From contig NZ_WEZF01000004.1 of assembly GCF_009177065.1 (NCBI RefSeq), forward strand, positions 1 through 64,000: a stretch of 64,000 bases of DNA. Reading direction: 5' to 3'. Positions 1 through 64,000 of this stretch are shown here, in pieces. Position numbers and translations under genes: made by a program. Numbering within the stretch: the stretch's first letter is position 1; every line of letters starts with the position of its first letter. The notes beneath the pieces are model-generated. The model was not told the DNA's origin. It did no database searches and saw only the letters and a program-made list of their open reading frames with translations. The stretch comes from Tautonia marina (GTDB lineage: Bacteria > Planctomycetota > Planctomycetia > Isosphaerales > Isosphaeraceae).

Positions 1-199
1 AACAGACATCCTGCAGAGAGGAACTAAACTCGGGACTGCTTGAACCTGGGTGCTCGATGGTGTCCAATTGAGATACTACACAACGAGTTGCGTTCACCCT
101 CCAGAACGATGCTTGGGGCGAGGCCCTCAATACCACTGGTTGGCAGGCCCTATGACTCGCCTTGCCTCGTCCAGTGACGAAGACGAGGAAGATGTCCGA

Positions 200-3013
200 A
201 TGAAACCCTTCATCAATTGGCTGCATGTATTTCTCTTGATTGGTCAAATGTCAGGATTCGCGTCGGGGAACAGCACCGATGGTGAGGGGGTCCAATTCTT
301 TGAGACAAAGATCAGGCCGGTCCTCATCGAGAAGTGTTATCGGTGCCACTCGGTCGAGGCCGATCAAGCAGGAAAACTGAAGGGAGGGCTCCTGCTCGAT
401 CATCGGGAAGGGTTGCTGCTGGGAGGGGCAAGTGGTCCGGCAGTGGTGCCCGGAAACGTGGACGAAAGCCTTCTGATCGATGCGTTGCGCTACGATCTGC
501 TTCAGATGCCGCCGGAAGGGAAGCTTCCCGAGACCATCGTCAACGATTTTGTAACGTGGATCGAACAGGGGGCACCCGATCCTCGAACGGGGGATGGAGC
601 GGTTCCCCGAAGCGCTGAGATGGACATTGAGGCGGGTCGAGACCATTGGGCCTATCAGCCCCCTCGGATCGCTCCTGTTCCGGATGTGAACGACTCCACA
701 TGGCCTCGGAATGACATCGATCGTTTCATCCTTGCTCGATTGGAAGCCGAAGGATTGCGACCGGTTTCTGATGCCGACCGGATCACGCTGATCCGTCGCC
801 TTTCGTACGACCTGGTTGGCTTGCCACCGTCGCCGGAAGAGATCCAACGCTTTGTTCTGGACCGCTCGCCGACCGCGTATGAAGACCTCGTTGACCGATT
901 CTTGGCGTCTCCTCATTTCGGCGAACGATGGGGACGACACTGGCTTGATGTGGCACGCTTTGGGGAATCCCTCACGCTGAGGGGCCTTGTGTTCAAGGAA
1001 GCATGGCGCTATCGGGATTATGTGATCGATGCCTTCAATGAGGATATGCCATTCGATCAGTTCGTTCGAGAGCAAATTGCCGGCGATCTTCTTGACGGAG
1101 AAACGATTGAAGATCGTCGCCGTCAAATTGTAGCCACCTCGTTTCTTGTCCTCGGGAATACCAACCTGGAAGAACAGGACAAAGAACAGCTTCGAATGGA
1201 CATGGTGGACGAGCAGATCGAGACCATCGGAAAAGCACTTCTGGCGCAAACAATTTCCTGCGCGCGATGTCATGATCATAAATTTGATCCCATTCCCACC
1301 AGCGACTACTATGCACTCGCAGGAATTTTGAGCAATGCCAAGGCGATGCGCCACGCAAATGTCTCGGCATGGATCGAAGTTCCCTTGCCCATGGAAGCGG
1401 ATCGGGAAGCAGTCATCGTGGCTCATGAAAAGTCCGTTTCCGCTCTGGAAGCACAGATCAAGGAACTTCGAGCATCGCTTAAGAATTCGGAAGCGGGGAA
1501 AGGAATTCTAGAGCCAGAGGATGTCCCGGGAATTGTCGTGGACGACGAACAGGCGGATCGCGTCGGCGAATGGAAATCGTCTACTTACTCAGGGAACTTC
1601 ATCGGGTCCGGGTATCTGCACGACGACAATCAGGGCAAAGGTGAGAAGACACTGACGTTCCAGCCAGATCTCTCAAAGGCGGGGTTATTCGAGGTCTGGA
1701 TCGCTTACTCTCCGGGTGCGAGTCGAGCTTCAGCCGTACCCATCACGATTTTGAGTGCGGAGGGGGAGTCGGACCATACCATCGACATGCGGCAGCAGCC
1801 ACCGATTGAGGGGCGTTATCTCAGGATAGGTGAATTTCGATTCGAAGCAAATGGTCAGGCATATCTTCAGATCTCGAACGAGGGAACTCGGGGGCATGTG
1901 ACCGCTGATGCCGTGGTCTGGATTCCTGCAGAACAGGTGGCTTCTTCGGCACCATCGAGTTTGACTGAGCAGAATGAGCTGGCGAGGCTTGAATCGGAAC
2001 TCAAAGCGCTGAGCCAGAATGCTCCACAACGAGACATGGCCATGTCTGTTGTCGAAGAGGATAGCATTCGCGATCTCAAGATTCACATCCGCGGTAGCGT
2101 TCACAACCTTGGCCAGGAAGTCCCTCGCGGATTTCTCCGGGTTGCGACCCAGTCAGACAAGGGGCCCCGGTTGCCGGAAGATGAAAGCGGGCGTCGGCAG
2201 TTGGCGGATTGGGTTGCTTCGCCACAGAATCCACTCACGGCACGCGTCCTGGTTAACCGAGTCTGGCACTGGCTCATGGGAGAGGGTCTGGTACCGTCCG
2301 TGGACAATTTCGGTACGACCGGCGATTCTGCGTCACACCCGGAATTACTGGATACGCTCGCTGTAAGGTTCGTGAACGAAGGCTGGTCGATCAAAACACT
2401 CATTCGGAAGATCGTGGTGTCAAGAACATACCAACTTTCGACGGAGCGCGATCCCAGTGCAGAACGCATCGATCCCGAGAATGTGCTGCGATGGCGCATG
2501 GATCGGAGGCGGCTGGATGCTGAAAGCATTCGGGATACCATGCTCTGGGCTTCCGGGCAGCTTGACCTTGAAATGAGCGGCCCCTCATTTCCGGAAACCC
2601 TTGCTGCGGATTATGGGTTTAAATCAAAACGCACACGACGATCGGTGTATGAACCCGTCTTTAGGAATGCCCTTCCCGAGGTGTTCGAGGCCTTCGATTT
2701 TGCGGATCCGAGCCTGGTTGTTGGACGACGAAATACCAGTACCGTTGCCACTCAGGCGCTTTTCCTGATGAATCACCCCTTTGTGATTCAACAGGCGCAG
2801 GAAACGGCAGCGCGACTGCTGGAGATGGATTTCAACGCTGTGGACGATCGCATTTCCTACGCGTATCAACTGATTCTGGGTCGTTCACCCACGGAGGAAG
2901 AACTCTCGATCGCGTCGCGGTTCGTCAACGACCCCACGCATCCGGAAGAAGGGTCATGGTCGCTCCTGGTGCAATCGATCTTTGCGACGATTGACTTTCG
3001 CTCTATTCAGTGA
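200..3013 (+). CDS. PSCyt1/DUF1549/DUF1553 (PSD1) cytochrome-like protein with internal golvesin-type domain
   Basis: 937 residues. The ATG at 200 is chosen over upstream starts because AGGAAG lies about 9 nt before it and a hydrophobic export signal (residues about 5-22) follows. A PSCyt1 domain (about 30-130) has a c-type haem motif, CYRCH at 46-50. DUF1549 follows and holds a second one, CARCH at 354-358; DUF1553 fills about 660-935. Between them, at about 445-577, lies a beta-rich segment starting IVVDDEQADRVGEW and ending DAVVWIPA that resembles the golvesin/xanthan-lyase CBD-like domain, flanked by short coiled coils. Such proteins are abundant in planctomycetes and are exported; their reaction is unproven, though electron transfer or polysaccharide breakdown has been suggested. 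The DUF1501 gene starts 93 bp downstream, so the pair is probably one transcript. The paralogue at 22565 lacks the extra domain. Confidence 0.9.
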   Translation: MKPFINWLHVFLLIGQMSGFASGNSTDGEGVQFFETKIRPVLIEKCYRCHSVEADQAGKLKGGLLLDHREGLLLGGASGPAVVPGNVDESLLIDALRYDLLQMPPEGKLPETIVNDFVTWIEQGAPDPRTGDGAVPRSAEMDIEAGRDHWAYQPPRIAPVPDVNDSTWPRNDIDRFILARLEAEGLRPVSDADRITLIRRLSYDLVGLPPSPEEIQRFVLDRSPTAYEDLVDRFLASPHFGERWGRHWLDVARFGESLTLRGLVFKEAWRYRDYVIDAFNEDMPFDQFVREQIAGDLLDGETIEDRRRQIVATSFLVLGNTNLEEQDKEQLRMDMVDEQIETIGKALLAQTISCARCHDHKFDPIPTSDYYALAGILSNAKAMRHANVSAWIEVPLPMEADREAVIVAHEKSVSALEAQIKELRASLKNSEAGKGILEPEDVPGIVVDDEQADRVGEWKSSTYSGNFIGSGYLHDDNQGKGEKTLTFQPDLSKAGLFEVWIAYSPGASRASAVPITILSAEGESDHTIDMRQQPPIEGRYLRIGEFRFEANGQAYLQISNEGTRGHVTADAVVWIPAEQVASSAPSSLTEQNELARLESELKALSQNAPQRDMAMSVVEEDSIRDLKIHIRGSVHNLGQEVPRGFLRVATQSDKGPRLPEDESGRRQLADWVASPQNPLTARVLVNRVWHWLMGEGLVPSVDNFGTTGDSASHPELLDTLAVRFVNEGWSIKTLIRKIVVSRTYQLSTERDPSAERIDPENVLRWRMDRRRLDAESIRDTMLWASGQLDLEMSGPSFPETLAADYGFKSKRTRRSVYEPVFRNALPEVFEAFDFADPSLVVGRRNTSTVATQALFLMNHPFVIQQAQETAARLLEMDFNAVDDRISYAYQLILGRSPTEEELSIASRFVNDPTHPEEGSWSLLVQSIFATIDFRSIQ

Positions 3014-3106
3014 ACGTAAAGGCGTTTCCTGCCCTATATTAATCCCCTCAATTGGCTCCACCGTCCGCAGAGTCCCTCATCGCCCCGATCAATCGTGGAG
3101 GATACC

Positions 3107-4531
3107 GTGCCGATTCCTTTGAATCGTCGAGACTTGCTCAGGTCAACTGCATGTGGCTTCGGATCGATCGCTCTGGCTGGGCTCTCGGCATCGCGCTCAA
3201 GGGCGGAGTCTCCGGCCAATCGACTCGCGGCACAAGCTCCTCACTTCGCTCCCAGAGCCAAGCGTGTGATCTTTCTGTTCATGCAGGGAGGTGTGAGCCA
3301 GGTTGATTCGTTTGACTACAAGCCCCTTTTGTATTCCCAGGATGGCAAGGACATGCCCTTTGACGATGCTCGTGTCATTGCCAATAGCGGGATGAAGGGC
3401 TCGGAACAACGAATCATGCGCCCGCTTTGGGATTTCGCCCGCCATGGGGAGTCGGGCCGTTGGGGGTCAGCGTTGTTCCCGGAACTGAATCGGCACGTAG
3501 ACGATCTTTGCTTTATTCATTCGATGCATACCGAGGGAGTGGCCCACGGTCCGGCAACGCTCTTTCTCCACTGTGGAGCGACGGTGGGGATCCGGCCGTC
3601 GATGGGCGCCTGGGTTCAATATGGCCTTGGCACCGAAAATGAAGATCTGCCCGGGTTTGTCACGATTGGACCCTCGGCCGGGAATGGTGGTGCCAGAAAT
3701 TACGGCCATGCCTTCCTTCCTGCCGTGTATCAAGGGACCGCCATCGGGAAAGCGGGGGCACCTGCTTCTGAAGCAACGATCCGAAACCTCTCGAATCCGT
3801 TGCTTTCTCCTGAGGATCAAGCTCGCCAGTTCGAGGTCCTTCGCCGATTGAATTCGGAACAACTTGCGTCGGACACCGACTCGGAGCTGGAGGCAGTGAT
3901 CTCTTCGTTCGAGTTGGCCTGGCGGATGCAGATGAACGCGCCAGATGTCCTCGATATCTCTGGTGAAAGCCCGGAAACACGGGAGCTTTACGGAATTGAC
4001 CAGGAACCAACAGACAATTTCGGCCGCCAATGTTTACTGGCTCGACGTCTTTGCGAACGAGGTGTCCGCTTCGTTCAGGTGACCTACGGCGACAGCACCG
4101 CGAACCCGGCATGGGACCAGCATTCGAATATGCCTGCGCATGAGCAACATGCTCGTCGGGTGGATCGGCCGATCGCGGGCCTTCTCGCTGATTTAAAACG
4201 ACGAGGGTTACTTGAGGATACGCTGGTGTGGTGGGGAAGTGAATTTGGCCGAACTCCCTACGCGCAACAAAAAGGAACCGGGCGGGATCATAACCCCGAC
4301 GGGTTCACCGTTTGGCTTGCTGGAGGAGGGACCAAGGCCGGCCATGCCATTGGGACCACTGATGAGTTCGGTCACAAGGCGGTTGAGAACAAGGTTCACA
4401 TGCATGACCTGCATGCGACGATCCTTTATCTCCTCGGCCTCGATCATGAACGTCTCACCTATCGGTACAGCGGACGGGACTTCCGATTGACCGATGTCCA
4501 CGGAAGTGTGATCAAGGATGTTCTCGCCTAA
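3107..4531 (+). CDS. DUF1501 family protein, Tat-exported
   Basis: 474 residues from a GTG at 3107, which has GGAGG 6 nt upstream; an in-frame GTG at 3095 would itself overlap this ribosome site. The N-terminus has a twin-arginine signal (RRDLLR at 7-12, then a hydrophobic stretch). The mature part shows the DUF1501 pattern: QGGVSQVDSFDYKP near the start, SEFGRTPYAQ and GRDHNPDGFTVWLAGGG near the end. The family has a sulfatase/alkaline-phosphatase-like fold and in planctomycetes is nearly always encoded beside a PSCyt1/PSD1 protein, as here. Substrate unknown. A small CGAAAGT/ACTTTCG hairpin lies about 50 bp after the stop. Confidence 0.9.
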   Translation: MPIPLNRRDLLRSTACGFGSIALAGLSASRSRAESPANRLAAQAPHFAPRAKRVIFLFMQGGVSQVDSFDYKPLLYSQDGKDMPFDDARVIANSGMKGSEQRIMRPLWDFARHGESGRWGSALFPELNRHVDDLCFIHSMHTEGVAHGPATLFLHCGATVGIRPSMGAWVQYGLGTENEDLPGFVTIGPSAGNGGARNYGHAFLPAVYQGTAIGKAGAPASEATIRNLSNPLLSPEDQARQFEVLRRLNSEQLASDTDSELEAVISSFELAWRMQMNAPDVLDISGESPETRELYGIDQEPTDNFGRQCLLARRLCERGVRFVQVTYGDSTANPAWDQHSNMPAHEQHARRVDRPIAGLLADLKRRGLLEDTLVWWGSEFGRTPYAQQKGTGRDHNPDGFTVWLAGGGTKAGHAIGTTDEFGHKAVENKVHMHDLHATILYLLGLDHERLTYRYSGRDFRLTDVHGSVIKDVLA

Positions 4532-4579
4532 ACATTAGCAGAAAGTTTGCCGAGCACTTTACAAGATCATGAAAATGTT

Positions 4580-4596
4580 CGAAAGTGGAACTTTCG
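4580..4596 (+). terminator. Small hairpin after the DUF1501 gene
   Basis: CGAAAGT (4580-4586) and ACTTTCG (4590-4596) form a perfect 7-bp stem with a 3-nt loop, 48 bp after the stop codon. There is no T-run, so termination is only a possibility. Confidence 0.3.
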
Positions 4597-4645
4597 AGCG
4601 AGCATGACTCTTGTGAATGCTTCTGGTTCGGGAATTATTCGATCA

Positions 4646-4674
4646 TTGAAAAGTTTGTGCATGCTCAAGACAAT
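4646..4674 (+). promoter_or_regulatory. Candidate sigma-70 promoter for the amidohydrolase
   Basis: TTGAAA (4646-4651), a 17-nt spacer and GACAAT (4669-4674) match the sigma-70 consensus at 5/6 and 4/6 positions, in an AT-rich stretch. If used, transcription would begin near 4681 and give a leader of about 335 nt before the ATG at 5016. Confidence 0.35.
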
Positions 4675-4738
4675 AGATTTGTTCGGTTAGTAAAAAAATT
4701 CGATCGTTTCTTTCATGAGCTTGTTCGTGAATTGTGTC

Positions 4739-4778
4739 GGAGTCACTCTTCGGGACATCGTCTTCTTCGAGTGACTCC
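4739..4778 (+). other. Leader hairpin (10-bp perfect inverted repeat)
   Basis: GGAGTCACTC (4739-4748) and GAGTGACTCC (4769-4778) are exact reverse complements separated by 20 nt. It lies in the gap between the DUF1501 and amidohydrolase genes, downstream of the candidate promoter, so it would be in the 5' leader RNA. Confidence 0.55.
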
Positions 4779-4843
4779 AAGTACTTCGATTCCTACGGAA
4801 GACCGTTGCTGTGAATTCAACTCCCCGCCACAATGTCGAGATG

Positions 4844-4968
4844 GGGCTCAGCCTACTGATCGCTGCCCAGAGAAATTCTCTAACTGGCCTCCCGGAACCA
4901 GTGTTTGTTGGCCTTCCAGGATCCAGAAAGTTTACTTCTCTGCGCAGCGATCAGTAGGCCTGAGGCTC
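4844..4968 (+). repeat. Long inverted repeat in amidohydrolase leader (structured RNA or MITE-like)
   Basis: The left arm (4844-4874) and right arm (4936-4968) are near-perfect reverse complements: a shared 15-nt core CCTACTGATCGCTGC, one mismatch, then CAGAGAA, with CTCAG continuing outward after a 1-2 nt bulge. The 61-nt loop holds a smaller palindrome, ACTGG...CCAGT. The right arm ends 47 nt before the ATG at 5016. I see no flanking target duplication, so a mobile MITE is not demonstrated; a cis-acting RNA element is equally possible. Confidence 0.55.
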
Positions 4969-5015
4969 TACCGGGTTTTCTTCTCCTCTTGTCCGTTCGA
5001 GATCAAGGTCTTCCC

Positions 5016-6749
5016 ATGTCCAGAACGTCACCGTGGTTGCTCCTTGCAGTGGTGCTCCTGGGGGTGAACAGTCAGGCACGTGGTGTCCAGACTGCCGAGA
5101 TTATTTATATCAATGGAAATCTCATTACCGTGGATTCTGACTTCGCGCTCGCGACGGGGATGGCCGTCGCGGATGGGCGAATCCTTCGAGTGGGGAGCAC
5201 AGACGAGGTTCTTGAGACTCAAGGGCCTGAGACTCAGGTGATCGACCTGCGGGGCACCACGGTTGTGCCAGGGCTGATCGATTCGCATACGCACCCCACA
5301 GGTGCTTCAATGCACGAGTTCGATCATCCGATTGCGGAAATGGAGACGATTGAAGATGTTTTGAGATACATCAAAGAGCGAGCCGAGCTGCTAGGGGAGG
5401 GAAAATGGGTTATCGTACGCCAAGTCTTTATTACGAGGCTTAAGGAACAACGTTATCCCACGAAAGAAGAACTTGATCGAGCCGCGCCCAGGAATCCGGT
5501 TCTGTTTGCAACTGGCCCTGACGCTTCGCTGAATTCGCTCGCACTGGACTTGAGTGGAATTGACGAGACATTCGAGCCCGAAGGCCCTGGAAAGGTGGAA
5601 CGGGATCCGAAGACAGGAATACCTACGGGAATCCTTCGCAACCTGACCCGCTACGTGAAGACCGAATCCCCTGGACGAACGCCCACGAGAGACGAAGAGG
5701 ACGAACAGTTAACCGAACTTTTTTATGATTACAATTCGGTTGGAATTACTTCGATCATTGATCGAAATGCAAGTTCTTCAGCCGTGGAGCAGTATGCTCG
5801 ACTCCATGATGCAAACGCATTGACCGTCCGCATCGGGCTCTCGCATGCCGTTGGTTCTTCTGGTCCCTTGGAGGAGATCGAGGCCAACATCCGACAGGTT
5901 GCCGAGAAGGCCATCCGCACCAACGATTCCATGCTACGCACGGTTGGAATCAAAATGTTTTTGGATGGGGGTATGCTAACCGGAAGCGCGTACATGCGGG
6001 AACCATGGGGTGTGAGCGAAATTTATTCGATTGACGATCCGAAGTATCGAGGAGTCCTCTTCATCCCACCGGAACGACTTCAGCCGTTGGTGCGTGCCAC
6101 CGTTCGGGCCGGTTTGCAATTCACGGCACACAGCGTTGGAGATGGTGCGGTTCACGCATTGCTTGACGCCTACGAGGCAGTCAACAACGAGTTGCCCGTT
6201 GCTCCGACTCGGCCGTGTCTGACGCACTCCAATTTCATGAGCCGAGAATCGATCGAGCAGGCGGCCCGCCTCGGAGTCGTGGTGGACATTCAGCCTGCCT
6301 GGCTTTACCTTGATACTCGTACTCTCGTGGCCCAATTCGGCTACGATCGCCTCCGCTATTTTCAACCGCTGCAGAGTCTGTTTCAGGCCGGTGTGACGGT
6401 GGGAGGCGGGTCTGATCACATGCAGAAGATCGGTTCGTTCCGATCCATTAATCCTTACAACCCATTTCTGGGAATGTGGGTCGCGACCACGCGACAGGCC
6501 AAAGGATACGAAGGATCACTCCATCCCGAAGAGGCGCTGACTCGCGAGCAGGTGATCCAGTTCTACACCATTAATAACGCCAAACTTATGTTTCTTGAGG
6601 ATGAAATCGGTTCACTGGAAGCCGGCAAACGTGCCGATTTCGTTCTTCTAGATCGAGACATCCTCACATGCTCGGGCGAAGAACTGATCGAGACGAAAGT
6701 GCTCGCGACCTATCTTGGCGGAAAACTCATCCATGAACATCAGGATTGA
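5016..6749 (+). CDS. Secreted amidohydrolase family 3 (YtcJ-like)
   Basis: 577 residues. ATG 5016 is chosen because a clear signal peptide follows (SPWLLLAVVLLGVNSQARG); in-frame codons upstream belong to the structured leader. Motifs of the metal-dependent amidohydrolase TIM barrel are present: GLIDSHTHPTG (metal-binding HxH), KMFLDGGMLTGSAY, AHSVGDGAVHALLDAYE, and the late Asp in GGGSDHMQKIG. The beta-sandwich pieces lie at both ends (ADGRILRVGS; GSLEAGKRADFVLLDRD). The family hydrolyses amide or related bonds in varied small molecules; the substrate here cannot be read. It stands alone and converges on the Gfo/Idh gene across a strong hairpin at 6791-6824. Confidence 0.88.
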   Translation: MSRTSPWLLLAVVLLGVNSQARGVQTAEIIYINGNLITVDSDFALATGMAVADGRILRVGSTDEVLETQGPETQVIDLRGTTVVPGLIDSHTHPTGASMHEFDHPIAEMETIEDVLRYIKERAELLGEGKWVIVRQVFITRLKEQRYPTKEELDRAAPRNPVLFATGPDASLNSLALDLSGIDETFEPEGPGKVERDPKTGIPTGILRNLTRYVKTESPGRTPTRDEEDEQLTELFYDYNSVGITSIIDRNASSSAVEQYARLHDANALTVRIGLSHAVGSSGPLEEIEANIRQVAEKAIRTNDSMLRTVGIKMFLDGGMLTGSAYMREPWGVSEIYSIDDPKYRGVLFIPPERLQPLVRATVRAGLQFTAHSVGDGAVHALLDAYEAVNNELPVAPTRPCLTHSNFMSRESIEQAARLGVVVDIQPAWLYLDTRTLVAQFGYDRLRYFQPLQSLFQAGVTVGGGSDHMQKIGSFRSINPYNPFLGMWVATTRQAKGYEGSLHPEEALTREQVIQFYTINNAKLMFLEDEIGSLEAGKRADFVLLDRDILTCSGEELIETKVLATYLGGKLIHEHQD

Positions 6750-6790
6750 GATTTCGAGTGATTCGGTCCGTGATCTTGCAAGAAAGTCAT

Positions 6791-6824
6791 CAGGGCGGAC
6801 ACACGGCAGTGTGAGTCCGCCCTG
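6791..6824. terminator. Bidirectional terminator hairpin
   Basis: CAGGGCGGAC (6791-6800) pairs perfectly with GTCCGCCCTG (6815-6824), and ACAC/GTGT extends the stem inward. It lies between convergent genes (amidohydrolase and Gfo/Idh oxidoreductase) and is followed by GTTTGCTT on the + strand. Confidence 0.7.
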
Positions 6825-6866
6825 GTTTGCTTCAGGATTCGAGATTTTCAGGAAAACGCCCCACGA

Positions 6867-8183
6867 TTATAGACCTGCGGTCGCGTAGGCGTCGCGATAC
6901 TTCCGGCGAACGAAGCGATTGGCTTCCTCGACGTTAGTCACGCGCATTTCCTCCGCATCCCAGGCGAGTGATGTGGCCGGGAAACGGGTGGCGAGGCAAC
7001 CAAGAAGGACCATTTCTGTGAGCGGTCCGGCATACGAGAATGGGGTCGACGTCGATCCATTGCCGCGGCATGCCTCCACAAACTGAAGGTAGTGATTGTC
7101 GCCAGCGGGTTCAGGCCGCTCATAATCGGCAAAGTCCTCGGCGGGAAGAAGCACCGGAGGAGCGATGTAAGGGGAGTACAGGACACCTTTGGTGCCGATG
7201 TAGAGTGAGCCTTGATCGCTGAGCGGGCGATCTCCAATCAGTCTTGCCACGTCTTCAGGAGGACGACGGTCGCCATCGTACCAGGTGAGGGTCAGGGTTT
7301 CGGCGGTTTGAGGCGTGGCCGGGAAGGTGTATCGGACCACGGAGTCGAGCCCCCAGCTGTGGTCGTTGGGCGCACCACCTTCCGATCGTACTTCAGTCGG
7401 TGCGGTCAGTTCGAGGGCGGCGAAAACCGGGTCGAGGATGTGACATCCCATATCGCCAAACGTTCCGGTACCAAAATCAAGCCGTTTTCGCCAGTTTCCT
7501 GGGTGGTACCAGCCAGCGATATACGGGCGCTCGGCGGCGACCCCCAGCCATCCGTTCCAGTCCAGACCGTCGGGGACCGGGTCGGTCCTGTCGGGACGCG
7601 GTGATCGATCACCCCACTGCTTCCCGCTCCAGCTGTGAACTTCCTTAACCTTGCCGATCGCTCCATCGTGAATCGTGGCCACGACCGACTTGTGAACCGG
7701 ATGGGAATGGATCTGGATCCCCATCTGACTCACAATCCCCTTTTCGGCGGCGACCCGAGAAAGCTGACGGGCTTCGTAAATCGTTTGCGTCAGAGGCTTT
7801 TGCGTGTACACGTGCAAGCCTTGCTGCATGGCCTGCATGGTGATTGGGGCATGCATGTGGTCAGGGGTCGAAACATTGACCGAGTCGAGATCCTTCTCCT
7901 GATCCAGTAATTCGCGGTAGTCCTGATAAACACGGACCTCGGGGAACAGTTTCTTCACTTCGGCCGTGCGGTTGAGGTCAACATCGGCGACGGCGACGAG
8001 GCGAAGATGAGGACTGGCGGTCAGCGATCGGATATCCGCCAGTGCCATCCCTGAGGCTCCGAAGCTGGCGTGATTGAGCGTCTCGTTCGGAGATTTGGCG
8101 TAACCTCGGGAGACAAACGGGAAGGCAACCGCGCTTCCAATAACCTTGAGCGCGTTGCGGCGGTTCATCTGGGGCATCGACAT
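6867..8183 (-). CDS. Gfo/Idh/MocA family oxidoreductase, Tat-exported
   Basis: 438 residues from the ATG at 8183, preceded by TTGAGGACG; two further in-frame ATGs follow within 15 nt. A twin-arginine-type signal is present (NRRNALKVIGSAVAFPFVS). The NAD(P)-binding part reads VAVADVDLNRTAEVKKLFP, with STPDHMHAPITMQAMQ and the catalytic-type segment YTQKPLT (Lys of the EKP-like motif). The C-terminal part GWYHPGNWRKRLDFGTGTFGDMGCHILD contains the HILD pattern common in exported planctomycete members. These enzymes oxidise sugars or sugar derivatives with NAD(P); the substrate is unknown. It is separated by 175 bp from the TreS fusion, which lies upstream in the same orientation and may not share a transcript. 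Confidence 0.9.
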   Translation of the reverse strand: MSMPQMNRRNALKVIGSAVAFPFVSRGYAKSPNETLNHASFGASGMALADIRSLTASPHLRLVAVADVDLNRTAEVKKLFPEVRVYQDYRELLDQEKDLDSVNVSTPDHMHAPITMQAMQQGLHVYTQKPLTQTIYEARQLSRVAAEKGIVSQMGIQIHSHPVHKSVVATIHDGAIGKVKEVHSWSGKQWGDRSPRPDRTDPVPDGLDWNGWLGVAAERPYIAGWYHPGNWRKRLDFGTGTFGDMGCHILDPVFAALELTAPTEVRSEGGAPNDHSWGLDSVVRYTFPATPQTAETLTLTWYDGDRRPPEDVARLIGDRPLSDQGSLYIGTKGVLYSPYIAPPVLLPAEDFADYERPEPAGDNHYLQFVEACRGNGSTSTPFSYAGPLTEMVLLGCLATRFPATSLAWDAEEMRVTNVEEANRFVRRKYRDAYATAGL

Positions 8184-8358
8184 CTGAGGCGTCCTCAAGG
8201 GAGGAAAGGTTCTCTCTGTGGCGAGGCTAACCCCTTCCGGTTGGCAACGCAACCGTCTCCCTTGAATCCGCCGTTGTCGGCCCTGGTTTCCCAGGTTCTC
8301 CGCATCAGGAATGGGTCAGGTCTCTTTGAACCGGATGAAGTTGGCGAGAGATCGTTCC

Positions 8359-11300
8359 TCACGATCCTTCCGCGTGATGGCCGGTGGATTGAATTCGTTC
8401 AATCAGAAGGCCGATCGAAGCAAGTGGAATCCTGATCCAGGAAGGGCGATTGTTGAGCTCATATTGAAGTTCATACAGCGATTTATCCAGCATGTAACAG
8501 TCGATCAGAAGTGAAAGTTGCTGACGATCACTCGGGACCAGGCCTGCGGGTTCGGCGACTTCCAGATAAGCCCCCAGAAACGATGCTGAGGACCATTGTT
8601 CCCAGGTGATCGCCCAGGGGAGCAACCGATCAAAATCAGATGATCGGTCCTGGCTCGCTTCGAACAGCCCTGCGAACGCGGCATAGCTGTAAGAGCGAAG
8701 CATGCCGACGACATCTTTGATGGCAGAGTGCTTCGCGCGACGCTGTTCAATCGATTTTGCGGGCTCACCCTCAAAGTCGAGCAGCACATAATCATTTAGC
8801 GACCAGAGAACCTGGCCGAGGTGATAATCGCCGTGAACGCGGATGCGCGGTGCGTCGATCTGCGTCTGGGGAAGTGATTCAAGCGGCGAGGTAATGGCAT
8901 GCTCGGCATCGAGAACACGGCGAGCGAGTGACAGGATCTCAGGCGGAAGTGTCTCGAATCGATCCTTCAGGAGTGTCAGCGCGGATTCGACCTGCGCGCG
9001 GATCTCCTGGGCGAGTTGAAGCCGATCGTTCGGCTGCATGGGTTCCGGGGCAAAGTCGGGCTCGCTCGTAAGGCTGGCGAGTGCTCGGTGAAGTTCAGCG
9101 GTTCGTTTGCCCAGGGTGGCCGCTGCGGATTGGTAGACCCCCACCGTTTCTCGAACGACTTCCGGAGATTCAGTCCCGACGAGCCCGAGGGGACCGAAAG
9201 TCCCGATCGAGGGTGGTTCGAGTTCGGGGCGACTCAAGATCAATTCGTAATAACGTGAGAGTTCGTCGAGCGCGTGTTCCCATCCCACCGATTGGAACGA
9301 AACCAACTCCTGGAACACGGCGATCGTTGTCGGGTCCGTATCAGGACGGCGATATTCGATCGATCCGGCGAGTCTCGGGAAATTTTCGAACGACGTTTTT
9401 TCCGTCAAGGCTCGGCCGATTTCAAGCTCAGGATTGGTCCCCGACTCAATGCGTCGAAAGAGCTTCATAATCAGGCGCTGACCGAAGATGATACTCGTAT
9501 TGCTTTGCTCTCCTGTCGTCCGCTTGGGTTTCAGATCGGCGTCAGGACCTCCGAGAGTTTCGGCGAGTGCTGAGGTCGGCTCGGCACGAAATCGGCCGGC
9601 GGAGGAACTGAATTCCTTTCGATGCCGGACGGCATCGAGCAGTGCCAGGCAAAAGGAATCATCGGCAATAGCGTCGTGAAGAACGGCCTGACCTTCAGCT
9701 CCTTCGAGCATGGCGAGGACGAACTTCGGGACTTGTGCAACCAGATCAAACCCTCCAGCACCGGTCGCGATCCCAAGAGGAAGAGCATACATCTCGACAT
9801 GACCGTCGTCATACCGGACTTCGACGGTCACAATGGTTGTTCGTTCGGGAAGGTTCCTTGGATGAGTTGCGTCGAGGATCTCCACCGATCGGAATTTTCG
9901 TGCCTTCCCGGCGAACCATCGCTGTCGGCGAAGAAAGGCAGGAATCACCTCCGTTTGGAGTCGTTTCCGGGATCGCCCCTTGAGCAATGTGTCCCATCCG
10001 CCTTCAAGCTCGATGGTCGGAACAGCGGTTTCCTCGGGGCCGGTCGGAGTCAGATCGAGAATGGTTGGCTCGTTTGAGCGGTGAAGTGTGAACCAGTAGA
10101 AGGCATGTGGACCGAGCGTGAGGAAGTACGGAAGTTCGCCGATTTTGGGGAACTCGGTATTGCCGAGCATCTCCATCGGTCGCATTCCCTGAAACTGGGA
10201 AAGGTCCAGTTCGCAAGGTTGCACAAATCGAGATAGGTTGGCGATACAGAGAATGATGTCATCCTTGTAGCGCCGGACATACGCGAGTACTTTGCGATTT
10301 TCTGGTTTGAGAAATTCCATCGTTCCCCGCCCAAACGCCCGATAGCGTTTGCGCAGGGCGATCATTCGTTTCATCCAGTTGAGCAAGCTGGAAGGGTCGC
10401 GTTGCTGAGCCTCAACGTTGATGGCCTGATAGCCGGTGATTGGGTCCATGATTGGCGGAGCAAAGAGCCGGGCAAAGTCGGCGCGAGAGAACCCTGCATT
10501 CCGGTCGCCGCTCCATTGCATCGGGGTTCGAACACCGTTGCGATCACCGAGGTAAATGTTATCGCCCATGCCGATCTCGTCACCATAATAGATGACGGGG
10601 GTTCCAGGGAATGAGAGCAGAAGGCTGTTCAGCAATTCCAGACGCCTGCGACTGTAATTCACCAGTGGGGCCAGCCGACGCCGAATTCCAAGATTAATAC
10701 GTGCTTGCGGGTCAGCGGCATATTCGTTGTACATGTAGTCGCGTTCTTCATCGGTCACCATCTCAAGCGTGAGTTCATCATGGTTGCGGAGGAACATTGC
10801 CCACTGACAATTCTCGGGAATGTCGGGGGTTCGCTCCATGATCTCGACGATGGGTGTGCGGTCTTCCTGGCGGACGGCCATGAAGATTCGGGGCATGACG
10901 GGAAAATGGAAGGCCATGTGGCATTCATCCCCGTCGCCGAAATAGGGGCGAACGTCATCGGGCCACTGGTTCGCCTCGGCCAGGAACATCTTGTCCCGAT
11001 AATTCGCATCAAGGGCGGCGCGGAGTTTTTTGAGGATTTGATGCGTCTCGGGCAGATTTTCGCAATTCGTGCCGTCTCGTTCGATCAGGTAAGGGATTGC
11101 GTCGAGCCGCATCCCATCAACCCCCATATCAAACCAGAATCGCATGATTCGGATGACCGCTTGCAGCACATGGGGATTATCAAAGTTCAGGTCGGGTTGA
11201 TGGCTGAAGAATCGGTGCCAGTAGTACTGCTGAGCAACCGGATCCCAGGTCCAGTTTGACTTTTCGGTGTCGGTGAAGATGATCCGAGCGTCCTGATAAC

Positions 11301-11721
11301 GCTCGTCCGTATCACTCCAGACGTAGAAGTCGCGCTTCTTCGATCCCTTGGGGGCCTGCCGGGCCGCCTGAAACCAGGAATGCTGGTCGGAGGTGTGGTT
11401 GATGACCAGCTCGTTGATGACTCGGAGGCCTCGACGATGCGCCTCCCGAACGAATACCTTGAAGTCTCGCCGCGAGCCATACGACGGATTGATACTGCGA
11501 TAATTGGCAATATCATAGCCGTCATCCCGGAGCGGAGAGGGGTAGAACGGCAGGATCCAGAGCGAGGTGACTCCCAGATCCTGGAGATAGTCAAGTTTCT
11601 CGGTCAGACCCGGAAAATCGCCGATCCCGTCGTGGTTACTGTCGAAAAACGATCGAACATGAAGTTCATAAATGATCGCATCTTTGTACCAGAAGGGGTC
11701 GGACGGAATCGCAGAAGCCAT
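8359..11721 (-). CDS. treS: Trehalose synthase - maltokinase fusion protein (TreS-Mak)
   Basis: 1120 residues from the ATG at 11721; the sequence [20 protein letters not shown] after it is the typical TreS start, so in-frame codons upstream are discarded. The first half is a GH13 barrel: the nucleophile Asp is in [15 protein letters not shown], the acid Glu in [12 protein letters not shown], the third Asp in [13 protein letters not shown]. The second half is maltokinase: [18 protein letters not shown] begins its N-terminal cap, and [11 protein letters not shown] with LLDFEGEP is the phosphotransfer site. TreS interconverts trehalose and maltose; the kinase makes maltose 1-phosphate, the donor for GlgE, whose gene ends 50 bp upstream. 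The fusion is known in many bacteria and couples the two steps. Cytoplasmic. Confidence 0.95.
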
Positions 11722-11771
11722 GGGGATACCTGGGTGTGCCGAGCCGGAAGATTGAGTCGATGAGGCGTGAA

Positions 11772-13757
11772 TCAGCGGGTCACATGGAAGACATGAGCCG
11801 GCATGCGGTGCGGATCCAGCATGACGAAATTTCGAGCCCCGCGCCATTGATACCGAGTGTCGCTAAGCAGGTCATGGACGGTGAGCGTGTCCCCATCAAA
11901 GACTCCAAGTTCATCGAGCGAGAGATCGACCCAGCCGGACTGGGTATTGTAGGGGTCGAGGTTGACCACCACCAGGATGACGTCTGATCGGTCGGGGGTC
12001 GCCTTGCTGTAGACCAGTAACGATTCGTTATCGACAGGGTGGAATCTGAGATTCCCGTCGGATTGGAGCGCGACGTGGTCCTTCCGGATCCGATTGACGT
12101 TCCCGATCAGTTCGCTGAGATTGCCAGGGGCGTTCAGATTCCAGTGCCGTACCTGGAATTTCTCCGAATCCAGGTATTCCTCGGAACCTGGACGTAACGG
12201 AGTGCCGAGACACTGCTCGAAGGGAGGACCGTAAATCCCGTAGGCCGAAGTGAGGGTGGCGGCCAGGATGAGCCGGGTTTTGAAGGCGGCAGGCCCCCCC
12301 GTTTGCAGGTACTCGTGAAGGATGTCCGGGGTGTTGGCAAAAAAATTGGGTCGCATGTACTCGCGACACTCGGTCGTCGTCAGCTCGGTCAGGTACTCAG
12401 TCAAGTCGTCCTTGGAGTTTCGCCAGGTGAAGTAGGTGTAACTCTGCGTGAACCCACCCTTGGCCAACCGTTTCATCATCTTCGGCCGGGTGAAGGCTTC
12501 GGACAGAAAGACGGCTTCCGGGCACCGCTCCTTGACCTCGGCGATGCACCAGTCCCAGAAGCGAAACGGCTTGGTGTGCGGGTTGTCCACTCGGAAGATG
12601 GTGACTCCATGTTCAACCCAGTAGAGAAAAACATTCCGTAATTCTTCCCAGAGACGCTGCCACTCGGGACCATCAAATTCTAAGGGGTAAATGTCCTGGT
12701 ACTTTTTCGGTGGGTTTTCCGCGTACTTGATCGTTCCATCCGGGCGATGGCGGAACCATTCGGGATGGTCCCGAACATACGGATGGTCCGGAGAACATTG
12801 GAACGCAATGTCGAGCGCGATTTTGATGCCGCGGGCCTCTGCCGCAGCCACGAGGCGATCGAAGTCCTCGATCGTTCCCAGTTCAGGATGAATTGATGTA
12901 TGGCCACCCTCCGGCGACCCAATCGCCCAGGGACTTCCAGGATCGTCGGGTCCGGCGGTCAGGGTGTTGTTGGGCCCCTTGCGGAAACTGTGGCCAATGG
13001 GATGGATGGGAGGAAGATATAAGACGTCAAATCCCATGGATGCCACGTAGGGCAGCCGTGCCTCGACGTCGCGGAAGGTGCCATGGTGCCCAGGTTCCTG
13101 GGAGGCAGACCGTGGGAACATCTCGTACCAGGCACCGAACCGGGCGATGGGCGGATCAACCACGACTCCCAGCGTTTTCTCGAAACTCGCACCCCCACTT
13201 CGATCGTCGTACCGTTCCATCAACTCGGCAAGCTGAGGATCGAGCGCGAGGGAAGTTCGAGGGACCTGATCACCGGGGGATCGAATGGCCTCGGCCCGTT
13301 CCGAGAGCCACTGAATCGCATGCCCCTCGGCGCGTTCGGAGGCGAGCCGGATCAGTTCGGCACCTTCGAGCAATTCACTTCCGATATCCTGACCTGCCGC
13401 ACTTTTCTTGGAGATCTCATCGCGCCAGGTCGAGAAACGATCAACCCATGCCTCGATCGAATATTCGTATCGGCCAAGCCGATCCACATTGAAGTGGGCT
13501 TCCCATCGATCGTTTCCCAGAGCCGTCATGGGACGCTCGGACCACGGCTCTCCTTCGAATCGAAACCGAAGGACGACACGAAGGATGTCGTGTCCCTCGG
13601 CGAAGACATCGGCCCCCACGACCACCGATTCCCCTACGGTTCGCTTGATCGGGAACCGTCCGGCATCGATTTGCGGTGTCACGCCTTCGATGATGAGTCT
13701 CGAAGGGGCTCGTGTCCGAGAAGCACCGACTGGGGAACTCTGGAGGGTCGCTGTCAT
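11772..13757 (-). CDS. glgE: Alpha-1,4-glucan:maltose-1-phosphate maltosyltransferase
   Basis: 661 residues, the usual GlgE length. It transfers maltose from maltose 1-phosphate to the end of an alpha-1,4-glucan chain. The N-terminal domain (to about 200) includes [20 protein letters not shown]; the GH13 barrel has [19 protein letters not shown], the nucleophile Asp in [17 protein letters not shown], the acid Glu in [12 protein letters not shown] and the third Asp in [12 protein letters not shown]. It is first in a two-gene unit with treS (gap 50 bp), which feeds it substrate. No branching enzyme (GlgB) gene is within the window, so branches must come from elsewhere. A weak promoter may lie at 13995-14023. 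Confidence 0.96.
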
Positions 13758-14166
13758 CAGTCTCGTGGCTCGAAGGTGAGGGTTTGTCGAAGGAGTCAGG
13801 GCACAGCGGAACCGTGACGAAGATTGAGTCGCTATGGAGCGTTGACGTCACGGGTGACGGGCTACGGCACCCGGGCTGGTCTGCGGATCAACGATCGAGC
13901 GTTCGACGTCTTCCCGCAGACGCAACAAGGCCACTCGACCACCAATCGAATCTCTATGGCTCAGGAGCCCCTGAACCGAGCAGGCTCGTGCCCTATGTTG
14001 AGATCCTCTCGGAGGGTGGTCAATGTCTCTCCTGCCTGATTCGCTGACGGACCTCAACGATCGGTCTCGGGTTTCCCCTGAGATCCCATCGCGAAAGGCC
14101 GACAGGATGACATGCTGCCGGTTTCCGCAAGATTCGTGCCACAACACGAGGTATTGGAGAATGCAA
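13758..14166. other. Gene-free interval upstream of glgE
   Basis: 409 bp with no convincing gene. On the minus strand, TTGACC (14018-14023), a 17-nt spacer and CAACAT (13995-14000) form a weak promoter-like pair (5/6 and 3/6) that could drive glgE-treS with a leader of about 230 nt. Confidence 0.3.
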
Positions 14167-15153
14167 TCATGGAGTTTTTGGGTGTGTCATGGCGTTTGGA
14201 GAGGCCCAGTCCAGGTCCTGGACCGATTCGATGGCCGACGGAAGGTCGTCGGCTTCCACGAACGCAATGACCCCTCGGGCCGTGACGGTTTGGCCTGGAA
14301 GGCAGTCGGGAAAGACCGGGTCGGAATGAATGCAGGGACACTCCGGGTTGGCCCAGGCGCGGTGACAATCATCCCAGGCTGTCACAAGCCACTGATTCGG
14401 AGTGGTTTGCGATCGACGAGCTGCGTAGGGCGGTTGCAGTGTGGTCCGGTCGTTCGATTGCTCTTGGAATTCCGAGAGCCCGCGAAGCAGGACGCACACC
14501 TGAGCCCTCAGCTTGCGCAGGGGCACCTCACCTTCATTGGAGAGGCTCAGCTCCATGAGTACCCCGTGGCGAATGGGACGAATTTTCGAGTCAATCGTGA
14601 CACCATTGGGCAGGTGCCTCCGATTGCTGAGCGATCCGTCAGAATCGGTGACCCAGGGAACGGGTTCCAACTCGATGCCGGCCCTGGTCCAGAGAGTGGG
14701 AATGTGGGTATGGGCCAGGAACAGAAGTTCATCCTCCCACCAGATCGCCTCGGGAAGATCGACCACGGCATATTCCTGCGGAGCCCAGGGGGAGACTAGC
14801 GACACCTTGGTATCGGCCCTGGGATCAATCGCCCCGTCAAGGAACCCAAGTCTCGGATGTCGCCCACCGGGGTAGGGAAGGATCAGGAGCGGCCCGTTGT
14901 CTGGAGCATTGGGGCGGTCCTCCATCGAAATGCTGAAGTGGTCGAGTGCTCGTTGTACGAAGTCGGTCGAGCGTCCCGTAGCCTTGGCCATTTCTGATTG
15001 CGAAAACCCATGATAGAGGAGCATCGATCGGAGTTTCTGTTCCAACGCCGCGTCGAACTCCCCATCGGAGGAATTGGGAACGGGTTCGGGAGTAGGATCC
15101 AGATCCTGACGGAGAGCCACGAACAACCACGTTGCGAGAATCAAGGCACTCAT
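14167..15153 (-). CDS. Exported protein of unknown function
   Basis: 328 residues from the ATG at 15153, chosen because a short hydrophobic signal (MSALILATWLFVALRQ) follows and a weak AGGA lies about 13 nt upstream. I do not recognise the family. After the signal comes an acidic linker, then a helical stretch near residues 35-75 (LLYHGFSQSEMAKATGRSTD, reminiscent of a helix-turn-helix but unproven), then a predominantly beta region with paired Trp and Pro residues and several Cys (VCVLL, DDCHRAWANPECPCIHSD). The Cys cluster near residues 270-290 could bind metal or form disulfides. It lies 112 bp after the membrane-protein gene on the same strand and may be co-transcribed with it. Confidence 0.6.
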   Translation of the reverse strand: MSALILATWLFVALRQDLDPTPEPVPNSSDGEFDAALEQKLRSMLLYHGFSQSEMAKATGRSTDFVQRALDHFSISMEDRPNAPDNGPLLILPYPGGRHPRLGFLDGAIDPRADTKVSLVSPWAPQEYAVVDLPEAIWWEDELLFLAHTHIPTLWTRAGIELEPVPWVTDSDGSLSNRRHLPNGVTIDSKIRPIRHGVLMELSLSNEGEVPLRKLRAQVCVLLRGLSEFQEQSNDRTTLQPPYAARRSQTTPNQWLVTAWDDCHRAWANPECPCIHSDPVFPDCLPGQTVTARGVIAFVEADDLPSAIESVQDLDWASPNAMTHPKTP

Positions 15154-15265
15154 GGGACGAGGGTTCCTGAAGGTGATGGATCGAGCAAACCACGGTGTTA
15201 AATCAGCTTGTCGGACTCTTCCAGACTCCCCCTTGCAAGCGATGGGAAATGCGCACCGAAGGGAG

Positions 15266-16672
15266 TTATCGTCCCGGGAACGGGCCATCACGCCAGGACC
15301 AGTTGGGCCACCGCGTCGAAGCCGAGGCCATGGTGGTTTCTCCATTGATCCATGTCGCCAGGATGAGAATCAGCGTCATCCCAATCACTCCTGTTGAGAC
15401 CCAGGCGAGCCAGGGAACTCGGTTACTTCCATCCTCCGGATCAAGCCGACGCTGGGCAGCGGGCCGCGGCCGCACAACGAGGACGTAGATCGTCATCAAG
15501 GCCATGAGAGCCCAGAAGACATTATGCATGTTGATGGTATTGGGTTGTGGAGCTTTGAAAAAGTAGAGAGCATTCAGATTCTGGAACAGAAGCATCGTGA
15601 GCGAGAGCCAGAGGATCGGAAAGGCGGGCCACCGCTGATTGCCTCGAAAGTGGAGATAGGACCAGAGGGCAACCCCGACGAAACCGAGGACGCACACGCC
15701 ATCAATCAACCCCAGGACCGTTTGCGCGAGAAGCTCGGGACGCTCCCATCCTTCGGTCGCGAGCGTTGCTGACCAGGCGGGCAGTTTCTCCTCGGGTATG
15801 ATGCGAGCCAACCGATGCCAGAGTGGAAGAAACCCCAGGACGGTCAAAATTCCGTAAAAAGATGAGAGTTTAATGTTAGGTTCTTTGGGAGGGTCAGGAT
15901 AGACCCGGTTCACCATTCCGAACGTGAAGATGAACCCGCCGATCATCCCGCAACTGACTTCCATCACATTCCAGTGATTAATACTATAATTATAAACTCC
16001 TTGGAAAACGTTGGCCAGATTTCCCAGGAGGCGCCCTCCAGCCATTCCGAGTCCAAACCCGAGATAACCCAGGACGGCACCGCGCAACCCGATCGATTTG
16101 TTGTTGTACGCCAGCCAGATCAGCTGGCCGAGCGCGGCCCCCATGAAGGCAACGGAGATGTTGTTTCGAGGGGGATTGATCTGAAACCCGAGAAAATTCA
16201 CGACAACCAGCGAGACGAGCCATCCGCCGACAAAGAGGCTCCCGAGCAGCCCCAGCCATTCACTCGTTCGGAGTGGCTGACGTTCGAGCATCAACCCGAT
16301 GAGTGCCCCGCCGAACGTTCCCCAGGCGGAACCTTGAAGGAACAGGGTGAGGAATCCATAGCTGTAGTTGAGAAACGTATCCGACTGGGCGTATCCATGC
16401 AGGAGCCCGTAGCTCATGGTCCCACCCGAGCCGATTCCCATGGCCGAGAGGGCCGCCACGATGGGCATCCATCGGTGCAGAGATCGCTGGCCGCTCACCC
16501 AGGCGAACGCCAGTCCGAGCGCCGCGCCGGGGTACATGGCACCGATGGAATGGCCGAAGTCGCCTCGGATTCCCCATGCCAGGCCGACCGCGAGGGCGAC
16601 GAACAGGCTTCGACCAATTCGATCCCAAAGGCTGAGGCTCGTTGCGTCTTGATTGGTACGAGACTCCGACAT
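15266..16672 (-). CDS. Polytopic membrane protein of unknown function
   Basis: 468 residues with about ten hydrophobic segments, for example SLFVALAVGLAWGIRG near 25, ALGLAFAWVSG near 55, GLLGSLFVGGWLVSLVVV near 145, and VPWLAWVSTGVIGMTLILIL near 430. The motif WGIRGDFGHSIGAMYPGAA and repeated Gly-rich helices suggest a packed helical bundle, but I know no transporter signature that fits. It is upstream of and co-oriented with the exported unknown protein at 14167. The last about 25 residues are polar and cytoplasmic or exposed. Found here beside carbohydrate genes, but nothing links it to them directly. Confidence 0.75.
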   Translation of the reverse strand: MSESRTNQDATSLSLWDRIGRSLFVALAVGLAWGIRGDFGHSIGAMYPGAALGLAFAWVSGQRSLHRWMPIVAALSAMGIGSGGTMSYGLLHGYAQSDTFLNYSYGFLTLFLQGSAWGTFGGALIGLMLERQPLRTSEWLGLLGSLFVGGWLVSLVVVNFLGFQINPPRNNISVAFMGAALGQLIWLAYNNKSIGLRGAVLGYLGFGLGMAGGRLLGNLANVFQGVYNYSINHWNVMEVSCGMIGGFIFTFGMVNRVYPDPPKEPNIKLSSFYGILTVLGFLPLWHRLARIIPEEKLPAWSATLATEGWERPELLAQTVLGLIDGVCVLGFVGVALWSYLHFRGNQRWPAFPILWLSLTMLLFQNLNALYFFKAPQPNTINMHNVFWALMALMTIYVLVVRPRPAAQRRLDPEDGSNRVPWLAWVSTGVIGMTLILILATWINGETTMASASTRWPNWSWRDGPFPGR

Positions 16673-16873
16673 CGGGCTGAATCCTCCGTCATGGTGAGAG
16701 TTTTCTGTGCCGAGGACCGTCGAGAACCCCCTGGTCTCGACGGTGTCGAGGGCGTGTACCCCTTGATCGGGAGAGAAGATTGCGAACGATTCCCGAAGAG
16801 TCGGTAAACTCGAAGGAGTGTTGGGCTCGATTCAGGCGCTCCGACCGATCAGGCACCTCAGGAGGAACGACTC

Positions 16874-17893
16874 ATGGGATTGGCACCTTCCCTCGTGCTC
16901 AAAGCGGCCTTGCTCCTCGGAGGAGTTCACCCTGCGCCAACGATCGAGCCATCGGAGTTTCAAGACTGGTTTCTCGCATCCTTTGATGGCACCCTGGAGC
17001 TCGATGACGATCTCACCGAGCGTGTCCAGGAATTTCGGTACGTTTTCGTGATGGGGTTGATGAATGAACGATCACCGGGGTATCTCGAGCAGAATGTTCG
17101 GGAATTGAAACAGTTGGGAGTTCCGTCGAGCAGGATTCACCGCATCGCCCCCAGCTCCGATGCGAGCTTCCGGGAGAACCTTGACGAGATTCGGGCCGCC
17201 TTCAAGGAGATCGCCGATCAAGGCCCAGAACCGATGGTCATTATCGGGCACAGTCGAGGGGCTTGCGACGCCTTGGCCTTTGCCCTTCACGAAGCCGAGT
17301 TCATTAGCGAGCGAGTGGTAGCCTTGTTCCTGGTTCAAGGCCCATTCGGCGGAAGCGGAGCGGCGGATTACGTGCTCGGGAGCGGTGTTCCCATGGACCG
17401 GCAAATTCCGCCTCCGGCGCGAGCGCTGGCAAACCTTTTTCGCAATGCCGAGGCACGGAAGCTGGAACGCGGGAAGCATTCAGGCATTGTCGATTTGACC
17501 AGCGACGCTTCGGAACGCTTCTGGAAACGCCTGCTTGATTCCCGACGATCGTCCATTCCGATCGTGGGCCCACGAACCTTCTACATCGAGGCCACGGTCC
17601 CTCCTTCCCGACAGCCACCCTTGCGCCGCCCCGTCGCACGCTATCTTGAAACGTATTATGGTCCGAATGACGGGTTGGTGGCCGCCGGTGATCAGTACTT
17701 GCCGGAACTGGGGACTCGGCTCGGCATGCTGGAAGTCAGCCACATGGATTTGACGCATCGATTCCCCGCCGCTCGACCTCAGCGTCGGCTCCGAGGCGCT
17801 CTGGTCCAGGCGATCGCCGTCTCCGTCGGTCGCGTGAAGAGGGGCAAACACGACCTCAGCGATCGAACCGATCAAGATTCCTCGCCGAGATAA
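16874..17893 (+). CDS. Alpha/beta-hydrolase fold protein, probably exported
   Basis: 339 residues. An excellent ribosome site, AGGAGG, precedes the ATG at 16874. A short hydrophobic N-terminus (LVLKAALLLGGVHPAP) suggests export. The nucleophile elbow GHSRGACDAL at about residues 120-129 gives the Ser of an alpha/beta hydrolase, preceded by the strand MVIIGHS; a late Asp/His pair is plausible in YGPNDGLVAAGDQ and EVSHMDLTHR. This pattern resembles lipases or esterases of triacylglycerol-lipase type; the substrate is unknown. Its last 22 bp overlap the 3' end of the convergent receiver-like gene. Confidence 0.75.
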   Translation: MGLAPSLVLKAALLLGGVHPAPTIEPSEFQDWFLASFDGTLELDDDLTERVQEFRYVFVMGLMNERSPGYLEQNVRELKQLGVPSSRIHRIAPSSDASFRENLDEIRAAFKEIADQGPEPMVIIGHSRGACDALAFALHEAEFISERVVALFLVQGPFGGSGAADYVLGSGVPMDRQIPPPARALANLFRNAEARKLERGKHSGIVDLTSDASERFWKRLLDSRRSSIPIVGPRTFYIEATVPPSRQPPLRRPVARYLETYYGPNDGLVAAGDQYLPELGTRLGMLEVSHMDLTHRFPAARPQRRLRGALVQAIAVSVGRVKRGKHDLSDRTDQDSSPR

Positions 17894-18267
17894 CGCTGGA
17901 TCAATGCCGGTAATTCCGCCGTAAATTTACTGCGAGGAAGGACCGGATCGCAACCGACATCCCGCGCCGCGGAGAGCGCCTGCACGTCAACGTGTGACCC
18001 GAAGGCAATGAATCGGGCTTCCGGCGCCAGGTTTCGATACGCCAGGAGGACTTCCGACTGGGCAAAGTGCGGATGAGAGAGGTCGACGAACACAACCCTC
18101 GGTTCCCACTGCTGCAACATCGACTCCGCGAGCGGGGCGGTACCGGCCAGCAGGACGCGATACCCCAGCTCGCGGGCCGTCCCGGTGATCTTGCTGGTGA
18201 AGATCAGATCCTGACAGAGCAAAATGGCATCAGGACCATCCGAAGCAGGTGATTCACGATCAGTCAT
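17872..18267 (-). CDS. Receiver-like (CheY-type) single-domain protein
   Basis: 131 residues from the ATG at 18267; the upstream region in the same frame overlaps the P-II gene and is unlikely to be coding. Strand-helix pattern and residues fit a response-regulator receiver: putative phosphoacceptor Asp in VVFVDLSHPH, the Ser of the Thr/Ser position in IAFGSHVD, and the late Lys in LPRSKF. The usual acidic pair at the first strand is reduced to a single Asp (LLCQDLIF), so phosphorylation may be weakened. No output domain. It is 77 bp downstream of the P-II gene on the same strand, so co-expression is likely, and it overlaps the convergent hydrolase gene by 22 bp. Confidence 0.6.
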   Translation of the reverse strand: MTDRESPASDGPDAILLCQDLIFTSKITGTARELGYRVLLAGTAPLAESMLQQWEPRVVFVDLSHPHFAQSEVLLAYRNLAPEARFIAFGSHVDVQALSAARDVGCDPVLPRSKFTAELPALIQRYLGEES

Positions 18268-18344
18268 GATGTCCGTCTCGGAGAAAAGTTCTGGGAGGTC
18301 GGCAGTCGAGGAGTTGCGGCGAGAGGGACCGAGCAACGATGAGG

Positions 18345-18692
18345 TCAGATCGCCTCGGGGCCACACTCTCCTGTACGAATTCGGATGCAATCCTCAAGCG
18401 GAAGGATGAAAATCTTGCCATCACCGATCGCCCCATCCTTGCCGGTTCGGGCCGCGTCGATAATGGCGTTGATGGTCGGCTCCACGAAATCTTCGTTAAC
18501 GGCAATCTGTAGCTCGATCTTCCGCAGCAAATTCACGGTGAATTCGTGACCCCGGTACACCTCGGTAAAGCCTCGTTGGCGTCCGAATCCCTGAACGTCC
18601 ATGACCGTCAACCGGTGGACTTCGACCTTCGAGAGCGCGAGTTTCACCGCCTCCAGTTTGGTTGGTTGAATAATCGCGATGATCAGCTTCAT
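18345..18692 (-). CDS. glnB: P-II nitrogen regulatory protein, Phe51 variant
   Basis: 115 residues from the ATG at 18692, with GAGGG 6-7 nt before it. P-II proteins are trimeric sensors of 2-oxoglutarate and ATP/ADP. The fold is intact: IIAIIQPTKLEAVK at the start, T-loop GFGRQRGFTEVYRG, ATP-binding IGDGKIF and RIRTGE. Numbered like E. coli GlnB with no gap, residue 46 is Tyr but residue 51, the usual uridylylation or adenylylation Tyr, is Phe, and residue 49 is His rather than Ser or Ala. Three residues (DGA, 86-88) are inserted between TGK and IGDGK. Control by uridylylation at position 51 is therefore impossible; sensing by ligand binding may remain. No amtB or glnA gene is adjacent. Confidence 0.93.
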   Translation of the reverse strand: MKLIIAIIQPTKLEAVKLALSKVEVHRLTVMDVQGFGRQRGFTEVYRGHEFTVNLLRKIELQIAVNEDFVEPTINAIIDAARTGKDGAIGDGKIFILPLEDCIRIRTGECGPEAI

Positions 18693-18906
18693 GACCGCCC
18701 TCATTCTCGAAGACTCAAATCGCTGCCGGCCACGCCGGGCGGAGGTCGTCGTCGCAAGCGTTCCGGTTGGGTTGGCTCGCCGTGACGTGGTGGTGAGGTG
18801 TTACTGTACCGAAATCCGGACGATCAACGAAGAACCAGGGTCGAGATCACGCAGATCCCGGCCCTGGGTCGTTGATCGAATTGGCGTCGGACGTGAGTCA
18901 AGGAGA

Positions 18907-19338
18907 TCAGCTTGAGGGCGGTGCACTGAACGGAGAATCGGCCGGCGGCAGGGGGATATCGAACGGATCGGTCCCTCGGGGAGGAACCGGAGGGCTATCC
19001 GGGGGGCTCGTCGGCTCGGAAGCTGACGACGAGGAACCGCTCGACGGCGCCTGAGCCGGTGCCGGCGAGGGAGGCTGAACGCTTGGGGCTCCGTTCGGAG
19101 GGGTGCTGATCACCGATCCGGGAGCCATCTGAGTCGGGGCCAGGACGGTTGTTGGCCCGGTGATGATCGGTTCAATGTGAGTTCCGCCCTCGAACGGATA
19201 GGCCGATTGATACGGATAGCCGCAATTCGGTCCGGTACAAGGGGCCGGGAAGTCGTCGCAGGTATCGCAGTGGGCGCACCCGACTGCGAAAGCCGCCAGC
19301 GAGGCGGCCAGGACGAGCTGGCGGGGCCGCGGCATCAT
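18907..19338 (-). CDS. Small Pro/Ser-rich lipoprotein
   Basis: 143 residues. GGAAA lies before a tandem ATG-ATG start (19338/19335). The signal QLVLAASLAAFAVGC ends in a lipobox whose Cys is residue 21, so it is predicted to be lipid-anchored. A cluster of five more Cys (CAHCDTCDDFPAPCTGPNC) follows, then a low-complexity tail of Pro, Ser and Thr. There is no recognisable enzymatic domain. The Cys-rich segment followed by a disordered linker suggests a surface-exposed anchor. Confidence 0.65.
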   Translation of the reverse strand: MMPRPRQLVLAASLAAFAVGCAHCDTCDDFPAPCTGPNCGYPYQSAYPFEGGTHIEPIITGPTTVLAPTQMAPGSVISTPPNGAPSVQPPSPAPAQAPSSGSSSSASEPTSPPDSPPVPPRGTDPFDIPLPPADSPFSAPPSS

Positions 19339-19762
19339 TGGATTTCCTTTCCTCGATCGGCCAGGGTCTGGCCATCCGGTGAGACCCTCGGAGCGTCGGC
19401 CATGCCGGAATCGAACTGCGAGGTTCCGAGAGGAAACCTCAATCCCGAACGTCTTGGCCGCGCCCCGAAGTTCGGAGTCGCTCTACGAGGGGCCGCCGCG
19501 CAGGTCCTTCCGGTCCGGCGACTCTCCCATTGACGGTCAAATCGGCAGAAGCCACGACCGAGGATGAACGGAAATCGCTCGAACCGGCCCTGGGCCGGCT
19601 CTCCTCGATCGGATCGGATCGACCAGGTAAGGTCCGAGAGGTGACAGGATCCCGCTCCGAAACCGGTTCGTCCGGGACACTCCGGCTCGGCCTGCGACTC
19701 CGATTCGACCGACCGGACCTCCTGCACAGTTCGAAGGGGCCTTTTGCGCGATCCGACATGCC
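19339..19762. other. Gene-free interval
   Basis: 424 bp between the lipoprotein gene and the end of the U32 gene, both on the minus strand. Short open frames cross it, but none has a plausible start, composition or recognisable product. It presumably carries the lipoprotein promoter; I could not pick one out. Confidence 0.35.
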
Positions 19763-22333
19763 TCAGAGCACCGCGAGCTGACCTCGGGTGACGCCGTAGT
19801 GGTTGGTGGCCTTCAAGGCCTTCCAGAGCAACCGGGCATCCCGACGGCCGTCGATCGCGTCGCGATAGAGACTCAGCACATGCTCGACCGCCTCCGGGCC
19901 GTCGTTCAGAAACTCGACCCTCAGATGTCGGAGCCCTTTACGGATCAATGCTGGCAGGAACTCCGCGGCCGTTTGCGGAACGGCGTTGAACAGCGTGTTC
20001 CGGCAACCAATATCGGCAGTCAGGGGATGCTCCTTACCCACGCGATCCCTTAGAGACACCTCATGATGATCGCAGGGACGACCGCAATTGGTCTTATTCG
20101 TACCGGGCGAAAGCACGGCGCAAAAAACGCAATGCTCCATGTGGAACATGGGGATTTGCTGATGAATGACGATCTCAAGCCAGGCCGACGGAGTCGCGCG
20201 TAGCAGGTCGAACAACTGGTCGGCGCTCAGGTCGTACGAGGCTGTGACCCGAGCCGCTCCTCGAGCTTTCAGCCATTCGACCGTCAGGTCGTTCGCGGCG
20301 TTCAGGGAAAAATCCGCGACGAACGGAATCTGTTGATGAGCACAGAAGGCGATCCCCCCTGCGTTTCGCACGAGGAGCCCATCGGCTCCTTGCTTGGCCA
20401 GATAGCGAAACAGGTTCGCCTCTCCGGGCTTCTCGATGCGGGTGGTTGCGATCCAGACCTCCGGTGACGCCGCTCCTCGACGGGCGATCCTCACAGCCTC
20501 GGCATATCGCTTGATGTCATGGAAATCGAGATAGAGCGTCGAGACCCCGGACGATTGCGCGGCCTCCACTTGCTCGATGGTCCGACAGAGGGCCAACACG
20601 TTCGGCTCCTCCGTTGGGATGGATGGAGCCTCCTCGGCCGCGAGCGACTGAAGCGACGCTCTGAGACTTGGCAACACCGAGACTTCGGCGATGGATCGTT
20701 CGGGAGCCGTCGCGGCGGCTTCGTCGAGTCGATCGACGAGTGACCTTCTCAGCTCGTTGAGCAGGCTGAGCGGGATCATCGGCTCGCCTTCGAGGATCAC
20801 CTCCAGCGATCGAAGCTGATAGATCGATCCACCGAGCCGATCAAGCTGCTTCCGAACTGCCACCTCGTCGGTTGCGCGAGTGATCGCCGGTTCGAGCGGA
20901 GCGACCGATTCGACCCGTGCATGGTAGCCGGTGATCGTTGTTCCTTCGATGACCAACGCTTCACCGGCGATCGCCCGAACGCGGAGATCGAGGTCCACTC
21001 GACGTTTCGACGGACCTTCGAAGGTCTTCTTCAGCCGCTTGCTCAGCTCCGGATCGTCGGTTTTCCAGAGGCGCTGGCCGGGAACGACTCGTCCAAGATT
21101 GAGATCATGACGGCCAAAGCCGAGCAATGCCGGTCCAGCCGAGAGCCCTTCCGGACCCGTCGCCGTCACTGTCGTACCGGGCCGACGCCCTTTGCCGGGA
21201 CGATCGACCACGTAGACTCGCCCCCCCTGCTCCGGCGCTCCGGTCCGGGAGTCGGCGTCGAGGACCACGCCATCACCGGGTTTTACCGGCGAGGCGAGTT
21301 CGACCCGAAGCCGATCACCGACGACCTCGACCACCCGTCCCAGGAACACGCCGCGTTTCTTCGCGTAATCGCCTCGAACCAGTCGCTTGTGGTTGTTCCC
21401 GTCGAGGAAGCCGTGGCTGAACCCTCGGGAAAAGGACATCTCCATCTCGTAGATGTCGCGGTCACTGATCGGATCGGGCCGACCACTGACGGCCGCGTCA
21501 ATCGACCGTCGGTAGTTTTTGGTGATATTGGCGACATATTCCGGGCTTTTGAGGCGGCCCTCGATCTTCACGCTGGAAACGCCGAGCGCGACCAGCTCCG
21601 GAATCAGGTCGTACGCTGCCAGATCCTGCGGACTGAGGAGGTACGACACATCTCCCAAATCCACCCGCTCTCCATCCCGGATCACCTCATATTCCATTCG
21701 GCAGGCCTGGGCACACTCTCCTCGATTGGCCGACCGACCGCCCAGTGCCTCGCTGGTCAGGCACTGTCCGGAATAGGCGACACAGAGCGCCCCGTGAACA
21801 AACACCTCGACCGGAAGGCGTGACTGCTCCGTCACCTTCGCGATCTCACGGAGCGACAACTCCCGAGCCAGAATGACCCGCGAACAGCCCAGGTCCTCGG
21901 CCATGCGGATCCCCGCCGAGCTGGTGATCGACATCTGGGTCGAGGCGTGGATCTCTAGGTCCGGCGTGATGCTCCGAATCAATCGCGCAAGACCGAGATC
22001 CTGGACAATGGCCGCATCGACTCCCGCGGCGGCAACTCGTCGAACGATTTGCTCAACCCGTTCCAGCTCGGCGGGGAAGATCAACGTATTGAGGGTGACA
22101 TACCCTCGGACCCCCCGGCGATGCAGGATTGCCATGGTCTCCGGCAATTCGTCGAGGTCGAAATTCGTCGCCCTTGCCCGAGCATTGTGCCCTCTGAGTC
22201 CGAAATAGACGGCGTCGGCTCCGTTTTCGACCGCCGCGATCAGGCAAGAGCGATCTCCTGCCGGCGCGAGCAGTTCCGGGCGGAGACGAACCGAAGATAC
22301 TGATGATTGAACCGCGGTTTCGATGGTGGACAC
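19763..22333 (-). CDS. U32 family protein (RlhA-like, long form)
   Basis: 856 residues from a GTG at 22333. The N-terminal part begins LLAPAGDRSCLIAAVENGAD and contains the U32 signature VEVFVHGALCVAYSGQCLTS, followed by Cys in GECAQACRMEY. A long middle region (beta barrel, VELASPVKPGDGVVLDADS) matches the DUF3656 type, and the C-terminal third has a second Cys set (MEHCVFC, TNCGRPCDHH, GCRNT). Members of this class, such as RlhA and TrhP, are now known to hydroxylate 23S rRNA or tRNA bases using an Fe-S cluster and prephenate-derived chemistry rather than act as peptidases. The exact RNA target cannot be told. No operon partner: it is divergent from the PSD1 gene. Confidence 0.88.
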   Translation of the reverse strand: MSTIETAVQSSVSSVRLRPELLAPAGDRSCLIAAVENGADAVYFGLRGHNARARATNFDLDELPETMAILHRRGVRGYVTLNTLIFPAELERVEQIVRRVAAAGVDAAIVQDLGLARLIRSITPDLEIHASTQMSITSSAGIRMAEDLGCSRVILARELSLREIAKVTEQSRLPVEVFVHGALCVAYSGQCLTSEALGGRSANRGECAQACRMEYEVIRDGERVDLGDVSYLLSPQDLAAYDLIPELVALGVSSVKIEGRLKSPEYVANITKNYRRSIDAAVSGRPDPISDRDIYEMEMSFSRGFSHGFLDGNNHKRLVRGDYAKKRGVFLGRVVEVVGDRLRVELASPVKPGDGVVLDADSRTGAPEQGGRVYVVDRPGKGRRPGTTVTATGPEGLSAGPALLGFGRHDLNLGRVVPGQRLWKTDDPELSKRLKKTFEGPSKRRVDLDLRVRAIAGEALVIEGTTITGYHARVESVAPLEPAITRATDEVAVRKQLDRLGGSIYQLRSLEVILEGEPMIPLSLLNELRRSLVDRLDEAAATAPERSIAEVSVLPSLRASLQSLAAEEAPSIPTEEPNVLALCRTIEQVEAAQSSGVSTLYLDFHDIKRYAEAVRIARRGAASPEVWIATTRIEKPGEANLFRYLAKQGADGLLVRNAGGIAFCAHQQIPFVADFSLNAANDLTVEWLKARGAARVTASYDLSADQLFDLLRATPSAWLEIVIHQQIPMFHMEHCVFCAVLSPGTNKTNCGRPCDHHEVSLRDRVGKEHPLTADIGCRNTLFNAVPQTAAEFLPALIRKGLRHLRVEFLNDGPEAVEHVLSLYRDAIDGRRDARLLWKALKATNHYGVTRGQLAVL

Positions 22334-22476
22334 AGCAGGATGACAACAGGATGAACAATGGGAACGGGATGCCGATTCCTTCGTGAAATCGACCGCAAGA
22401 CTCTATCATTCGTCATGGACCAGGGATTCGGCAAGTCGGAACTGAGATCGTCGAGCGAACGCCGTTGCAGGAGTGT

Positions 22477-22505
22477 TTGACATTGGCTCAGCAAACCGTC
22501 ACATT
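22477..22505 (+). promoter_or_regulatory. Candidate sigma-70 promoter for the second PSCyt1 gene
   Basis: A perfect TTGACA (22477-22482), 17-nt spacer and CACATT (22500-22505; 3/6, keeping the conserved A2 and T6) lie 60 bp before the ATG at 22565, in the divergent gap. Confidence 0.4.
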
Positions 22506-22564
22506 TGAGTCCAGTCGCAATGAGTGATCGGCTCGAAGCAACTCGATCGTCTCGGAGGCCTTGC

Positions 22565-24880
22565 ATGAACGGGGACCTCACCCGATCTCCGATGGCAGCG
22601 CTGAGGGTTTTCGTCCTCGGAATTGTCCCGCTCGTCTCGATGGCGAAGGCGTTTGAGGAACCGGCCGCAGAGGATGTTCTGCCTCCCCCCGTCAATCGCC
22701 CGATCGACTTTCAGGCCGACATTCAACCGATTTTCAGCGCTCGGTGTGTGTCATGTCATGGTCCCGAGGCCCAGAAGTCGGGCCTTCGGCTTGACTCCCG
22801 AGAGGCGATGCTCACAGGTGGGGATCTTGGTTCGTCCATCGAGGCGGGAAATAGTGCCGAAAGTCTCCTGATTCACAAGGTCACGGGGTTCGAAGGGGAA
22901 TCCGTGATGCCCCCGAGCGGCGACCCGCTCTCGGACCTTGAGATTGGTTTGCTCCGAGCCTGGATCGATCAGGGGGCCCCGGGTGAGCGGTCCGAATCCT
23001 CGTCACCAACGCTCCGACGCACCAGCAATCACTGGGCCTTTCAACCGATCGAACGCCCCGAGCCTCCCGCGGTTGCGGATAAGTCCTGGGTTCGGAATCC
23101 CATCGATGCCTTCATCCTCGATCGTCTGGAGCGCGAGGGAATTGCCCCTTCCCCTGAGGCGGATCGCGCGACCTTGATCCGTCGGCTTTCGCTGGATCTG
23201 CTGGGAATCCCGCCGACTCCGGAGGAAGTCGATGCGTTCGTCCAGGACCCGGCGTCGAACGCGGTCGAGACCCTCGTCGATCGCCTTCTGTCCAGCCCTC
23301 ACTACGGGGAGCGCTGGGGACGCCACTGGCTTGACCTCGCCCGATACGCCGACAGCGACGGCTACGAGAAGGATAACCCCCGGCCCGAGGCCTTCCGATT
23401 CCGAGACTGGGTGATCAACGCCCTGAACTCCGACCTTCCCTTCGACCGGTTCACGATCGAGCAACTCGCTGGCGACCTCCTGCCCGACGCCTCGCTCGAG
23501 CAACGGACGGCGGCCGGGTTTCATCGGAACACCTTGACGAACACCGAAGGAGGGGTTGACCAGGAAGAATTCCGGATCGCCGCCGTGGTCGATCGCGTCA
23601 ACACGACCGGCACCGTCTGGCTGGGCCTCACGGTCGGCTGCGCTCAGTGCCACACCCACAAGTACGATCCGATCACGCAACGCGAATACTATCAGTTGTT
23701 CGCCTTCTTCAATGCGAGTGACGAGGAGAATCTGCCGCTCGAACCCCCAGCTCCCGACGATTCGTCCGAGGAGACGGACAAGCCCAAGGCAAAAGCCCCC
23801 GTCCCCCATATCAGGACGTTCCGGGAACCTCCTCCCGAGTCCCGACGATCGACGCACATCCTCATCCGGGGAGACTTCCTCCGTCCCGGCGAATCGGTCG
23901 ATCCCGAGACGTTCGAGGTCCTCCCCCCGATGGCTCCCGACGGAGATGACCCCGATCGGCTTGACCTTGCCCAATGGCTCGTCGATCCCGAGAACCCCTT
24001 GACGGCCCGAGTCACGGTCAACCGCGTCTGGTTCCATCTGTTCGGTCGAGCGCTCGTGCCGACGATGGATGACTTCGGTATTCAAGGCGAGCCGCCAAGT
24101 CACCCGGAACTGCTCGACTGGCTTGCCTCGGAGTTCCAGCGCCTTGGCTGGAGTCAGAAGTCCTTGATTCGAACGATCGTCCTGTCCGCGACCTATCGGC
24201 AGGCATCCGCCTCCCGCCCCGAACTCGACGATCGCGACCCTCAGAACGTCTGGCTGGCTCGTCAGAACCGGGTACGGCTGGAAGCTGAGGCAATCCGTGA
24301 TGCCTCGCTCGCCGTCGCCGGGCTCTTGAGTACGAAGGTCGGCGGCCCGAGCGTCTTTCCTCCTCAGCCGCCGGGGATTTCGGACCTGACCTACGCCCGA
24401 AGCGCCCGATGGCAAGAGAGTAGCGGTGAGGATCGCTACCGTCGGGGGCTCTACACCTTCTTCCGACGGACCAGCCCCTACCCGATGCTCACGACATTCG
24501 ACGCCCCCGATGCCAACGTCTGCGCCGTGGGACGCGAAACGTCGAACACCCCGCTCCAGGCGCTGACGCTTCTCAATGACGCCGTCTTCGTGGAGTGTGC
24601 CCGATCGCTGGCCTTGAGGGTCGCCCGGGAATCGGAGGACGAGACCGTTGCCCGAGCTTTTCGGCTGGCGCTTGGTCGCGCTCCCTCCTCAGACGAGCAG
24701 CAGATTCTTGAGTCGCTCTACCAGGAGTTTCTTGCGGACTTCCGAGACGATCCGGAAGCCGTTTCGAAGCTGCTCGGGGCCACCTCAGTCCCCGACGACT
24801 TGCCCTCTGAGCAGGTTGCCGCCCTGACCGCCACGGCTCGGGTCCTCCTGAACCTCGACGAATTCATGACCAGGGAATGA
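22565..24880 (+). CDS. PSCyt1/DUF1549/DUF1553 (PSD1) cytochrome-like protein
   Basis: 771 residues; ATG 22565 has GGAGG about 8 nt upstream and begins an export signal (MAALRVFVLGIVPLVSMAKA). PSCyt1 has the haem motif CVSCH near residue 62. DUF1549 includes NPIDAFILDRLEREGI, GERWGRHWLDLARYADSDGY and a second haem motif, CAQCH, near residue 360. An acidic Pro-rich linker follows, then DUF1553 with NPLTARVTVNRVWFHLFGRA and NTPLQALTLLNDAVFVE. Shorter than the 200-3013 paralogue because it has no golvesin-type insertion. Predicted periplasmic or surface; function undetermined. The DUF1501 gene begins 61 bp downstream. Confidence 0.92.
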   Translation: MNGDLTRSPMAALRVFVLGIVPLVSMAKAFEEPAAEDVLPPPVNRPIDFQADIQPIFSARCVSCHGPEAQKSGLRLDSREAMLTGGDLGSSIEAGNSAESLLIHKVTGFEGESVMPPSGDPLSDLEIGLLRAWIDQGAPGERSESSSPTLRRTSNHWAFQPIERPEPPAVADKSWVRNPIDAFILDRLEREGIAPSPEADRATLIRRLSLDLLGIPPTPEEVDAFVQDPASNAVETLVDRLLSSPHYGERWGRHWLDLARYADSDGYEKDNPRPEAFRFRDWVINALNSDLPFDRFTIEQLAGDLLPDASLEQRTAAGFHRNTLTNTEGGVDQEEFRIAAVVDRVNTTGTVWLGLTVGCAQCHTHKYDPITQREYYQLFAFFNASDEENLPLEPPAPDDSSEETDKPKAKAPVPHIRTFREPPPESRRSTHILIRGDFLRPGESVDPETFEVLPPMAPDGDDPDRLDLAQWLVDPENPLTARVTVNRVWFHLFGRALVPTMDDFGIQGEPPSHPELLDWLASEFQRLGWSQKSLIRTIVLSATYRQASASRPELDDRDPQNVWLARQNRVRLEAEAIRDASLAVAGLLSTKVGGPSVFPPQPPGISDLTYARSARWQESSGEDRYRRGLYTFFRRTSPYPMLTTFDAPDANVCAVGRETSNTPLQALTLLNDAVFVECARSLALRVARESEDETVARAFRLALGRAPSSDEQQILESLYQEFLADFRDDPEAVSKLLGATSVPDDLPSEQVAALTATARVLLNLDEFMTRE

Positions 24881-24941
24881 TCGGATCCGCCTCGGCAGCC
24901 CCCGTGTTGATCTGCCGATTCGATCGAATCCGGAGCGAGCG

Positions 24942-26438
24942 ATGCATCCGATCCTCGACGCCATCCACCGATCCCGACGCGACTTTCTGACCGGTTCGGC
25001 CTCCGGGATCGGCCTGGCCGCTCTGGCCTCGATGCTTGGCGAACAGGGGTTGCTCGCCGCTCCGCTCTCGGATGCAAGGGTTTCCGAGCGGCGGGATGAT
25101 CCCCTTGCCCCGCGCCCCCCCCACTTCGAGCCACGGGCGAAGGCGTGTATCTGCATCTATCTCGAAGGCGGCCCGAGCCAGATGGATCTGTTTGATCCGA
25201 AGCCCGAGCTGAACACGCTCGACGGCCAGCCGTTGCCCGAGTCGTTTACCGAGAACGTCCGGTTCGCCTTCATTCAGAAGGAGTCGGCGACGGTCATGGG
25301 CTCTCCCCGAGACTTCCGCCCAAGGGGAGAATGCGGGATGGAGCTGTCCGACCTCTTGCCGCACCTTGGGCAGTGTGCCGACGACCTGGCCCTGATCCGG
25401 TCCATGCATACTGACCAGTTCAATCACCACCCCGGCCAGTTGATGATGAATACCGGCTCGCCGATGTTCGGCCGCCCGAGTGTCGGGTCGTGGTTGACGT
25501 ATGGGCTGGGAAGCGAATCACGGGATCTTCCCGGATACGTCGTACTCACCACCGGCCGAGGCACCAGCGGCGGAACCTCGAACTGGTCGAGTGGCTTCCT
25601 TCCGTCAACCTATTCCGGGGTCCTCTTTCGGGATCAAGGCGACCCGGTCTTGCACCTGAGCAATCCCCCGGGCCTCTCCCGTGACCTGCAGCGCGAGTCG
25701 ATCGACGCCATCTCCGCCCTCAACGCCAGGCGGTTCGACGCCGTCCGGGACCAGGAGATCAACAGCCGGATCGCTTCCTACGAACTGGCCTTTCGAATGC
25801 AATCCTCCGCTCCGGAACTAATCAATCTCTCAGGAGAGACCGACGAGACGCTCGAACTCTACGGTGTCGGTCGCGAGGACCCCGAAGGAGGCGGACGGGG
25901 GGGCGGAGCCGGCGTTTACAACCAGTTCGCCACCAACTGCCTGCTGGCCCGTCGCCTGGTCGAGCGAGGCGTCCGGTTCGTCAATATCTATCATGCCTCG
26001 TGGGATCATCACAGCAATCTCGATGCTGAACTTGCGTTCAATTGCGGGATGGCCGATCGGCCGGTCGCGGCCCTAATTACCGACCTCAAGCGCCGCGGAT
26101 TGCTCGATTCCACGCTCGTCCTCTGGTGCTCCGAATTTGGCCGCACGCCGCTGGGAGAAAACCGACCGGGCTTCGCGAAGGTCACGGGTCGAGACCATCA
26201 CCCCTTCGCCTTCTCGCAGTTCCTGGCCGGAGGAGGCATCAAGGGTGGACAGGTCATCGGCAAGACCGACCCGATCGGGTGGAACGTCGTCGAGGACCCA
26301 GTCCATGTCCACGACTATCACGCCACGATTCTGAAACTCTTCGGATTCGACCACACCCAACTCACCTATCGCTACCAGGGGCGAGACTTCCGCCTCACCG
26401 ATGTGGCCGGCCAGGTGGTCGATCGCCTGATCGCCTGA
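24942..26438 (+). CDS. DUF1501 family protein, Tat-exported
   Basis: 498 residues; GGAG lies 7 nt before the ATG at 24942. Twin-arginine signal SRRDFLTGSASGIGLAALAS. Family landmarks: CICIYLEGGPSQMDLFDPKP, MHTDQFNHHPGQLMMNTGSP, LVLWCSEFGRTPLGENRPG, TGRDHHPFAFSQFLAGGG and a C-terminal DYHATILKLFGFDHTQLTYR. A run of Gly around GGGRGGGAGVYNQ marks a flexible loop not seen in the copy at 3107. It follows its PSCyt1 partner by 61 bp. A 9-bp hairpin 24 bp after the stop may end the transcript. Confidence 0.92.
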   Translation: MHPILDAIHRSRRDFLTGSASGIGLAALASMLGEQGLLAAPLSDARVSERRDDPLAPRPPHFEPRAKACICIYLEGGPSQMDLFDPKPELNTLDGQPLPESFTENVRFAFIQKESATVMGSPRDFRPRGECGMELSDLLPHLGQCADDLALIRSMHTDQFNHHPGQLMMNTGSPMFGRPSVGSWLTYGLGSESRDLPGYVVLTTGRGTSGGTSNWSSGFLPSTYSGVLFRDQGDPVLHLSNPPGLSRDLQRESIDAISALNARRFDAVRDQEINSRIASYELAFRMQSSAPELINLSGETDETLELYGVGREDPEGGGRGGGAGVYNQFATNCLLARRLVERGVRFVNIYHASWDHHSNLDAELAFNCGMADRPVAALITDLKRRGLLDSTLVLWCSEFGRTPLGENRPGFAKVTGRDHHPFAFSQFLAGGGIKGGQVIGKTDPIGWNVVEDPVHVHDYHATILKLFGFDHTQLTYRYQGRDFRLTDVAGQVVDRLIA

Positions 26439-26461
26439 CGAGTCGCGATTGATCCCATCTC

Positions 26462-26489
26462 CAGGGAGTCCACTCCGTCAGACTCCCTG
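26462..26489. terminator. Terminator hairpin between DUF1501 and sigma genes
   Basis: CAGGGAGTC (26462-26470) and GACTCCCTG (26481-26489) are perfect reverse complements with a 10-nt loop, between convergent genes. No T-run follows. Confidence 0.5.
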
Positions 26490-26529
26490 AACACGGGGTC
26501 TCAGCCCTCAACCCTTTCCGTCCTGGCAA

Positions 26530-27393
26530 TTACCGGCGGAGATGCTGATGCCGATCCACTCCGCCAAGCGCGAGGCTCAGCTTGGCGAGTGCCTGAGCTT
26601 CGAGCTGCCGAACGCGTTCTCGGGTCAGGCCGAGCGATTCTCCTACCTCCCTGAGGGTCATCGGCAGATAGGGATCAAGCCCGAACCGCATCCGAAGGAC
26701 CGTGCGTTCCCGATCGTCGAGCTGTTCAATCCCGTTGAGCGTGCGTTCCAGGTCGTCGGCCTCGATCAACAGGTCTTCCGGGGCTCGGGCGCGCTCGTCG
26801 GTCAAGACGCTATCGATCGCCAGGCCATCGTCTCCCGCGGCCTCCGGCTGCGGGGTCAAGCTGTTGGCGTGGAGCGCCTTCTTCACGATGTTCAGTTTCT
26901 TGGTCGAGAGCTTCAGCTCCATCCCGACTTCATCAGGGGTCGGGACTCGACCCATTCGATCTCCCAGGTCCATCGAGGCTCGACGCCATTTGGCCAGCAG
27001 GTTGACCATGTAGGCCGGGAGCCGGATGGGTTTCCCGTTGTTCATCACCGCTCGCCGGATCGATTGCTTGATCCAGTAACTGGCATAGGTACTGAATCGC
27101 GTGTCCATCGAGCAGTCGAACCCTTCCACCGCTCGGAGCAGGCCGAGGTTCCCCTCTTCGATCAGATCTTCAAGACTCAACCCCTTGCCCAGGTATCCCC
27201 GAGCAATGTTGACGACGAGCCGAAGGTTCGCCTTGACCATGTGCTCTCGGGCTTCCCGATCCCCCTCGGCGATCCGGAGCGCAAGCGATCGTTCCTGGTC
27301 GGCCGTCAGCAACGCGGTTTCATTGATGTCCTGTAAATAGATTTGTAGCGGGGTCCGGGAGATCACTTCCCGGCGCGCGGAGCGGGTCGACAT
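26530..27393 (-). CDS. RNA polymerase sigma factor, sigma-70 group 2
   Basis: 287 residues; AAGGA lies 8 nt before the ATG. Regions 1.2 to 4.2 are complete but the N-terminal region 1.1 of housekeeping RpoD is absent, as expected for group 2 (RpoS/SigB-like) factors. Region 1.2: DPLQ-type start TPLQIYLQDINETALL. Region 2: DLIEEGNLGLLRAVEGFD and the -10 recognition helix TRFSTYASYWIKQSIRRA. Region 3 around PTPDEVGMELKLS. Region 4.2, the -35 helix: TLREVGESLGLTRERVRQLE. It directs RNA polymerase to a subset of promoters. A promoter-like pair and a leader hairpin lie just upstream. Confidence 0.95.
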   Translation of the reverse strand: MSTRSARREVISRTPLQIYLQDINETALLTADQERSLALRIAEGDREAREHMVKANLRLVVNIARGYLGKGLSLEDLIEEGNLGLLRAVEGFDCSMDTRFSTYASYWIKQSIRRAVMNNGKPIRLPAYMVNLLAKWRRASMDLGDRMGRVPTPDEVGMELKLSTKKLNIVKKALHANSLTPQPEAAGDDGLAIDSVLTDERARAPEDLLIEADDLERTLNGIEQLDDRERTVLRMRFGLDPYLPMTLREVGESLGLTRERVRQLEAQALAKLSLALGGVDRHQHLRR

Positions 27394-27440
27394 GGTGAAG
27401 TCCTTGAGCTGTGGCGATCGTTCGGAGACCCGGTCCCTGT

Positions 27441-27460
27441 GCTGGACGCCGTCGTCCAGC
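27441..27460 (-). other. Hairpin in the sigma-factor leader
   Basis: GCTGGACG (27441-27448) and CGTCCAGC (27453-27460) form a perfect 8-bp stem with a 4-nt loop about 48 nt upstream of the sigma ATG, inside the predicted 5' leader. It could affect mRNA stability or translation. Confidence 0.4.
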
Positions 27461-27486
27461 GTGTCCGTCTCACGCTCTCAATCAGG

Positions 27487-27514
27487 ACCATAGGACACAA
27501 GTACGCTCAGTCAA
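27487..27514 (-). promoter_or_regulatory. Candidate promoter of the sigma gene
   Basis: On the minus strand TTGACT (27514-27509), a 16-nt spacer and TATGGT (27492-27487) match sigma-70 consensus at 5/6 and 4/6. Predicted start near 27480 gives a leader of about 87 nt. Confidence 0.45.
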
Positions 27515-27712
27515 TTCTGAAAACCGAATTGATTGGCCAGGTTTTTTCGCGAGGGTCTTTGCCCTGGTCGTCTTTCGATCACAAAGAGTGTGAGACAGGG
27601 CAGACAGTGCCGGTGGGGTTGGCTTGCTTGGAGTCGCATCGAGGATGAGATACACTCGGTTCAACTCGATTCCGGGATGACCCGGATGGCTCGGGAATGA
27701 AGGACACGTTGC

Positions 27713-29059
27713 ATGATCTGGCCGACCCGGACCCTGGCCTTGCTTTTCCTGGTTCCGAGCCTTTTGTCGCTCACCTTGCTGCTTCCGGGATCGAGGTTAC
27801 TCTGGTCGGCTCTGTTCGGCCTCGATGCGATTGTTCTTCTGATCGCGCTGATTGACCTGACCAGCTTGTTCTCGTCACTTCGAATGCGGGCCGCTCGACA
27901 ATGCGGAATCACGGCGTCGATCGGTGAGGCCCACCCCGTCGAGTTGACCATCATCAACGAGGCGAAACGATCGCGTCTGATGCGCATCAGAGACGACGTA
28001 CCCGAATCGTTCGACGCCACGCCCGACGAATTCCTGGTCGCCCTTCCCGCCCGTGGGCTCGCGACCCTTGAATACCGGATGACACCAGGACAGCGCGGGG
28101 CGTTTGCGTTGCGTCGGGTGTACGCCCTGGAGTTCAGTCGCTGGCGACTTTGGCAACGGTCGAGGCGCATCGCGCTCGAGACCGGAGTGCGGGTCTACCC
28201 TGATGTTCGCCAGATCCAACGCTATACACTGCTGGCCCAGAGAGATCGCCTCAGTGTGATGGGCCTTCGGCGATCGCGGCGAGCTGGCACCGACAATGAG
28301 TTCGAGCGACTTCGCGACTACGCCGACGGCGACGAACCGCGCCGGATTGACTGGCGAGCCACGGCCCGCCGTCGCAAGGTGACGGTTCGTGATTATCAGG
28401 TCAATCAGAGCCAGCGCGTGATTTTCCTGATCGATAGCGGTCGGATGATGGCCGGTGACACCGGTGGAGGCCTCTCACCCCTCGATCATGCGTTCAATGC
28501 CATGCTCATGCTCGCTCATGTCGCCCTGGTGCGGGGCGATCAGGTGGGCGTGATGGTCTATGCCGATCGGGTTCGGGCTTACGTGCCTCCCACGGGCGGA
28601 CCGAAGCGCATCGAACGCCTGGTCCACGCCGTCCACAACCTGTTTCCGATGCTCGTCGAGTCTCGTCACGATCGGGCGTTTGTGGATCTGGAACGTCGAT
28701 GCCGGAAGCGATCGCTGGTGATTCTGATGACCAACGTCTTTGACGAGGTGGGCGGGCGTCAGGTCCTCGACCACCTCGGCAACATCGTCGGTCGGCACCT
28801 TCCCCTCGGGGTCTTTCTTCGCGATGCCGACCTGTTCACTCTGGCGGACGCCGGCCTCGACCCTCTCGATGAGCCGGGAGCCTCGACTGAGCAGCGGCTT
28901 TACGCTCCAGCGGCGGCGGCGGCAATGCTCAACTGGCGAGAACGCGTGATTGCCGCCATCCGTCAGCGAGGAGCACTCGCCCTCGACGTGCTCCCCGACG
29001 ATCTCACCGCCCCGTTAATCAACTCCTATCTTGACGTCAAGGCTCGACATCTGCTCTGA
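27713..29059 (+). CDS. DUF58 domain protein with two N-terminal membrane segments
   Basis: 448 residues. Residues 1-55 hold two hydrophobic segments (LALLFLVPSLLSLTLLLPG and LFGLDAIVLLIALIDL). A beta-rich middle part with RG/RR pairs precedes the DUF58 hallmark GTDNEFERLRDYADGDEPRR followed by IDWRATARRRKVTVRDY at about 195-230. The rest resembles a von Willebrand A-type fold: VIFLIDSGRMMAG keeps a DxS-like metal site. DUF58 proteins usually work beside a MoxR ATPase and vWA membrane proteins, but none is adjacent here. Function is probably in cell-envelope or complex assembly; not proven. Confidence 0.88.
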   Translation: MIWPTRTLALLFLVPSLLSLTLLLPGSRLLWSALFGLDAIVLLIALIDLTSLFSSLRMRAARQCGITASIGEAHPVELTIINEAKRSRLMRIRDDVPESFDATPDEFLVALPARGLATLEYRMTPGQRGAFALRRVYALEFSRWRLWQRSRRIALETGVRVYPDVRQIQRYTLLAQRDRLSVMGLRRSRRAGTDNEFERLRDYADGDEPRRIDWRATARRRKVTVRDYQVNQSQRVIFLIDSGRMMAGDTGGGLSPLDHAFNAMLMLAHVALVRGDQVGVMVYADRVRAYVPPTGGPKRIERLVHAVHNLFPMLVESRHDRAFVDLERRCRKRSLVILMTNVFDEVGGRQVLDHLGNIVGRHLPLGVFLRDADLFTLADAGLDPLDEPGASTEQRLYAPAAAAAMLNWRERVIAAIRQRGALALDVLPDDLTAPLINSYLDVKARHLL

Positions 29060-29073
29060 CACTGGGAGCGCGG

Positions 29074-29094
29074 CCTGGACCCTGCCAGTCCAGG
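29074..29094. terminator. Terminator-like hairpin between convergent DUF58 and kinase genes
   Basis: CCTGGAC (29074-29080) and GTCCAGG (29088-29094) are exact reverse complements around a 7-nt loop in the 49-bp gap between the two stop codons. Confidence 0.45.
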
Positions 29095-29108
29095 TCGAAT
29101 TGCTCCGA

Positions 29109-30146
29109 TCATTTCCGACCGAACTTGCTGGTCGCTCGCCCATAAACACCGACTCGGAGGAATCCCTGGGCGTCTCCCAACCGTTCCCGAGGTGCCTCGC
29201 CGAGATCGGTAACGGGTTCCAGCTCGATCTCCGGCTCGATGCGGGCGACTTCCTCCGGATCCAGGTCGCCGGCATCCCAGACCAGGGCGTTGGCCACGGC
29301 ACAGGAGATGGCGTGGCGGAGGATCGCTTCCAGGTCGGCACCGGCCAGCCAGCGCTCGACCAATCCCGCCAGCAGGCAATCGCCCGACCCGATCGGGTTG
29401 ACAACCTCAATTTCCGGAGGATACGCCCGGTAATACTGGCCATCGGCGTGAATCAGCACCGCTTCGGGGCCGTCGGTGACCACCGCGATGCGAACGCCGT
29501 GTCCGGCCCATGTCCCCAGGGTCGAGAAGATGTCTTCGTCGGTCAGGGCCTCGCGTCTCAGATGCTGGCTCAGCTCTCGACGGTTGAGTTGGATCACATC
29601 GGGCCAGAAGCCCCAGAGCGTTTCGAGCGGGGGGCCGTAGGTGTCAAGAAAGACCGGCAAACGGCGCATCCGGGCCATCGAGATCAGGTCGAGGTAAAGC
29701 CCGTGCGTGGCTTCGGAAGGGCTGGAACCGGAGAGCGTGACCGCTTCGATCCCCCCGGCCGCAATCGCCTGATCGACGGCTCGGAGCAGCGCATCGGCTT
29801 CATCGGCTGAAATTTCGGGATCGGGATCGAAGAAGGCGGTTTGCTCAGACGACTGTTCCGTTCGAACCGTCAGGATGGTCCGAGTCGGTGCCTTCGAAGA
29901 AACGATGAGCGGGTCGAAGCCTTCAGTGTCTCGCAGCAGGGAGGCGCAGCGGTCACCGACCGGACCTCCAAGGAAGGTCGCGGGCCTGGCGTCTCGGCCG
30001 AGCCGTTTGAGGGCTCGAGCGACGTTATTTCCTTTGCCTCCAACGACCTCCGACACGGCGGAACCGCGGACCGAATCGCCGGGTTTCCAGGAGGGAACGG
30101 TCAGGGTCTTGTCCAGGCAGGGATTCAGGGTAACGCAAAGGATCAT
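29109..30146 (-). CDS. PfkB-family hexose kinase (1-phosphofructokinase/LacC-like)
   Basis: 345 residues, a little longer than FruK or LacC (about 310). N-terminal MILCVTLNPCLDKTL and substrate motif GGKGNNVARALKRLG are typical of the 1-phosphofructokinase group. The anion hole and catalytic Asp are in NPIGSGDCLLAGLVERW near residue 250, with Ser instead of the usual Ala in GAGD. It phosphorylates a sugar phosphate with ATP; fructose 1-phosphate, fructose 6-phosphate and tagatose 6-phosphate are all possible. No PTS genes are near. The last about 40 residues are an acidic-basic tail. Confidence 0.87.
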   Translation of the reverse strand: MILCVTLNPCLDKTLTVPSWKPGDSVRGSAVSEVVGGKGNNVARALKRLGRDARPATFLGGPVGDRCASLLRDTEGFDPLIVSSKAPTRTILTVRTEQSSEQTAFFDPDPEISADEADALLRAVDQAIAAGGIEAVTLSGSSPSEATHGLYLDLISMARMRRLPVFLDTYGPPLETLWGFWPDVIQLNRRELSQHLRREALTDEDIFSTLGTWAGHGVRIAVVTDGPEAVLIHADGQYYRAYPPEIEVVNPIGSGDCLLAGLVERWLAGADLEAILRHAISCAVANALVWDAGDLDPEEVARIEPEIELEPVTDLGEAPRERLGDAQGFLRVGVYGRATSKFGRK

Positions 30147-30510
30147 CTTCGACCTGGATCACGGCGGGGTTCGGAAGCGGTCGGGGCGACAACCGGCCCG
30201 ACGCAAGGGGGGGATCGAACGACCTCACGCCACGGTCAATCGGCGTTGAGCGATCGAGGAAGCCGATCGGCCGGGGCGATGCGAGATCGGTGGAGGATCA
30301 GGCCGGTCGGTCCAGGGGTTGTGTACCGTGTATTTTCCCCGGATCTCGGTCAAGAGCAACGGCTTGGCCCAAAAAAAGGAGCGAGGTTGGTCCGGACGGG
30401 TCGGTTGTTTGCCCAAGCCACGCTGGCATATCCTGGGAAGGTCCCCCGTTTGATTCCATGAAGTGATCGCCCCCCTTCCCTGCCTCGATTTCCGACCGGA
30501 GCCCCGCCCG
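30147..30510. other. Divergent intergenic interval
   Basis: 364 bp between the kinase and the MFS/spermidine-synthase gene. No gene seen. It must contain both promoters; no consensus-like pair stood out. Confidence 0.35.
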
Positions 30511-33500
30511 ATGTCGATGACCGGCCGACCGCTGGCTCGCTTCCTTCCGTATGCCCTGGCGTTTTTTGCCAGTCTTTGCATCATGACGCTGGAACTGGTC
30601 GCCGCCCGACTGGTGGCGCGGCACGTCGGGGCATCGCTCCACGTCTGGACCAGCGTGATCGGGGTGGTCCTCGGGGGCATCTGCCTGGGGAACTTCCTTG
30701 GTGGACGACTGGCCGACCGGACCGAGGTCCGCCGCATCGTGGGGCCGCTCTTCGCGATTGGCGCGGCGTTGACGCTCTGGACCTTGTGGATGAACACCAT
30801 CGTCGGCCGGACACCTGGACTGGAGGTGATGCCCTGGAGTCTCCGGACTTTGGTGGTGGTGTCGCTCAACTTCCTGGTGCCGGCCACCGTGCTTGGCTTG
30901 ATCGGTCCTGTTGTGGCCAAGGTAGCGGTCGATCAGGCCGATCGCACAGGAAGCGCGATCGGCGACGTCTACTTCTGGGGGGCTGTCGGCTCGATCGTCG
31001 GAACGTTTCTGGCCGGGTTCGTACTCATATACGAGTTCCCGACCTCGGTGATCGTGACCGTGGTGGCCGCGGCCTTGCTGATTCCGGCCGTGGGGATGAT
31101 GGGAGGGAAGCTGGGTGGGCTCGTTGCGCTGCTGGCCACCGGATGCCTGGGGATTGGGTCGGTCGAGCGGATCGGCGCGGCCCTTCCGTCGCTGGACGTG
31201 GTCGCAACGACGGTCGCGCCCAATCCCCTAGTCCTCGTCGGGCATGGCCTGGCCCTGGTCGCGGGTGGATTGGGCGTGATCCGATTGCTGGCAGCCAGGC
31301 GACCGATCCCACCGAGCACAACCTCCGAAGAGCCGACGACCGGCGAATCGCAGACCTCCCACCGGCCGACCCGACTGGCCGATCTGGCGGCCCTGGCCTT
31401 CCTCATCAGCCTGGCGTTCATGAGCCTGGAAATGGTCGCCGGTCGGATGACGACCCGGCATCTCGGGTCGAGTATCTATGGCTGGACCAGCATCATTGGC
31501 GTGATGCTCGGTGGGCTCAGTCTGGGCAACCTGATTGGCGGCAAGGTGGCCGACGTTGTTTCGAGCGAGAAGCAGGCGAGCTGGCTGTTTCTGGTTGCCT
31601 CGGCGATGGTCCTCCTGATCCTGTTCCTCGAAACGCCGCCGGCCTTCCTCGGACCAGAGCTGGCGGGGTCTTCCTTGTTGACCTACGTCTCGTCGATGGA
31701 TGGCGTTCCCTGGGCACTTCGGGTGCTGACGGTCGTGGCGGTGATGTTCTTCCTGCCTTCGATCACCATGGGAACGGTCAGCCCGGTCGTGACGAAGCTG
31801 GCCATTGATCGCTTGCGGAAGTCGAACCGCACGGGAACGGCGATCGGATCGGTCTACGCCTGGGGGATGGTCGGATCGATTTTGGGAACGTTCCTGGCCG
31901 GATTCCTTCTGATCGACCTGCTCGGGACCAAGGGAGTCCTTTTGGCAATCTCGACGGCGATGGCGCTGGTCGCCACGTTGTTGGGAGGGATTGGCCATGC
32001 CACTTGGGCAGGCATCCCGCTGGGCCTCACCTTCATTGCCCTGGCCCCGCTGCCGATGCTCCAGCGCCAGGGGGTTGCCTGGGGCATTCGGAACGTCTCA
32101 GGAGATCCGGAGGCGGAGAACGGAATCGCGTACCTCGATGAGAGCAATTATTACTACATCAAGGTCGAAAGCGCGGTGGTGCCCCTGTCCAACAGTTCGG
32201 AAGCTGAAGCCGAGGATTCGGAGACCACCCCGACTGCGGTTCGCAGAACGTTGGTGCTCGATAACCTGATCCACGGTTACTTCATCCTGGGGCATCCGGA
32301 ACACATTGAGTATGACTATGAGTTTATTTACGCTCAGGTGACGCGACGGATCGCCGAGGCCAAGGCTGCCAGGCTGGGGCTGGATGATCCCTCGCAGGTG
32401 CCTCTGAGGGCACTGTTCCTCGGCGGAGGTTCCTACACCTTTCCAAGATACCTTCAGCACCTCTATCCGAATGCCCATTGCGACGTGGCCGAGATTGACC
32501 CGGCCGTGACCCGGGCAAACCACGCGGCGCTCGGATTACCCGAAAACACAACGATTGAGACACACTGGGGAGACGCTCGCCAGTTTGTTGAGCGGTTCGA
32601 AGGGAAAGAACCGTACGACCTGATCTTTGGCGACGCCTTCAACGACTTCTCGGTTCCCTGGCACCTGACGACCCGAGAGTTCAACGACCGGCTGGCCGAG
32701 TTGCTCGACCCTCATGGGGCGTACATGATCAACATCATTGATGTGTACCGGGCCGACCAGATCGCCGCCGAGCGGGCGCTGGAGCAGGCCCAGATTGATG
32801 CGGTCGCCGCCGTGTTCCACGAAGCGGGGAATGTTCAGGACTCGGCCGAAGCATTGTCCCGAGCCATCCGAACCTCGTGGCGAGGCGAACCCCTGGGGAG
32901 TCGGTTCGGCCTGATCGGTGAGGCGGTCCAGAACGCACTGGAAGGAGTGGATTCTCGACAACGGAAGGAGATCGAAGCAGCGCTCCGCGATCCCATTGCC
33001 GGGCTCGAGACCCCTTTTCGAGGCGATGTGGACCAGTTGGCGGAGGTCGCGCTCGACACGCTGGCCCGAGCCCAGGCACAGCGCGATCAGAACGCCACAG
33101 CAGATGCCCTGATCGCCGTGCTGAACCAGAAGAAGGTAGACGCGACGGTCGAGTTGCTCCGCAGGGCCGGGGTCACTCGGCAGCCGGAACAGGTTGCCGA
33201 GGCGATCGTCGAGGTCTGGTTTGGCGGAACTCGAACGATTGTCAACCTGCTCGAAGTGATCAACCCCGACACGGACATCGACCGGCTGGCCCAGCAGATT
33301 GATTCGGCCTTGCAGGCGGTCGAGGCCGACCTCAAGGAAAGCCCCGCCTTGCTGTCCCATCGGCTCTCGATCCCGGCCGAGCAGCAACGGGAGATGACCT
33401 CGGCCCAGCGCGTCGAAGCCCGGCAATCCGACGCGATCTCCCGGAAGCTCCGGGACCTAGGGGTCCGCCGAGGGTCGGAAGACTATGCGAACGCCGTTGC

Positions 33501-33966
33501 CAAGTCCCTTGCGGAGCGGGCAATCCGAGGAGAACTCGACACCCTGGCACGTCAGGTGGCCGAAGCTGCGCGAGCGGTCGGGAGCGATCCGACTCGGATG
33601 ACTCGAATTGCGGCCGATGGAGTGACGGAGGCCCGAAACCTCGGGGCCTTTCTGGGGGCATGGACCGAGACGGCCAAGCTGACCTTCTCCGACGTCGAAG
33701 TCTTTGGCACCGACACCCCCGGGAATGGATTCCGGGAGACCTTCGTGGTCGTCGCCTCGGAGTCTCCGATTGACCTGAGTGATCTCGGTGATCGGCCGGG
33801 AGACCCCAAGTTCGAACAATCGGGTGAGCCGTTTCTGCCTGATCCGTACGGGTTTGAGCATCGCGATGCGCTCCGGATCCGATCGCGGGGGATCATTCTG
33901 ACCGACGACTACGCTCCGGTTGACAACCTGCTCGCCCCCGTCGCCGCGACCCGAGGTTCGGAGTAA
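30511..33966 (+). CDS. Fused MFS/spermidine synthase-like protein with large insertion
   Basis: 1151 residues from the ATG at 30511 (GGAG about 10 nt upstream; another ATG at 30517). Two similar sets of membrane helices come first: residues about 10-260 with ARHVGASLHVWTSVIGVVLGG, and 290-510 with TRHLGSSIYGWTSIIGVMLG, an internal duplication. A spermidine-synthase-like AdoMet-type domain starts near 535: nucleotide motif LFLGGGSYTFPRYL near 635, AEIDPAVTRANHAALG, and FGDAFNDFSVPWHL. After GAYMINIIDVYR (about 737) comes about 290 residues of charged, mostly helical sequence not found in ordinary family members, and only then the usual end, from WTETAKLTFSDVEVF (about 1050) to LTDDYAPVDNLLAPVAA. 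The role of these fused proteins is not settled. Codon composition of the insertion matches the rest. Confidence 0.85.
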   Translation: MSMTGRPLARFLPYALAFFASLCIMTLELVAARLVARHVGASLHVWTSVIGVVLGGICLGNFLGGRLADRTEVRRIVGPLFAIGAALTLWTLWMNTIVGRTPGLEVMPWSLRTLVVVSLNFLVPATVLGLIGPVVAKVAVDQADRTGSAIGDVYFWGAVGSIVGTFLAGFVLIYEFPTSVIVTVVAAALLIPAVGMMGGKLGGLVALLATGCLGIGSVERIGAALPSLDVVATTVAPNPLVLVGHGLALVAGGLGVIRLLAARRPIPPSTTSEEPTTGESQTSHRPTRLADLAALAFLISLAFMSLEMVAGRMTTRHLGSSIYGWTSIIGVMLGGLSLGNLIGGKVADVVSSEKQASWLFLVASAMVLLILFLETPPAFLGPELAGSSLLTYVSSMDGVPWALRVLTVVAVMFFLPSITMGTVSPVVTKLAIDRLRKSNRTGTAIGSVYAWGMVGSILGTFLAGFLLIDLLGTKGVLLAISTAMALVATLLGGIGHATWAGIPLGLTFIALAPLPMLQRQGVAWGIRNVSGDPEAENGIAYLDESNYYYIKVESAVVPLSNSSEAEAEDSETTPTAVRRTLVLDNLIHGYFILGHPEHIEYDYEFIYAQVTRRIAEAKAARLGLDDPSQVPLRALFLGGGSYTFPRYLQHLYPNAHCDVAEIDPAVTRANHAALGLPENTTIETHWGDARQFVERFEGKEPYDLIFGDAFNDFSVPWHLTTREFNDRLAELLDPHGAYMINIIDVYRADQIAAERALEQAQIDAVAAVFHEAGNVQDSAEALSRAIRTSWRGEPLGSRFGLIGEAVQNALEGVDSRQRKEIEAALRDPIAGLETPFRGDVDQLAEVALDTLARAQAQRDQNATADALIAVLNQKKVDATVELLRRAGVTRQPEQVAEAIVEVWFGGTRTIVNLLEVINPDTDIDRLAQQIDSALQAVEADLKESPALLSHRLSIPAEQQREMTSAQRVEARQSDAISRKLRDLGVRRGSEDYANAVAKSLAERAIRGELDTLARQVAEAARAVGSDPTRMTRIAADGVTEARNLGAFLGAWTETAKLTFSDVEVFGTDTPGNGFRETFVVVASESPIDLSDLGDRPGDPKFEQSGEPFLPDPYGFEHRDALRIRSRGIILTDDYAPVDNLLAPVAATRGSE

Positions 33967-34072
33967 TCGATCGCCCGCCTCCGAACCCCGGAGCCTTATG
34001 GTTCGTAAAGGGCTCGGAGACGATTCGACGCAACGCAAGACGCTTCCCTCACTCCCGAAAGGTGGGACGCCC

Positions 34073-34687
34073 ATGTCCAAGGACTCCTCCACAGCTCCCG
34101 AGATGACCCCCGACGAGTCGGGAGCCCCCTCGGCGACCCAGAAGCTTGAGTCGACCCAGCGCCTGCGAATCCTCTTGATGGCGCTGGCGGTCTTCGCCGG
34201 GGGCTTCGTCCTTTACCGGGAGATGGTTGGGACGAACGCCGGAGGCGGCGCTGGAGCCGGCACAACCCAGTACGCCTGGAAGGTCGTGAATCCTGACGGT
34301 GCTCCGGTCGACCTGGCCAGCTACAAGGGGAGGCCGGTCCTGCTCAACGTCTGGGCGACCTGGTGCCCTCCGTGCATGATGGAGATGCCGTCGCTCATCG
34401 CTCTATCGAAGCGTCCGGAGCTGAAGGATGCCGATGTGGCCGTCGTGCTCGTGTCGGTGGATGACAGCCTCGACCCGGTGCAGCGGTTCCTCAATCGCAC
34501 GAATATTGGCGAGGCCGAAGTGCTCGTGGCCGCGTCGAACCCTCCCGCCGAGTTCAGCACCAGCGGCATTCCTGCCACCTTCCTGATTGATCCCGATGGC
34601 CGGATCGTCCGTCGAGAGGTCGGCGCGATGGATTGGGATACTCCGGAGATTGCCGCCGAACTCGCCTCGTTTGGTCAGGCTCGATAA
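34073..34687 (+). CDS. TlpA/ResA-type membrane-anchored thioredoxin
   Basis: 204 residues; AGGTGGG lies 8 nt before the ATG at 34073, and an upstream in-frame start would overlap the previous gene. One transmembrane helix (LRILLMALAVFAGGFVLYRE, about 32-52) anchors a thioredoxin fold facing the periplasm. The redox motif is VWATWCPPCMMEMPSLIAL (WCPPC) and the cis-Pro is in TSGIPATFLIDPDG. Such proteins reduce periplasmic disulfides, often for cytochrome c maturation, fitting the haem proteins of the window. The gap to the preceding gene is 106 bp, so co-transcription is possible. Confidence 0.9.
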   Translation: MSKDSSTAPEMTPDESGAPSATQKLESTQRLRILLMALAVFAGGFVLYREMVGTNAGGGAGAGTTQYAWKVVNPDGAPVDLASYKGRPVLLNVWATWCPPCMMEMPSLIALSKRPELKDADVAVVLVSVDDSLDPVQRFLNRTNIGEAEVLVAASNPPAEFSTSGIPATFLIDPDGRIVRREVGAMDWDTPEIAAELASFGQAR

Positions 34688-35334
34688 GCCTCCCATCCTC
34701 GGTATTCGGACGATTGGGTTTGTTTGGTCAGAGCAGAGTTCCGAACCCAATGGTGACCCTCGGCCTCCCCAATGAGACCTGGAAGGAGGCCGAGTCTCGC
34801 CAAAGGGTCGTTGCTACGCGTCGTGTCGATACGACGATGAACCTGGGCACGGAACGCCCGGGAGCGCGGGTATTGGTGACGAGTAAAGGTTTGCAAGCTC
34901 AAGAGTTCCGTCGAACTGCATGGGTTCGTTCCGGGAATTCGCGTTCGGCTCGCAGAGGTTCGATTCGCGTAAAGGGCGGCGACCCATTGGGTGTGTTTGG
35001 TTACGCCCTCGATTGAGCAGTTGATGGACGGCTAACGGACTCGGACGCAGGGAACGGCGGGCCAATTAACGCCCTCAAATGAAGCCCGCACGCGGTGAGA
35101 GTTACTCGATCATGTTGCCAAAGAAGGGGCGAGGCGAGGTGTGTTCAGGCCCCAGAGAGGGAGCGCAGAGCACCTCAGGCCACGAGGTGGGGAGGTCGGG
35201 AATCGATGCCCCACGACCTTGAGTCTCGTGGAAATCGGCAACCTCAGTCACACACTCTGGCGAACGAGGGGAAACTCAGGGAAAGGTGTTTGTTTGGCGG
35301 AGGATCTCAACAGGAATGATGGGGGCGAGTTCGG
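34688..35334. other. 647-bp interval between convergent genes without recognisable coding
   Basis: No open frame here has plausible codon structure, start or product. Two near-identical 16-mers, ATTGGGTTTGTTTGGT (34713-34728) and ATTGGGTGTGTTTGGT (34986-35001), lie 273 bp apart, and a third partial GTGTTTGTTTGGC occurs near 35287. ATTGGGTT (34713-34720) also pairs with AACCCAAT (34744-34751). A CGTCGT/ACGACG hairpin sits at 34819-34836. No tRNA or known RNA was found. Confidence 0.35.
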
Positions 35335-36063
35335 TCAGCGGGGAGGAGACTCGCCGGGCTCGCGGGGGATGGTGAGTTCTCGGGTGAGCTGGCGAACGCC
35401 GAGGCCTCGGGAGTTGAGGGAGGGGCGGAGGGTGGTGAAGGCGTTCCAGGCGTCTCGACCGGAGGCATAGCTGAGCCAGGCCTCGAAGCGGCCCAGATCG
35501 ACTCGGCTGGAGGCATTGAGGACGTTCGGGCGGGAGCGGAGGTGGTCGAACGCGTCGGTGAGCTCGCGGAGGACGGCGTGCAGTTCGACCGGGTCAAGCG
35601 GCTGTTCGAGTTGGGTGTCGGGGTCGGGCCAGGTGAGGTGAAGGGAGCCGCTGAACGAACTGGCCTCGGTGCGGTCGAGGAGGGCGTAAATGTCGGCGAT
35701 CTCCATACGGAACCAGAGAACCTCGACCAGGACCATGCGAGCTGGAGGGAAGTCCTTGTCCCGGACACCGGGGCGAACGCGTTCGGATTCGGCGGCCCAG
35801 TCTCGGGAGGGGGCGGCGTGAGGGTCGTGGTCGAGATCGGGGTCGTCGAAGTCGTACGGAGAGGGAGGCGAGACGACCTCGGGAGTGCGCTGGGTCAGCA
35901 GTTCGTAGGCTCGGACGACGATCCGAAAGGCCCATTCATCGCCGCCTACATCGGGGTGGTGCTTCTTCGACTTGCGGCGGAAGGCCTCGTGGATGGCCTC
36001 GGAGTCGGCGTCGGGAGGGATGCCGAGCACGGTATGAGGGTCGATCGGGAGACCTTCGAGCAT
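35335..36063 (-). CDS. J-domain protein with unknown C-terminal region
   Basis: 242 residues from the ATG at 36063; an in-frame GTG at 36075 is an alternative. Residues about 8-60 are a short J domain: DPHTVLGIPPDADSEAIHEA and the HPD motif in KSKKHHPDVGG, which stimulates Hsp70 ATPase. The remaining about 180 residues are not DnaJ-like: no Gly/Phe region or zinc fingers. They are acidic then helical, with no family recognised. It lies 253 bp downstream of mcsB, on the same strand, and probably belongs to the same stress or quality-control neighbourhood. Confidence 0.8.
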   Translation of the reverse strand: MLEGLPIDPHTVLGIPPDADSEAIHEAFRRKSKKHHPDVGGDEWAFRIVVRAYELLTQRTPEVVSPPSPYDFDDPDLDHDPHAAPSRDWAAESERVRPGVRDKDFPPARMVLVEVLWFRMEIADIYALLDRTEASSFSGSLHLTWPDPDTQLEQPLDPVELHAVLRELTDAFDHLRSRPNVLNASSRVDLGRFEAWLSYASGRDAWNAFTTLRPSLNSRGLGVRQLTRELTIPREPGESPPR

Positions 36064-36315
36064 CGCACCCGCCACACATCGCCTATTGATCAGAATTCAG
36101 AACCAGAGCCGAGCAGCAGCGAACATCTTACGCAACCGATTCGCTCAATAATTCGTGCGGTCGGGAGCCTGCCTTGGGGCGGTTCCCGGACGAGTGCTCG
36201 ACCACCTCGCGGAAAACCCTGTCAAATTGTTACGTTTTCAGGATGATCCGGTGACAGTCTTCCAAACCAGGACGAGAGGAATCGGGGGGAATCGGCACCC
36301 CCCGATGTTCAATCG

Positions 36316-37386
36316 TCATTCGCGCTCCTCGGCGGCCTGGTTGTCACTGGCGAGGCGGCGGCGGATGTAACCGGCGCGGGCGATGTTGCGTTCGTCAACT
36401 TCCAGCGGCTCCCCCTGGATTTTCTGGAGGTGGGCCGGCTGGGTGTGGATGAACAACTCGTTGACGGTCCGGATTTCGAGGTCGTCGATCAGGCCGAGGT
36501 TCACCCCCATGCGGACGCTGGAGAGCAGGTGCATGGTCTCGGAGCTGGAGATGGTGTGAGCCGTCTTGAGGACGCCGTAGGCGCGGCTGACCTGGTCGTG
36601 CAGGTGCTGGCGGCGCTGGCCGATCCACTCCTGGCGGGCCTGGCGTTCGTAGTTAATGATCTGGGGGACGACCTCGGAGAGGTTGCGGATCAGCTCGCGT
36701 TCGCTCTTGCCGAGGGTCTGCTGGTTGGAGATCTGGTAGAAGTCGCCGTCGGCCTGGGTGCCTTCGCCGTAGAGTCCTCGGACGGCGAGGTTGAGCTTGT
36801 GGAGGGCGCGGAAGACCTTCTCAATCTGCTTGGTGTTGGCCAGGGCGGGCAGGTGGAGCATAACGCCAACCCGGATACCGGTGCCGACGTTCGTCGGGCA
36901 GGCGGTCAGGTAGCCGAGCTGAGGGTTGAAGGCGTAGTGGAGGTACTCCTCGATCTGGTCGTCGAGGGTGTTGATCTGTTCCCAGACGTCGGCCAGGCTG
37001 AAGCCCGAGTTCATGACCTGGATGCGCAGGTGGTCTTCCTCGTTGACCATCACCGAGACGTTTTCTCGGGGGCCGATGGCGACCCCTCGGGGGCCTTCAC
37101 CGGTACTAAGCTCTCGGCTAATGAGCTGGCGTTCGACGAGAAGCTGACGGTCGAGGGCATCGAGGTTGACGACGGATTGGTAGTCGAGTTCCAGGCCGGC
37201 CTTGTCCATCGTGGCCCGGCAGATGCGTTCGATCTCGGTCTTTTCGGTGTCGCTGGCGCGATTGGTGAAGGGGAAATCGGCCAGATTGCGGGCGAGCCGG
37301 ATGCGAGAGCAGATGACGATGTCACTCTCGGGTCCGGTGCCGCGGAGCCACTCGCCGGAGGTGCGAGTCAGGGCGTCAAGGTTCAT
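36316..37386 (-). CDS. mcsB: Protein arginine kinase McsB
   Basis: 356 residues, the usual McsB length. The ATG at 37386 overlaps the upstream mcsA stop as ATGA, so the two are translationally coupled. McsB is a phosphagen-kinase-type enzyme that phosphorylates arginine residues and marks damaged proteins for ClpCP. ATP-guanido kinase pattern: SDIVICSRIRLARNLADFPF at the start, NEEDHLRIQVMNSGFSL, and LTACPTNVGTGIRVGVMLHL containing the conserved Cys. The C-terminal part resembles the arginine-phosphate receptor-type region. No clpC or ctsR gene is visible in the window. Confidence 0.96.
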   Translation of the reverse strand: MNLDALTRTSGEWLRGTGPESDIVICSRIRLARNLADFPFTNRASDTEKTEIERICRATMDKAGLELDYQSVVNLDALDRQLLVERQLISRELSTGEGPRGVAIGPRENVSVMVNEEDHLRIQVMNSGFSLADVWEQINTLDDQIEEYLHYAFNPQLGYLTACPTNVGTGIRVGVMLHLPALANTKQIEKVFRALHKLNLAVRGLYGEGTQADGDFYQISNQQTLGKSERELIRNLSEVVPQIINYERQARQEWIGQRRQHLHDQVSRAYGVLKTAHTISSSETMHLLSSVRMGVNLGLIDDLEIRTVNELFIHTQPAHLQKIQGEPLEVDERNIARAGYIRRRLASDNQAAEERE

Positions 37387-37874
37387 TGGTCGGCATCCTC
37401 CTGGCGGAGCTGGTCCCGGATGGCGGCGGCCAGCTCGTACTCTTCTCGGGAGATGGCCTCCCGGAGCCGGGCGCGGAGCCGGAGTCGAGGAGAGCGGCTC
37501 GGCGGGGTTCGTTTGCGGGGAATTTTGCCCACGTGCCGCGAGGCGCCGTGGGCGGCTCGGAGCAAGGGCAGCAGGCCGGGGGTGAAGGCTTCGTAATCGT
37601 TCGGGCAGCCGAGGCGACCGCCGGTGCGGAAATCCATGAACTTGAGCCCGCAGAGGGGACAGGAGGTCCTGGCCAGTTCTCCCACGAGTTCCCCGACGTG
37701 CTGGACGATCAGGTGATCGACGATGGCTTCGAGGGCGGCGTTGGGAGGAGGGTCGGGCGGGGTCAGACCGGCCTTCCGCGCACAAGGGCCGCACAGATGC
37801 AGCTCGCGACGCTGACCATCAACCGTTTCGGAGAGGTGGACCGAAGCCTCCCGGGAGCAGCGCTGGCAGGTCAT
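37383..37874 (-). CDS. mcsA: McsA-type zinc-finger/UVR protein (copy 2)
   Basis: 163 residues. CXXC pairs CQRC and CGPC at the N-terminus, then CPLCGLKFMDFR and GCPNDY form a zinc-binding region, and the C-terminus LREAISREEYELAAAIRDQL is a UVR motif. McsA activates McsB. This copy abuts mcsB with a 4-bp overlap. It shares layout with the copy upstream, but its C-terminus is more basic (KRTPPSRSPRLRLRARLR). Confidence 0.9.
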   Translation of the reverse strand: MTCQRCSREASVHLSETVDGQRRELHLCGPCARKAGLTPPDPPPNAALEAIVDHLIVQHVGELVGELARTSCPLCGLKFMDFRTGGRLGCPNDYEAFTPGLLPLLRAAHGASRHVGKIPRKRTPPSRSPRLRLRARLREAISREEYELAAAIRDQLRQEDADQ

Positions 37875-37947
37875 GGCAGGCAGCTCCTTGGGGGGCAGGA
37901 GAGGGTCAGGGGCAGGTTGGCAACGATCCCGAGGAGGCCGATCCGGG

Positions 37948-38463
37948 TCAACGGCCCTGCTCCTGTTCGAGAGAGCGGATCTCGTCGCGAAGCCGGGCGG
38001 CGGCCTCGTAGTCTTCGGCGGCGATGGCGCGCTTCAGATCGTTCCGCAGGCGGATCAGGGTATTTTGCAGTCGGCTGGTCCGAGGGGCTCGCTTGGGAGC
38101 CTTGCCCGAGTGGCGGGTTTCACCGTGAATGTTTTCGAGCAAGGGCATCAACTCGTCTCGGAAGACCTCATAATCATAGGGGCAACCGAGGCGGCCGGTA
38201 CTGCGAAATTCGGCAAAGCTGATCTGACAGTTCGGGCAGCTCAGGGCATCGGCCGGGGAGGATTCGAGGGTGGAACCGGATCCGGACACCAGATCCTTGG
38301 CTAGCTGCCCGACCGGAAGACTTTCGGGTTGAGAGGCTGCCGGCGCGAGATGCTGCAAGGCGTGCTCATCGCAAAAATGAAAGACGGCGAACGTTCCCGG
38401 TGCCTCGGGGTCGAGGTCGGTAATGTGGTAGGTCGCCGGCTTGGAGCACTTCTGGCATTTCAT
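37948..38463 (-). CDS. McsA-type zinc-finger/UVR protein (copy 1)
   Basis: 171 residues, first gene of the cluster. CQKC, a His-rich CDEH pair, CPNCQISFAEFR and GCPYDYEVFRDEL provide the zinc site, and the UVR motif LKRAIAAEDYEAAARLRDEI ends the protein. It is 73 bp upstream of the second mcsA-like gene and is clearly its paralogue; the N-terminal half has a Ser/Pro linker. One of the pair may have a task other than activating McsB, such as ClpC adaptor function; this cannot be decided from sequence. A near-consensus promoter lies about 130 bp upstream. Confidence 0.85.
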   Translation of the reverse strand: MKCQKCSKPATYHITDLDPEAPGTFAVFHFCDEHALQHLAPAASQPESLPVGQLAKDLVSGSGSTLESSPADALSCPNCQISFAEFRSTGRLGCPYDYEVFRDELMPLLENIHGETRHSGKAPKRAPRTSRLQNTLIRLRNDLKRAIAAEDYEAAARLRDEIRSLEQEQGR

Positions 38464-38793
38464 CGCCGCGGTCCCCGGACCCGATCACAACCGGCGGACC
38501 CCGCCGGGAGATCGGCCGGACCCTCCGCGAGACTCCGGCAAAGACGCAGCGCGGGGGGGTCGTGTTTCATCAGCATTGACGATCGCGTTCCATTGTAATG
38601 ATGCCCCCCGACCTGTCAAGCAACCGGGATCGTCCGCGAGGGGCTGCTCGAAGCGGTTGAGCGAACCTCGGAAGGGATGTTCTGTGTCGGGTGCCATGCT
38701 TGCCGGGGGAATCCGGGGGCTGATAAGATCGACCCTCAAGGTCAGGCTGAGGTGCCTTCCCGTCTCGAAGTCTTCGGAATCGATCACCCGCTC
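38464..38793. other. Divergent intergenic interval between mcsA and trpE
   Basis: 330 bp. Besides the promoter at 38592-38619 no other element was identified. I saw no CIRCE repeat or CtsR operator. Confidence 0.35.
38592..38619 (-). promoter_or_regulatory. Strong candidate sigma-70 promoter of the mcsA-mcsA-mcsB cluster
   Basis: On the minus strand TTGACA (38619-38614), 16-nt spacer, TACAAT (38597-38592): 6/6 and 5/6 match, the best in the window. Predicted start near 38585, about 120 nt before the mcsA ATG. Confidence 0.6.
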
Positions 38794-40347
38794 ATGAGCG
38801 ACTCGTCACCCGCCCGGCCGATTCTCCATCCCAGTCCCGAGCGCCTTGCCTCACTGATCGGCCAGGGACCGGGCTTTCCGGTGTATCGGGAATTGACCAG
38901 CGACGGATTGACCCCCGTTTCGGCGTTTGCGCGGATTGCCCGGCCGGGACCGTCATTCCTGTTTGAGAGTGTCGTCGGAGGAGAAAAAGTCGGTCGCTAC
39001 AGCTTCCTCGGGACCGAGCCGTTCTTGCGATTCGAGGCCAGAGGGCATCGCGTCTCGATCGTTCCGACCGACGGCAAGGGAGAGCCTCGGCATTTCGAAT
39101 CGGCCGACCCCTTCGAGAATCTTCGGGAGCTGGTCCACCAGTACGGATCGATTCATCTTCCGGGGCTTCCGCGGTTTTGCGGCGGGGCGGTTGGTTATGC
39201 CTCGTACGACGCGGTGCGCTATACCGAACGCTTGCCGAACGCTCCGGTTGACGATCGAGGGTTGCCCGATCTGGCCTTCGCGTTCTTCGACCGGATGGTG
39301 ATCTTCGACAATATTCGGAAGACCGTGCTGGTGGTCGCCCAGGCGAGGCCCGAGGTCCCGGACGACCCGGCCTCGGTTCAGCATGCGTACGATCGGGCCG
39401 CTGCTCGATTGCAGGAACTGGTCGATCGGCTCTCCGGGCCGGGGCCCGACTTGCCTCCGGCCGATCTCGACACGAGGGGAGCCCCGCGCCTGGAACCGGC
39501 GTCGAACATGACGCGAGACCAGTTCGAAAACGCGGTCCGACGCTGTCGGGAATACATCAAGGCCGGAGACGTGTTCCAGGTCGTTCCGAGCCAGCGGTTC
39601 CGGGTCGAGACGACGGCCGAGCCGTTCGATATTTACCGGGCGTTGCGGGTGGTCAATCCTAGCCCGTTCCTGTTCTACCTGCCGTTTGAGGAGTTCTGCC
39701 TGATCGGCTCGTCTCCCGAGATTCTGGTGCGGGTCGAAGATGGCGAGGTGACCATCCGGCCGCTGGCCGGCACTCGCCGCAGGGGCAAGGATGAAGACGA
39801 GGATCGCGCCCTGGCCGAGGAACTTCTGGCCGATCCAAAGGAACGGGCCGAGCATGTCATGCTCATCGACCTGGGCCGTAATGACGTCGGCCGCGTGGCC
39901 GAGCGATCGAGCGTTCGCTTGACCGAGGTGATGAAGATCGAGCGTTATAGCCACGTCATGCACATTTCTTCAAACGTGGTGGGGAAGCTCGAAGCGGGCA
40001 AGGATTGCTTCGATGCCCTGCGGGCCGGGTTGCCGGCCGGGACGGTGAGCGGGGCGCCGAAGGTCAGGGCGATGGAAATTATTGACGAGGTCGAGCCGAC
40101 TCGTCGCGGACCATACGGTGGGGCGGTCGGCTACATTGACTCGACCGGCAACATGGATACCTGCATCGCCTTGCGGACGCTGGTGGTGCAAGGCAACCTG
40201 GCTGATATCCAGGCCGGAGCAGGGATCGTCTTCGACAGCGATCCGGCCACCGAGTACGAGGAGACGGTCAGCAAGGCCCGAGGCATGATCAAGGCCATAG
40301 AGCTGGCCCAGGACTGTCTCACTCCGGCTCGATCCGAGCCGGAGTGA
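38794..40347 (+). CDS. trpE: Anthranilate synthase component I
   Basis: 517 residues from the ATG at 38794; the long upstream in-frame extension has no match to TrpE, so this start is used although its ribosome site is weak. It converts chorismate and ammonia (from glutamine via TrpG) to anthranilate, the first step of tryptophan synthesis. The feedback region has [19 protein letters not shown] (LLES-type motif). Chorismate-binding end: [79 protein letters not shown] and [10 protein letters not shown] separate TrpG gene is not in the window. A perfect hairpin overlaps the stop. Confidence 0.96.
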
Positions 40348-40348
40348 G
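40318..40348 (+). terminator. Hairpin overlapping the trpE stop codon
   Basis: CTCACTCCGGCTC (40318-40330) and GAGCCGGAGTGAG (40336-40348) are a perfect 13-bp stem with a 5-nt loop; the TGA stop (40345-40347) is inside the right arm. No T-run follows. Confidence 0.6.
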
Positions 40349-40402
40349 CGACTGCTGGGGCACGCGTTGTGTCTGGGTCGCGGATGTCGGGGGGGGCTTT
40401 GG

Positions 40403-40434
40403 GCGCGAACCTTCGGGATGGAGAAGGTTCGCGC
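40403..40434. terminator. Second hairpin between trpE and DoxX gene
   Basis: GCGCGAACCTTC (40403-40414) and GAAGGTTCGCGC (40423-40434) form a perfect 12-bp stem with an 8-nt loop, in the convergent gap and able to act in either direction. Confidence 0.55.
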
Positions 40435-40482
40435 GACGGTGTCGCCCTGTCAGGACGCGAAGCGTTTGATGGATGCCCCCGG

Positions 40483-41145
40483 TCAAGACCGGATTGGGGC
40501 CTCGTATTCCCGGCGATACTCCCCTTCGTCCTTCGGCTTCCAGAACCAGCCGAACAGCAGGCCGTCCAGCGAGAGATAATTGCTGGTGATCGGCGAGAGC
40601 CAGAGGATCGCGGCGTTGACGAGCAAGTACGTCATCATGCTGGGATACATGCTCGAATTCTGAAGCACGATCCAGCCGAAGGTGAGGCTCAGCAGGAGCA
40701 ATCCTGAGAAAAAGGCCGAGAGGGTGGTGAAGAGGCCGGCAATCAGGAGGGCCCCCACGCCGACTTCGGCCAGGGGCAAGAACGCGGTATAGAGATCGAG
40801 CGCCGGTTTCAAATCCCGGCCGATCCAGGTGTCGGCGAACATGCCCCGAATGGTCTCGGGATAACGAGGCTCGGCCTCGGCCTCGGGATCAACAGAGGCC
40901 GTGGGATCATCGGCGGCGGTCGGCTCGTCGGCCTCGTCGAGCGGTTCGTCGGCCTCGTCGAGTTGATCCACGAGGTCTTCGACCTGGGCCAAAGCGGGTT
41001 TCCCGGCCTCGCTCATGTCGTCGAGTTTCTGCAAACCGGCCATCAGGAAAATCAGGCCCAGACCCAGACGAAGCAAGAGGGCGACCAGGCTCCGAATGAT
41101 GTGGCCGGGTTCCCGGCGGAGGGCGATCGTCTCGGTGGGTCGCAT
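40483..41145 (-). CDS. DoxX-family membrane protein with acidic insert
   Basis: 220 residues. Four membrane helices: VALLLRLGLGLIFLMAG near 22, a pair around 120-160 (VGVGALLIAGLFTTLSAFF, SGLLLLSLTFGWIVL) and one near 175 (TYLLVNAAILWLSPI). Between helices one and two lies a charged insert with the repeated unit DEADEP and a total of about 20 acidic residues, not typical of DoxX, which is otherwise a small bundle. DoxX-like proteins take part in membrane redox processes. It is at the end of a possible operon with coaD (gap 50 bp). Confidence 0.8.
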   Translation of the reverse strand: MRPTETIALRREPGHIIRSLVALLLRLGLGLIFLMAGLQKLDDMSEAGKPALAQVEDLVDQLDEADEPLDEADEPTAADDPTASVDPEAEAEPRYPETIRGMFADTWIGRDLKPALDLYTAFLPLAEVGVGALLIAGLFTTLSAFFSGLLLLSLTFGWIVLQNSSMYPSMMTYLLVNAAILWLSPITSNYLSLDGLLFGWFWKPKDEGEYRREYEAPIRS

Positions 41146-41195
41146 CGGAGAGAATGTCCTTTTCGAAAGGGGAGGATCGCGGGAGTTGGGGAGCG

Positions 41196-41702
41196 TCAGA
41201 CGAGCGCGTTGCGGACCTTCTCCAGGATTGGAGTGACCAGGGCCTTGGGCACGAACCGCCCGAGGGCCTCGGGACCGCCGTAGCGGGCGACTTGTTTGAT
41301 CAAGGAACTGGAGACGTGAGCATATTCGCCGTCTGCCATCAGGAAGACGGTTTCGATGCCGGGGTCGAGCCGGTGGTTGGTCAGGGTCATACTGAATTCA
41401 TATTCCATGTCGGAAAGGGTGCGCAAGCCCCGCAAGATGACCCGAGCACCGATGCTCCGCACAAAATCGACGGTGAGTCCCTCGAAGGCCCGGACCTCGA
41501 CGTTTTCGAATTGACCGAGGACGCGCTGGGCCAGATCGACCCGTTCTTCGATCGGGAAGAGGACCTGCTTGGTCGGATTGACACCGATGGCCACGACCAG
41601 GTGTTCGAACAGCAATCGTCCTCGGGAGATGACATCGAGGTGCCCGAGCGTGATCGGGTCGAACGTTCCGGTGAAGACGGCCGTTCGGGACGACAATTCC
41701 AT
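41196..41702 (-). CDS. coaD: Pantetheine-phosphate adenylyltransferase
   Basis: 168 residues from the ATG at 41702 (GGAGG about 10 nt upstream). Couples ATP and 4'-phosphopantetheine to make dephospho-CoA. Family landmarks: TGTFDPITLGHLDVISRG (nucleotide-binding TxGH), VILRGLRTLSDMEYEFSM and the YAHVSSSLIKQVARYGG signature with the ISSS/T-type motif. Length is standard. It sits between a class-V aminotransferase and a DoxX gene on the same strand, gaps 66 and 50 bp. Confidence 0.96.
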   Translation of the reverse strand: MELSSRTAVFTGTFDPITLGHLDVISRGRLLFEHLVVAIGVNPTKQVLFPIEERVDLAQRVLGQFENVEVRAFEGLTVDFVRSIGARVILRGLRTLSDMEYEFSMTLTNHRLDPGIETVFLMADGEYAHVSSSLIKQVARYGGPEALGRFVPKALVTPILEKVRNALV

Positions 41703-41768
41703 GAGCGTAGCCTCCCGGCGGAGAGTCTTGTGAGCAAGGCGCCGGAATTCAAGGGGCATCGGAAGAAG

Positions 41769-42920
41769 TCAGGAGGACGCGCGCAGCCCCTCGGCCAGGC
41801 GGTCGAGATCGTCGTCGGAGTTGTAGAGATGGGGGCTGATTCGCAGCTTGCCGCGCCTCGCACTGATGGAGACCCCCGAGGCGCGGAGGGCGCGGACGAT
41901 GGCGTCGGGGTCGGTCCCCGGGCGGTCGAGGACGACGATTCCCGAGCGATCCGAGGGCCGGTCGGACCCGAGGACCGTCCAGCCGGCAGAGCGGGCACGG
42001 TCGCGGACCCCCTCGGCCCGATCGAGGATACGATCGGAGACCCGATCGGGCCCGAGTTCGAGGAACAGTTCGAGGCTATTCCCGAAGCCGAGCAAGCCGG
42101 CCATATTGTAGCAGCCCCCTTCCCATCGTCCGGCATCGGGCTTCAAATCGAAGGCGGGTTCGGGATCGTTGTAGGAGCTGGTGACGCTGTTCGAGCCGAC
42201 AAGGATCGGCCGAAGTCGGTCGATCCAGTCGGATCGGATGAACAGAAGGCCGGCTCCCTCGGGGCCGAGGAGCCACTTGTGCCCATCAGCCGCGAGGAAG
42301 TCGATCGGGGTCCGGCGGACGTCGATTGTCAGGGGGCCGAGCCCCTGAATGGCATCGACAAACAGGGCGACGCCGCGCTGGTGGCAGACTTCGGCCAGGG
42401 CGTCGAGGTCGTTGCGAAATCCGGAGGCAAACTCGACGTGGCTGATGGCGAGCAATCGGGTGCGGTCGTCCATGACGGCCAGGAGGTCGTCGATCCAGAT
42501 CCGACCGTCGCGGCTCCGAACGGGCCGGGTTTCCACGCCTCGGGAGGCCAGGTTCATCCAGGGGAACAGGTTCGACGGGTACTCCTCGGCCGGGGTGACG
42601 AGGTTATCCCCCTCCTTCCAGGGGAAGCCTTCGGCCACCAGACCGATGCCCATGGTCGTGCTGGTGATGAAGGCAATTTCAGCGGGTTCGGCGTGAATCA
42701 GGCGAGCGGCCCGCTGGCGGACCACTTCCAGTTCGTTCCGCCAGGTCATCCAGTGGATGCAACCATTGGTTTCCTGTTCCGTGACCCAGGCCCGCATGGC
42801 GTCGCCGGCCCGCCGAGGAATGGGGGCGATGGCGGCGTGGTCGAGGTAGGCCCAGCGCTCGGTCACGGGGAACTCGGCGTCTCGGATCGCCTTCCAGTCC
42901 ATCTCGCGTCTCGCTTCCAT
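41769..42920 (-). CDS. Class-V aminotransferase-fold PLP enzyme
   Basis: 383 residues from the ATG at 42920; ATG 42902 is an alternative, with MDWKAIRDAEFPV as the N-terminus. PLP-binding Lys is in AADGHKWLLGPEGAGLLF; the cofactor Asp-His segment is FVDAIQGLGPL; the phosphate-binding pattern STTMGIG is at about residue 87. Related to SufS/NifS cysteine desulfurases and isopenicillin-N epimerase-like enzymes. There is no catalytic Cys loop of a desulfurase that I can see, so aminotransferase, lyase or epimerase activity is more likely. Substrate not determined. 66 bp upstream of coaD. Confidence 0.82.
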   Translation of the reverse strand: MEARREMDWKAIRDAEFPVTERWAYLDHAAIAPIPRRAGDAMRAWVTEQETNGCIHWMTWRNELEVVRQRAARLIHAEPAEIAFITSTTMGIGLVAEGFPWKEGDNLVTPAEEYPSNLFPWMNLASRGVETRPVRSRDGRIWIDDLLAVMDDRTRLLAISHVEFASGFRNDLDALAEVCHQRGVALFVDAIQGLGPLTIDVRRTPIDFLAADGHKWLLGPEGAGLLFIRSDWIDRLRPILVGSNSVTSSYNDPEPAFDLKPDAGRWEGGCYNMAGLLGFGNSLELFLELGPDRVSDRILDRAEGVRDRARSAGWTVLGSDRPSDRSGIVVLDRPGTDPDAIVRALRASGVSISARRGKLRISPHLYNSDDDLDRLAEGLRASS

Positions 42921-43069
42921 GTACGATGTCGTCAGTCATCGAGAGCCTACCCGCTCTCTGGTCTCAGGGCCAATTCCCTTTGCGAAAAGGACCGGCCATC
43001 GGACCGAGCCAGACGCCTTTCGAGAACAGCTCCGGCTCAATGGGTTGGGCTTTCATCGGCGGCGACGAC

Positions 43070-44377
43070 TCAGAGGTCGGACGGACCGTCGGCAGTGGGA
43101 TCGTCCGGATTGCCTGGTTCCTCGATGGGATCGGACGAGGACGCCGGCTGTCGAGCGATCCATTGGGCGTACTGAGGCGAGGCGACGAAGGAAGCGTATT
43201 CGGGAACCTCGGTGAGGTCGGTAAACTCGATGTCGAAGGTCTCGGAGATCAGATCGAGCATCCGGGCCGTTTCATCAAAATCTTCCTGTGTAAGCGAGAG
43301 GCCAAGTAAGGCCCAGTACGCCTCGATGAGCGAGGGCTCGGCCTCGATCGCCTTTTCGATCGCGTCGCGAGCCGCGGCGAACCGGTTCTGTTCGATGTGG
43401 ACACTCGACCGAAGGACCTGCAGGTAGGGGTCGCCGCCGATGGAACGGTCGAGGCGATCGATGGTGGCCAGCGCTGCGTCGAAATCGCGCTGGAGGAAAT
43501 GGGCGTCGATCATCAAGAGATCGGCGCTGGGGTCGTTGGGGTAGTACTTGCGAAAGTCGGCCAGGGCAGCCTCGTACTCGGCATCATCGACCTGTGAGGC
43601 CGCCGTGTAGCGCGGCACAAGGAACAGTCGGTCTTGTTGCAAGGATTCGGGCAAGCCTCGATAGGCCGTGAGCACGGCCTCGAACTGCCCGTTCCGAAGA
43701 TTCTCGTTCATCTGCAAGAGGGTCGGCAGATGAGTGAGAAGAACCTGTTCCTTCCCGGTGAGCCGATCAATGAGGTTGCGCTGCGACTCGGCCACGGCGG
43801 AGAGATAAAAGTGTCGCGTGCTTTGGGCAATCGACTCTCCGACGGCGTAGGGGAAGACATCGACGGCCTTGATTGAGCCATCGGCCCGACGGGCGAGATA
43901 GAAATCAAGGTAATTGAGCGCGCCCTCGACGGTGAGCAATCGGAACCGAACCCCGCGTTGAGCTTTGCCCCCGATCAGGTGAAGCGGGGAGCAGGTCCCC
44001 CCTTGATTGATGGTTTCGACCAAGGTGGAAACCAGACCGCTTTGGCCTCCCCGACTGGCCTGCACAAAGCTCTGGGAGAAGTCGCGTTTCACATCAGCCG
44101 GGGCGTCGATGTCTCGGGTGGCCTCGTCGACCACGGCCTGCCAGTCGATCATCTGAGACAGGGCTTCGGCATCGACCAGGAGCGTGGCGTCCTCAAACGA
44201 CGCGCCATACTCCCAGCATTCGTCATTGGAGGGAGGGGTTCCGACCGAGGTGCTGACCAGGGGCTTGCCCGGCTCGCCGCTCCCCTTCGCCTCGGTGTTG
44301 ACCGGTTTCTTGGCGCAACCGATCAGGACCAGGGCGCACAGCATTGCAGCACAGACTTGGAACGTCGAGCGACTCAT
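43070..44377 (-). CDS. TPR-containing lipoprotein
   Basis: 435 residues from the ATG at 44377, preferred over an upstream ATG because a lipoprotein signal follows directly (VCAAMLCALVLIGC, Cys at about 21). A helical N-terminal domain precedes about 200 residues with TPR-like units, for example FDAALATIDRLDRSIGG, FAAARDAIEKAIEAEP and LIEAYWALLGLSLTQEDFD. The C-terminus is acidic and Pro-rich. It is probably anchored to a membrane as a protein-protein interaction scaffold; no catalytic motif. Upstream gene of the co-oriented set to DoxX. Confidence 0.78.
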   Translation of the reverse strand: MSRSTFQVCAAMLCALVLIGCAKKPVNTEAKGSGEPGKPLVSTSVGTPPSNDECWEYGASFEDATLLVDAEALSQMIDWQAVVDEATRDIDAPADVKRDFSQSFVQASRGGQSGLVSTLVETINQGGTCSPLHLIGGKAQRGVRFRLLTVEGALNYLDFYLARRADGSIKAVDVFPYAVGESIAQSTRHFYLSAVAESQRNLIDRLTGKEQVLLTHLPTLLQMNENLRNGQFEAVLTAYRGLPESLQQDRLFLVPRYTAASQVDDAEYEAALADFRKYYPNDPSADLLMIDAHFLQRDFDAALATIDRLDRSIGGDPYLQVLRSSVHIEQNRFAAARDAIEKAIEAEPSLIEAYWALLGLSLTQEDFDETARMLDLISETFDIEFTDLTEVPEYASFVASPQYAQWIARQPASSSDPIEEPGNPDDPTADGPSDL

Positions 44378-44758
44378 GGCAGCAGTCTCGTCATGAAAAT
44401 TCCATGAATCCATGGGGGGATCTCACGCGTCCTGAGCCTATCAGAACCAATCAGCTAATGCGAGTCTTTGGACCTGCAACCTCGGACAGAACCGATCTTG
44501 AGCGGTTCGTGGATCCCTGGATTCGGGAATGTCGTTCCTCACAAAGGGGGCGGCGACGCCTGGACCGTGGAGGTGGAGGTATTCAGAGGTTCCAGGATCC
44601 GTCGGGGGAGGTCATATATATAATGAGTGGGACGGGTCTCGGGATGGAACGCCGTTGCCCGATCGAGCGGGAAGTCCTGGCTGCGAGGAGGGCTTGAGCC
44701 TGTTGACGTGGGGATGGGGACGGCTGATCGGAGTTCTTAAAAGGGGGACAAGGTCTGA
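44378..44758. other. Divergent interval with AT-rich island
   Basis: 381 bp between the lipoprotein gene (minus) and the cyclotransferase-like gene (plus). It includes an AT island at 44614-44624 with TATAAT at 44619-44624, a perfect -10 sequence on the + strand, but no good -35 at 16-18 nt. A promoter here is possible only. Confidence 0.35.
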
Positions 44759-45163
44759 ATGGATGCTTGCTCGGATTCGTCGTCACCGGGCTTCTTGTTT
44801 GCGTACGGCACGCTTGGGCCGAACGATGCGGGGGCAGCCCGTCGGGGAGGCTGGAACGCCGACGCCGTTCGGGGACGTTTGTACGACCTGGGGCCGTATC
44901 CGGCGCTGATCGACTGGGACGATCCAGAGGCGGGATGGGTCGAAGGGCACGTGCGATCGGTCGAGCCGATCGAACTGCTTGAGGTGTTGGATCCGTATGA
45001 AGGAGTGGCGGAAGGGGAATTTCTCCGGATTGTGGTTCGGACCCGGATGGGTCGAGAAGTGTGGGTCTATGTCTTTCCGCACCCCGTTCCCGAAGGGGCA
45101 GTGGGCCCGCTTCCTCGTTGGGAAGGGCCTCGGGTCGATTTGAGTCGGGGAGACGGCCGCTGA
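44759..45163 (+). CDS. Gamma-glutamylcyclotransferase-like protein
   Basis: 134 residues. The GGCT/AIG2 fold pattern FLFAYGTLGPND is at the N-terminus and the catalytic Glu is likely the one in LDPYEGVAEGEFLRIVVRTR. Such small proteins release 5-oxoproline from gamma-glutamyl peptides or, in the ChaC and BtrG-like types, cleave other gamma-glutamyl bonds; several also remain uncharacterised. The keto-acid decarboxylase gene starts 31 bp downstream on the same strand, so they are likely one transcript. Confidence 0.8.
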   Translation: MDACSDSSSPGFLFAYGTLGPNDAGAARRGGWNADAVRGRLYDLGPYPALIDWDDPEAGWVEGHVRSVEPIELLEVLDPYEGVAEGEFLRIVVRTRMGREVWVYVFPHPVPEGAVGPLPRWEGPRVDLSRGDGR

Positions 45164-45194
45164 CGCGATCAACCATCACGAGAGAGGGACGACC

Positions 45195-46874
45195 ATGGCC
45201 AGCAACATCGCCGCTCCGTCGCGAGACGGATTGCCACCGTCGCAGCAGCCGACGACGGTTGGCCGCTACCTGATCGACCGGCTTCAGGCGCTCGGGGTCG
45301 AACACCTGTTCGGAATCCCTGGCGATTATATCTTGAATCTTTACAAGATGCTCGACGACAGCCCGATTCAGGTCGTCGGCATGACGCGAGAGGATTCCGC
45401 CGGTTTCGCGGCCGATGCTTACGCCAGGGTTCGAGGACTCGGCTGCATGGCGGTGACCTATTGCGTCGGCGGCCTGAGCGCCTGCAACAGTATCGCGGGG
45501 GCCTATGCCGAGAAGTCGCCGGTGGTCGTGCTGACGGGATCGCCGGGTCTCTCGGAACGGGAGCGGAACCCCCTCTTGCATCACAAGGTCAAGGAGTTCG
45601 ATACGCAGTATCAGGTGTTCAAGCAATTCACGGCCGCGGCGACGGTGCTGGACGACCCGTTGACGGCCTTCTCGGAGATTGACCGCGTCCTGGCGGCGGC
45701 CTTGCGATACAAGCGGCCGGTCTACATTGAAGTGCCGCGCGACATGCTGCTCGCCGAGCAGGTTTATCCGCACGCGGTTCCCGGACCCTTGCCGCCAAGT
45801 GATCCCGACGCGCTTCGCGAGGCGCTCGACGAAACCGAGGCGATGCTCCGACAGGCAAAGCGGCCGATGATTCTGGCCGACGTTGAGATTCATCGCTTCG
45901 GGCTTCAGAGTGAGTTGCTCGCACTGGCTGAGCAGTCGGGGCTGCCGATCGCCACGACCTTGCTGGGCAAAAGTGTCATCAGTGAGGAGCACCCTTTGTT
46001 TGCCGGAATCTATGAAGGGGCGATGGGTCGGGCGGAGGTGACCGACTATGTGGAAGCGTCGGATTGTCTCCTGATGCTGGGTTGCTTCCTGACGGATATC
46101 AATCTGGGAATCTTCACGGCCAAGCTCGATTCGTCGCGATGCATCGACGCGACGAGTGAGGATCTTCGGATTCGGCATCATCATTACCGCGATGTTCGGC
46201 TCGACGACTTCCTGAAAGGATTGCGTGCGCGGCGTCTTGCGCTAAATGTTCCCGCCCCCCCTTCCCGACCGTTGCCGATTCCGCCGTGGTCGGCACGACC
46301 GGGAGAGCCGATGACCTCGGCCCGCCTGTTCGCCCGGCTCAATCATCTGGTGGACGAGAACGTGATGGTGATTGCCGACATCGGCGATTCGCTGTTCGGT
46401 TCGGCAGAGCTGCGGATCAGTCGAAGCACCGAGTTCCTTAGCCCCGCCTACTACACGTCGATGGGATTCGCAGTTCCGGCGTCGGTGGGTGCCGGCCTGG
46501 CCAACAGGGCCTTGCGTCCGCTGGTTATTGTAGGGGATGGTGCGTTTCAGATGACCGGGATGGAACTGTCAACGGTGATCCGCAACGGCCTGGCGCCAAT
46601 CGTCGTGGTGCTGAACAACAAGGGATACACGACCGAACGGTATATTCTCGACGGGCCATTCAACGACATTTTGAACTGGTCGTACCACCGGGTTCCTGAA
46701 TTGCTCGGGGCCGGGCTGGGACTGGAGGCCCGGACCGAGGACGAGCTGGATGTCGCGTTGACCCGAGCCTGGGAGAACCGCGAGAGCTACACCTTGATCA
46801 ACGTTCATCTCGACGCGATGGACCGGAGCCCGGCCCTGGAGCGACTGGCCGAACGGCTTGCCGGGAAACTCTGA
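45195..46874 (+). CDS. Thiamine-diphosphate 2-keto acid decarboxylase (PDC/IPDC type)
   Basis: 559 residues; GAGAGGG precedes the ATG at 45195. Decarboxylates a 2-keto acid to an aldehyde using thiamine diphosphate. All five catalytic residues of pyruvate decarboxylase are present: Asp44 (IPGDY), Glu66 (REDSAGFAADAYAR), His129-His130 (LLHHKVKEFDTQYQ) and Glu481 (NNKGYTTE). The cofactor motif is VGDGAFQMTGMELS with NN about 30 residues later. Closer to indolepyruvate or branched-chain keto-acid decarboxylase than to acetolactate synthase, which lacks the HH. Substrate not fixed by sequence; a PDC-type enzyme in a planctomycete is uncommon enough to note. Confidence 0.92.
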   Translation: MASNIAAPSRDGLPPSQQPTTVGRYLIDRLQALGVEHLFGIPGDYILNLYKMLDDSPIQVVGMTREDSAGFAADAYARVRGLGCMAVTYCVGGLSACNSIAGAYAEKSPVVVLTGSPGLSERERNPLLHHKVKEFDTQYQVFKQFTAAATVLDDPLTAFSEIDRVLAAALRYKRPVYIEVPRDMLLAEQVYPHAVPGPLPPSDPDALREALDETEAMLRQAKRPMILADVEIHRFGLQSELLALAEQSGLPIATTLLGKSVISEEHPLFAGIYEGAMGRAEVTDYVEASDCLLMLGCFLTDINLGIFTAKLDSSRCIDATSEDLRIRHHHYRDVRLDDFLKGLRARRLALNVPAPPSRPLPIPPWSARPGEPMTSARLFARLNHLVDENVMVIADIGDSLFGSAELRISRSTEFLSPAYYTSMGFAVPASVGAGLANRALRPLVIVGDGAFQMTGMELSTVIRNGLAPIVVVLNNKGYTTERYILDGPFNDILNWSYHRVPELLGAGLGLEARTEDELDVALTRAWENRESYTLINVHLDAMDRSPALERLAERLAGKL

Positions 46875-46928
46875 GCGACGGGAGTGTTCGGGAGGAGCGA
46901 GTTTGAGCCGATCCTCCAAACCGAAGAC

Positions 46929-46966
46929 GGCCGGCCCATGCTCCGAGTGGGGAGCATGAGCCGGCC
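46929..46966. terminator. Strong bidirectional terminator hairpin
   Basis: A 16-bp stem (46929-46944 with 46951-46966, 6-nt loop) with one mismatch (C46936-A46959), between convergent decarboxylase and FG-GAP genes. It is followed by GGGTTTG. Confidence 0.7.
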
Positions 46967-47014
46967 GGGTTTGAACTCGGTGCAGATCACCAGCGAGCGA
47001 TCACCAGCGAGTGC

Positions 47015-49432
47015 TTAGCGGAGGCCGCCTCGGTTGAGAAGCAACGCCCGGTTTGGAACGAGTCCCGGCGTTGCGGTTCGGAACTGCTGAAGCGGAATGG
47101 TCCGGACGCCGTGGTTGATCGGGCCGACGATCTGGCCCGGCTTGAAGCGTCCTCGGGTGAAGACGTTCTTCGGGAGCGTGTAGATGCCGTCGGGCCGGTT
47201 CGAGTGAGGCGAGGAGACCGGACGACTGACGGCCGATTCCGGGTGGAAGTAGTTCGTGAACCGCTGGGCGAAGCCCGGCCGAGCGTAGAACTGCCGGAAG
47301 GTCGCAGGTCCGAACGGCAAAGGACGGTAGAACGAGAGGCCCGCGGAGAGCGTCTCGGGAGTCGGCACCAACGCCTCGCCGTACTGCGGAGCGGCGGCAT
47401 TGACCCCGGGGAACTCGAACCGGACGGTTGGCAGGATGGGACCGGGGATCGGCCCGGGTCCAGGGCCAGGTCCGGGTCCAGGGCCAGGTCCGGGAGCAGG
47501 AGTGGCCAGCGGGACGAGCCCCCCCTCCAGCAGGAACGCGCTCCCAAATCCGGGGAACGGAAGGGCGTCGAGCGGGGCTCCGATCAGGAAGTCGCCGCGA
47601 CGATCGGCGTCAACCGTGGCGTTCCGGGTGCTGAACGGGGATACCCCGGAGACGGACCATCCCAGTCGCCCCTCTCCTCGGGGAAGGGTGAACTGAATCC
47701 CGGGAGGCAGGTCGGTCGCTCCGGCGGCAATCGAGACCAGGCCGACGGTTGCCGGAAGCGGCTGGGACGTGCCGGCGACCAGATAGGCCGCACCGGCATT
47801 GTTCCCGAATCCGGGAGCACCGATCAGGATTTCGGAAAGGCTGTCGTCATTCAGTGAGCGAACGCCGGCCACCGAGAACCCGGTCCCGTCGCCCGGATTG
47901 ATGCCGTTGAAGTTGCTCGAAACGAAGACGGCGGGATTCAGGCCGGTGAGCGGGAGGTTGCGGTTCGCCAGAGCGGGGCGAGGGCCTCCCATGACCAGAG
48001 ACGCTCGTCCGGTATCGGGTCCGAATCCGGGAGAGCCGATGAGGATGTCATCGGGAGCGGCACCGTTATAGTTGCCCACGCCCGCAACCGAGAATCCGGT
48101 CAGATCGCCCGGGGCCTCTCCCTCGAAGGCAACGCCCTCAACGGTCGTGTTGTTGACCGTGACGTTCAACGCACCGAGCGAGACGGTGGGCGCGACGCCG
48201 TTGGTGATGAACTGGCTCAGCAGGTTCGGAGCCCCGTAGACCACGTAAGCGCGGCCTTCGTTCAGATCGAGGGCGCCGGGCGAAGACGGGGCACCGATGA
48301 GCAGCTCGCCCCCGGGGTTGCCGTCGAAGTTGCCGCCGCGGCCCACCGAGAATCCGGCTCGGCTTCCGGTCGCGGCCCCTGCGAACAGGATGCCCCGGCT
48401 ATTTCCGACCGAACCGAAGTTGTCGAGGTTGATCTGCGCCGGGGGATTCGCCGTGCGGAAGGTTTGACCGTTAAACAGATAAACCGCACCGTTATCGACC
48501 AATCCGACCCCGACGTCGGCCCGAGGTGCACCCACGGCGAAGTCGGCGAAGGTGTTGTTGATCACATCACCAACGCCGGCCACCGAGGCGCCAAAGCGAG
48601 CGCCCGGGAACTGGTTGTTTTCGATGACCGTGACGCGGACGGCGGGGTTGATGTCGGCGGGGCGGTCGAAGTCGACCGTGTTCAGACCGTCGGGAATCTG
48701 GTCGAACTGGCGAGAGCCATAGACGACGTAGACCCGGCCCGCATTGTTGTTGAAACCAGGAGCCGAGATGGCGAAATCGGCCAGCCCGTCACCATTCACG
48801 TCACCAAGGGCTGCGACGGCGTAGCCGAGGTCGTCGTTCGGAGTCAGGCTGGTGGTAAAGGTCAGCCCATCGAACGGGAAGGTCGGTCCCCCGGTTGCGG
48901 GAGAACTTTGGATCGGATTCCCGAGTTGGGTCAGGTCTGCAACCCGTTCGTTTCGGGGCAGGATGGGCGGGTTGACCGTGTCATCGCCGCGAGCATTGAT
49001 GAGCGACAGGAAGTTCGTCGGCGAAACGTTCGGGTCCGCGGCCCGAGAGCCGAAGACCAGCGAGACGATCCCCGTGATCTGTTCCGCTTCGGGATCACTG
49101 AGGATGCTCGTCAACTGGCGGGTGACGAGGAAATCGTCAAATCCATCGCCATTGACGTCACCGGCCACCGCCACGCTGTAACCGGCGCGGGTCTGGTTGG
49201 TCGTTGAGGTGAACTGAACGCCGAGCGCCGTCGAGGGGACAACTCGGGGGGGCGGTGGTGCCGTGGGAAAGCCGTCAATGCTGAGGGCATTCGGGCCGGC
49301 CTGAACCCCGTTGATCAAGCTGATCACGGTGAGCAGGTCTCGGCGTTCGAGAGACAGCGGGCCGCCAATGTGAGCGCGGTGCCGACGTCGGCGCCAGGCC
49401 GGTGGGCGGCTGTTGGGCAAGCCGAAAGGCAT
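47015..49432 (-). CDS. Surface FG-GAP (integrin-alpha-like) repeat protein
   Basis: 805 residues. The N-terminus lacks a normal signal peptide but has the motif SLERRDLLTVISLINGVQ, like the LE-R-LLS/LLA-type anchor found in many large planctomycete surface proteins. About seven FG-GAP-type blades follow, each with a GDVNGDGFDDFLV-like calcium-binding DxNxDGxxD motif (for example GDVNGDGLADFAI) and a YVVYGS or SLVFGS strand, giving a beta-propeller. A GP-rich linker (two exact 18-bp DNA copies) precedes a C-terminal domain of about 150 residues, strongly basic, with no family recognised. Probably exported and surface-bound, role in adhesion or recognition uncertain. Confidence 0.85.
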   Translation of the reverse strand: MPFGLPNSRPPAWRRRRHRAHIGGPLSLERRDLLTVISLINGVQAGPNALSIDGFPTAPPPPRVVPSTALGVQFTSTTNQTRAGYSVAVAGDVNGDGFDDFLVTRQLTSILSDPEAEQITGIVSLVFGSRAADPNVSPTNFLSLINARGDDTVNPPILPRNERVADLTQLGNPIQSSPATGGPTFPFDGLTFTTSLTPNDDLGYAVAALGDVNGDGLADFAISAPGFNNNAGRVYVVYGSRQFDQIPDGLNTVDFDRPADINPAVRVTVIENNQFPGARFGASVAGVGDVINNTFADFAVGAPRADVGVGLVDNGAVYLFNGQTFRTANPPAQINLDNFGSVGNSRGILFAGAATGSRAGFSVGRGGNFDGNPGGELLIGAPSSPGALDLNEGRAYVVYGAPNLLSQFITNGVAPTVSLGALNVTVNNTTVEGVAFEGEAPGDLTGFSVAGVGNYNGAAPDDILIGSPGFGPDTGRASLVMGGPRPALANRNLPLTGLNPAVFVSSNFNGINPGDGTGFSVAGVRSLNDDSLSEILIGAPGFGNNAGAAYLVAGTSQPLPATVGLVSIAAGATDLPPGIQFTLPRGEGRLGWSVSGVSPFSTRNATVDADRRGDFLIGAPLDALPFPGFGSAFLLEGGLVPLATPAPGPGPGPGPGPGPGPIPGPILPTVRFEFPGVNAAAPQYGEALVPTPETLSAGLSFYRPLPFGPATFRQFYARPGFAQRFTNYFHPESAVSRPVSSPHSNRPDGIYTLPKNVFTRGRFKPGQIVGPINHGVRTIPLQQFRTATPGLVPNRALLLNRGGLR
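47456..47491 (-). repeat. Tandem 18-bp repeat encoding Gly-Pro linker
   Basis: Two exact, adjacent copies of GGGTCCAGGGCCAGGTCC (47456-47473, 47474-47491) inside the FG-GAP gene; encode GP repeats on the minus strand. Confidence 0.9.
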
Positions 49433-49884
49433 CTGGAGACTCCTTCCTCAACCTCCAAGACCGATCGCGTCCATGCCACGGCCCCAGGCGGCGGCAAGCA
49501 AGGTACCGACCGGGACCATAACGCGCCGCGGACCCGCCGGATCGTTCGGACACCCGAGGAAAAATCCCGAGGAGATCGATCAATCCAGTTCCGCCAAGCC
49601 GGCGCAATGGCCCCGCGCGGTCCTTTGATTCTGCAATGGTTTTTCGGTCCCGGCTGGGCGGCTGCTGAATGGGCCAATCGAGGGGAAGCCGAGTTCGGCT
49701 GTCGTAATCGGCTCATCCTGAACAACCGGAGCGACCGATACCCAGAACCGAGATACGACCAAGGAGTCGGGGGGTCGGTCCGTCGGGACCACTCTCGGAT
49801 TTCAAGTCGAGGGGGCTTCCGGGTCTGGCGAAGGGCTGGACCGTGAGGCTCGCCGGGCCTTACAGAGCGCGGAGGATCAGGATC
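49433..49884. other. Divergent interval between FG-GAP and tolC genes
   Basis: 452 bp without a convincing gene; no clear promoter pair found. Confidence 0.35.
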
Positions 49885-52782
49885 GTGAACACGTCCAAGA
49901 CGCGGAGGACGACCGGAGGCTGGAGCGCTCGGCTCGCGATGGTCATCGCGGCGTTGGCGGCCTCGACGGGTTGCACTCGGGAATTCTTCCGCAACTGGGC
50001 GGATCAGGATGTGACCGAGGCGGTGTTCGAGAAAAGCCGCGATCCGAGATTTCGGATCGATTTGTTCACGAAAACCCCACCGGCCATGTCACGGTTCGCC
50101 GACCCTTATGATCCGGATCGTCCCCCTGCTCCGCCCGATGACTTTGCGGCGCAAGAGCTTTCGCCACAGCCCCAGAAGCCCACGCACCGACTGATTAGCC
50201 CCGCCGAGGGAACCGGTTACCTGGACTTACTGGAGCAGTGGCGCCGCGAGGAAGGCCCAAGACGCCTCGTCGATATGACCATCGACACGGGGCCGACGGT
50301 CCGAGAGGAGGCCCCTCCGCCGCCCGAATCTCCCTCTCCGTTCCCACTTGATCCGAATGCGGGGCCGAGCGACCCCAGAATGTCGCCTATTCCAGGAGGA
50401 GAGTCGGAGGACGCCGCTCCTCCTGACCCGCGACGCCCATCCATCGAATCCACTCCGCTGCCCGACGACCTTTCTATCGAATCAACGCCGTTACCGGACG
50501 ACCTTTCCCTTCAGCCCAGGCGGGATGACGCTGTGCAGGCCGTAGCCTTGCAGATTCCTGATCCGCTTCAACCCGGCGGGGACATCGACCCTCGGGATCC
50601 GTTCGGCCAGGGGCTGACTCCGGAAGAAGCGTCGGGAATCGTTGACGTCCCCCCCGATACCGGCCGCGACCTGATCGACATTCTCAAGCCCGAGGCGATC
50701 GTCTTTGACGAGGCCGCTGCCTACGGCTACGGCAAGGACGTTGAACCCTACATTGTCGACGGCCGCAAAATTTTGACCCTGGCCCTTCAGAACAGTCGCG
50801 CCTATCAATTTCAGCTGGAGAATCTTTACCTTCAGGGCCTGGCCGTGACGCTCCAGCGGTTCCAGTTCATGCCTCAGTTCGCGGCGGGGATGTCTCCCGG
50901 AGGCCCGAGCTTCGGCGGATTCGCCGGCCCGAACCCTGGCAACTCGTATCTCTACCGCACGCAAGAAACCGGCACGCCGGCGTCGTTGATGAACATCGGT
51001 ACGCTGGCCGGAGTCGGCAAGCTCTTGTCGTTCGGCACGTCGGTGACGGGGAACTTTGCCAATCAGACGGTGATCAATTTCGGGGGTCCGAATGCGGTCT
51101 CGACGACCTCGCAATCGTTCCTTCCCCTGAACCTGGTGATCCGATTCCTGCGAGGCGGTGGTCGGGCCTTCGTGCTGGAGCCCTTGACGCAGGCCGAGCG
51201 AAACCTGCTCTACGCGATTCGAGACTTCGGGCGCTTCCGCCAGGAGTTCTTCGTCAGCGTGCTGGCCGGCGGTGGTCTCTCGGGTGGCGGCGGCGGCGAC
51301 CCCCTGACGGGTTACCTCTCGGTTCTCGGTGTGCTGCAGGCGGTCGAGAACAATACGAAGAACGTCGCGGCCTACGAACGGGTGCTCGAGGTCTTCCAGG
51401 AGCTGTCCCGAGGTGCCGCCTCGACGGTCGCCCCGCTTGACCTTGTGAACGTCGAGATCGACTTGCAGAGCCAGCGGCTGAGCCTCTTGCAGTCGAGCGT
51501 GACCTACCGGAACCAACTCGACAACTTCAAGCAACAGCTTGGTTTGCCGCCGGACCTGCCGCTCTTGCCTGACAGCAACTTGCTGGAAGGCTTCCGAGAG
51601 GTCTTCGACGAGATCGACAGTCTGGAAACCAAGCCCAGGCCCGTGCTCGAAGAACTGGTGCAGAAGCTGCCACCGCTGGAAGACGTGGTCATTGACGGCC
51701 GTCCGGTCATCGCCCTGTACCGACAGGCCGCCGAGGTCGCCCGCCAGCGACGCCCGATTCAGCAGCGGGTTGCGGATCGTCAGCTCGCCCGATCGACGGC
51801 CGAGCAGAAGCGAACGCTCCTACTCGACGCCATGCGGCAGGGACTGCTCGGTCCGGAGCAAGAGGAGGAATTGCGACGCGATCTTGAAGCGACCGAACGG
51901 GAAATTGCCTTGCTGAATCCGGCGCTTGACGTCGAAGACCGCGAGGAGATCAATCGCCTCATCGCTCAGGAGCGGGAAATCTTCGTGCTGGCCAACGAGC
52001 GGCTGGAAGATTTGCTGCGATCGGCACAACGCGTTGCCCTGGAAAACCGACTCGACTTGATGAATGCCCGGGCACAGCTTTATGATGCATGGCGACAACT
52101 GGCCGTGACGGCCAATCAGTTGCTCGGTGTCTTCAACACGACACTGTCCAACCAGTTCCTCACCCCGCCAACCACGAACAACCCGTTTGGCTTCGATCAG
52201 CAGAGCAAGCAGTTCTCGCTGACCCTGCAAGCCGAACTGCCCTTGATTCGCGTTGCCGAACGGAATCAGTTCGTCACTGCTCAAATTGCCTACCAACGAG
52301 CCCGCCGAGGTCTGATGCAGATTGAGGACTCCTTGAAGAACTCACTCCGCCAGACCATCCGCAATCTGCAGCTCCAGTATCAGCAATACGAAATTAGCAA
52401 GACGCAATATGTTGTCGCTCTTGTTACGCTGGACCAGTCGTTCCAGCGGTTCCTGGAGCCGCCTCGTAGCGGGGGTGGTTCTTCTGCCGGTAGCCAGCTC
52501 GTGCTGACCTTGCTTCGAGGACTGAACAGCGTGAACTCGGCCCAGAACGGCTTGATCCAACGCTGGGTCCAGTTCCAGACGACTCGCCTGAATCTTTATC
52601 GCGATCTCGGCATCATGCCCTACGAGGAGTGGGAGGCATTCTATGAACTTTTCCCTTCAGCAAGCCCCTCAGCCGCCGGCCTCGGGGTCGGAACACGATC
52701 TGCCCCCGCTCCAGAACTCGAACCAGCCGCCGTCTTCGGCCAGCCGGGTGCCGGCGCCGAAGAAGCGGGGGTCGGGTTCTAA
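49885..52782 (+). CDS. TolC-family outer-membrane efflux protein (lipoprotein)
   Basis: 965 residues from a GTG at 49885 with AGGA 6 nt and GGAGG 12 nt upstream; a GTG at 49843 in frame would extend 14 residues. Signal LAMVIAALAASTGC is a lipobox with Cys at about 30. About 250 residues of Pro-rich linker come first, containing a duplicated ESTPLPDDLSI unit. The OEP domain starts near 280 (LTLALQNSRAYQFQLENLYL) with long alpha-helical hairpins (RQRRPIQQRVADRQLARSTA; LENRLDLMNARAQLYDAWRQ). It forms the outer-membrane channel of a tripartite exporter with the next three genes. The last about 45 codons overlap the adaptor gene. Confidence 0.9.
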   Translation: MNTSKTRRTTGGWSARLAMVIAALAASTGCTREFFRNWADQDVTEAVFEKSRDPRFRIDLFTKTPPAMSRFADPYDPDRPPAPPDDFAAQELSPQPQKPTHRLISPAEGTGYLDLLEQWRREEGPRRLVDMTIDTGPTVREEAPPPPESPSPFPLDPNAGPSDPRMSPIPGGESEDAAPPDPRRPSIESTPLPDDLSIESTPLPDDLSLQPRRDDAVQAVALQIPDPLQPGGDIDPRDPFGQGLTPEEASGIVDVPPDTGRDLIDILKPEAIVFDEAAAYGYGKDVEPYIVDGRKILTLALQNSRAYQFQLENLYLQGLAVTLQRFQFMPQFAAGMSPGGPSFGGFAGPNPGNSYLYRTQETGTPASLMNIGTLAGVGKLLSFGTSVTGNFANQTVINFGGPNAVSTTSQSFLPLNLVIRFLRGGGRAFVLEPLTQAERNLLYAIRDFGRFRQEFFVSVLAGGGLSGGGGGDPLTGYLSVLGVLQAVENNTKNVAAYERVLEVFQELSRGAASTVAPLDLVNVEIDLQSQRLSLLQSSVTYRNQLDNFKQQLGLPPDLPLLPDSNLLEGFREVFDEIDSLETKPRPVLEELVQKLPPLEDVVIDGRPVIALYRQAAEVARQRRPIQQRVADRQLARSTAEQKRTLLLDAMRQGLLGPEQEEELRRDLEATEREIALLNPALDVEDREEINRLIAQEREIFVLANERLEDLLRSAQRVALENRLDLMNARAQLYDAWRQLAVTANQLLGVFNTTLSNQFLTPPTTNNPFGFDQQSKQFSLTLQAELPLIRVAERNQFVTAQIAYQRARRGLMQIEDSLKNSLRQTIRNLQLQYQQYEISKTQYVVALVTLDQSFQRFLEPPRSGGGSSAGSQLVLTLLRGLNSVNSAQNGLIQRWVQFQTTRLNLYRDLGIMPYEEWEAFYELFPSASPSAAGLGVGTRSAPAPELEPAAVFGQPGAGAEEAGVGF
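50440..50505 (+). repeat. 33-bp tandem repeat in TolC linker
   Basis: Two adjacent 33-bp units encode identical SIESTPLPDDL peptides (50440-50472, 50473-50505) but differ at several third positions, so the protein sequence is held by selection or the duplication is old. Confidence 0.85.
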
Positions 52783-54598
52783 GCTCGGCCGTCGCCTGGC
52801 GGTGCTGACCATGGCCGCGGCGGTGGTCGGCACCGGAGGGTACTTCGCTCTCACGTCCACGGACGAGGTCGGCGGCTCGACACTGTCGACCTTGCCCGGC
52901 CTCTCGAAGTGGCTTGCCCCGGCGGCGCCGTCGGTCCTGACCTACGAGGCGAAAAAAGGCCCGCTGATCGTGACCGTCCGGGAACGGGGCAACCTGGAAA
53001 GTACCAACAACCTGGAAGCCAAGAGCGAGGTGGAAGGGCAGACGACGATCATCATGATCCTGCCCGAAGGCACTCGGGTCGTGAAGGATCAGCTCGTCTG
53101 CGAGCTCGACTCGGCCGCCCTGAAAGACAATCTGGCGAACCAGCAGATTGCGACCGAGCGAGCCGACGCCGACTATCAGAACGCGATCAAGACGCGCGAA
53201 GTCGCTGAGATTAATGTTCGCGAGTACATCGAGGGCGTCTTCCCGCAGGAAGAAAAGACGATCATGGGCGAGATCAAGCTCGCCCAGTCCGAGTTGGAAC
53301 GCTCGAAAGACCGGCTCAACTGGTCGGAAGACATGCTGAAGCTCGGCTACATCAGCCAGGCCCAGAACCTCAGCGACAAGTACGACCTGCAGCGGGCCGA
53401 GTTCAATCTGGACCAGGCCGAGAAGCGTCTCGAAGTGCTCAAGCAGTACACCTACGAGAAACAGATCAAGTCGCTCGAAGGGGACGTGGAGAAGGCTCGG
53501 GCCGATGAGCTGGCCAAGCAATCGACGTTCGAACTGGAGAAGGAAAAGGAAGAGCGCCTTCGCCGGATGATCGAGAAGTGCAAGATTTACGCTCCCGGCA
53601 ACGGCATCGTCGTCTACCACCAGGAAGAAGGGCGATGGGGCAGCCAGGATGGCCCCTCGATCATGGAAGGGGCCACCGTCCGCGAGCGGCAGACCATCTT
53701 CAAGCTGCCCGACATCGACAACATGCAGGTCAACACCAAGGTCCATGAGTCGATGATCGACAAGGTCAAGCCGGGCATGAGCTCCCGGATTCGAGTCGAC
53801 GCGTTCCCGAACAACGAGCTGGTGGGCTCGGTCATGGAGGTCAAGCCGCTGCCCGACCCGACCAGCTTCTTCAGCTCCGACGTGAAGGTGTACACCACCC
53901 TCGTCAAGATTGAAAACGCCAACGAGGGACTTCGCCCCGGGATGACCGCCGAGGTGACGATTCTGATCGCCCGGCTCGAAGACGTTCTAAGCGTCCCCGT
54001 CCAGGCGATCATCGAATACGGCGGCGAACATCACGTCTGGGTCTACCAGGGGGACGGCAAGTGGGACAACCGGGTGGTGAAGGTCGGCATGACCAACACC
54101 AAGTATGTCGAGGTCACCGAAGGGCTTGAGGAAGGCGAACGCGTCGCGCTCAATCCTCGGGCGATCATGACCGAAGCCGAGAACCGTGAGGCCTTCGGCG
54201 CCGGTGGCGAACGCAAGGGCTCCGAAGAACTCGGCAACTGGAGCGATGATGAGGCCGCCAAGGCCAAGGCCGCAGGCGAGCAGCCTTCGGCCCGCGAAGC
54301 GGCCAAGGCCGAGGGTGGCCCCGGCGGCGAGGGGGCTCGGCCGAACCCGGCCATGTTCCAGAAGTTCCAGAACATCAGCCCCGAAGATCGCCAGAAACTC
54401 CGCGATGCCTCCGACGAGGAACGCAAGGCCATCATGAAGAAGGCCGGCTTCACCGATGCCGAGATCCAGCAAATGGATCAGATGCGGCAGAGCATGGGAG
54501 CCGGTGGAGGTGGTGGCTTCGGCGCGGGCGGCCCCGGGGGTGGACGTCCTGGTGGGGGTGGCCCCGGGGGTCCTGGTGGTGGAGGTCCTCGACCGTGA
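52643..54598 (+). CDS. HlyD/MacA-type periplasmic adaptor of efflux pump
   Basis: 651 residues; the ATG at 52643 has GGGAGG about 9 nt upstream and lies 140 bp inside tolC in another frame. The next in-frame ATG (52811) would cut off the Arg residues in front of the membrane helix (RRLAVLTMAAAVVGTGGYFA). The lipoyl half-motif, VRERGNLESTNNLEAKSEVE then LPEGTRVVKDQLVCELDS, is followed by long coiled-coil hairpins (about 160-290), the second lipoyl half KIYAPGNGIVVYHQE, and a beta-barrel (FKLPDIDNMQVNTKVHESM). The tail is Gly-rich with a short charged helical piece (SPEDRQKLRDASDEERKAI). Links the inner-membrane pump and TolC. Same operon as the ABC genes: GTGA overlap downstream. Confidence 0.92.
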   Translation: MNFSLQQAPQPPASGSEHDLPPLQNSNQPPSSASRVPAPKKRGSGSKLGRRLAVLTMAAAVVGTGGYFALTSTDEVGGSTLSTLPGLSKWLAPAAPSVLTYEAKKGPLIVTVRERGNLESTNNLEAKSEVEGQTTIIMILPEGTRVVKDQLVCELDSAALKDNLANQQIATERADADYQNAIKTREVAEINVREYIEGVFPQEEKTIMGEIKLAQSELERSKDRLNWSEDMLKLGYISQAQNLSDKYDLQRAEFNLDQAEKRLEVLKQYTYEKQIKSLEGDVEKARADELAKQSTFELEKEKEERLRRMIEKCKIYAPGNGIVVYHQEEGRWGSQDGPSIMEGATVRERQTIFKLPDIDNMQVNTKVHESMIDKVKPGMSSRIRVDAFPNNELVGSVMEVKPLPDPTSFFSSDVKVYTTLVKIENANEGLRPGMTAEVTILIARLEDVLSVPVQAIIEYGGEHHVWVYQGDGKWDNRVVKVGMTNTKYVEVTEGLEEGERVALNPRAIMTEAENREAFGAGGERKGSEELGNWSDDEAAKAKAAGEQPSAREAAKAEGGPGGEGARPNPAMFQKFQNISPEDRQKLRDASDEERKAIMKKAGFTDAEIQQMDQMRQSMGAGGGGGFGAGGPGGGRPGGGGPGGPGGGGPRP

Positions 54599-55440
54599 CC
54601 CAGATGCAAAACTTCCCGCTCATGGGGGATCAGCTGGACTCTTCCGGAGTCCAGCCGATCGTCCGGCTCAGGGACATTCGCAAGCAGTATGTCATGGGGA
54701 AGGCCTCCAGTCGTCAGGAGGCCATCGTCGTGCACGCCCTCCGCGGCGTCTCGGTCGACTTCTACCCGGGCGAGTACGTGGCCATCATGGGGGCGTCGGG
54801 CTCGGGCAAGAGTACGATGCTCAACCTGCTCGGTTGCCTCGACCGTCCGACCAGCGGCCAGTACCTGCTCGGCAACCAGGATGTCGCCAACCTCAGTGAC
54901 GACGATCTCTCGGAAGTCCGGAGCCGGTTTATCGGCTTCATCTTCCAGGCGTATAATTTGATTCAGCAGTACACGGTTCACGAGAATATTCAGTTGCCAC
55001 TGACGTACCAGGGTTCGGGGAAGCTCACTGAGGAAGATGAGGAGCGAACCCTGGAACTGGCCGAGATGGTGGGGCTGGGGACTCGAATGGACCACCGGCC
55101 GAATCAACTCTCCGGCGGTCAGCAGCAGCGCGTGGCGATTGCCCGTTCGCTGATCAACGATCCGTATATCATCCTGGCAGACGAGGCAACCGGGAACCTC
55201 GACAGCGCGACCAGCGACGAGATCATGGCGATGCTCGAACGGCTCAATCAGGCCGGCAAGACCATCATCATGGTCACTCACGAAGACGACATCGCCGAGC
55301 ATGCCCGGCGCGTCATCCGGATGAGGGATGGTCAGATCATTTCCGACGCCCCGAGCGATCGGATGAAAGACGCGCCACCAGAGGTCGTCGGCCTCGGACT
55401 CGGCACCGGTTTGCCGGGTTCGCAACTCGCCCCTGTCTGA
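54595..55440 (+). CDS. MacB-type ABC transporter ATPase
   Basis: 281 residues. GTG start overlaps the adaptor stop as GTGA, i.e. translational coupling. Walker A GASGSGKSTMLNLLG, signature LSGGQQQRVAIARSL, Walker B YIILADEATGNLDS, switch His in VTHEDD. Typical MacB/LolD subfamily ATPase, here separate from its permease (in E. coli MacB the two are fused). It drives the tripartite exporter with the FtsX-like permease next door. Confidence 0.95.
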   Translation: MTQMQNFPLMGDQLDSSGVQPIVRLRDIRKQYVMGKASSRQEAIVVHALRGVSVDFYPGEYVAIMGASGSGKSTMLNLLGCLDRPTSGQYLLGNQDVANLSDDDLSEVRSRFIGFIFQAYNLIQQYTVHENIQLPLTYQGSGKLTEEDEERTLELAEMVGLGTRMDHRPNQLSGGQQQRVAIARSLINDPYIILADEATGNLDSATSDEIMAMLERLNQAGKTIIMVTHEDDIAEHARRVIRMRDGQIISDAPSDRMKDAPPEVVGLGLGTGLPGSQLAPV

Positions 55441-55470
55441 TCGATCCCCCCGAGCTGAGAGAACCGACCG

Positions 55471-56754
55471 ATGGGACGCGTTTGGCGAAGCGTGAATCTG
55501 GGGGTCAAAAGCCTCCTCCTGCACAAACTCCGATCGTCGTTGACGATTCTGGGCGTCGTCTTCGGCGTGGCCGCCGTCATCATGATGCTGGCCGTCGGTG
55601 AAGGGGCCGCGCGTGACGCCCAGGAGCAAATCGCACAGCTTGGTGCGACGAATATCATCTATCGATCGGTCAAGCCGAGCCAGGACGCCCAGAGCCAGAA
55701 GTCGGGGGGGCGTCCGTCTCGCGTCTTGAATTACGGCCTGAAATATGAAGATTTCGACCGGATCCTTGCCACGGTGCCCACGATCACCAAGGCCTTGCCG
55801 ATCCGGGAAATCAAGCGCGAGGTGCGTCGGTCGAATCAATCGATGGAGGCACGGGTGGTCGGCACGACACACGACTACCAGGAGTTCAATCGCCTCCAAA
55901 TCGAGCGAGGCCGCTTCCTGCTGCCTTCGGATAATGAGCACTACGAGAATTACTGCGTGCTCGCCGCCGAGACGGCTCGGACCTTGTTTCCGTTTGAGAA
56001 CCCGCTGCGTCAGTCGATCAAGATCGGGAGCGATTATTACACGGTCGTGGGGGTCACCAAGCCCCGAGGTTCGACGGCGGCGATCGGCGGGAGCATGGCG
56101 GCCCAGGAGTACGACAAGGACGTCTACATTCCGCTGAACACCTGCCGGGCCCGGTTCGGTGAGCGCATTCTCTCCAGCCGAGCCGGTTCTCAGGAAGCCG
56201 AGGAGACGCAGCTCTCTCAGATCACCCTCCAGGTCAAGGAGATCGACGAGGTCCCGATGACCGCTCCGGTGATCGAGGCCGCGGTTCAGCCGTTCCACGA
56301 GGAGAAGAAGGACGTCGATATGGTCGTCCCTTACGAACTCCTGGAACAGGCCAAGCGTCAGGCGGCGATCTTCAGTCTCGTCTTGGGGTCGATCGCGGCC
56401 ATCTCCTTGATCGTCGGTGGCATTGGCATCATGAACATCATGCTGGCGACGGTGACCGAACGGACCCGAGAGATCGGCATCCGCCGCGCTCTGGGGGCCA
56501 AGCGTCGGGATATTACCCAGCAGTTTTTGATCGAGACGGTGGTACTTTCGGGCATTGGTGGGCTGATTGGGGTCGCCATCGGCGTCTTCGTGCCTCCCTT
56601 GATCACGCAGTTCTCGGAGATCAAGGCGGTGGTCACGCCCAGCTCGGTCATGCTCTCGTTCGGGGTCTCGGTGCTCGTCGGCATCGTTGCCGGGCTGTAC
56701 CCGGCCAACCGAGCGGCCAAGATGGATCCGATCGAGGCCCTTCGGCATGAGTAA
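55471..56754 (+). CDS. MacB-type (FtsX-like) ABC permease
   Basis: 427 residues, 30 bp after the ATPase gene. Four membrane helices: one at the N-terminus (LTILGVVFGVAAVIMMLAVG), three at the C-terminus (LGSIAAISLIVGGIGIMNIM, IGGLIGVAIGVFVPPLI, VMLSFGVSVLVGIVAGLYPA), with the periplasmic MacB-PCD domain between (about 50-290). The conserved NIMLATVTERTREIGIRRAL coupling region is intact. Completes the MacB-like transporter; cargo cannot be told. Three successive terminator hairpins follow. Confidence 0.95.
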   Translation: MGRVWRSVNLGVKSLLLHKLRSSLTILGVVFGVAAVIMMLAVGEGAARDAQEQIAQLGATNIIYRSVKPSQDAQSQKSGGRPSRVLNYGLKYEDFDRILATVPTITKALPIREIKREVRRSNQSMEARVVGTTHDYQEFNRLQIERGRFLLPSDNEHYENYCVLAAETARTLFPFENPLRQSIKIGSDYYTVVGVTKPRGSTAAIGGSMAAQEYDKDVYIPLNTCRARFGERILSSRAGSQEAEETQLSQITLQVKEIDEVPMTAPVIEAAVQPFHEEKKDVDMVVPYELLEQAKRQAAIFSLVLGSIAAISLIVGGIGIMNIMLATVTERTREIGIRRALGAKRRDITQQFLIETVVLSGIGGLIGVAIGVFVPPLITQFSEIKAVVTPSSVMLSFGVSVLVGIVAGLYPANRAAKMDPIEALRHE

Positions 56755-56780
56755 TGGGGCCGGAGCCTGCTCATGCCCCA

Positions 56781-56824
56781 AAGACTGCTTGGCCTTGCGT
56801 TGGGAAGGGCCAAGGACTAGTCTT
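56781..56824 (+). terminator. Terminator hairpin 1 after the efflux operon
   Basis: CTTGGCC (56788-56794) and GGCCAAG (56808-56814) pair; AAGACT (56781-56786) and AGTCTT (56819-56824) extend it with small bulges; ATTTG follows. Confidence 0.5.
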
Positions 56825-56848
56825 ATTTGAGGATTGATTCGCCCTGAG

Positions 56849-56885
56849 CCGCGCCCCGGATGATTCGTCCGGGCGCGGTCTTTTG
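56849..56885 (+). terminator. Terminator hairpin 2
   Basis: CCGCGCCCCGGA (56849-56860) pairs with TCCGGGCGCGG (56868-56878) with one bulged C, then TCTTTTG. A GC-rich stem plus T-run, typical of intrinsic termination. Confidence 0.7.
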
Positions 56886-56901
56886 CATTACGTTGCCTCT
56901 T

Positions 56902-56938
56902 GAGCCCCTGAGCCGTCGCTCATTGGGCTCGTTTTTTT
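56902..56938 (+). terminator. Terminator hairpin 3 with T7 run before greA
   Basis: GAGCCC (56902-56907)...GGGCTC (56925-56930) with inner TGAGC/GCTCA stem, then G and seven T (56932-56938): the best intrinsic terminator in the window. Confidence 0.85.
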
Positions 56939-57023
56939 ACGGCGGCAGAGGCCGCTCCGATTCGACTTTCGTTGACGGTCCCTCCTGCTTGACGGGATCG
57001 CATCGCACCAGGAGATTCGCGGC

Positions 57024-57509
57024 ATGTCCACGGACCGCATCCCCATCTCGAAAGAAGGGTACGAGAAGAAGAAGGCCGAGCTCGATCATCTCAAGAACGT
57101 TGAGATGTCTAAAATTACCGAGCAGGTGGCCGAGGCCCGGGCCTTTGGGGACCTGTCCGAGAACGCCGAGTATCACGCGGCCCGTGAGAAGCAAGGTGAA
57201 CTTCAGGCCAAGATCGCCCTGCTTGAAGACCAGCTCGGACGCGCTTACATCGTCGATCGAAGCAATTTGCCGACTGATCGTGTCGTGTTCGGTTCGAAGG
57301 TCAAGGTGATCGACCTGGACCTGGACGATGAGGAAGAATTCACGCTGGTCGGTCCCGGCGACGAAGATTACGACCGCAACCGGATTCTGACCAGCAGCCC
57401 CATCGGCGAAGGGCTGATCGGCAAAAAAGTGGGCGAGGTCGCCGAGATTCAGGTCCCCCAGGGGATGATCAAGTTCAGGGTCGTCGAGATTGCCATCGCC
57501 GAAGACTGA
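57024..57509 (+). CDS. greA: Transcription elongation factor GreA
   Basis: 161 residues, standard length. It stimulates cleavage of backtracked RNA by RNA polymerase. N-terminal coiled coil with the acidic tip motif ARAFGDLSENAEYHAAREKQ (Asp and Glu that chelate the catalytic metal), then a C-terminal FKBP-like domain (TLVGPGDEDY, SPIGEGLIGKKVGEV). Starts 85 bp after a strong terminator, so it is probably its own transcript. Converges on the pseudouridine synthase gene 45 bp downstream. Confidence 0.97.
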   Translation: MSTDRIPISKEGYEKKKAELDHLKNVEMSKITEQVAEARAFGDLSENAEYHAAREKQGELQAKIALLEDQLGRAYIVDRSNLPTDRVVFGSKVKVIDLDLDDEEEFTLVGPGDEDYDRNRILTSSPIGEGLIGKKVGEVAEIQVPQGMIKFRVVEIAIAED

Positions 57510-57554
57510 TCGGTACTCGGCGATCGCAGACCGCTTCCACACTTATTCCATCGC

Positions 57555-58262
57555 TCACTCTTCCGGCAGGATGATTCCCGACATTCGCCAGTGTTCCGGA
57601 GTGGGGGCCTCGAAATGCATTGGGGTCCGGAGGATGGGATGGTGGATTGTCAGCGATCGGGCATGCAGGGCAATCCCGATCGGAAACGGTCGGTCTGAGC
57701 CGTAGGTGCTATCCCCAAGGATCGTGAGGCCCCGGGCCCTGGCCTGCACACGCAACTGGTGCGTCCGGCCAGTTCGGGGCCAGAGAAGGAGTCGGCAACA
57801 GCCCTCGGGGAGACTTCCCGAGCGATCGGCCCGATAGCGGGTCAAGGCGTGTCGGGCCCGAGGGGTTTCGGGATGGCAGACCTGGACGATCGGCCCGAGT
57901 CCGGTGTCTTCCTCGCAAAGCCAGTCATCCCAGAGCCCTTCCTCGGGGGTTGGATGGCCAGGAACAATGGCCCAGTAGTGCTTCTCGACGTCTCGACGGG
58001 CGAACTGCTCGTGGAGCCGTCGGGCAGCCTTGGGGGTCTTACCCCAGATCATGACCCCAGAAACCGGCCGATCGAGCCGGTGGATTGCGGCCAGGTAGAC
58101 GCGATCGGGATGACTCGGGTCGAGGTAGCGTCGAAGAAGTCCTTCGAGGCTCGACCCTTCGCGGGGCCTTCCTTGCGTCAAGAGTCCTGACGGCTTGATC
58201 ACCGCGAGGCAGTGGACATCTTCATAGAGGATCGTCAAACGTGGATCGAGCGGCTCGGTCAT
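57555..58262 (-). CDS. RluA-family pseudouridine synthase
   Basis: 235 residues, near the minimum for the family and without an S4 domain. Catalytic Asp in AAIHRLDRPVSGVMIWGKT; ILYEDVHCLAVIKPSGLLTQ is the usual first strand pair; RTGRTHQLRVQARARGLTIL and GDSTYGSD complete the fold. Isomerises uridine to pseudouridine in rRNA or tRNA. With no S4 or extra domains the target is unclear: TruC-type tRNA or RluA-type rRNA. Confidence 0.92.
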   Translation of the reverse strand: MTEPLDPRLTILYEDVHCLAVIKPSGLLTQGRPREGSSLEGLLRRYLDPSHPDRVYLAAIHRLDRPVSGVMIWGKTPKAARRLHEQFARRDVEKHYWAIVPGHPTPEEGLWDDWLCEEDTGLGPIVQVCHPETPRARHALTRYRADRSGSLPEGCCRLLLWPRTGRTHQLRVQARARGLTILGDSTYGSDRPFPIGIALHARSLTIHHPILRTPMHFEAPTPEHWRMSGIILPEE

Positions 58263-58397
58263 GAGAGGAGGATTGCAAAACGCCAGAGGGGTGGCCTCGC
58301 CGTCGGGCGGAAGGCATCACCCCCCGGAAGGTGGTTGCAGGCGAATCACGAACCACCCTCAAGAAGATGAGGGGGGCCGAGGAGTTGGTGGCGAAGC

Positions 58398-59003
58398 TCA
58401 AGGCATGTTAGGGAGATCATCCGGAATGGGCGGGGCGCTGTTCAAGCCGTCGAGGCCGGGGAACTGATCCGGGGTGGGGAGTGCCGGCGCCTCGGGAGAT
58501 TCAATGGGAGGCATGCCGATCGAGGTGGCCGCTCCCGAGTTCATCCCAGGAAACGTAGTGGTCGCTCCTCCCGAAGTGTACGAGTCGGCCACGTAAGAAG
58601 GCGGCGACGACGGCGAGGCAAACGTCCCTCCGGCGTAGGCCGGGGCGGTCCCGCCCGGGACCTGCGGAACGCCGTAACCGGCCTGGGGATCGTAGGTCGG
58701 CGTTGCCGAGGTGCCATAGGAATTGCCGATCGCTCCCGTCACGCCGGAGGTCTGAGTCGTGGCGGGGTCGAACGATCGAGGAGTGCCGAGACTGGCGCCA
58801 GCATAGGGATCCATTGCTGACGGGGCGCTCGACAACGGTGAAGCACCGGAGTACGGAACGGCTTCAGGGATTGCCTGAGCGCCGTCGGTATAGTGGGCCG
58901 GGGGAGGAACGTTCAAGTTCCGATCTCGGCAACCAGAGGCGGCCATCATCAGAGCCAGACCGCTTGCGGCGATCAGGCAACGCTTCAACAAGAGCCGATC
59001 CAT
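58398..59003 (-). CDS. Low-complexity lipoprotein
   Basis: 201 residues from the ATG at 59003 (GGAGG about 9 nt upstream). Lipoprotein signal CLIAASGLALMMAASGC, Cys near 26. The rest is rich in Ser, Pro, Gly, Thr and Ala with repeated Tyr (YTSGG, YGTSATPTYDPQAGYG) and no structured domain. Like the lipoprotein at 18907, likely a surface anchor or linker. Confidence 0.65.
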   Translation of the reverse strand: MDRLLLKRCLIAASGLALMMAASGCRDRNLNVPPPAHYTDGAQAIPEAVPYSGASPLSSAPSAMDPYAGASLGTPRSFDPATTQTSGVTGAIGNSYGTSATPTYDPQAGYGVPQVPGGTAPAYAGGTFASPSSPPSYVADSYTSGGATTTFPGMNSGAATSIGMPPIESPEAPALPTPDQFPGLDGLNSAPPIPDDLPNMP

Positions 59004-59321
59004 CGGCAGGTCCCTCCCTTCCTGAAAGGTACCGGGCATCAAGGGCCCCTTGCAATGGGCAACAGGGACCGAAGGAGTCCGGTACGACCGGGCCGGGTGG
59101 GGTCAATCGAGAGGGTGGGCTCTGGTCGAGCGTCGAGACGGGCCCGGAGGCGTGGCTCAGAAACAGATTCGCCCCGACGGGTCCGATCCGTGGGGCGCCG
59201 GGATCATACCGGATTGCGATCCGTGGTCAACCCGACTGGTTCCGGAACGAACTCACCCCTTCTTCGACATGGTCGAGGAAGGGGCGGAGTACGAAACGAC
59301 GGTGGACCGTTGCTCGGAAGC
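59004..59321. other. Gene-free interval between lipoprotein and sodA
   Basis: 318 bp; both neighbours are minus-strand. It contains the hairpin at 59256-59284 that may end the sodA transcript. Confidence 0.35.
59256..59284 (-). terminator. Possible sodA terminator hairpin
   Basis: CCCCTTCTTCGAC (59256-59268) and GTCGAGGAAGGGG (59272-59284) pair over 13 bp with one non-Watson-Crick position and a 3-nt loop, 38 bp past the sodA stop. Confidence 0.5.
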
Positions 59322-59948
59322 TCAACCCCGAGCGGCCTTGTAGCGTTTCTCGACCTCGGCCCAGTTCACCGTGTTCCACCAGGCGCCGATGTAGTCGGGC
59401 CGACGGTTCTGATACTTCAGATAGTAGGCGTGTTCCCAGACGTCGCAGCCCAGGATGGGGATGCCGGAGCCGTCCATCAAGGGGCTGTCCTGGTTCGGCG
59501 TCGAGATCACGGCCAGTCGGCCGTGGTTGGACTTGTCCACGATGAGCCAGGCCCAGCCGGAGCCGAAGCGAGTGGCCCCGGCCTTCGAGAACGTCTCTTT
59601 GAAGGCATCGAAGCTGCCGAAGGCGTCGTTGATCGCCTGGGCGAGTTCTCCCGAGGGGGTTCCACCACCACCCGGCCCCATGATCGTCCAGAACAGAGAG
59701 TGATTGGCGTGGCCACCCCCATTGTTTCGGACGGCCGTGCGGATCGACTCGGGAAGGGCGTCGAGGTTTGCGATCAGCTCCTCGATCGGCTTGCCCTGGT
59801 GCTCAGGATGATCCTTCAAGGCAGTGTTCAGATTGGTGACATAAGCGTTGTGATGCTTGCCGTGATGGATCTCCATCGTTTGAGCATCGATGTGCGGCTC
59901 CAGCGCATTGGACGGATAGGGAAGCGGGGGCAAAGAATACTCGGCCAT
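59322..59948 (-). CDS. sodA: Superoxide dismutase, Mn/Fe type (Mn-like)
   Basis: 208 residues from the ATG at 59948, with GAGGAGAATTCAGTG before it. Converts superoxide to oxygen and peroxide. Metal ligands: His in [12 protein letters not shown], His in [10 protein letters not shown], Asp and His in [29 protein letters not shown] carries the Gln at the position that distinguishes the SodA/Mn type from SodB/Fe (where it is Ala near another place), so Mn is likely but cambialism cannot be excluded. No export signal, so cytoplasmic. A promoter-like pair lies 142 bp upstream. Confidence 0.95.
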
Positions 59949-60421
59949 CACTGAATTCTCCTCAAGGTGCGAAGCACGTCGAGTTGCGAACACGCGGGCT
60001 GCCTGAATCCGATCCGACTGGAGTCGAGGCCCACGCAACCGACCCGGTGAGTGTTCAGTTTCTGTGCCGGGCCGCCTCGATCGCTCGCTAGAATACCATA
60101 GGCAAAGCGCGTGCTCAAACCATCGACATCGGGGCAATCACGATCCCTGCAATCGCAGTCATCCGGTCGATCGCAACCAGGAGAGTCCCTCGCTCGGTCA
60201 CGCTGGGTGGTTTTGGAGATGGTCACACGCCGATGTTCTCCCGAAGTTCGCTCGGACGCTTGACCTTCGGTGACGTCCCGGGTATGACTCAAAGGGTGAT
60301 TTTCCGTTTCTGTTCTTCTTCACGCAATCATTCAAGTCGACCTTCAGATCCCGGCATTCGTCGGAATCGTGACGTGTCCTTCCACCGATCGTCCGGTCCC
60401 GTTCTTCAGGGAGAGACCCGC
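59949..60421. other. Divergent interval between sodA and the second adaptor gene
   Basis: 473 bp; no gene. Holds the candidate sodA promoter at 60090-60118. No promoter seen for the adaptor. Confidence 0.35.
60090..60118 (-). promoter_or_regulatory. Candidate sodA promoter
   Basis: Minus strand TTGAGC (60118-60113), 17-nt spacer, TATTCT (60095-60090): 4/6 and 4/6 match. Predicted start near 60083. Confidence 0.4.
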
Positions 60422-62389
60422 ATGTCGACGGTCGTTCGGCAGTCGTCCGAGGTACCCGCGCCGAGGAAGCGTTCAGACCTACGGCGTTCCAGAGCGATTC
60501 GCCTCGCCTTGGTGGCTTTGCTGCTCTGCTCGCTGGCGGGCTCGGGAGTCCTCGCCTGGTTTGCGATGGACCAGAAGCTCCCGTGGTTCGCGTCCGATGC
60601 CGAAGAGATTCAGTTCGAGAGCGTGATCGTTGATCGCGGCCCGATCCGATCTTACCTCATCGAAAGTGGAGAGCTGGAAAGCGCCAACAACACCACCATC
60701 TACTGCGAGGTCGAAGCCGTGCTCGGCACGGTTGGCGGACCGTCCGGAGGCTCCGGCTCATTCGGAGGGGGCCGTGGCGGAGGGGGAGGCGGCGGTGGTG
60801 GTGGCTCGTCCTCGGCCGGTGGATCGACCAGCCTGGGAGGTGGCGCCGGAGGTCTGGGAGGAGGCGCCGGCGGTGCTCTGGGAGGGACGGGCAGCGGGAC
60901 AGGAGCGGGAGGAGCAGTCGGGGGAGCCAGCGGCGCCGGCGGCGCGGCGGGAGGAGGCGGAAGGTCTGGCGGGGGAGGCCTCGGAGGCGGGGGCGGCGGT
61001 GGCTCCGCGGTCTCGGCGCTGGCCGACCGACCCAACATCCGGAGCTTTTCGTACCGGGTTACTCCTCACATGCCCTTGCGAATGGATTCGGGCTCGTTCG
61101 GTCAATCGTCGAACCGCTCCTCGACCATGTCTTCCAACTCGTCGGATCGGGGCAATAATGATTTCGAGGAACGAGCCGGTTCCACTCGCATTATCTGGCT
61201 GATTGATGAAGGGACCCGCGTTGAACCCGGTGAACTCGTCTGCGAGCTGGATAGCGCTCCGTTTGTGGACGAGCTGGCAACCCAGCGCATTCGGCACGCT
61301 CAGGCCCTCTCCTGGGTCAAGCAAGCCGAAACGATTTTCCAGGTGGCCGAGATCGAATTGCGCGAGTATCGAGACGGAATCTATCTGCAGGATATCCGAC
61401 TCGTGGATCAGTACCTGGAGAATTGCCGGACCAAGGAACAGGAGGCCCGCTCGACTTACGAGTGGTCGCAAGACCTCTTTCGGCAGGGGCTCCGTTCCGA
61501 ATCGCAGCTTCTGGGCGATCGTCTGGTGTTCGAACAGTGGCAAATCGAGTACGAAAACGCCCTGGAAATGCGGCGTCGCCTGACCGAGTACACTGGTAAG
61601 CGCATTCTCAAGAGCCTGGAGGCGAAGGTGGAAGCCGTTCGCTCCGACCTGCTGAGTCAGCGGGCCGCATTCCAGGTGGAGGACGAGCGACTCAAACGAC
61701 TGGAACAGGCCATCGCCAATTGTCGGCTCTATGCCCCTTCCGAAGGGGTGGTCGTTTACGCTCGCAGCACCAACACCTGGGGACGCGTCGAGGATCAGAT
61801 CGCCGAAGGGGTCACCGTTCGAGAGAACCAGGCGGTGATTCAGCTTCCCGATCCCGAAAACATGCAAGTCCAGGTCAAGATCAACGAGTCGAAGTATCGG
61901 TACATTCAGGAAGGGATGACCGCGACCATTCGGATCGACGCTTTCCCTGATCGGCCCCTTCTGGGAACGATTCGAGAGATCAAGCCCATTCCGGCGCCGG
62001 CGAACTTTGTTTCTGACGTCAAGCTTTATTCGGCCACCGTCCGCATCGGCAGTGGTTTTGAAGGGATTCGCCCCGGACTCAGCGCCGAGGTGGCCTTCCA
62101 TCTCGGTGATCGGACGGAGGTGACCCGAATCCCGGTCGGAGCGATTCGCTGGTTCGACGAGCAACCCTATGCGGCGGTGACGGGGCGTCGCGGCAACGTT
62201 TCCTGGAAGCGGCTTGATCTCGGTTTGCGGAACCCAAGTTATGCCGAGGTGCTCAGCGGCCTCTCAGAAGGGGATCGCATTGTGGCTGATCCGTTGCTCC
62301 TGCCTGCCCCGGTTCTCGACACCCAGCAGCCGAACGATCAACTGGCTCGGGTCGAGAATCGGGGCCTGTCTGCATCATCGGGCCGATGA
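60422..62389 (+). CDS. HlyD/MacA-type adaptor with glycine-rich insertion
   Basis: 655 residues; GGGAGAG precedes the ATG at 60422. One membrane helix (RLALVALLLCSLAGSGVLAW). The first lipoyl half, IESGELESANNTTIYCEVE (to about 98), is broken by about 150 residues: about 95 of them (105-198) are nearly all Gly, Ala and Ser, then about 55 Ser/Asn-rich residues. The half-motif resumes IIWLIDEGTRVEPGELVCEL (about 255). Coiled coils (ATQRIRHAQALSWVKQAETI to about 440), LYAPSEGVVVYARS, a barrel (LPDPENMQVQVKINESKYRY) and a C-terminal domain follow. The adaptor at 52643 is clearly related but has no such insertion. No ABC or TolC gene is adjacent, so its partners are elsewhere. Its 3' end overlaps the next gene by 15 bp, convergently. 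Confidence 0.9.
   Translation: MSTVVRQSSEVPAPRKRSDLRRSRAIRLALVALLLCSLAGSGVLAWFAMDQKLPWFASDAEEIQFESVIVDRGPIRSYLIESGELESANNTTIYCEVEAVLGTVGGPSGGSGSFGGGRGGGGGGGGGGSSSAGGSTSLGGGAGGLGGGAGGALGGTGSGTGAGGAVGGASGAGGAAGGGGRSGGGGLGGGGGGGSAVSALADRPNIRSFSYRVTPHMPLRMDSGSFGQSSNRSSTMSSNSSDRGNNDFEERAGSTRIIWLIDEGTRVEPGELVCELDSAPFVDELATQRIRHAQALSWVKQAETIFQVAEIELREYRDGIYLQDIRLVDQYLENCRTKEQEARSTYEWSQDLFRQGLRSESQLLGDRLVFEQWQIEYENALEMRRRLTEYTGKRILKSLEAKVEAVRSDLLSQRAAFQVEDERLKRLEQAIANCRLYAPSEGVVVYARSTNTWGRVEDQIAEGVTVRENQAVIQLPDPENMQVQVKINESKYRYIQEGMTATIRIDAFPDRPLLGTIREIKPIPAPANFVSDVKLYSATVRIGSGFEGIRPGLSAEVAFHLGDRTEVTRIPVGAIRWFDEQPYAAVTGRRGNVSWKRLDLGLRNPSYAEVLSGLSEGDRIVADPLLLPAPVLDTQQPNDQLARVENRGLSASSGR
60733..61014 (+). 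repeat. Gly/Ala/Ser-rich low-complexity coding stretch
   Basis: About 94 codons of Gly with Ala, Ser and some Thr inside the adaptor gene, made of short imperfect GGAGG-type repeats without a fixed unit. The antisense frame is Pro-rich and is not a gene. Confidence 0.9.
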
Positions 62390-63649
62390 TGACTCGGGAT
62401 ACGGTTGACCGAGAACGTGCTCGGGATGAGATTCTCGATACGCACGGGCTCGGTCAACTCGGGTCAGGGCCTCAGGGAGGAACGCGAGCGCCTGATCAAT
62501 CTTGTCGTCCGGCTCTGCGCAGCTGAACCGGAGGAAGCCGGCTCCGGCCGGACCGAAGCACTCTCCTCCCAGACAGGCCACGCCGAAGGCGTCGTCGGCC
62601 CCTTCGAGCAAGAACATTGCCAGACCGTGCGAGGTGAGGCCGAGCCGGTTGCAGACGGCTCGAACATCGGGGAAGACATAGAAGGTGCCCGCGGGCCGCT
62701 CGACGCTGATTCCCTCAATCGTCGCCAGCCCGTCAGAGAGGCGCTCAACCTTGCGACGGAAGCGGTCCATGTAATCGTTTCGCGTGTCGAGGTCTTCCTC
62801 CAGGGCCGCCAGAGCCCCGAGTTGCACGAAGGGAGGGCTGCAGGAGGCTGACGTGTTGATCAGCTTGCCCATTGCCTGCACGATCTCGGGGTGGGCCACC
62901 GCAAAACCAAGCCGCCAGCCGCTCATGCTGTACGACTTGCTCATGGTGTAGGCCGCGACGACATGCTCCATCATGCCGGGTCGGGCAAGCAACGACTCAT
63001 GCCGCCCTTCCCAGACCATGTGGCAGTACGGCTCATCGGACAGAACCACGAGGTTGGTTCCTCGGATAAGCTCGGCGATCGCGTCGAGGTCTTCTCCCGT
63101 TGCCACGCCACCGGTCGGGTTGTGGGGGGAGTTCAAGAAGATGGCGCGGGGACGAGCATCGGACTTGAGGAACTCGGCCACCTGTTCCGGTCTCGGGCGA
63201 AACCGGTCTTCCGCGCGGAGCGGCACGAGGACCGGCCGAGCCCCGACGCGCTGAAGGTTGGGAATGTAGGTCGGAAACTGAGGCCCGAAGATCAAAACCC
63301 CATCGTCGGGTTCAAGAAGGGCCTCGGCAAAATAGGTTTCGAACGGCTTGGCTCCAGAGGCCACAATCACATGGTCGAGATCGGCCTCGATCCCGAACTC
63401 TCGACCCACGAAGCTTGCCGCGGCGCGGCGGAACTCCGGTAGTCCAAGGCTCGGGCAGTAACCGGTCCGGTCCTCCTGGATGGCCTGGATTCCGGCAGCC
63501 TTCGCGTGAGGAGTGCTCGGAAAGGGGCTGTCGCCGATCTCCAGCTCGATGACTTCCTTGCCGGCGGCCTTGAGTGATCGGGCGACGGCCAGGACGCTAA
63601 ACGCGGTCTCGGTCGTCAGGTTTTGAGCCAGAGAGCTGAGGCGAGGCAT
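62375..63649 (-). CDS. Class I/II aminotransferase (aspartate aminotransferase-like)
   Basis: 424 residues. PLP-dependent fold type I: Asn in FLNSPHNPTGGVAT, Asp-x-x-Tyr in VLSDEPYCHMVWEG, the PLP Lys in TMSKSYSMSGWRLGFAV and a late Arg in GFLRFSCAEPDD that binds the alpha-carboxylate. Transfers an amino group between an amino acid and 2-oxo acid; substrate not fixed. Its last 15 bp overlap the end of the adaptor gene on the other strand. A hairpin at 63718-63756 lies upstream. Confidence 0.92.
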   Translation of the reverse strand: MPRLSSLAQNLTTETAFSVLAVARSLKAAGKEVIELEIGDSPFPSTPHAKAAGIQAIQEDRTGYCPSLGLPEFRRAAASFVGREFGIEADLDHVIVASGAKPFETYFAEALLEPDDGVLIFGPQFPTYIPNLQRVGARPVLVPLRAEDRFRPRPEQVAEFLKSDARPRAIFLNSPHNPTGGVATGEDLDAIAELIRGTNLVVLSDEPYCHMVWEGRHESLLARPGMMEHVVAAYTMSKSYSMSGWRLGFAVAHPEIVQAMGKLINTSASCSPPFVQLGALAALEEDLDTRNDYMDRFRRKVERLSDGLATIEGISVERPAGTFYVFPDVRAVCNRLGLTSHGLAMFLLEGADDAFGVACLGGECFGPAGAGFLRFSCAEPDDKIDQALAFLPEALTRVDRARAYRESHPEHVLGQPYPESSSAR

Positions 63650-63717
63650 GTCAGAATCTTCCGGGGGTCGGGGCGGACAGGAGAGATCGATTCGAGGGCG
63701 CCTGCCTGCGCAGGGCA

Positions 63718-63756
63718 GCGGCCTCGCCCGGTCGTCTTGAACCGGAGCGAGGCCGC
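63718..63756. terminator. Long hairpin between the aminotransferase and the edge gene
   Basis: GCGGCCTCGC (63718-63727) pairs with GCGAGGCCGC (63747-63756) and CCGGT (63728-63732) with ACCGG (63741-63745), one bulged A: a 15-bp stem, 68 bp past the stop of the edge gene. No long T-run on the minus strand. Confidence 0.6.
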
Positions 63757-63823
63757 CTGTGATTTTCGGTCGATCGAGTCAGTGAGGCAAGGCCCCTGCC
63801 CGCTCAGCGTGGCTTGCTTGCGA

Positions 63824-64000
63824 TCACTTCGAGGCGATGGCCTGGGCCAATGGCTGAACGATCCGAGGGATCACCCGTTGCTGAACCAGCTCCTCACCGA
63901 TCTGGCACTGGCGCTGGAACGAGTCAACGAAGCTGCGCTCGGGGCCAGTTCCCCAGTACTGCCGAATGGTAAAGTAAAGACTGATCTGGTCTTCGGGATA
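63824..64000 (-). CDS. C-terminal end of an unrecognised protein (cut by window edge)
   Basis: Reading the minus strand from the edge gives an open frame of 58 codons to a TGA at 63826-63824. It starts inside the gene (YPEDQISLYFTIRQYW) and ends IVQPLAQAIASK; no start is in the window. The peptide is well mixed and contains no stop, and its composition resembles the other proteins here, so it is very probably real. I do not recognise the family. Confidence 0.65.
   Translation of the reverse strand, partial: YPEDQISLYFTIRQYWGTGPERSFVDSFQRQCQIGEELVQQRVIPRIVQPLAQAIASK

Follow-up and report, generated by a model that had tools for sequence, protein, structure and literature searches.

The window, a stretch of 64,000 nucleotides from Tautonia marina (NCBI RefSeq assembly GCF_009177065.1, contig NZ_WEZF01000004.1, positions 1 to 64,000 of the forward strand), encodes two paralogous periplasmic adaptors: adaptor 1, which belongs to a MacB-type operon, and a second adaptor with a long insert in its lipoyl domain. 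The features discussed here are as follows:

52643..54598, plus strand: adaptor 1, the paralogous adaptor of the MacB-type operon, without insert (used for comparison)
60422..62389, plus strand: second adaptor gene, 655 amino acids, MacA/HlyD-type periplasmic adaptor by Pfam and structural matches
60479..60535, plus strand: predicted N-terminal membrane helix, residues 20-38 (AlphaFold2, pLDDT only about 65; hydrophobic by sequence)
60662..60715, plus strand: strand 1 of the first lipoyl half (...ESANNTTIYCEVE), residues 81-98; all 36 aligned orthologues have C95, V97 and E98
60716..60727, plus strand: entry to the insert, conserved as AVLG here and as an EALIG-type motif in orthologues; across the 36 aligned, G102 is invariant and A99 nearly so
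60728..61027, plus strand: linker 1, Gly/Ala/Ser-rich and low-complexity, residues 103-202; pLDDT below 50 at 103-198, mean top-residue frequency 0.37
61028..61081, plus strand: RPNIRSFSYRVTPHMPLR, residues 203-220: conserved peptide and likely functional element, carried by all 43 collected orthologues and predicted twice at a pLDDT of about 90
61082..61177, plus strand: linker 2, Ser/Asn/Gly-rich, residues 221-252; pLDDT below 50 at 224-247, mean top-residue frequency 0.42
61178..61249, plus strand: rest of the first lipoyl half (GSTRIIWLIDEGTRVEPGELVCEL), residues 253-276; strands 255-260 and 272-276 (AlphaFold2); G253, T255 and I257 invariant
61256..61720, plus strand: alpha-helical hairpin, helices 279-354 and 360-433 (AlphaFold2), with clade-specific Y331, C335, M383 and R386

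The frame of the second adaptor is free of stops from 60233 and runs through the insert region as a single open frame, in line with an earlier note on this DNA that saw no frameshift here. The start was set at 60422 on the basis of an MST- start in all four members of the genus, and residues are counted from this ATG; since the closest genome (G003) shares the reading upstream of 60422 as well, this start is not settled. Both HlyD_D23 and HlyD_3 exceed the Pfam gathering scores, with PF16576 at 37.3 bits (cut-off 30) and PF13437 at 32.4 bits (cut-off 22.2). An NCBIfam scan matched seven adaptor families, in all seven cases below the curated cut-off. For RND_mfp the protein scored 76 against a cut-off of 94.9, whereas the paralogue at 52643 passed with 116.2, and for the MacA equivalog NF008606 the two scored 40.8 and 69.3 bits, neither reaching the cut-off of 342.

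AlphaFold2 prediction of the full protein from 36 sequences gave a mean pLDDT of 76.1, with values of at least 90 at 359 of 655 residues and mostly above 90 in the core. The predicted order of elements is a lipoyl domain split around an alpha-helical hairpin, then a beta-barrel and a membrane-proximal domain, the domain borders being our own assignment. With the PDB as fold library, the top structural matches were adaptors. MacA (9qgy_G) ranked first (VIA-align Z 14.5, rmsd 8.0, 330 aligned residues), in a tie within one Z unit with EmrA, BesA and Spr0693, and it also led by Foldseek (E 1.1e-19) and by sequence profile (E 3.3e-19). MacA of MacAB-TolC (PDB 9qgy, 5nik, 3fpp, 4dk0) has the domain order and fold of the second adaptor, but in the sequence alignment it has no insert at the lipoyl turn. 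The second adaptor further differs in its hairpin helices of about 75 residues each (AlphaFold2) and in that its gene does not share an operon with a MacB, no ABC gene adjoining it in the window. The loop corresponding to the Gln209 gating loop of Escherichia coli MacA is also longer in the second adaptor (NTWGRVEDQIAEGVTV), the residue alignment here being of low confidence. EmrA, the adaptor of an MFS pump, shares the lipoyl domain and a very long alpha-hairpin (4tko; Z 13.9, rmsd 8.0, 312 aligned residues).

The insert separates two beta-strands of the first lipoyl half. With CEVE ending at residue 98 (nucleotide 60715) and IIWLIDEG starting at residue 257, the gap is 158 residues, close to the roughly 150 residues of the earlier note. 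The insert comprises linker 1, the 18-residue peptide RPNIRSFSYRVTPHMPLR and linker 2. The paralogue at 52643 shares 36% identity over the core and the same neighbourhood, but has a tight turn at this position, with neither insert nor peptide. Its lipoyl halves are adjacent, as had been noted, and SEVEG runs straight to QTTIIMI (SEVEGQTTIIMILPEG). The description of about 95 residues as nearly pure Gly, Ala and Ser holds for residues 103-198 (81 of 96), but it misses that the insert also embeds a conserved peptide: the last third is partly not low-complexity and contains these 18 residues. Among stop-free stretches of 95 residues in the six frames of the window, the insert is the richest in Gly/Ala/Ser (82 of 95); elsewhere the minus strand reaches at most 50 of 95 and the plus strand 46 of 95, and a minus-strand stretch with 53 of 95 lies within the same DNA as the insert. 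Repeats in the insert DNA are imperfect and short, with scores of 36-70, and every one of the four Gly codons occurs, which led us to reject a simple tandem-repeat expansion. Since the insert lies between two beta-strands and most of both linkers have a pLDDT below 50, the linkers are predicted to be disordered and the segment to loop out, as the earlier note had expected. According to the available part of a review, EmrA also has a long disordered loop, but in the beta-barrel and not in the lipoyl domain, and that part mentions no docked peptide (PMC13328181).

The core following the insert was searched in 99 genomes near the window, with matches in 83 of 99 at E<=1e-30. The family of the window, which probably is the Isosphaeraceae, contributed 45 genomes (G000-G044), from 42 of which 43 orthologous proteins were collected; second copies of the same locus (L013, L015-L017) were left out, and G018, G041 and G043 gave no usable frame. 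All 43 orthologues carry the peptide. Their layout is C.VEA..G, a linker, the consensus KP.IRSFSY.V.PH.PLR, a second linker and then mostly PGSTRII. A regular expression for the peptide matched 42 of the 43, missing L059, where it reads RPNIRSFSFRATPHMPLN. The alignment comprised 36 of the 43, without six cut by contig edges and without L050, a near-duplicate of L049; within it P204, S208 and F209 are invariant and R207 is nearly so. The stretch from VE to the peptide spans 62-197 residues (median 101, n=37) and that from the peptide to the core 21-67 residues (median 45, n=43).

Low-complexity DNA often breaks assemblies, and six of the 43 orthologous frames begin at a contig edge inside linker 1, which would fit a misassembly, a frameshift or a dying gene. 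However, both lipoyl halves and the same architecture are present in the other 37, the peptide is found in 43 of 43 proteins from 42 separate genomes, the core is conserved and the listed frames contain no stops. The earlier concern that the insert might occur only in this assembly is contradicted by its presence in all 43 collected orthologues, and with these orthologues we reject a misassembly or frameshift; the chance that this explanation is correct is negligible.

A profile of the peptide built from 32 rows had a single strong match in its own genome, at E 1.8e-13, with the second best at 0.15. Tested on 198 genomes drawn from the class, the profile matched 43 of the 45 known family genomes at E<=2.1e-7; the remaining two (G041 and G043) are drafts. 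Among the other 153 genomes no match reached E<=1e-3, and nine had matches at 0.0046-0.098 that look like chance; 126 genomes without a match enter by number only, irrespective of family. Of 199 genomes drawn from the phylum, the window's own was alone in passing E<=1e-3, and at E<=0.01 one further, chance-like match appeared (E 0.0097, a 25-residue frame with an internal stop). Solved structures gave nothing at E<=1. With one strong match in the genome and none convincing in the solved structures and the phylum draw, a module that is reused elsewhere was rejected.

The core tree contained 83 sequences, namely the 43 orthologues, 21 other adaptors of the family and 19 from other families; L119, L145 and L146 (incomplete) and L147 (no core match) were dropped. 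The 43 orthologues form one group with a branch support of 0.999 in the unrooted tree, the value relied on here, as node labels shift upon re-rooting, where 0.366 was printed for the same group. Since the orthologues form one group and the other adaptors show no more than a tight turn or short loop at the insert site, the insert most likely has a single origin in this adaptor lineage, predating the diversification of the family. Two divergent adaptors (L143 and L144, at G024:C139 and G005:C115) have a short KIVSSNSMIKGENRGASA-type loop at the same lipoyl turn and no peptide; this turn tolerates small insertions.

The peptide and its linkers evolve differently. Compared with G003, 18 of 18 peptide residues are identical while 5 of 18 codons are silently changed, and identity is 73% in linker 1, 68% in linker 2 and 91% in the core. 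Within the genus the peptide identity exceeds the core identity in five of six pairs, the exception being the pair G001-G002 (0.72 versus 0.78), and in 68% of 630 pairs similarity in the peptide equals or exceeds that in the core. The mean top-residue frequency over 36 orthologues is 0.70 in the peptide versus 0.37 in linker 1 and 0.42 in linker 2. The two lipoyl parts that follow the insert reach 0.78 and 0.72, so the peptide does not exceed these parts of the core; the hairpin and the beta-barrel both stand at 0.63 and the membrane-proximal part at 0.56. By residue frequency and pairwise identity, the peptide keeps pace with the folded parts of the adaptor and the linkers do not. It is the embedded peptide, not linker composition, on which selection acts. 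Some minimum linker length may be kept: of the 37 stretches measured before the peptide the shortest has 62 residues, and of the 43 measured after it the shortest has 21.

It could still be argued that the composition itself is the function, as in a flexible or adhesive surface loop, since the linkers are predicted to be disordered and linker 1 has a Gly/Ala/Ser/Thr content of 67-95% in 40 of 42 rows. The conserved element, however, is a peptide with charged and aromatic residues, and a second adaptor copy in G004 (L056; G004:C210:1-2800) has largely lost the composition (52% and 27% Gly/Ala/Ser/Thr in its linkers) but retains the peptide. We therefore give this explanation only a very slight chance. 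Of the earlier suggestion of a surface-exposed flexible or adhesive part, flexibility agrees with the predicted disorder, and nothing pointing to adhesion was found.

Comparison with relatives and structure prediction, which the earlier note had recommended, thus yielded variable, disordered linkers, but also an embedded peptide that is conserved and predicted with a pLDDT of about 90. In the AlphaFold2 prediction of the full protein the ten-residue blocks across 201-220 have a pLDDT of 90 and 92 and the linker blocks 30-49, and the peptide forms one helical turn at 207-210. When residues 62-480 were predicted, without the beta-barrel and membrane-proximal domains, the peptide blocks remained at 91 and 89 and the helical turn at 207-210 was unchanged, with lower confidence for strand 1. 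Since the high pLDDT persists without these two domains, docking on either of them seems unlikely, and the peptide is predicted to dock on the lipoyl or alpha-hairpin part of the adaptor, a prediction read from pLDDT and not from contacts. High pLDDT may be inflated for conserved columns.

A candidate seat was sought among clade-specific core positions, defined as those with one residue in at least 90% of the 43 orthologues and that residue in at most 5% of 38 other adaptors, with L143 and L144 left out of the comparison set. Seven positions are strictly clade-specific: Y331, C335, M383, R386, I523, R569 and W595. The first four share one hairpin level, on both helices at 19-26 residues from the tip, where the paralogue group mostly has E, A, K and V. 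The other three fall outside the hairpin, in domains whose removal leaves the peptide confidently predicted, so the mid-hairpin positions are the candidates for the seat. This remains a lead, as the peptide-free paralogue group served as a control and has ten specific positions of its own, of which 306, 410 and 413 also share one hairpin level. The distance from the anchor to such a seat is about 52 helix residues, or roughly 78 Å by our arithmetic, so the shortest linker 2 (21 residues, in L056) would be nearly stretched. Among 4589 tests for covariation between peptide and core none survived correction (lowest p 1.2e-4). The only orthologue with Q instead of R or K at residue 207 (L055) is also the only one without R386, having Q there; this coincidence is one event on a deep branch and no proof. 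As a separate observation, I523, R569 and W595 (window 61988-62206) lie in the beta-barrel and membrane-proximal domains and may mark a specific transporter partner.

We propose that the gene product is an extra MacA-like adaptor in which the peptide works as a lineage-specific tethered brace that clips onto its own or the neighbouring subunit. This is the best explanation we have, and we judge its probability to fall just short of even. In the common ancestor of the family, the turn between the two strands of the first lipoyl half would have given way to a tethered peptide. This strand-strand turn, from which the insert emerges, should face the base of the hairpin, as reasoned from the family fold (strand up, turn, strand down, then hairpin). 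The two tethers would let the peptide reach the hairpin or a lipoyl site of the same or the next subunit, and by docking there, whether in cis or in trans within the ring, it would act as a clasp or brace. Once docked, the peptide could stiffen the hairpin relative to the lipoyl ring or hold neighbouring hairpins during pump assembly. The linkers probably lie outside the channel, since six copies of about 155 extra residues would obstruct a channel about 31 Å wide, the width given for Spr0693 in the available part of PMC5768738. The same text describes the gating ring of MacA-like adaptors as formed by a lipoyl loop (PMC5768738), but we do not read the insert as an enlarged gating loop, since by position the gating loop comes after the hairpin.

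Another role for the peptide would be that of a mere structural patch or cap over a hydrophobic surface of the hairpin or lipoyl domain, with functionless linkers grown neutrally by slippage in GC-rich DNA. The fast divergence of the linkers in length and sequence fits this, as does the retention of the peptide in L056 between flanks of just 62 and 21 residues, the shortest of all. Yet these same values are the minima among the 37 and 43 stretches measured, so that a minimum length may be kept, and the paralogues align over the same core without a cap; we consider the patch fairly improbable.

The genomic neighbourhood was compared in 19 loci, namely 16 that were fetched from long contigs and, where known, reached the other adaptor, together with L057-L059. 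MacB-type ABC and permease genes lie in the same stretch as the second adaptor in 14 of the 19, and a homologue of the window's superoxide dismutase gene in 18 of the 19. In G033 the other adaptor is about 21 kb away. No transporter gene lies beside the second adaptor within the window; the nearest MacB-type genes are at 54595-56754, with four genes between. Superoxide dismutase, GreA and pseudouridine synthase are identifications made by eye from the protein sequences. The second adaptor could act as an additional adaptor of the MacB-type pump, or its transporter could be encoded elsewhere. Likewise, TriA and TriB of TriABC-OpmH are, according to the available parts of PMC13328181 and PMC8277102, two unlike adaptors tied to one neighbourhood. 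In triABC both genes lie in one operon, whereas here they are linked in 14 of 19 loci with other genes between.

Recruitment peptides are usually long disordered tethers that bear a short conserved motif. The layout of the insert fits this, and the peptide could be a bait on a flexible tether that captures an outer-membrane channel, a MacB-type permease, the other adaptor or another envelope protein and so recruits or checks a partner. The nearby MacB-type pair would agree with such a role, though no transporter adjoins the gene in the window. Against a bait, AlphaFold2 predicts the peptide with high confidence in the absence of any partner, even on residues 62-480. The motif also occurs just once in the genome, which counts for less because it need not be present in a partner. 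We regard the bait as unlikely, if plausible enough to be taken seriously. There is a slim chance that the peptide is instead a switchable clasp, which sits on its own hairpin when the adaptor is free and swaps to the next subunit or to the insert-free adaptor 1 at ring formation, thereby setting the composition or locking of a mixed two-adaptor ABC pump unique to Isosphaeraceae.

For the tethered brace, an analogy is found in AcrA, where a small molecule proposed to wedge between the lipoyl and barrel domains restricts motions, according to the available part of PMC10354078. Since this inhibitor restricts the motions of an adaptor, a built-in brace is a sensible counterpart: a peptide that braces or latches the ring would act from within as the inhibitor does from outside. 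The lipoyl domain is described in the available part of a review as carrying conformational signals in adaptors (PMC13328181), and it is in this domain that an entire bacterial family retains a short, loosely tethered peptide. No paper on the insert was found among the titles or abstract beginnings of the matches listed. The family-specific tethered peptide is a variation on a well-known adaptor, and its mechanism is testable, if unproven. If the brace is real, the peptide could be cut, cross-linked or swapped to probe how adaptor stiffness controls export. The case also cautions that a low-complexity region can hide a conserved docking peptide.

Some further features of this system deserve mention. 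A predicted matrixin-type metalloprotease (Peptidase_M10 in three of three proteins scanned) is encoded near the second adaptor in three genera (L092 8585-10204, L093 8529-10313 and L102 3808-5598), possibly as a substrate or as a chance neighbour. Adaptor 1 ends in a Gly/Pro-rich tail (GGGGGFGAGGPGGGRPGGGG..., window 54497-54595), another low-complexity segment in the same system. Lastly, the outer-membrane factor (window 49843-52782) has a long Pro-rich N-terminal region before its sole Pfam match at residues 728-870, and its end shares 140 bases with the adaptor 1 frame, counted from the first ATG of that frame.
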